From Neelides folsomi (Eukaryota > Arthropoda > Collembola > Neelipleona > Neelidae), in NCBI GenBank assembly GCA_034687125.1, contig JAQGBZ010000573.1, forward strand, positions 1 to 30,289: a stretch of DNA of 30,289 nucleotides. The letters run 5' to 3'. Position 1 is the first letter of the stretch. Each line of letters starts with the position of its first letter. The notes under the pieces are model-generated. The model saw only the letters and a list, made by a program, of their open reading frames with translations. It did no database searches and was not told the DNA's origin. Shown piece by piece: positions 1-30,289 of this stretch. The position numbers and the translations under genes were made by a program.

Positions 1-760
1 GACACTATCCGAGGTTTAAAGCATTAGAATTCCTATACCTATGCCGGGAACATAGAAAAAGGTGATCTTAACCGAGGTGATCTTAGCCGAGGTCGAGTGT
101 AAATACATTACATGTGGATTTTTTTATTAATATATTTCACTTTGAATAGTTAATAATTAAATTTCTCAATAATAAAAGCAATTGCTATGCTCTGAGTCTA
201 TGATCATAACATAAAATGATTTATGACAAGAAAATATTGCAAGCAATTAATTACATAGTAAATTTCTTAGGAAATTTTTACATTATTCCTTACAACTGGA
301 ATCCACAAACATTTCAATTAATTTTAATACCAAAAAGAAAATTAAAATTAATTTAAAAGCAAGCCTTTTATTTTATTAAAAATATCCTTCAAAAAGATTT
401 TGATTTTAAAAATTCTATTATAGATTTCTGTGTTGTTATATCCAGTTTTTTTTAGATCTTATTATGACATACAAGTTAATTACTTTTTATAAACAATTGT
501 TCATTTTTTTCAACGCATCTATAAAATTTATTTTTTTCATTGGGTAAATCACCTAATAAATATGAAAAGCGGTTCAAATTTTGACAAAGCCCTAACAATA
601 TCGCTGACTAAAATATACACAATTTTAAAATATATGTATATGCGATCTAGGTATACCTAGATTATTTTAGTGGGTAGATTTAAAACGGCTAAAAAATATA
701 CCTAATTTAATAATGATTTAATAAAATATTATATAATTTAATTATTCACGTGCCATAAAT
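1..760. other. AT-rich stretch without a recognisable gene
   Basis: I see no open frame with protein-like composition here on either strand. The only structured element is a short tandem repeat at 61-90. If the receptor-like exon starting near 767 has 5' exons, they should lie here or beyond the window edge, but I could not identify them. Confidence 0.5.
61..90. repeat. 15-bp tandem repeat, two copies
   Basis: The unit GGTGATCTTAACCGA (61-75) is followed directly by GGTGATCTTAGCCGA (76-90), differing at one base, and then by the start of a third unit (GGTCGAG). A related CCGAGGT occurs near base 9. It is GC-richer than its surroundings. Function unknown. Confidence 0.7.
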
Positions 761-766
761 TATGAC

Positions 767-1098
767 ATGAATAAAATTATTTCCATAGGTAAACAATATA
801 AACTAAAAGCTAAATGGGAATTTAGCGACTATTGGTTTTATTATAACCTTAAACTTCTTCCCAAGATATCATTTGTTCCTTTATTGGTCCCTTTTATTCC
901 GAATTCAAATTTAAAGAGCATCATAGAATTTGCATTTCGCGATTTCGGAAAAATCAACAGTCATATTTATCAATTCAACATGCTTATTAAAATTATCACT
1001 TATTGGCTTTTATACTGTCAAATCACGTTGACTGCATTTTTTACTATGGTCGGATATATTGTTTTAACTTACTTCGAAAGAATTTTGTCTTCATTATC
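767..1098 (+). CDS. exon 1 of a gustatory-receptor-like membrane protein
   Basis: An open frame runs from ATG 767 to a strong splice donor (ATC|GTAAGA, gt at 1099-1100). It could begin instead at the acceptor TTTCCATAG ending near 790, which would make it an internal exon. The product has long hydrophobic stretches, notably around residues 71-103 (INSHIYQ... to ...YIVLTYF), as in multi-pass receptors. The exon ends in phase 2. Joined to the acceptor at 1550, the frame runs in register into the 1588-2055 segment. The small, divergent, Phe/Ile/Tyr-rich sequence suggests the arthropod chemoreceptor superfamily, but I see no diagnostic motif, so the family call is an inference from hydropathy pattern and length. 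Confidence 0.4.
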
Positions 1099-1234
1099 GT
1101 AAGATTCGAATTGTTTGTTTTTCTACTAGGCTACTACTTTTTTTTAGTAATTAATCTCATTGTTAAAATTTTAATTTATATATTAGCATTATTACACAAA
1201 TATTAATATATTATAATATATTAATATTTACATA

Positions 1235-1512
1235 CAGGGCCATTAGAAAGTCGGTTATCATCGAGTATAAATGGTTAAATTTATTTATCTAAAGGATCTG
1301 TATGTATTCCATCAAAATCACGACAAAGACGTCTTAAATTATATTTTCTTGAACATTTTTTAGTGTGAGTGTGAAATGTGAGAAAATAACTATAGAAGGA
1401 AGCAAGGAATTAAAAGCCAAAGGATACATTGCTGTCAATGTCGCGCTATCTAGTATTTATTAATATTGGGGCAAACGCATATTTGATGATAACCGACTTC
1501 CCGCTCGCCCTG
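1235..1512. mobile_element. 278-bp MITE (TA target duplication, CAGGGC ends)
   Basis: The left end, CAGGGC-7nt-AAGTCGGTTATCATC (1235-1262), is the inverted complement of the right end (1485-1512), with the 6-bp outer and 15-bp inner blocks perfect and 7 divergent bases between. The element is flanked by TA (1233-1234 and 1513-1514), as expected for Tc1/mariner-type insertion. No transposase frame is present, so it is a non-autonomous derivative. It lies inside the presumed intron of the receptor-like gene. Confidence 0.8.
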
Positions 1513-1550
1513 TACATTTTCTTAATTCTGAAAAAATTGTTTGATTTTAG

Positions 1551-2055
1551 CATAAATTCAAATACGTGAAAATTACATCACAATGAAATGGATCAATTGG
1601 AAAAAACGCAATTATACAAAGAATTGAAAAGGGTATATTTAAATATCCAATTCATGCTTGAATGGGGGATCGAGTTTTATGTATTGATTCTCCATATTTT
1701 TATTTATAATTGCCACATTGGATTTGCAAGTTTAATATATTTGTTAATTACTTCATATAATAATGTTTCATTCTTTGTTTTTATTATGGTAATTCCTACA
1801 ATAATTTTTATTCCAATTTTCATATATTATATTTGTCTTTATTCGAATCGAATTATAAATCATTCTCAAGATATCAGAATTTTTTTGTTTTCTATGATAA
1901 ATTCCAACAATATTAAACTGGAAAGTCGCATATGGAAATCCGTAAGGAAAATTCCTATTAAAAGGAGTTGTTTTAAAGAATTTCATTCAGGTTCGACTAT
2001 AGAGATATTCGCGATTCTTTTTGATTACGTTGCTAATATGCTACTCACTTTTTAA
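1551..2055 (+). pseudogene. exon 2 of the gustatory-receptor-like protein, interrupted by TGA
   Basis: The acceptor TTGATTTTAG ends at 1550. Spliced to the upstream exon, the frame reads six codons, hits TGA at 1567-1569, then stays open in the same register through ATG 1588 to the stop at 2053-2055. The 155 codons from 1588 encode at least three hydrophobic segments (roughly residues 24-54, 59-85 and 138-155), separated by charged loops. They end in a hydrophobic C-terminus (ILFDYVANMLLTF) of the sort seen at the end of insect gustatory and odorant receptors. Either the gene is a recent pseudogene, or the TGA is avoided by an acceptor I did not find, or 1588-2055 is its own short gene. The frame agreement across the intron favours one broken gene. 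Confidence 0.4.
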
Positions 2056-2171
2056 ATCCATGCAATAAATTATAATAGGGTATATAAATATTTCCAGCAA
2101 TAAGTTTTAATTATTTCTAACTAACATACCTATTGTTGCTATACTCTTCTATGCCTGTAGGGTAGTAATTA

Positions 2172-2247
2172 CAGTGTGGACCAGAGTTAAGTATCTTTAT
2201 TTAATTTCTAATAATACAAAAAAGATAGTTAACTCTGGTCCACCCTG
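2172..2247. mobile_element. 76-bp MITE with 26-bp terminal inverted repeats
   Basis: CAGTGTGGACCAGAGTTAAG (2172-2191) and the adjoining TATCTT are mirrored at the right end, whose complement begins CAGGGTGGACCAGAGTTAAC (2228-2247). Only two bases differ. TA flanks both sides (2170-2171, 2248-2249). The two arms fill most of the element, leaving a loop of about 25 bases. CAGGG-type ends plus a TA duplication match mariner-like MITEs. It is probably a palindromic, fold-back derivative. Confidence 0.8.
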
Positions 2248-2336
2248 TACATATTAATTGATTCAATGATAATTTTATATATGTATGCATTCTTTTTTAA
2301 ATTAAAAAATAGAAAATCAAAATCGAATTTAAAATT

Positions 2337-4415
2337 TTACTTTTTTTTGATACAAAGAGGATATCTGCCATCATCGCAATCTGCTATAGCAATCGCGTAT
2401 CTTTCCTTTGTGGTTTCAATACTCCAATTTTGATGAACTATTCTGGTTTCTTCGTAAATCAAGGCGTTGCAATCACACGTGTAAGATCGAGCGTCGCAAT
2501 TAGTTTGAGAATCCGCCCATTTTTCCGAACCTTTCCCTCCTACTTTCTTCAATTCGAACTCTTTGCTATGATGGCTCCGATGTCTGTAAAATACAGCATT
2601 TTACTGATAGATATTAGTTAAATAAATATACATTAAATGGTAAAAAATAGTAATTTTTAACCTTATAAATTATAAATAATTATTTTTAATGTATAATTTT
2701 TATTATTTTAAATTAATATTTACTGCATCCAAAATGAAAGAAAAGGTCGTTCAAGAGGATTTCCTTTGGTTGCTTCTCTTAAAAATTCGTTCATTTTTTT
2801 AAAAGACTCGAAATCTCCATTTTCAATTTGCATCCGAACCATGCCATAAATTTTGCACAATTTAACGGCAGTCAATTGGGGAACCTATAGCAAATTTATT
2901 TTAATTAAATATTTTGTACTATTTTAATTTTAATTTTTGTAGTTTTTAAACTTTATTTAAGCATTATTTACTCGATCAGGAATTAAAAGAAATTTATCTT
3001 TGGCGACAATTTCTTTTGGCAAACCTGAGACACCAAAAAGCCTCGATGAGTCTAAACGATCTTTGATTGAATCTGGTTGGACATCTAAAAATTCAAAATT
3101 AAAATTAATTTAAAATTCTAATAAAAGGTTAATATTGATTCATATCAATGGTCATCATTTGCTATCAAAAATTATTTAATCACATTTAAAATTAATTAAC
3201 CCCAATTACTCAAAATATGAACAATTTACAAAAAATTACCTTGGCAAATAAATCCCATCTTAATGGTACATTTGCTCACTGAATCTTTTCTCCCAGCCAT
3301 TCCTGCTTTAAGACAAGTGTAAATGAGTCCATCGTTTGACCGCGGATGACCCAATCCGCCTGCTTGCTCAAAATACGGCTGTTTGATTTCTCCCATCCAA
3401 CTACTCAAATTCATGGCAACCCAAGCGTCCAACGGAGGCAGTGGAATCCAATAGTAATAATGTAAGTAAATGGCAGAATAAATAAGCTAAAATTTAAAAA
3501 ATGTTTATTGTGAAATAAATAATGCATTAAAAATAATTAAGATTAAATAAAAACTTGTTCGAAATAATCATTTTAATACTTCATAAGTAATGTCGTCCTC
3601 AAGAATGGCCAAGTCACCTTTTCGGCTTTTGCATTCGGCTCTAGCTTGATACACAGAAACCTTTAAGAGAAATTAATTTAAAAATTCTATAATTTAATTT
3701 TAAATTAGAGAAGGATAAAATCGATATTTTTAATTAACAAACCCCGTCCTTTAACTTATCAAAGTAATAAGTGTAAGTTGCATTAAGAGGTAAATAATAG
3801 AATTTGACTTCAGGGATTGGGTCGAATTCCACAATATCGCTCAAATTGACCACTTCCACCTTCTTTTGGGTCAAATCTCGATTGTTGATTTTGACCATAT
3901 CATGGTGGTTCCAGAGTTGGGTCAATTGGTACCAAAAGTTGACAATCGTATAAGGAAGCATTTCCTTATTAAAGGAATTAACTTAAAGTTAACAGTAAGC
4001 TTATCTCTAGTATTAAATGCAATAAGGCTATATTTAGTTAATTTTATTGTAATTAGATTGATTCACTGCATTTATTTAATACATCAGAATTTGTCATTTG
4101 TGGAAAACTTTGAACTGCAAGTTCAATAAATTATGAGCCGATTTTCTTGGAACTTTATCACAAGAATTCCAAGAATCATGTTTATTTCCAAAAAATTATT
4201 TATCAAAAAATAATTCAACATTTTGTTTACATTTATTCAATTACTATTTTACCCTAAATATTAAATAATTTAATACCCATAAATTATTCGTGCTTAAAAT
4301 AATGGATGATATTGATTAATAATTAAGTAACTAATGCATTTCCAATGATGATCCTATGGGCATAAAATCCCAGTATAATTGCAAAAGATATAGCCAATAT
4401 AAACAAGTTCAACAT
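2337..4415 (-). CDS. secreted protein with two C-type-lectin-like domains
   Basis: Exons on the minus strand: 4415-4332 (signal sequence, tentative), 3964-3743, 3660-3580, 3486-3240, 3084-2972, 2884-2724 and 2583-2337. Phases agree throughout, giving 384 residues; starting at the internal ATG 3961 instead gives 355. The first exon encodes a hydrophobic leader (MLNLFILAISFAIILG). Domain 1 shows C-type-lectin landmarks: QARAECKSRKGDLA (helix, first Cys), DAWVAMNLSSW (WIGL-like), and the Cys pair in IYTCLK ... MGFICQ. Domain 2 shows VKLCKIYGM, then CNALIYEE and DCDDGRYPLCIKK. Neither has EPN/QPD or WND, so calcium-dependent sugar binding is not expected. Likely role: extracellular recognition or immune lectin-like protein; ligand unknown. 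The join between the leader and the body relies on an AAG acceptor and is the weakest part of the model. Confidence 0.75.
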
Positions 4416-4719
4416 TTCCTAATTTTTCTCTTTAACGCCCCCCTGAAGGAGAATAAACCGAACCAAACTTGTAAAAGATGAGCGGATGACATGCAGATAT
4501 GAATAGTTCATAAATCAATAAAAACTTCCAACGATTTCCCAACGAGAGCTGCGAAGCTGCGAAGGGTCTTCACCTCAATGAACGGAAAGTCTCCAATTGT
4601 TTGTCCAGGAACGGATTGGGAGTTTCCATTCCACGTGTGGAGGACGAGGAGCGGAGGCGCATGGGATTTGTCCCACTTTCAATGTCCCACTTTCATTCCG
4701 ACTCCCCCACTCCTCTGGC
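4416..4719. promoter_or_regulatory. shared divergent promoter region
   Basis: About 300 bp separate the starts of the C-type-lectin-like gene (minus) and the phosphatase gene (plus), so both probably fire from here. The half near the phosphatase is GC-rich. It holds a CACGTG E-box (4632-4637) and a direct repeat TGTCCCACTTTCA at 4669-4681 and 4683-4695, immediately before the phosphatase ATG. No TATA box is evident near that ATG. Open frames in this stretch lack an upstream ATG in the phosphatase frame, so I treat it as promoter plus 5' leader. Confidence 0.5.
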
Positions 4720-6822
4720 ATGCACGACCTCGACCGATACTTCGAAGTCGCCCTCGTCCTCACCAAGGACTGTGGAGAGGTAAGGACCCTTGGTTTAATT
4801 ACAGATCACTTTAAAAGTGTTTGTGAAGTCATTGACAACCTGTCATTCTCATCTTCCGGTCTTATTTAGTTGGTGAAGGAGGCGATCAACGCAGCCAAAG
4901 ATGTACAAACAAAGTCGAGTGATATTGACCTAGTTACAGAAACCGACCAAGAAGTTGAAAGACTTCTCATTTTTGGACTTCGGAGAGAATTCCCAACACA
5001 TAAGTAATTAATAGTCGTTTTTATTATATTTATGTTTTATTGTAATTTATGAATCTTTATACATGATTTTAAATTCAAATCTAATCATTTAAAATTAATT
5101 TTAATGCATGTTATTTTAACATTGTATTAAACTTTAATAATAAAGCATCAATACATACTACTTGATATTACCTATATCTTATTAAAAATTTAAAAAATAA
5201 TATAATGTTAATAAAAAGTAGAATTTATTTAGTTAATTTAACAATTAATAATTAAAAATAATTAATGATTTGTTTGAAAGGTTTATTGGAGAAGAGTCGA
5301 CAGCCAGCGGAGTAAAATGTGTGTTAACAGACGATCCGACTTGGATCATCGATCCCGTGGATGGGACGATGAATTTTGTTCATAATCTTCCGCTTGTTGC
5401 CATCAGCGTCGGATTATTCATCAATAAGAAGCCAGCCATTGGAATCATTTACAATCCGCTCCTCGATCAGCTTTTTACAGCCAAGGTTGGTCAGGGGGCT
5501 TTTCTTAATGGAGCTCCAATTCACGTCTCCGAACAAGCAGGTAAATAAATTATATATTTATCAATCATATTAATTTTAATTTAAATAATTAAATTATGCT
5601 AACATCATCAAAGAATTGATTATAGAGTATACAATGTATAAACACTAGTATATTAGGTATATCTTTTACCCGTGATTTTATATGTGATTAAGATTTATGT
5701 GATTTTTTAGAACTTGCTCAAGCTTTAATCTGCTCAGAAGTCGGAACAAATAAAGATCCAGAGCGGATTAAAGTCGTTCTCAGCAATTTGTCCAAACTCA
5801 TCGGAAAAGTTCATGGGTAAGACAAAATTTAATTTATTTGATATTTAGAATACTTATTACGTTATTACAATTAAGTAAAGATTTAGTTAATAAGTAAATA
5901 TGTATTTATTTAAATTTACAATAACAGTGAATTAACAGCATACAATTTAATATTAGAAAAATGAGTAACATTATTAAACCGCACGTTTGGGTCATTTTTA
6001 ATTAAAAAACTTGAGTAATGATGGATAGATTTTCGATACCTTAGAATCAGATACTTTGGTTCGGCGTGTGTTGCCATGTCGCTGTTGGCGATGGGAGCTG
6101 TCGACGTTTTCTTCCATAATGGTCTTCACTGTTGGGATATTGCAGCTGCTCAGGTTTTAGTCACAGAAGCCGGTGGAGTTTTGGTCGACTATGGAGGTCA
6201 AAATTTAATTAAGAATTTATGTGTATAATTAATAATTATAAAAATTTAATCTTTTAACTGTTTTGTTTATTTTAATAAGATTTTAGTGGTTTACTAATTT
6301 TATTGTTTTGTTAATTTGTGTTTAATTTGTTTTCCAATTAGTTAGTTTAGATGAATGTTTTCAGTTAATAAAAACCACTGATGAGAAATTAAATTTATGT
6401 TCAATGCTCAACGTGCGGTTTAAAATGTTGCTTAGACACAGAAGCTTAAATTGAATTTTTCTTATTTAATTTAAAATTAAAGAATTCGAGCGCTGGGTTC
6501 AGCCGCGCTAAACATGGCGTCAGTTGCGTCCGGCGGGACTGATGCTTATTTTGAATTTGGTATTCATGCTTGGGACATTGCTGCTGGGGAGTTGATCGTC
6601 ACAGAAGCTGGCGGATGTGTCATCGACACCGCCGGTATTTTTTAATTTTAATTTCCCATCAGTGGTTAATTGTTCATTAAACCCAATAAATATTTTCTTA
6701 TTCTTAAATAAAAAGGCGGGCCTTTGGACATCATGAACAGACGCGTGCTTTGTGCATCTTCGGAGCCACTGGCAAGAAAACTTGCAGACATTCTTGACCA
6801 ATACGAACTTGAACGAGATTGA
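4720..6822 (+). CDS. IMPA1: inositol monophosphatase with two alternative fifth exons
   Basis: This gene encodes a Mg-dependent phosphatase that releases free myo-inositol from inositol monophosphates (phosphoinositide recycling, cytosolic). Exons: 4720-4779, 4870-5003, 5281-5540, 5711-5816, then either 6045-6196 (5a) or 6483-6634 (5b), then 6716-6822. With one fifth exon the product is 272 residues, close to human IMPA1 (277). Metal ligands are visible: GEES with E69/E70, [12 protein letters not shown] with D89 and D92, and HxWD with D218 from either fifth exon. The C-terminal [12 protein letters not shown] block is also typical. All phases close. Including both or neither fifth exon shifts the frame, because 152 is not a multiple of three. 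The start ATG was chosen because [20 protein letters not shown] matches the N-terminal helix and no in-frame ATG lies upstream. Confidence 0.95.
5967..5987 (+). promoter_or_regulatory. intronic pairing arm A-left (upstream of exon 5a)
   Basis: AACATTATTAAACCGCACGTT (shown in full) is the reverse complement of 6410-6429, apart from one bulged A at 5973. The inner 14 nt (5974-5987) pair perfectly and contain CCGCACG, unusual in an otherwise AT-only intron. Paired, it would loop out exon 5a and bring exon 4 towards exon 5b. Confidence 0.75.
6045..6196 (+). CDS. IMPA1: phosphatase exon 5a (His variant of the substrate pocket)
   Basis: This 152-nt exon enters in phase 2 and leaves in phase 1, the same as exon 5b. 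It codes for [13 protein letters not shown] through [17 protein letters not shown] to TEAGG. The third metal ligand (WD, D218) and the TEAGG block are kept. The position equivalent to human Glu213 is His211, and the usual GGADAYYE-type segment is altered to GAVDVFFH. Its donor (GAG|GTCAAA) is weak and its acceptor is ACCTTAG. About half of its residues are identical to 5b. Intronic arms 5967-5987 and 6410-6429 bracket it. Confidence 0.9.
6373..6393 (+). promoter_or_regulatory. intronic pairing arm B-left (between exons 5a and 5b)
   Basis: AACCACTGATGAGAAATTAA (6373-6392) plus one more A pairs with 6647-6667 over 21 positions, with a single A-C mismatch (6384 against 6656). The helix would enclose exon 5b. 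The arm lies inside the loop of helix A. Confidence 0.75.
6410..6429 (+). promoter_or_regulatory. intronic pairing arm A-right (between exons 5a and 5b)
   Basis: AACGTGCGGTTTAAAATGTT is the partner of 5967-5987. It sits only 16 nt downstream of arm B-left in the 286-nt intron separating the two alternative exons, and lies inside the loop of helix B. Confidence 0.75.
6483..6634 (+). CDS. IMPA1: phosphatase exon 5b (canonical Glu variant)
   Basis: This exon has the same length and phases as exon 5a. It codes for [13 protein letters not shown] through [18 protein letters not shown] to TEAGG. It retains Glu211 (human Glu213, which contacts inositol hydroxyls), Asn197 and the metal ligand D218, so it is the conventional form. 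Both splice sites are weak: acceptor ATTAAAG and donor CCG|GTATTT. Intronic arms 6373-6393 and 6647-6667 bracket it. Confidence 0.9.
6647..6667 (+). promoter_or_regulatory. intronic pairing arm B-right (downstream of exon 5b)
   Basis: This is the partner of 6373-6393. It contains TTTCCCATCAGTGGTT and lies in the 81-nt intron between exon 5b and exon 6, starting 12 nt after the exon 5b donor. When paired it may also mask that donor. Confidence 0.75.
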
Positions 6823-7409
6823 AAAGAAATGAAGTTTTAGAAAGATCTCATCTTTTAAAACAATCAATGTAAATGTTACCTTACTTAAAATGTAAAGGAG
6901 AAAATGCCAAAGTCAGATATTTTAAAAGGACTATAAATTTCTTGAATCCTAATTAATTTAATGATATTAGCGAGTTGTACATACAAATACTAATAGCTTA
7001 TAATACATACAATTAATTATCACTTAATTGGTAGTTTAGTTATAAAAGATAGAAATAATATTAGTTCTTATTAAAATCTTTGTGTAAATCTTTAAGCATA
7101 ATTATTCTTTAAAACACTTGCTTAAATAGAATTTAAAATTTCTATATCACTTTCTTTTCATTCATTTACTAATATATCATTAAAAATTTGAAATGTCTCT
7201 ACATAGTAGAATTCACTTTTATTTTCTCATTGTTTTTTGTGTCTTGCAAATTACAAATATTTAACCGTTTAACCTAATTGTCAACTACCCAAGTGAAAAT
7301 ATTTGTATATGATATGGTACGTAAATGTATTGTATTGTCCAATATTTTCAAAGAGATATTTGCAAAGCAAACCATTTTATCAAAATAATGATAATGTTAA
7401 AAATACAAT

Positions 7410-7439
7410 AATGTTACTACTATATATAGTAGTAACATT
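7410..7439. repeat. perfect 30-bp palindrome
   Basis: AATGTTACTACTATA (7410-7424) is followed immediately by its exact reverse complement (7425-7439) with no spacer, so the DNA could extrude as a cruciform and the RNA fold as a hairpin. No target duplication was seen. Confidence 0.8.
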
Positions 7440-7530
7440 GTAATTTCCAAATACATATAAATGAATAACTATAAATAAAATGTTAATTTGTTAAAAATTG
7501 AATCATTTGATGTTAAATGTAAATAATTAC

Positions 7531-7581
7531 TTCTGTACAAAATGTACAGAAATGTACAGTACAGAGCGCGCTCGACTGTAC
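7531..7581. repeat. cluster of GTACAG palindromes around GAGCGCGCTC
   Basis: TTCTGTACA (7531-7539) and TGTACAGAA (7543-7551) form a hairpin with a 3-nt loop. Directly after it, GTACAG (7559-7564) and CTGTAC (7576-7581) flank AGCGCGCT (7565-7572). The GC-rich core stands out in this AT-rich spacer. Confidence 0.6.
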
Positions 7582-7804
7582 CTTCATTGTAAATATGATG
7601 TAAATATTAATAAAATTAATATAAATTACCACGTAAAAGTTAATGAAAATTTAAACATTTGATGAATATTAGTTAATGGAAAATGAAAATAATAAATGAA
7701 TGGGGGAAAATTGGATTATTTATTTAATTCATTACATTTTACAATTTTAAGATTAATTTTTTTGGACATAAGTAATATAAAAATTGTTTTTTAATAAATT
7801 AAAA

Positions 7805-8097
7805 TTACGAATCATAATAATCTTCAACAGTTGTCGATGGTTCTGGTGGTTTGTTAGTAAAAGGTTTATGTGGTGGTCTCAATGTGTGCCCATGGGGGCG
7901 AGGAACGTATTTAACTGTAGTTTTAACAGTTGATCTTGTGCGTCTTGGACGTTGGCGTTCTTCCTATATTTAAAAATTGATTTGAAAATAAATTTGAAAA
8001 ATTTACATCATAATATTGTTTGAATATTTATTACAATATTAAAGCCTTCCGCAAGAATAATGAATATAAATAAAACAAAAATTATTAAATGCTTCAT
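7805..8097 (-). CDS. small secreted proline/arginine-rich peptide (candidate PrAMP)
   Basis: There are two exons, 8097-8035 and 7963-7805, joined in phase 0 by a 71-nt intron (ATT|GTAATA ... ATATAG|GAA). The product is 73 residues. Residues 1-18 (MKHLIIFVLFIFIILAEG) are a clear signal peptide. The secreted part opens with a dibasic stretch (EERQRPRRTRSTVK) and continues with YVPRPHGHTLRPPHKPF. It ends acidic (STTVEDYYDS). Nine of its 52 residues are proline, and it contains PRP and RPPHKP motifs like those of insect proline-rich antimicrobial peptides, which bind bacterial ribosomes or DnaK after uptake. It has no cysteines. Family membership is inferred from composition and motifs, not a recognised orthologue. 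It could instead be a cuticle or neuropeptide-type precursor. A TATA box lies about 50 bp before the ATG. Confidence 0.75.
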
Positions 8098-8145
8098 TTT
8101 AACGAATACCTAACAATATTTCAATAATTGGGTAACGTGGATCTG

Positions 8146-8157
8146 TATTTATATAAA
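8146..8157 (-). promoter_or_regulatory. TATA box of the secreted-peptide gene
   Basis: On the minus strand, TTATATAAATA sits about 50 bp upstream of the ATG at 8097. That spacing leaves room for a transcription start and a leader of about 20 nt. A strong TATA box fits a highly inducible small-peptide gene. I looked for a kappa-B-like site (GGGRNNYYCC) in the 150 bp upstream and did not see one. Confidence 0.55.
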
Positions 8158-8160
8158 AAG

Positions 8161-9469
8161 TTTGATCCATATTTAAAATCTGTATTAATATTTACTTTCT
8201 GTTTCATTTTAAATTGAAAATATAACGATCACAATTTTCAACATGCTTTGGTGTAATTAAAATAAATGAACATTTGTAGAGAAAACAATTTAAAAATTTA
8301 TTTGTTCAAGTGAATAAGAACTGCACAAGTTTTTGAGATCACAAACCATTAAACTTTACCAAAAGTTTATGAATAATTTTTTAGCAATTACCATATAAGG
8401 AATTTTAATGCATTTTATATTTATATTTTATATATATTTATATTTATTAAATATGAATATTCAAAATAAAGAACAATTTGACAATTACATACATAATATT
8501 ACAGTACTATTTATATGTATGTTATCTAATTGGAAAAATACATAAATATTAAAAATTATGTGTAAAGTTTTTGGTGTTTTTGGTCAGTATTGGCAATTAA
8601 GAAAGTTTTCAGCATTTTGGAAAAATTTTGGTTAATTACGTCAAATTACCTATTTATATTATACGATTTATAAAAAATTATGTGCATTCTATGGATTACG
8701 TAGATTTTGCGTTTATCATAAAAAAATCTAGCCTATTTGAGCCAAATGTTAATTTTATATCTTATTTGTGGGTGCTCTACGACATTTCTCCTGCAGGTCT
8801 CCATCGGTGACACTCTCAAAGAGGCACTCTCCGGCATTTCATAAATTCCGGCAATAGTGTTATAATATTTAATAATGTTTATTTTTTTATTTACAATTGT
8901 TGTTTGACTCCTCACTTATTCATTTATGTTTCTCTTATTATAGCATTTCGAATTGATGTCACATCCTGCCTCTTAAATTTCACAAAATATTTTTAAATTA
9001 TTACGAATCAGCAAAATTTACAGTTTTGCATTTCAATACTTGTAATTAATACAATATAAATATTGCTTACTATTTGCTACCTAACTAACAAATTGGACTA
9101 ACAAATCGTTAGTAAATATAGTATTCTACTATAGGTATACGAATGCTCTGCTTTAGTTTAAATTAAAATCAACACATTTAATTTATCTATAGATATTATT
9201 TAAATGAACTGTAGAAGTTTAGTTATTAGTTATTAATATATTTATATAATATACGATCTTGTTTAGTTTAGCTTAATTTATTTTAATTATTTCCCTATTC
9301 CCTAAAACTATCATCACTCGTCAGATTCATAATCTTCACTATACATAGATTTGGTGTAATAAAGTACATCTTAAGTACTTTTTTAAGGGGTTGCATCGCA
9401 TCAGCAATGAAAACACTCAAGATGTACACAGCGGGCTGTGGCCGTTAACTCAACTTATTCCGAATTAAA
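8161..9469. other. AT-rich spacer; one exon-like island
   Basis: This is the upstream region of the secreted-peptide gene and the 3' side of the IFI44-like gene. It is mostly simple AT-rich sequence. Exceptions are a GC-richer island around 8770-8850 and a pair of complementary GTACATCTT/AAGATGTAC segments near 9364 and 9419. Confidence 0.4.
8797..8844 (+). other. orphan terminal-exon-like island
   Basis: A strong acceptor (TTTCTCCTGCAG, ending 8796) is followed by GC-richer sequence open for 15 codons to TAA (VSIGDTLKEALSGIS). Composition and splice signal look exonic. No upstream plus-strand exon that would feed it was found, and the phosphatase gene upstream ends cleanly at 6822. It could be a relic exon or an unannotated alternative 3' exon. 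Confidence 0.2.
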
Positions 9470-11005
9470 TCATAACATCTCTGATGATATTCCATTAAGA
9501 ATTAATTCTTTTAATTTAAGATTCTCTTTATTTTCTACTTTATTTTTCTCTCTTTTAGATTTACTAAATGAGGAAAGATGGGCATTAAGGCAAAACATGG
9601 CCTTATGAAAATAAGAATCTTTGTTTGATAAAATTCGAATTTCCTTCATTTCCAACTTGAGCTCTTTCCGATTCTCAAACACATCTTTAAAATAATTTGC
9701 TCCGAGTCCTCTGCCCGTAACCCCGCGACTTAAACTCGAAATTCCAATTATTGAATCAACAAGATTCGCAGGATATAGATCACCCATTGGGAGCCTCACA
9801 CTTCCCCCGCCAATATCATTCAAATTCCACCGATCCCATTTATTCTCCCCGGCAATTATAATTGGGTTCAAAATTCCCAATTCTTCTGTAACAATTTTCT
9901 TTGCGGCTGCCATGACAAGTTTTTCATCAATGGTCTCAAAATTCCTACTCATGTAATGGGAAAAAAGAAGAATGAAATTACACCATTTATCCGAAAATAA
10001 ACGTCGCTTGAGTAAAAAAAGATTTCGCATAACTCGTCGGAGTTTCAACGGCGACTTTTCAAATTCATCAAATCGCGAAACAAAAACAACAGCGTGGGGA
10101 ATTGAACTTTTAAGTTCTTCATCTCGATCAAAGAATTTTTTCAGAGTTCCCATAACTCTCGCGTCCCATTCTCTATTCAATTTCCCACCAAATCCAGGAA
10201 CATCAATTATTCGAATTTCGGAATCATTTTCTGCTAACTTTCCGCGAAGTTCAAAAATTCCAGACGTTCCAGTTGCCTTATGATATTTTGGAAATAAAGA
10301 CTTCACCTGGAATTAACATTTATATTTTTATTATAATTAAATTAAGTGAAAAAACATTCCAATAAAATAAAATTAACAAAATGGGAAGGATTTAAAAAAA
10401 GAAACTTTAAAAGAAGATTTTTAAACTTAAACCATTTTCTATAGAATGATTTTGATAAATAAGAGCCAACAATAGAGTTTCTAACAATGAGGAATTTCCC
10501 TTGTAAAAAAAAGTCTAGAATGAATGAAGGAACAATGGAATTTGGTAATCAGAGCTTTAATTCTCTAATTCGTGCCATTTAACTCATCCAATGCTTAAAC
10601 TGAATCAAAGAATATTCCTCATCCTTCGAGATAAAGAAAAGTGTTTGTCCGAATGAAGAAATTAACTCTTGGGATTCAAGCAACGATGAAGCAAAATCGA
10701 GGTCATGAGAGAAAAAAAGCCCAAGAAGATGAGTGTCATTTTTTTTAAAGAAAAGTGTAAAAAATCCTTTCGTCCTTTCCCAAAAACTCTCACGGAATCG
10801 TGAAGGATTCATTGAACAACGTGTGAATTCGATTCGTGTACAAATAAACCTATTAATTCCTTGGTGTATTTGAACATACAAATCCTTCTCGCTGGTTCAA
10901 GATGGGAAAGGGCGAAAGAAAGAAAGAAAGAAGAAGGTTCAGGTTGGGAACTCACAGAGGAAGAAATCCCACCGTCAGGCTGACCCAAGAACAAAAGGAT
11001 GCCAT
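9470..11005 (-). CDS. IFI44-like protein: TLDc-like segment plus GTPase-like segment
   Basis: Model on the minus strand: 11005-10956, 10891-10584, a small linking exon 10514-10486 (tentative) and 10306-9470; phases close, giving 407 residues. Exon 1 starts at ATG 11005 (MASFCSWVSLTVGF) and uses a consensus donor (GTGAGT) into an 80-bp-class intron with a pyrimidine-rich acceptor. Exon 2 resembles the N-terminal half of a TLDc domain (FRESFWERTKGFFTLFF, then THLLGLFFSHD and QTLFFIS). The last exon resembles a GTPase core: a switch-I-like KATGTSG, G3 as RIIDVPGFGG, a strand AVVFVSRFDEF at the G4 position, then IIAGENKW and a lysine-rich tail. TLDc followed by a P-loop GTPase is the layout of IFI44/IFI44L antiviral-type proteins. 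A good Walker A motif is not visible and G4 reads SRFD, so nucleotide binding is doubtful. Confidence 0.6.
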
Positions 11006-11197
11006 TGGACTCCGATGGGGGATGTTTAACTTCAATGGAGATCTTCGACGACGGAGGCGGAGGCGGCGCCCCAACAATGCGCCTTCTTGGTTTCCTCACA
11101 GGCGGCCTCGATGGGCCTTCAACAATGGGAAGATTCGCATACCTTCGGCCATGCAACAATAATGGAAAACAATAAATATCTTTACAATTTTTTTAAT

Positions 11198-11298
11198 TTC
11201 ATGCTGTTACCATGGCAACTTACTAATTGTGATATACTCAATGTTGTTGTTGCCATGATCAAAACAGCATGAACATGGTTTCATTATAACAGCATGAA
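11198..11298. repeat. inverted repeat with a third arm copy
   Basis: TTCATGCTGTT (11198-11208) and CATGGCAAC (11211-11219) are mirrored by GTTGCCATG (11249-11257) and AACAGCATGAA (11263-11273), making a hairpin with about 20 paired bases. A further AACAGCATGAA lies at 11288-11298. No target duplication was identified. It could be a small MITE remnant or a regulatory fold. Confidence 0.5.
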
Positions 11299-14200
11299 TA
11301 TTAAAGATACACACTGTATTTATTTATATTAATAACCCTATTCCTTTCCTCGTCAAGAACATCTTTATATAAAGTCAAAATATATGTACCTAAATATAAA
11401 AATTGTGTATAAGATAGAAGTTAATAATTATTGTATATTTGTACAATGTTAAAGATATAATTTTTAATAATATTTTTAATCCTTTTGAAAGTTTTCAATG
11501 TTCAATGATTCAATGGCAAATTAGTAATTACAGGCTCTGATTCTCAACTTAAATGAACTTAAAACGAATGCCTTAATTATAAAACTCACATTTTGCACGA
11601 ATCTTCCTCGGTATAGTAAAGTTGATATACTTTTAATATTTATATACAATATGATCACTTTCCTATAAAAACCGTTCTTTTTCTATATCGCTATATTTAA
11701 TAGACTCTGCTTCTATAAAAACCCACGTCCCTATTAACTTCGCTGTAATTCCTCCAAATTATTGACTTTACGGTAAATTGCAAAGTAAATAAGGTTTGTT
11801 ATGCAACGTTACAGTTTGAGTAATTGGGGATCCTTCCTCAACATACGCCGAGACCTTAAACGTCGCTTCCTCGACTTCGTATTTATACATGGAGGAACAT
11901 GGAGAGATAATGGAAGAGATAGGAGAAGGATAAAAAGGTAACATGAGTGATAAAAAATTGATAATGATGAAGATTTGACATTGAAACTCCTTCCACGTCT
12001 AAATGAATCAAATAATGATGAGTTTTAATACAAGTGGGTTGATTCGTCCCTTCGTGATTTCTGAATGTTTTTAATAAACAAATGTTTTCCATGCAAAATC
12101 AATTATCCTCTCAATTACACTCCATTGGACAACAAAACATTGTACAATTTGGTTAAATGCATCTCATCATTTTTTCATGGCTTTGCGTAAATTTCATTTA
12201 TTTGATTAATTTATTTCCCCTCGGGGATCTTATTCGATAATTTTGTATGTACCTAATATAAGTATCTTACAAATATTGAAAATTTTGTCATTGAATTTGA
12301 ATGTAATAAATTCTCATTGTTTCCTCATTAAGTCACTAATGTCATCATTAATAATTCCACGTTAATTAAAATTGATTAGAAACTTCAAACTTGCGTTAAT
12401 GAATTTTTTTAGAAAAATGAAGAATGAGTCAGAGATATACAGGAGCGATTAAAAATGATGAAAAAAGTTTTACATGATGAGGATTTAATAAAATTGTAAA
12501 GAATGTTTAATTAAGATATAAAGGGTTTATCATTCGATTCTATCCTCATTAAATTCCTTATCTTACACGTTCCACCGTTTAACGTCAAGCTTCTCCAAGT
12601 GTTAAAGATAAAAATTCCGAACTTCCCTCTTAACCTTCAACCTTCCCATTGGGGAATATTTTTAAATTTTACCGATGACAAATCCCAATTGCTCAATTTA
12701 TTGACATTTGTTATTAAACAACTTTAACGTTCGTTAGCGTTTGTTACTTAACATTCATTAACGCATTTAGTTAGATATAAACATATGTATTTAATCACAT
12801 AGATATTAACATAATTATTTTTAAAGCTCACTCACTTCGTGTACAACATACTTTTACTCGAAAGCCATATGTTTAATATTCCAATCAAGTGGCAATTATT
12901 TAACCATGTGAGTGAAATTTACACGATCATTTTCCATTGTCAATAAAAAGTAACTGAGCTATTGACGCTACGAATAATTCATCGAATCGTTTTTAGACGC
13001 GATGAGAATAATTAATGTTCAACAATGGGATTTAATTATGGTCCTGCAAATTATTACTTTTTGGATTAAATCCTTTCATGAATGAAAGTCCTTGGACTCT
13101 TCTGAAGAATCGCCCCATTAAAGACGTTGAGAGATTTAAATGTTCCTTTAAAAAGCTTAAGTACAATTAGGATTAAATCAAGACATCGAATCAAGACATT
13201 GGAGATGAAACAAATTGGTCTTTTCAATTATGGGCCCTCAAGGTAGAAACCGGCTGGGAATTGACATTTTCTCATTGAGGCCACCTGTCGCAGATCACAT
13301 GGGATGAATGCAAAGTCCTTATTAGAAATTCTATAAATCACACACTTGCGAATTCATATGAACAACATGTTTAAATGACAATTAAGCGATCATTCATATC
13401 AACATTTTAAAGATTCAACTTGTAAATGACTTGAAGTGACAAGTGGGAGGGAAAAGAAGGAAATGGAACACACATTCAAAATGTTTTCTTTCCATTTAAA
13501 TCCTACATTATATTCAGTTTGATTTCCTTCTGGGCGAATCTCTTCCAACAATTGGATGTTTTTTCTCAACTTTTTAAACTATTTTCTCTTCAAACCTTCA
13601 AAATGACGAACTTCTTTTACTTATTTATTGTTACTACTTGTGAACAAGTATCTCACTTTAAATGAATGTAATGTGTAGGATCTTATTGTTATAATAAACT
13701 CATTGTTGAGATATCGAAAACATGAGGTTTTTGTCCCATTATTTTACAACGGTAATTACGAGAGTCTGACAATGAGAGTGAGATGGAGATACAAAGGGAC
13801 ACTTTGAGAATTTGTGAATCACCGATGGCACTGAAAAGGTGAGAAAATCTCAAAAGTGTCATTCAATGTGAATATGAGAAAGGAAAACCACAAATGGGAA
13901 AAAATGCGACATTTTATTGAGCCATTTTACATTTAAAAATATCAAACTAACTATCTTATTTTCCGAAAATTGATGTTTAATAGATGTGAAAGTTTTAATG
14001 GTTTTTATAACTCGCCCACAATGTCCTTAAATCACCTCCTTAAAATATTTATGTTGGTACACTCTCTATTTTATGTCTTTTTATATAAATTATTGATATA
14101 TAAAAATTTGAAAGTATCATATCATTTTTATCCAATATTACTTCTATAATATTTATACAAAGAAATGTAGTAAATTTTTAAGTATATAAAAATTATTTAT

Positions 14201-17200
14201 ACAAGTGTTTTATCTTTTAATTCTAACACATTTGAGTAGTTTGCATAAAAGTTAAATTATCCTTGGTTAATTACCTCGTTAAATGTATCATTATCTATTT
14301 AATTATATCAGGGATTAAAGTCATTGAGAATTGAATTTGATTTAATAAGATAAGTGAAAATGCATTTGCAGCCACATTTGCATTTTTCTTCCTTTAAATA
14401 CACACGATCATGAAATTGTAAATACGTAAATTACTGTTATTTAATATGTCAATTCAGCATATGATATTATACGTATTTAACTTTGTGATTTTTTTTCCAT
14501 TTTACCATATACATTATATTCACTCGAAATTTAATTTCTGCCCATACATATAGAAATTATGTCTTTCGCAAGGATTCAAATGGTAAATGTGTAATTTGAG
14601 TAATTTCAATTACATTATTTTAACATGTAATTTCAATTTGCCTCCAACGTTTAAACAAGCACCGGTTACATTAATCATAATTGTTTCTCATTTCTTACCT
14701 TAAGCACTTCAAAGCTACACACTTAAATGTAATTCACTTCCCGTTATTTGAAAAATATAATAAAACAAAAGATTTGTCAATTTCCTCTTTACAAAATATC
14801 GAGACTTTAAAACGACATTAAAATTTTAATTGTTTGGATTGAGAACGCAAGTTTTAGCAATTAAAAATGATGCAAACTATGAATACTCATGACTCTGTGA
14901 CATTTGACACTCGAACGAGGAAGTTAAGAAAAAGAATGTAAAAACCATTCCGACCCTTTAATGAGATTAATGACAGACGACGGAAATGAATCTGAACATT
15001 AAATTAAATAAATGAGAAGAATGGAATCAATTGTGCGAATGTAACTGTGCTGAATATAAAAGCATTAAAATGCATTTGTTGAGCTCAAGTTTTCCTCCGA
15101 CCTCACGCGCGCTCAAGACGTGAGAAAAAAGGTGAATGAAATCCTCAGCCTTCAGTTATTGTGAAACCCGTCATTTTTCACGTGAGAGTAATTAAAAACA
15201 TTAAAAAGTATGAGATCCAAAAGTCTCGTTTTCAATCAACTTTACCTTTTACACTCAATAAAAAATCTTCTCTACAGACATTGAATGAAAAAAATACAAA
15301 ACATCATTATTGAGTAAAACTCAAAAGTAGTGAAAATCGTGAATTTTTGGATTAATTTATGCAAATTAAAATTTATGGCTTGGATTGAAATACTTACGGA
15401 ATTACGTCAAGGAAGCATATAATTTTTGTATAAGGAACTTAACAACTCGATTCGCATCGTTTGCATTTATAATGAGAAATCTAAAGCAATCCCAAGGGTT
15501 ATAAATTGAAATGTTGAATGACCACACAATGCCACATATGGCTCCTTGGCTCAAGTTATAAGGGAAAAATTATGTTCAACTCCACATACCTTTAACTGTC
15601 ACTAATCTCCCATTTTGTTCCATTAAAAAGCGATCTAATGACATTTAGAATATAAAAAGGTGTAACCTGCCAGTATCAAATCATATGAGTTTTTCTCGCC
15701 CCCGTAATTCAAATATGGTTATCAAATGAACTGTGAAAGAAAATTTCGCAATCTCCCCACGCTCGATTCCCCCATGACTTTGTACGTTTTTCATACATAT
15801 AACTTTATTAGTTCATGACTTCATGCCCATTCTGTTAGATAAGATATTACAGGTGTATTCAAAATTATAAAAACCCATCCCATCAAAAATTGAAGAAAAT
15901 TAATCGCGAAAAGCATTGAGACATTTAATGCGTCCTTTTCAACTTATTAAATTTCAAACTGTCAAAAATAACGGTAGTAGCTAAGAAACATATACACAAA
16001 GCTACCTGTATATAAAAAAGAGAATATTGTATATATATAGGAATATTCTTAGTAACCATTTACCTTAACAGCAATCATTTTAAAGTAAAAAATGGAGCTA
16101 GGGATAAAATAAAGAAGGATTTTGTATAATAAAAAATTTGGATCCTTGAAGCCTCAAGAAACTCAAGATTAAAGATTATGACGACGTGTTTGAGTGGAAG
16201 TCAAGGGGATGAAAGAAAACTTCATTGAGCTTTGCTTCAAACGCTGGCACGTTCAGTTTGCCATGATAATAATCACTTGTATGATCACCTGTGCTTTTTT
16301 ACTACACAAATGGAAAGCTTGACGTCTCTTCATAAACGAAACATAAAAGGCCGTTGGATTCCACTTAAACTTGTCATTTAACTCATTTGATTCATTTAAT
16401 GGTCCCTATTCGAATTCCTTATACCTTTTGGTATTGAATCCCTTCATATCATTCTCTTTCTATTAGTAATTTGAAGGTATGTCCGTTCTCCTTTCAAATT
16501 GTGCGAACACCAACACACGTGTTAAACCATAATAACACCTGAAATATTTCAAAGGTTTCTTTCTTGTAAGATGAATTCCCATTATTGCTCTTTTTGTAAA
16601 AGTGACGCGGAGGTTTGGAAAAGTTGAGTGTGAGTTTGTTCCTTGCTTTTCTAGTGTTACTTTTAAATCATAATGTTATTGAGATGGTTATGAAGGTCTT
16701 GTCCCTCATTATTCATTAATCTCCTCCTTCCTTGAAGTTTGACTTTCCGATGTCTAGCAGCAAATATAAGCAAATATTCTTCAACGTTGCATTGTTGATG
16801 ATCCTGAGGGCGTCAGCGAGTCGAACGATTATGATGAAAAACAATGAAAAATCTAATTCCGGATTATTACAATGCTAATTAATTTTTTAGGAAAATCAGC
16901 AACCAAATAAATTCATGATTTATTTCCCGTTTATCATATAAATAAATTTTTTTATTATTTTAATTGCTTTATATTTACATGATCAATCCAAAATAAATAT
17001 GTAAAAACCATGATTTATTAATTAAAAATTCTTAATATTTCTTATGCTATAATTTCTTATGTTAGAATTTACATAAAAATATGTAGTATATTTGTATGGT
17101 CTGTATAGTTTATATTGAATTGATAATTGAAACAAATGAGAGAGAAATTGAAGATGATATTGAAGGTAAGAATGAGAAACTTGGTGAATGGCTTTTTATT

Positions 17201-20200
17201 TCTGTCATCCGCGTAGGTGTTGTTGAGCAAAGGAGGAATCGAAGGGGAAATTCCATTCAAAAGAAGTGCAAAGGGTGAAGGAGAAACAGAAACACACACT
17301 GAGCATTTGGGTCATTTACATAAAGATTTATAGCACAGATAGTCCAATTCAGTTCAATTCCCATACCTCAAATCGCTCCTCCTTCAAATCATCAAACTCA
17401 CTCAATCCTTAACGTCAAATTACATTCTTTTCTCTATTACTCACATAAATAGTCAAACTACCTGTTATTTACTTTTACTCTTAAAATATTTCCTAGAGTA
17501 CTATACTTACACTATGCCTATGTATGTCGATCTATAATATATTTATTATATTTGTATGTAGTACCATATACAGGTATATTGACATACAGGTGTGGTAGAA
17601 GCATGGATAGCGAAAAGGGAATCTCAAATCTCAGTCAATCTGAAACTTATTTATTAATGGTGTTTAGGGTGTTTAAACATGTTGGGTTTATAATTTGTTT
17701 TAACAATTTTGATAGTATTTTTAAATGATTATTTCTGAAAAAATGTATTATTATTTTTTGTAATGAATAAATTGGGAATATGACATTGTTGAATATTTTC
17801 AACACATTTTCGTCACTTTTCCTCCATTTTCGACACTTTTTATTCCTTAAATTTTCCACCTGTTATTTGCTTTTGTTAGGAAGATCTTTGATATCTGAGA
17901 TTCATTTCATCCCCGTACAAAATGTACTTATTTGCATGGAAAAGAATTTAATGAATAGAAAGAACGTGCGTGTTTAAATTATAAATTAGGATTCAAATGA
18001 ACACCGTGATGAGTCGAAAGTGAAAAGTGTGGTGAATTGAAAACACCTCTTCGAATCCTCTGTAATTTCAATTATTAAAATTAGGAATGAAAATCAACTA
18101 TTTATACTTTATAGTTAGAAAGGTGCATGAAGATAAAATATGCCAATATGGGTTTCTTTATATGGGATAAACTTATTGCGAGTTTGGTAAAGTTATTTTG
18201 TGAACAATAATTTAAATTGCACTTTTATGTATTAAGCGACTATTGTTGACCAAATCCTCATTTGTCCTCTTCACTTAAATTCAAAGATCATATTTCATTT
18301 TTATATGTTGCTATGTTGAAATAAGGTTTGATCATTTTAAAATTCTTTCCTCAATTTGGTTGCCTAGTTAAATTTAAACATATTTTGGAACAAAGTTATA
18401 AATTCTGCTTATAACATTTTGGCAAATATGCAAATACTGCCACTGTTAATTAATGTTTGATCATAAGATAAGATGTAAACAATAATATTGACACTCTCAA
18501 TGTAAAGTTAAATATATTGCAGTATAATTAGATGTTAAATTACATGTAAATGAGACATTTAAATGGAGAATTGGGGCGAATAAAAAAGAAGGTAGGAGAT
18601 AAAATGCAATTAGAATGCAGATTGGGAATTGAGAATTGGAAATTGGAAACGAATGTGATTGGGGAATGTAAAATTAAAGTTGAATTTTTATTCCTTGGGT
18701 CTTTGGGTGATCAATGTTGATTGTTGCACTCGACGACCAACTCACCTTATTCCGAAACATCAAATCTTTTGTAAGTAAAAAGTGCACTAGAAAAGAACTG
18801 GATTTAATATGAAGATTTATGTCTCGTATAATTCAACTCCTGAAATTACTATCCAAAAAACTTACTTGATTTGGCTTTACATTTGATGGCTTTTGCAATT
18901 GCAATTTATATACATTTGGGCTTCGTTAAATTACATGGTGGCATATAAAAGAGAATAAATCGTAAGATAAAATATGTGATTTTACATTTTAAAAGCTTCT
19001 AAATTTCAAGTTTTGTAACCTCCATTAACCATTTTTCACTGAAACGTCTCATATCATTGGATTCAGAATTTTTCAATGAAAAATAATCCAATATATAATT
19101 TTCAAAAAGAGCGTATTTTTACCTAAATAAAATTCTGCGTTTATTTTTTTACATAAACATTTCTGTAACATCATTATTCAAGAGTAGGTTAAACGCGTTG
19201 TATAAATTAGAAACCCCCATGCATCATTAACCGTATTTAGCAATGGCTTAATCAATTCAATTACAGTCGAATTATTCAAACGAATTAGCAAAACATGTAA
19301 GTTTTAAAGCACATAATTGGCTCAATTAGTTAAAAACTAAAGGCTTTTTAAAGCTACTTTAACTCTTTCCCGTTACGTAAGTCAATTCAGAATATTTGAA
19401 TGAAGAATGTCGAGAAAAGAGAAACTGCGGCAATTACGGTTAAATCAAAAGACCCTTTAAAGTGAATCTAAACTGAGGAATCTTCTTCAATGGTTAAAAG
19501 AACGAAGAGTTTTAAACTTTTAAGAGACGGAAATGAATGAATTAGAAATTTCCTCAATGAGCCTTCAAAGAGATTCATTATTGGGAAAATCATTTAATTA
19601 TTTGAATCTCATCAATGGAATTTTACACCTTCAATTCCTTCGGGCAACTTCGTGAAGGAAAATCGCATTTGCTTAACGTTTAAATCTTAAACTTCCTTGG
19701 TTAATCTTCCATCTTCGATCAACGTCGGCTTATTCCCAAGATCTTTTCCCCTTTTTATCCATGTTAATTAAACCTTTAATTAACACATGCGAAATTTTAA
19801 TATGAGATTGAATACATATGACGCTTAAGAAGATTAAAGTTGTAACATGATAGATGGGATTTTCATTGTAAAAACATTCAATACAGTATACTTTGTACCA
19901 AGTATTTGTGTGGTAATACAAAGCATTGTCATTACTAAACACATATCTGGTATTTGCTCTATCAACATATATTATTTATATATTACGTTAAATTAGCATG
20001 TAGTATGTGTGTATAAAATCGCATCAGGTTAATTGCAATGATGACAACATTAAAGGGATTATAATTGTAATATAAGGATTAAAGTATCTAAGTGCAAGAG
20101 GGATGTAAAAAAGGAAGGCGATGAAACCGCCGATAAAAAGACGCTCTTTAATTAACCTCAATAATTGCGAATCATTCGAGGCGATTGGAAAACGGTGAGT

Positions 20201-20825
20201 TTCATCAATGTAAACAAAAGAAATCTACAGGAGTGAAATGTACAGACCAAGATATGCAGAATACATTTAATAGAAAGATATATTGTAGGTCTGCATAAAG
20301 TTCATATTAGCTTTTTCATTTTTCCACAGGTAGTTGTTACTTTAATCGTCAACTTCCTTTAGATGTTTATAATGACTTTTGACTATCACTTGACTCAATG
20401 GGAATTATATGTAAATAAGAGAGTCTTTTATGAAGCAAGTAAATATAAATGCATTTGAACCTTCTGTTGTCATTTCCTTACAGATGTATCTCAGTCAGTC
20501 AGTCAGAAGCACTACAACAATAATACACAGCAATATAGAGTATACAGCCTAGATAAAGTAAAAGTTAAGCTACGGTTATATGCATTTTGGTATGTTATTG
20601 TAATTAATGAATTCTCAGTATTTATTTGCATATACTTATAAAAATAATAATTAATGTTTGTTCAGTTCAGAATGAAGCTTCTTATAAATGTGAGGAAGAC
20701 GCTGATTATTAAATTCAGCCCTTTATTCCTTCCATAGACAATCATCATAATTATCAACGGAGAGAGCTGAGTTGAAGGCTGTGTAAAAATACACACATAA
20801 CCTCACTTTCTGTGACTGTTGCTTA

Positions 20826-20853
20826 CCTTTGACTGCCTTTGACTACCTTTAAT
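20826..20853. promoter_or_regulatory. tandem CCTTTGAC motifs
   Basis: CCTTTGAC occurs at 20826-20833 and 20836-20843, with CCTTTAAT following at 20846-20853, so the period is 10 bp. CCTTTGA resembles the core of TCF/Pangolin sites, and the cluster lies about 870 bp upstream of the receptor ATG. This may be coincidence in low-complexity DNA. Confidence 0.2.
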
Positions 20854-21704
20854 ATTACCATGCATGAACTGCACATTGTGCATGCACAACTGGCTCAGAT
20901 TCCAATGCCTAATCAACACATAAGTCATAGCAGAATACACAAGTCATAGAGCCATGAGTCTTGTCTGACTAAATATACGGCCACTTATTGACTACCTTCA
21001 AATCCAAGCTCAGGTGGAGTCAAAGAAACTCATAAGTAAATATGATTACCTATATATATATTTCAATATCGCAAATGGTAACTATCCATAGTGTGTAGAA
21101 ACCATGGTTACCATTATTTGGATATACTGGCTACTTAATGTTAGGGTTAGTTAATATACTTTTAACGCACATAGTACTACAATTGGTTAACTCATGTAGT
21201 AACCATTATAGTCAAGTCCATTTGTAAAAGGGAGAGAGTGAATGGAGGAAATAAACATCGAAATGGCAAGCCTTCGTCAATATTATTATTATTCCTCCCC
21301 AACATTTTCACCCCCTTTTGCATATTTGAGCCCCTTTTGACGAAAGGGGGAAAAAGCCTTTGGCTTAGCTTTACCATTCCATACATATGAATACCATAAG
21401 GTATGGTATAAGTAGATATATGCACTCGTTTAAGTACAGGTAGGACCATAAGGTACACAAAGTAAATGAGCAAGTATAGGAAATTTGGGATGGAGGTAAG
21501 GGAAGTGATAGGATGTACATAAAGGTAAGTAAGGAGGGGGTTGAAATCAAGTGGGGGTCGCGAATGGCCAAATCTCACCCTGTCGTTCCTTTTAAGACTT
21601 CAGTGTGTTTGGCAGTATGGGAGGAGGCGCGTCGTCCTTCTTCCTCCACTCCGCAATTCTAAATATCAAAATGTGAGGGGAGATTCGGTTCTTCCCGGCA
21701 AACA

Positions 21705-24700
21705 ATGCGGATTGGAATATTCGTTCTCCTCCTTTTCGCCCTCGTCGGAAAACACGGAGCGGAAGCCACAGGTGATTCAGGTAAGATATTCGGAAAAAGT
21801 GCAAACCCCAATTTGTTATATCTTACATATGAGAATTGTTACGCGAGTGTTCTGTGTGGTGTTGATTGAAAAAGGAATCGAAGGTCGTGACGTGCCGTTT
21901 GTCCACGCCTACGATCCTCCACTTCTTCTTCCCTAATGCAATTGTGGAAATTTTTATTTTTCACAGTGAGATCCCTTGGGTGTTGTGCAAATTTTTTATC
22001 CTTTCTTTACCCAATCTTCTTATAATAATCCAACTTGTAAACTATATTATGTATTTGCAATGTTTGCTTTTAAAGAATCTTCATTTGGTTCCGCCTTTCC
22101 AATTCAAGTTTTGACCTCTTGGCATTTTACTTAATTTTATTAATTGAATACATAAATTTTAAAATGAATTGCAAAAGGACCAGAGATTATTTTTCAATTA
22201 TGATCAAATTTCAAATGGAATTGAATAGGCAAATGGAAATGAAAGTGAAAAATAAAAGTGATTTGTGATTTAAAGGATGCGTTGAGCCTCCGCCGGCCCC
22301 GCCAAACGGGCGGGTAAAAGAAAATTCAATAACGTGTGATAAAGGATACGAAATCTTCCCGCCGGGTTCGGAGCTTGAGTGCAAGAAAGGGAAATGGAAT
22401 TTACCTCATTGCGGTCAGTCGCCCTACTTTGCTATAATTACATTTTAATAACTAACAATAATAACAAGATGAGCTATGTTTGCCCAAAATCATGAAAAAT
22501 TTCTCTTTTAATTATTTGACTCTAATTGCATTTAAAATCATCTTCGTTAGTAACACAATCTTAAAGCCTTAATCTTTATAAAACTTATTTGTATATTACT
22601 AAATCATATTCCAGAATAACTTTATTACTTAATTATATTAATAATTTTAAGATATAAATGTAGTTTGTTTAACGTTTGAATTAACGGGATTTTGTTATTT
22701 CAGTTACAAACTTGGCTGGTCAACTTCCGACAAATCAATCGACAACTCATAAGAATTTCGAATCTGGACATGCCGTTGAAGGGAATCCCGACCTTTGCGC
22801 CCAAACGAACAAAGAGGCGAGCCCTTGGTGGAGAATTGACCTACTTCGAACAACCCAAGTCCTTGGGATTAAAATTCGTGGAGGTGAGTTTGGGTTGTCC
22901 AACATAAAGATTAATAGGAAAACCACACAAGAAGGAAAAGGGAAAAATGTGCCTGTGGAAATGAGGAGTTTCTTCACTTTCCTCAAGGGAGTTTAAAATT
23001 CTAATTTTAATTTCATTTTCCTTTCATAAAGGCGAAGCTCCACTTACTGATTTAGAAATACGCGTGGGGAATTCGACCGTTGTCAACAGAAACCCCCTTT
23101 GCACCTGGATACCTGATGCGGGTAAATTTGAATTCTTCATTACCGTTTGTTAGATAAATGTTTAAAATGCTTAAGAGTTAATTATGATTATTGATTAGGT
23201 CGAAAAATTAAAATAACTCATGTTCAGATTATTTTATAATTAAATAAATTGTAAATTGTAAATTCAATTTATTTTGGAATTAGGCTAATATTGCTAAATA
23301 TTTTTATACAATAGTTAGCCTTATGCTTCGCTAATTTATAATATGTCAATTTATCAATAGTGTGAGCTAATTGATTAAGTTGTAATTGTACATTTTTATT
23401 TCACCTTCGTTCCCAATTGGAATTTCGTAATTTCCAGCTTTGTGCATTAACTTTTCCTTCTCGTATTATGAGTAAGCCAAATAACTGTGAATAAAGTGTA
23501 AATAAAGAGCAAATGGAATGGTTGGGAGTGAGTAATGTTGTTGAATGTAAAAGTGGAATCGCCAGACAAATAGAACAATAAAAAGGAAAATAGATGGGGA
23601 GATAAAACTAATTGTAATAATGAACAGCTCTTGAGAGTGTTTGGTTCTCCTGAGCATGTCGAGTACATTGGATTATGTAGAATAAATTCCATGTTGTGTG
23701 GAAGTGAACTTTTTCTTTGTTTTGACTCTTTTGAGTCTGAGGGAGCTTTAAAGTGTAATGTAGCGTAGTGGGGAAAGAGGAATTAAAGGACCGTAAAGAA
23801 CCAGAGGGATACGGCCATTTATTCCCCTTATTATTAAAACCATTTCACTATTTATTACTCTTTTTTCAATTGTTGGAAAAGTTTTTTATTTGATGTTCTT
23901 TGGTTCCGGCCATCTTTCTTTTGTTTGCCTCTGTGTTGTGGGGATTTTCGAGGATGCCACAATTTCTCTTCTTTTTTCCGATTCTCCTCCCTTGCTATGC
24001 TACAAGATGAAAATGAGATCAATTGCGTTGAATTAAATACGCACTAAATCAATCATTTTTTATTTGTTTAATCTCCCTCATGTATCATGTAAAAACGGCC
24101 ATCTTCCTTCTTTTTCACGGAAGTTAATTGGGCGAAAGTTAGTTGATATAAAATTATTAGGGGAAATTGAAATTGAAAACTTTGACTTCTGTATACAAAC
24201 ACATACTTCTGTACATATTAGAGTAGTTCTATATATTACCTATATTAAATATGCATATAATACAATACAATATTAATTGTATGTGATAGAAATGAAGTAG
24301 GTATGAATATTATTGTAATTTATGAAATCTGCTATTTAAAGAATTTTGAAAATGGCGGGAAATTTTTAAATATTTTTTTCTTAGGTTCTGGAAGTGTCAT
24401 GTCTTGTGCTCGACCGCTGGTCGGTCGTTATGTCAGCGTGGGCTCAACATCAGAAACCCAACTTGTTCTGTGTAATGTGGAAGTGTACGGAAATGAAGGA
24501 ATTAGCCGAAGATCTTGCGAACCCGAACTTAAGGCTGGAACTGACCTCGCATTCTTCAACGGCACTTGCTTTGAATTTTCCCTCGGGGAAGGAAAAACGT
24601 TCAATTTGGCCCGGGCCCAGTGTACGTCAAGAGGCGGGGATTTGATCTCTGGAGATTCGTTGAAAACTCCCGCGTTGTCCCTTGTACAAGGGAGGCTAGA

Positions 24701-27700
24701 AACTGCTAAGGCGAGACTTAAACGCCCCTTAGTTTGGATTGGGATCGAACGCGATCCAGTTTTTACCAGTCGAACTTGGCGATATTTGAATGGGGACGTG
24801 ATCAAAAAACCCAATTGGGGCAAAGATCAACCCAACAATTACAACGGGGAACAAAATTGTGCCGTTTTGGATGGAAATCGTGATTGGGCTTGGAACGACG
24901 TTGGCTGTCAGCTCGATTACTTTTATTGGATCTGTGAATTTGGTAAGAAAGTTTTTTTTTAATCAAAATATTCAACATTTACAGTTTTACCTGTCAAAAT
25001 TCAAATTTATTAATTAATGGATTAAGACTTCAATCACAGGATTTAGCAAAAAAGTAAAATTTTCCGCTCTCGTTCACTTTTCTTTTTTACTCAAATTTAA
25101 ATTTCGAGGATCATCGACACCAAACCCATTTAACATAAATTAAGCAGAATCAAAAATCATGCAGAGCATAAAAGTGTTTAAAGCTTTCATAAGAAACTCA
25201 AAGTCTATGGAGATGTTGAAGTGAGAAGAGGATTAGGATTTAAATGAGTGAACTCAATTGCTTATCGTTAGATGAATCGCGTCGTTCGCTCTCTCTCTCA
25301 ATTTCATATCTGTTTCACAGGATGATGTTGAGAAAAGATTTGTGCACATCATCCGCATCAATTTACCTTTTCCTTCTTGGAATCTTAACACCTTTTTATC
25401 TTCTCATTTTGGGATCATAAACAAGAAGATGATTTACACGTTTTAAGCTTTAATACATTTACATTTAATAAAATCTTATTGTATGGTATATATGCCATTT
25501 TCTATATATAAAAATATATGGGAAATTTTGAAATAAACTCCAATTAAATTATTTAAAATTATTAAAGATATTATAAATTTTAAAATATTGCAATTTTAGA
25601 TTTCCGAAAGCAACTTTCAAGTTTATGCATCTCAGGATTTATTATATAAAGATTATATTAATTTGAATTAAGTAAATTAAGTAATTGCGGGTATTACAAT
25701 ACAATTTTGAATTTAATCCTTATAGGTCCTCAAAGTTGTGGAAGCCCCGGGAAGCCAGAAGGAATTGAATTTAAGAGTGAAGTCCTTGAGAAAAACCCCC
25801 TTGGTTCCGTGGTGGAGTTCGGTTGTCGTGAGGGGCATTTCCTCACGGGAGATTCTTCAATTACTTGTCTCAAAGGACGATGGAATTCAACAACGCCGCC
25901 GTCATGCACCTGTAACTCAACCACACAATTTAATTCTAACAAACATACTTTATTCTTGCTTTTACTGTCTGTCATTTTTAAGATAAACAAAATATAACTG
26001 AATAAATATTTATACAGTATAATACTTTTATGTATACTTTTAATTTTAGATTATATTCTTTTATTGATCTTTCCCGTAACAACTTTGTCTAATGGCATTT
26101 ATCATGAATAGAATGATAATGTTGACTTATCAAATTATGTTCCTGGATTTGTTTAGATGTTGATTGCGGACAAACCGAGTCGACAATTAAAAACGGCGCT
26201 GTGCAAAAGTCAAATAGAACAGATTTTGGAGCCAAAATCATTTTCAATTGCAATGCTGATTATGAGCTCGTAGGAGCGAAGCAAATTTCATGCGGAAAAG
26301 ATGGAGCTTGGCCAGAATTTCCTCAATGTTTATGTAAGTAATTACTGAACCAAACAGTAAATTTTAAATGATAATTGCAAATAATTTGTTCTATGTATTA
26401 AACATTTCTTTTTAATAAAATAATAACCATTACAATTGTATCCTCAATAATGCAAAATATAAATTTTAGATTCCAAATGTGAAAACCCCCCTGAGCTTCT
26501 CAACGGCACTTCCGAACTCTCCGGAATCAAACGCGGGTCAAAGATCAAATACAAATGCCACCCAGGTCATCTCCTCATCGGGAGCGGAGAACTTGTTTGC
26601 GAGATGGGCGGAAAATGGTCGGCACCGTTTCCGACATGTAAATACATCGACTGCGGTTCGGTTCCTGCAATTGAAAACGCCGAGTTTCGTTATGTGAACG
26701 GAACAATGCTGGGAAGCGTAGCAGAAGTCGTTTGCAAAAGTGATTACATGGTGGAAGGAATGCCAATTAAAACTTGCTTGCCTGATGGAACCTGGGGAGG
26801 AGACAAACACATGTCTTGCCAATGTAATTCAATATTTAATCAAATGAAAATGAAATTAATACTTTTATGTTAATGCTAAATTCCAAATTCACAATGAGTT
26901 GTTTTGTATTAATTACAATTGTGGATTTAATAGACATTGACTGCGGAGAACCAGAAGTTCCTCCAGGTGGAATTGTGACGGGTTATGATTACACAATCGG
27001 GTCCATAATTGAATATCATTGTGAAGATGGTCACGTCCTTTTGGGAGCTCAACACACAAGAACTTGTAAGTCGAATGGTGAATGGAGCGGAAATGTCCCA
27101 ACGTGCGAATGTAAGTAAAACATATGCCATTATTTAAATCAAATCACACTTTTAAAGTTAATCATTATTTAATAATCATTAAAGGACAATGAATGACGCT
27201 TATCTAATATTTTTATGATCCATTATTATTATTAAAATTTATTAAAAAAATATAAACCAACTTTAAATATTATTAAATATTAGATGTTGACTGTGGCCGA
27301 TCCCCTCCAATTCAATATGGAACCATTAAATATGTGAATGCGACTTATTATGGAAGTCAAGCCATTTATGCATGTGCTTTGAATTATAAATTGAAGTCCA
27401 GCGGAGTTCGTCAATGTTTGGCAAACGCCTCTTGGTCAGGAACAGTTCCTAGATGTGAAGGTAAAATCAATTAATTAAAATCAATTTCAATTTCATTCAA
27501 AAAGTAAATATGAATAATTAAATAAATAATTGAAATAGAAACTCGATGTGCGAGCCCCGTCATTCCCCTTAACGCCCTTATCACCGTCACCAACAATGAT
27601 AGATCTGGGCTCAAATTACAAACTTGGGCCAATGACTTTAACCAAACATTTAAAGTCGGCTCAATTGTGAAATTCAGGTAAAAAATATTTCAAATTGACA

Positions 27701-28923
27701 TACAGACATGTATAACTGATTTTAAATATTATTTAATAATGATCTTCCATATTAATTGATTAATTGTTTGTAAAGATGCGAAAGAGGTTACGTTCTTCTT
27801 GGGCCTGGTTCCATGAACTGCATTTCTGGAGGTCTTTGGGACCAAGTGAGTCCGAGTTGTTCTTATGTGGACTGTGGACTTCCGTTGCCGATTCCTCACG
27901 CTACTATCAATCTCATCAACAATGCCACTCATTTGGGATCTGCAGTGCTTTATGAAGTGAGGCAAAATTAGTCTAATTTTTAAGCTAATATCAAATAACA
28001 ACTAACAATTTATGTACGCGTTTCAGTGTGTTCCTGGCTATACTTTGAGTGGTGACGGCGGACGGCACATTTGCTCGGAAGCTGGGAAATGGAAAGGATC
28101 TCAAATTACATGTAAAGGTCAGTTGAGTCAAAACAGCACCATAATTATTAAATGTATACCTATATAAAATAAAGAAATTTTATTTAATCGATTGTGAATT
28201 TCCAGAGGTGAGATGTCCAGAAATTGGAGAAGCAAGTTCTACAGCTGTTGGATCTTACGCTCACTATAAGTGCGGCAAAGGACAAATTCTTATTGGTTAT
28301 GAAAAGCGGCAATGTCTTGAAAGTGGATCTTGGGAAGGAACTGAACCGTTTTGTGAATGTACGTTAATATTACTCATTGTTATTATCAATTATAGCTCAA
28401 ATTAATTGAATTTATTTTATAATAATTAACCAAATATTAATTTTTTCAATTTATAGGGACTGAATGCGGAGAACCGTCGGAGCTTCCAAACAGTCGCCAA
28501 TTCAGCCTCAACAAAAGCGCCATTTACGGAGCCATCGTTGAAGTTCATTGTATGCACGGTTTTGTTCTCCAAGGTCCAGCCACTATAAAGTGCGACGGGG
28601 AGGTTTGGAGTCAAAGTCCTTCATGTGTGAAGGCAGACGAAATCCCCGACCCTTCGAAACTCGGCGGGTCTTTGCCAGTTCTCCTTGGCCTCTCTCTCGG
28701 CCTCGTTCTCGTCCTAGCCCTTGTTTTGTTCCTTTTATGGAAAAACCGGAGGAAAAGACCGGCAAGGACAATCACCGATCCCCCAGTTGGCCCAAAAGAC
28801 AACCAAATGGTTTCCTATGGATATTATGACAATCCAACTGTGGATCCCATTTATGAAAATTTGGACGATTATGGATCCACGGCGGCGTCTGTTGTGACCA
28901 TTAATGGTGTAGCTGTGGGTTAA
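21705..28923 (+). CDS. fw: Furrowed-type selectin-like receptor (FTP + C-type lectin + 11 sushi domains)
   Basis: Exons: 21705-21780, 22276-22413, 22704-22883, 23032-23121, 24385-24942, 25726-25911, 26157-26333, 26470-26823, 26934-27110, 27284-27460, 27539-27677, 27776-27956, 28027-28117, 28206-28358, 28457-28923. All phases close at 1047 residues. Signal peptide 1-22 (MRIGIFVLLLFALVG...). Sushi 1 is at about 27-71. An F-type-lectin-like (FTP) domain at about 72-203 has PWWRIDL, LEIRVGNS and LCNVEVYG. A C-type lectin at about 207-347 has WIGIERD, QPN, NGEQNC and WND. Ten sushi domains follow to about 949, a transmembrane helix at about 965-987, a basic stop-transfer KNRRKRP, then a 55-residue tail with YYDNP and YENL. 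This is the Drosophila Furrowed architecture. That protein is a cell-surface adhesion molecule linked to eye and bristle development and to Frizzled stabilisation in planar polarity. Most exon junctions are phase 1, with one sushi domain per exon. Confidence 0.93.
23122..24384 (+). other. largest-class intron of the receptor gene, inside the FTP domain
   Basis: This 1.26-kb intron separates the last strands of the FTP domain from its preceding exon (GCGG|GTAAAT ... TTCTTAG|GT). I see no coding frame or RNA gene inside. The short minus-strand frames at 23447-23692 have no supporting signal. Confidence 0.6.
24943..25725 (+). other. intron between the C-type lectin exon and the first post-lectin sushi exon
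   Basis: This is a 783-nt intron (TTTG|GTAAGA ... CCTTATAG|GT). It is AT-rich with a short CT run (about 25290-25300). Nothing else recognisable. Confidence 0.6.
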
Positions 28924-29432
28924 ACATAATATGCGAGAAAATTCAAATGATCACCATTTCTATAAATTCCAAATGTTTTAATTCATGAAAGCGCGGGAAA
29001 AATTAAATCTCAACATTCTCTGCAAGTGTTGTGTTTCTCTCAACAAGACGCTGAATAATTCTCTTGAGTTCAATCGAATGCGTCGAGTGTTAATTGAGAT
29101 TAAATGCGATAACCTCAAGAATTTGCGAACGTCTTACAAACTTAATAACATTTGATAAACTTTGAGCATTGAATGCTAAATGAGTTCAATGTTAAAGTGT
29201 TTACAAGAACTTTAATGAACTTAAAAGATCTTTATATATTGGTATATATAAAATTCTTGAAATGATGGGCGGAGTGTCCTCAAAATTCCTTGGAGTTTTT
29301 CCCAGTTTTTTAGTCATCACCATTCATTTTTTACTACTTCCCATCTCATTACAATTTTATGTTTAAGACTCAATATTTAATGCCTGGCATATTGTGAATG
29401 ATTTTAATAAAAATAAATGTTTTATCAATAAA
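28924..29432 (+). terminator. receptor 3' untranslated region with clustered polyadenylation signals
   Basis: After the TAA at 28921-28923 there is about 480 bp without coding potential, then AATAAA at 29406-29411, AATAAAT directly behind it and AATAAA at 29427-29432. These are the first strong polyadenylation hexamers after the stop and probably mark the transcript end. Confidence 0.55.
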
Positions 29433-29823
29433 ATGGAATTTTTTTTAAATATTATTTTCATTGTTGTATTTTCATTAATTTGTCATTAAATATCAATTTC
29501 ATACACTCATAAATAACTTTATTAATTTACCAATTGTTTTCGTAATGTTATTAAGTTTTTAGCAAATCAAACATGATTTTAGAATTATATTTTTATACAT
29601 AAATCAAACAATATAAATCATTATAGTCTATTCGGGGAGAGAAAAACTCTGAGATTTAAGTTTTTCCAAAATAATTCCAGTTACGAGTAAAATTAATGGT
29701 TGACAATAATTGTAGTATAGCATATACAAATTCTTTATTTGATTTAAAACTTTAATATAATTAATTTTTTATACTCAATTAAATATGAAAGAATAAAAAG
29801 AGTTTCAATGTATTACTTATATT
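29433..29823. other. AT-rich spacer between convergent transcripts
   Basis: This separates the presumed 3' ends of the receptor gene (plus) and the small acidic-tail gene (minus). No feature beyond AT-rich simple sequence. Confidence 0.4.
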
Positions 29824-30146
29824 CTACTCAATATCGGAATCGTCGCTGCTAGAATGATCTGAGTCAAAATTGATAATTACTGGCTCAATTATATTATCAA
29901 GTAAATTATCTATTTCCCAATATTTTGCTTCTCCCTTCCGGCTATGTTAAATAAAATTATATATTTGTCTTATTACATTTTATAAATCTCTGTAATTAAT
30001 TATATCACCTTTGGTCTAAATCCTTTAAACACGATAAAATCGTTATCCGCATTTCCACTGAGGGTTTTCAGATTGTCGTGAACCGTTTTTACAATTACCT
30101 CTTCCTTCTTTAAAAGGTGAAAGTTTTGCTTTTTAAAATTAGACAT
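29824..30146 (-). CDS. small hypothetical protein with acidic serine-rich C-terminus
   Basis: There are two exons, 30146-30009 and 29934-29824, joined in phase 0 across a 74-nt intron (CCAAAG|GTGATA ... CGGAAG|GGA), giving 82 residues. The N-terminal half is basic and ends NDFIVFKGFRPK. The second exon continues GEAKYWEIDNLLDNIIEPV and ends NFDSDHSSSDDSDIE, a typical casein-kinase-2-type acidic tail. There is no signal peptide or membrane segment, so it is probably a nuclear or cytosolic protein. I do not recognise the family. The acceptor is AAG; using the nearby TAG acceptor instead gives an immediate stop in phase 0. The AAG choice is supported by the other AAG acceptors in the window. Confidence 0.55.
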
Positions 30147-30289
30147 ATTCTAATTAACAAATAAAATAAACTCGACTGAACCTAATCTAATGTTATAATA
30201 TAATAACAGAACGAAACTTTTAATTGAAACTTTAATTAAATTCTTATATTAAGTTAAAATAGACACTATTTTAGTTAAAACTGGAAGAG
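30147..30289. other. window edge, presumed promoter of the acidic-tail gene
   Basis: AT-rich sequence upstream of the minus-strand ATG at 30146. No TATA box or other motif that I would defend. Confidence 0.3.

What the first reader, a model, noticed from the sequence alone, without database searches (positions are those of the whole stretch)
5967..6667. Two interleaved intronic RNA helices, one looping out each alternative exon
Arm 5967-5987 is complementary to 6410-6429 (20 bp, one bulged A; 14 bp perfect with a GC-rich core) and encloses exon 5a. Arm 6373-6393 is complementary to 6647-6667 (20 of 21 positions pair) and encloses exon 5b. The order A-left, B-left, A-right, B-right means each helix puts one arm of the other inside its loop, so both together would need a pseudoknot. 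Formation of A would favour 4-5b joining, and B would favour 5a-6 joining. Competing intronic base pairing is an established mechanism for mutually exclusive exons in Dscam and other insect genes. The interleaved geometry here gives a simple explanation for why exactly one exon is chosen. A 14-bp perfect GC-containing match by chance between two introns of this size is very unlikely.
Basis: partly seen in the sequence, partly recalled or inferred. Interest (0 to 1): 0.95.

Follow-up and report, generated by a model that had tools for sequence, protein, structure and literature searches.

The report
RNA switch choosing enzyme's specificity exon
In a springtail-like animal, two strong RNA pairings in the introns of an inositol-phosphatase gene each loop out one of two alternative exons, so the RNA itself probably helps decide which of two versions of the enzyme's substrate pocket is made.

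Summary
The gene is an IMPA1-type inositol monophosphatase, closest to Collembola. It has two homologous 152-nt exons, 5a (6045-6196; acceptor corrected here) and 5b (6483-6634); only one at a time keeps the frame. Helix A is longer than reported (25 bp, one bulge); B is 20 of 21. They are the two strongest uninterrupted helices in 899 nt. Of 15 intron pairs, only the two flanking 5a and 5b stand out (-20.1, -15.9 against at best -8.9 kcal/mol). Each arm's only match in the 75-Mb assembly is its partner. The interleaved layout matches the published bidirectional-pairing model (srp exon 4). Cautions: the helices share no bases, so both forming together is not excluded; the nested fold contains A, not B; conservation of the arms was not testable. 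Exon swapping is supported by Allacma, whose protein model carries both exons in the same order. New here: the swap replaces Glu (human Glu213, inositol-contacting) by His in six of six 5a-type sequences, and decapod isoforms swap the same segment (Glu/His/Thr/Ser).

The parts
4720..6822 (+). Coding part of the inositol monophosphatase gene (IMPA1 type): exons 4720-4779, 4870-5003, 5281-5540, 5711-5816, 5a or 5b, 6716-6822
   Evidence: Full-length ORF of 272 aa with either 5a or 5b; aligned to bovine/human IMPase; PF00459 above cut-off
6045..6196 (+). Alternative exon 5a, 152 nt (His at the human Glu213 position); acceptor TTAG, donor GAG|GTCAAA
   Evidence: homologous segment in Allacma P0001, P0002, P0004, P0005, P0006
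6483..6634 (+). Alternative exon 5b, 152 nt (Glu at the human Glu213 position); donor CCG|GTATTT
   Evidence: homologous segment in Allacma P0001 and in P0003
5962..5987 (+). Helix A, left arm (intron 4), bulged A5973; ends 57 nt before exon 5a
   Evidence: 14-mer core unique in the assembly apart from its partner
6410..6434 (+). Helix A, right arm (middle intron); ends 48 nt before exon 5b. Pairing loops out exon 5a (422-nt loop)
6373..6393 (+). Helix B, left arm (middle intron)
6647..6667 (+). Helix B, right arm (last intron, from +13 of the 81-nt intron; ends 48 nt before exon 6). Pairing loops out exon 5b (253-nt loop)
6241..6293 (+). Local competitor for B's left arm: pairs with 6371-6397 (-16.3 kcal/mol as a duplex, with a large internal gap)
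   Evidence: Present in the MFE fold; duplex. Not tested against chance

Best explanation
A pair of mutually exclusive exons in an IMPA1-type inositol monophosphatase gene, chosen with the help of two long-range intronic RNA helices of the bidirectional-pairing kind. Helix A can form first during transcription; it loops out 5a and brings the exon 4 donor near the 5b acceptor, giving 4-5b-6, the canonical enzyme. Helix B, once its left arm is freed from a local hairpin, loops out 5b, covers the short 5b-6 intron from +13, and brings the 5a donor near exon 6, giving 4-5a-6. Transcripts with both or neither exon are frameshifted and would probably be degraded. The choice exchanges the substrate-pocket segment (Glu in 5b, His in 5a at the human Glu213 position) and so probably changes which sugar phosphates are accepted. 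Shown: exons, frame logic, helices, their rarity, the homologous exon pair in Allacma. Inferred: that the helices form in cells and direct splicing, the default state, the decay of wrong products, the substrate change.
For: Two strongest uninterrupted helices of the region; only 2 of 15 intron pairs carry strong helices, exactly the two that flank 5a and 5b; shuffles 0 of 1500 and 1 of 1500; arms single-copy in the assembly apart from their partners; equal-length 152-nt homologous exons that shift the frame if both or neither are used; both exon types in one Allacma protein model in the same order; same architecture and size as srp exon 4 (about 21 bp, 450-nt spread; PMC6027157 table; PMC6071210).
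Against: No conservation or covariation test of the arms was possible; no RNA data for this species. The helices do not share bases and a pseudoknot holding both is not excluded. The nested MFE has A but not B. In unmatched genomic background B alone is reached in 34 of 1840 placements and both in 2 of 1840.
Confidence: 0.68

Rival explanations
1. The exons are mutually exclusive, but exclusivity comes from decay of frameshifted double or zero products plus weak splice sites and trans-acting factors; the helices form but only modulate the ratio, or do nothing.
For: Both-in and both-out products shift the frame and meet an early stop. The 5a donor GTCAAA and 5b donor GTATTT depart from the common GTAAG/GTAAAT of the other exons. 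Helices share no bases.
Against: Does not explain why the only two strong inter-intronic helices of the gene flank exactly 5a and 5b.
Confidence: 0.24
2. Helix A alone matters: it makes 5b the default by looping out 5a, and B is a chance or minor pairing; a regulator opens A to allow 5a.
For: A is in the MFE and in folds of growing transcripts (24-25 of 25 pairs in 8 of 8 prefixes), B is in none. B is less rare in the genomic background (34 of 1840).
Against: B is the second strongest uninterrupted helix in the region, reached by 1 of 1500 shuffles, unique in the assembly apart from its partner, and encloses exactly the other exon.
Confidence: 0.25
3. Both helices are chance or repeat-derived inverted repeats without a function.
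For: Strong inverted repeats occur elsewhere in this genome (14 and 34 of 1840 placements).
Against: Introns and arms are single-copy; at <28% GC, counts are 0 (A), 3 (B), 0 (both) of 281, and at <25% 0, 1, 0 of 97.
Confidence: 0.06
4. Exon 5a is a decaying or unused copy and the gene makes only the 5b enzyme.
For: 5a is the faster-changing copy in the window (long end branch 0.86); no RNA data for this species.
Against: Open frame of exactly 152 nt, Trp-Asp motif kept, splice sites present; 5a-type full-length proteins in Orchesella, Folsomia and unnamed jgi contigs.
Confidence: 0.05

Closest known systems
Bidirectional RNA-pairing control of srp exon 4 (Drosophila; Yue et al., not seen itself, only as described in PMC6071210, PMC6027157 and PMC8042237)
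   Same: Two alternative exons, two pairs of complementary intronic elements each enclosing one exon, interleaved so that both together make a pseudoknot, similar arm length and spread (about 21 bp, 450 nt in the PMC6027157 table)
   Different: Other gene and a non-insect hexapod; conservation and mutational evidence exist there (as described) but not here; here a local hairpin may hold B's left arm
Docking site-selector pairing of Dscam exon 6 and related clusters
   Same: Long-range intronic pairing loops out alternative exons
   Different: There one docking site is shared by competing selectors; here no arm is shared by two long-range partners
IMPase/FBPase specificity residue 213 (PMC2080633 section 9)
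   Same: Glu or Gln goes with inositol-1-phosphate specificity; Asp, His, Ser or Thr with dual or fructose-bisphosphate enzymes; 5b has Glu, 5a His
   Different: There the residue differs between separate genes; here one gene offers both by splicing. The loop shortening that the paper also requires for fructose-bisphosphate was not checked here

Membership tests
Bidirectional RNA-pairing mutually exclusive exons (srp type) | Two tandem homologous exons of which exactly one keeps the frame | tested here: met
   152 and 152 nt, 26 of 52 residues identical; both or neither shift the frame
Bidirectional RNA-pairing mutually exclusive exons (srp type) | Two pairs of complementary intronic elements, each enclosing one exon, in interleaved order | tested here: met
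Bidirectional RNA-pairing mutually exclusive exons (srp type) | The two pairings cannot form at once | tested here: inconclusive
   No shared bases; rough pseudoknot estimate lies between the A and B states
Bidirectional RNA-pairing mutually exclusive exons (srp type) | Pairings conserved or co-varying between species | not testable with these tools
   No intron sequence of a relative was held; assembly has no relatives; a scan of viral contigs found none
Bidirectional RNA-pairing mutually exclusive exons (srp type) | Transcripts carry one exon, and arm mutations change the choice | not testable with these tools
   Only indirect: uninterrupted 5a-type (P0002) and 5b-type (P0003) proteins from contigs of 1259 and 1398 bases in relatives
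Dscam-type docking site-selector cluster | One docking site complementary to several competing selectors | tested here: not met
   No second long-range partner of comparable strength for either helix in the list of uninterrupted helices
Inositol monophosphatase (PF00459, IMPA1 type) | Family match and metal-binding acids kept in both isoforms | tested here: met
   PF00459 above cut-off; alignments keep the GEES, DP.DGT and WD motifs with either exon (residue roles from passages of PMC4954947)

The most novel reading that the evidence does not exclude
A pseudoknotted intronic RNA switch selects between two substrate pockets of one metabolic enzyme: exon 5b gives an inositol-specific phosphatase (Glu213), exon 5a a relaxed or different sugar phosphatase (His213). 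The swap is old or recurrent: it is seen in Collembola, at the same segment in decapod crustaceans (Glu/His/Thr/Ser at the same residue), and is hinted at in annelids, so this exon of IMPase would be a repeated site of splice-encoded specificity change in animals.
Probability: 0.35. Interest if true: 0.8.

Novelty: new member of a known kind. Interest (0 to 1): 0.62.

Why it matters
The cases of bidirectional pairing named in the papers seen here are few (srp, RIC-3, MRP1, some Dscam clusters) and all in insects. A compact case (899 nt, two exons, two helices) outside insects in the strict sense would make the question of how helices that share no bases enforce one choice directly testable in a minigene. 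The enzyme side is equally testable: two isoforms of one phosphatase differ only in a 50-residue segment that carries the residue tied to inositol specificity.

Tried and rejected
Mobile-element origin of the arms: not supported, introns 4 and middle and the arms are single-copy in the assembly (the last intron was not searched whole). A known structured RNA: the Rfam search of 4600-7000 gave one sub-threshold hit (19.1 bits, cut-off 70, E 0.17) across the end of the last intron and exon 6. Docking site-selector layout: no shared arm. Arm duplication as in the PMC6071210 model: the five comparisons made gave only short AT-rich similarity. 5a as stand-in for a missing FBPase: rejected, a PF00316 gene lies on contig C201.

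Age of the 5a/5b duplication: undecided. With 42 rows and all 50 columns, six Collembola-like 5a exons and eight decapod His exons fall on one side of a branch (98/90). With column 213 removed and three rows dropped (Armadillidium, Ctenocephalides, jgi P0021) this is lost; the six 5a rows stay together (94/91, not starred) but next to human IMPA1, which is not credible as history. AU tests reject neither 'all 14 His exons one clade' (p 0.528) nor 'all nine Collembola exons one clade' (p 0.346).

A third protein search on the 5a segment gave 8 proteins and no new named collembolan. Folsomia and Orchesella 5b-type proteins were not among the 140 listed (best 120 of each); the database is clustered at 90%, so this is not evidence of absence. 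One viral-contig scan found no relative. In some searches the 5a isoform was used with an acceptor 6 nt too far downstream, and intron 4 was taken 6 nt too long; corrected.

Full report
What is in the window. Bases 4720-6822 (+) encode an IMPA1-type inositol monophosphatase with seven coding exons, of which 5a and 5b are homologous alternatives. The protein aligns with bovine and human IMPase from residue 9 to its end. Its best database relatives are collembolan or unnamed: Allacma fusca (66% over 87% of the query), then jgi proteins, Orchesella and Folsomia. The organism is therefore probably a collembolan; its name is not known to me. The assembly has 75.1 Mb in 840 contigs. A protein search of it with isoform 5b returned seven matches, all exons of this gene; a PF00459 profile search also found more distant members on contigs C145, C481 and C131.

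Exon structure, corrected. Exon 5a starts at 6045, after TTAG, rather than at 6051. This gives 152 nt, the same as 5b, and restores the Ile-Arg start seen in 5b. 5a and 5b share 87 of 152 bases and 26 of 52 residues. 4-5a-6 and 4-5b-6 each give 272 residues; both or neither gives an early stop.

The helices. A extends to 25 bp (5962-5987 x 6410-6434, bulged A5973); B has 20 pairs and one A.C mismatch. They are ranks 1 and 2 among uninterrupted helices of 9 bp or more in 5817-6715. Among all 15 pairs of the gene's six introns the best uninterrupted helix is -20.1 for intron 4 x middle intron and -15.9 for middle x last intron; the other 13 pairs lie between -4.4 and -8.9. Dinucleotide shuffles reached A in 0 of 1500 and B in 1 of 1500. 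In 1840 overlapping placements of the same geometry in 200 kb of this genome 14 reached A, 34 reached B and 2 reached both, the 2 in one GC-rich stretch; below 28% GC the counts are 0, 3 and 0 of 281, below 30% 4, 5 and 0 of 517. Whole-assembly searches found the A 14-mer once on each strand, at its two arms (reversed control: 1 and 0), and the B 21-mer (one ambiguous base, up to 2 mismatches) likewise. With about one occurrence per strand in 75.1 Mb, a chance copy inside a given 286-nt intron has a probability near 4 in a million (my arithmetic).

How it would work. A's arms end 57 nt before 5a and 48 nt before 5b; pairing brings the exon 4 donor and the 5b acceptor together. B's right arm starts at +13 of the 81-nt intron after 5b and ends 48 nt before exon 6; pairing brings the 5a donor and the exon 6 acceptor together. 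Folds of growing transcripts hold 24-25 of 25 A pairs in 8 of 8 prefixes from 6434 on, before B's right arm exists, and no B pairs. In the MFE B's left arm pairs with 6245-6291 instead; as isolated duplexes this is -16.3 against -27.4 for B (loop costs not included). So the predicted default is 4-5b, and use of 5a would need A opened or B's left arm freed. This step is inference.

Where the reading is weaker than it looked. A nested folding program cannot hold both helices, so the absence of B says little by itself. But they share no bases: A plus B as a pseudoknot is estimated at -214 to -219.5, against -222.5 with A and -209.3 with B (assumed penalty 7 to 12). Exclusivity is thus not enforced by base competition. 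The published description of srp says the same: the pairings are not mutually exclusive, but joint formation is impeded by a pseudoknot (PMC6071210 section 16, read in full).

Independent support for the exon pair. Allacma P0001 (337 aa) contains a 5a-type and then a 5b-type segment, in the same order as here, with a short stretch between them, evidently a gene model that ran through both. P0002 and P0003 are uninterrupted 5a-type and 5b-type proteins from jgi contigs of 1259 and 1398 bases, probably transcripts (inference). Folsomia 'isoform X2' and Orchesella are 5a-type; their 5b forms were not among the 140 proteins listed.

What the swap changes. The residue aligned with human Glu213 is Glu in 5b and His in 5a. 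Over the 140 proteins it is Glu 120, His 13, Thr 4, Ser 1, Gln 1, Asp 1, each protein counted once. Four proteins carry two copies of the segment (P0001, P0007, P0039 by motif; P0126 by eye); P0007 (Acipenser, marked as unverified) repeats other parts as well. All six 5a-type sequences (window, first Allacma copy, P0002, P0004, P0005, P0006; P0002 and P0005 unnamed) have His, and they group together even without that column (94/91). PMC2080633 section 9 (read in full) states that Glu213 contacts the inositol hydroxyls and that Asp, His, Ser or Thr there is found in enzymes that take both substrates or fructose-1,6-bisphosphate, with a shorter loop elsewhere as the main condition for the latter. 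I did not check that loop, so relaxed or altered specificity is as far as this goes.

Decapods. In 7 of 7 same-species isoform pairs that I chose (Scylla, Penaeus japonicus, Homarus twice, Panulirus twice, Portunus; others were not compared) the proteins have equal length and differ only within residues 190-239. One partner has Glu at the 213 position, the other His, Thr or Ser. Paralvinella P0039 and Lamellibrachia P0126 carry Thr and Glu copies in tandem. Whether this is one old duplication or several is not resolved.

Literature. No paper found in the held library reports mutually exclusive exons in inositol monophosphatase: searches returned 1, 8, 2 and 5 papers, and (Collembola with mutually exclusive exons) 2. 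I read passages of two of these (PMC4466255, 12 of 17 places, and PMC1950890), neither of which reports it there; the rest were judged from the listing. A tandem-exon paper, PMC9013439, has no mention of inositol or IMPA. The library lacks most subscription papers. Yue et al. on srp was not seen itself; PMC6071210 sections 3 and 16 were read in full, PMC6027157, PMC8042237 and PMC11802352 as passages.

Verdict. Observation confirmed and extended; mechanism probable by architecture and precedent, untested by comparison or experiment. A new member of a known kind of splicing control, with an unusually clear biochemical consequence.

Noticed in passing
2171-2190 and 2229-2248: Nearly perfect 20-nt inverted repeat (one side ACAGTGTGGACCAGAGTTAA) with a short centre; looks like a small mobile-element remnant with terminal inverted repeats.
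   Followed up: no
about 1234-1265 and 1485-1515: Inverted repeat (CAGGGC..GTCGGTTATCATC / GATGATAACCGAC..GCCCTG) bounding about 280 bases; looks like another short element.
   Followed up: no
9470-10312 (-): 280-aa open frame with a DVPGFGG stretch that looks GTPase-like (resemblance recalled, not searched).
   Followed up: no
24261-28923 (+): Open frames with C-type-lectin-like and sushi-like segments and a final transmembrane stretch, reminiscent of the insect furrowed gene (recalled, not searched).
   Followed up: no
G000 contig C145:862-1608 (L034): A more distant PF00459 match near a contig end with several in-frame stops in the matched stretch; not an IMPA1 copy by the protein search.
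   Followed up: no
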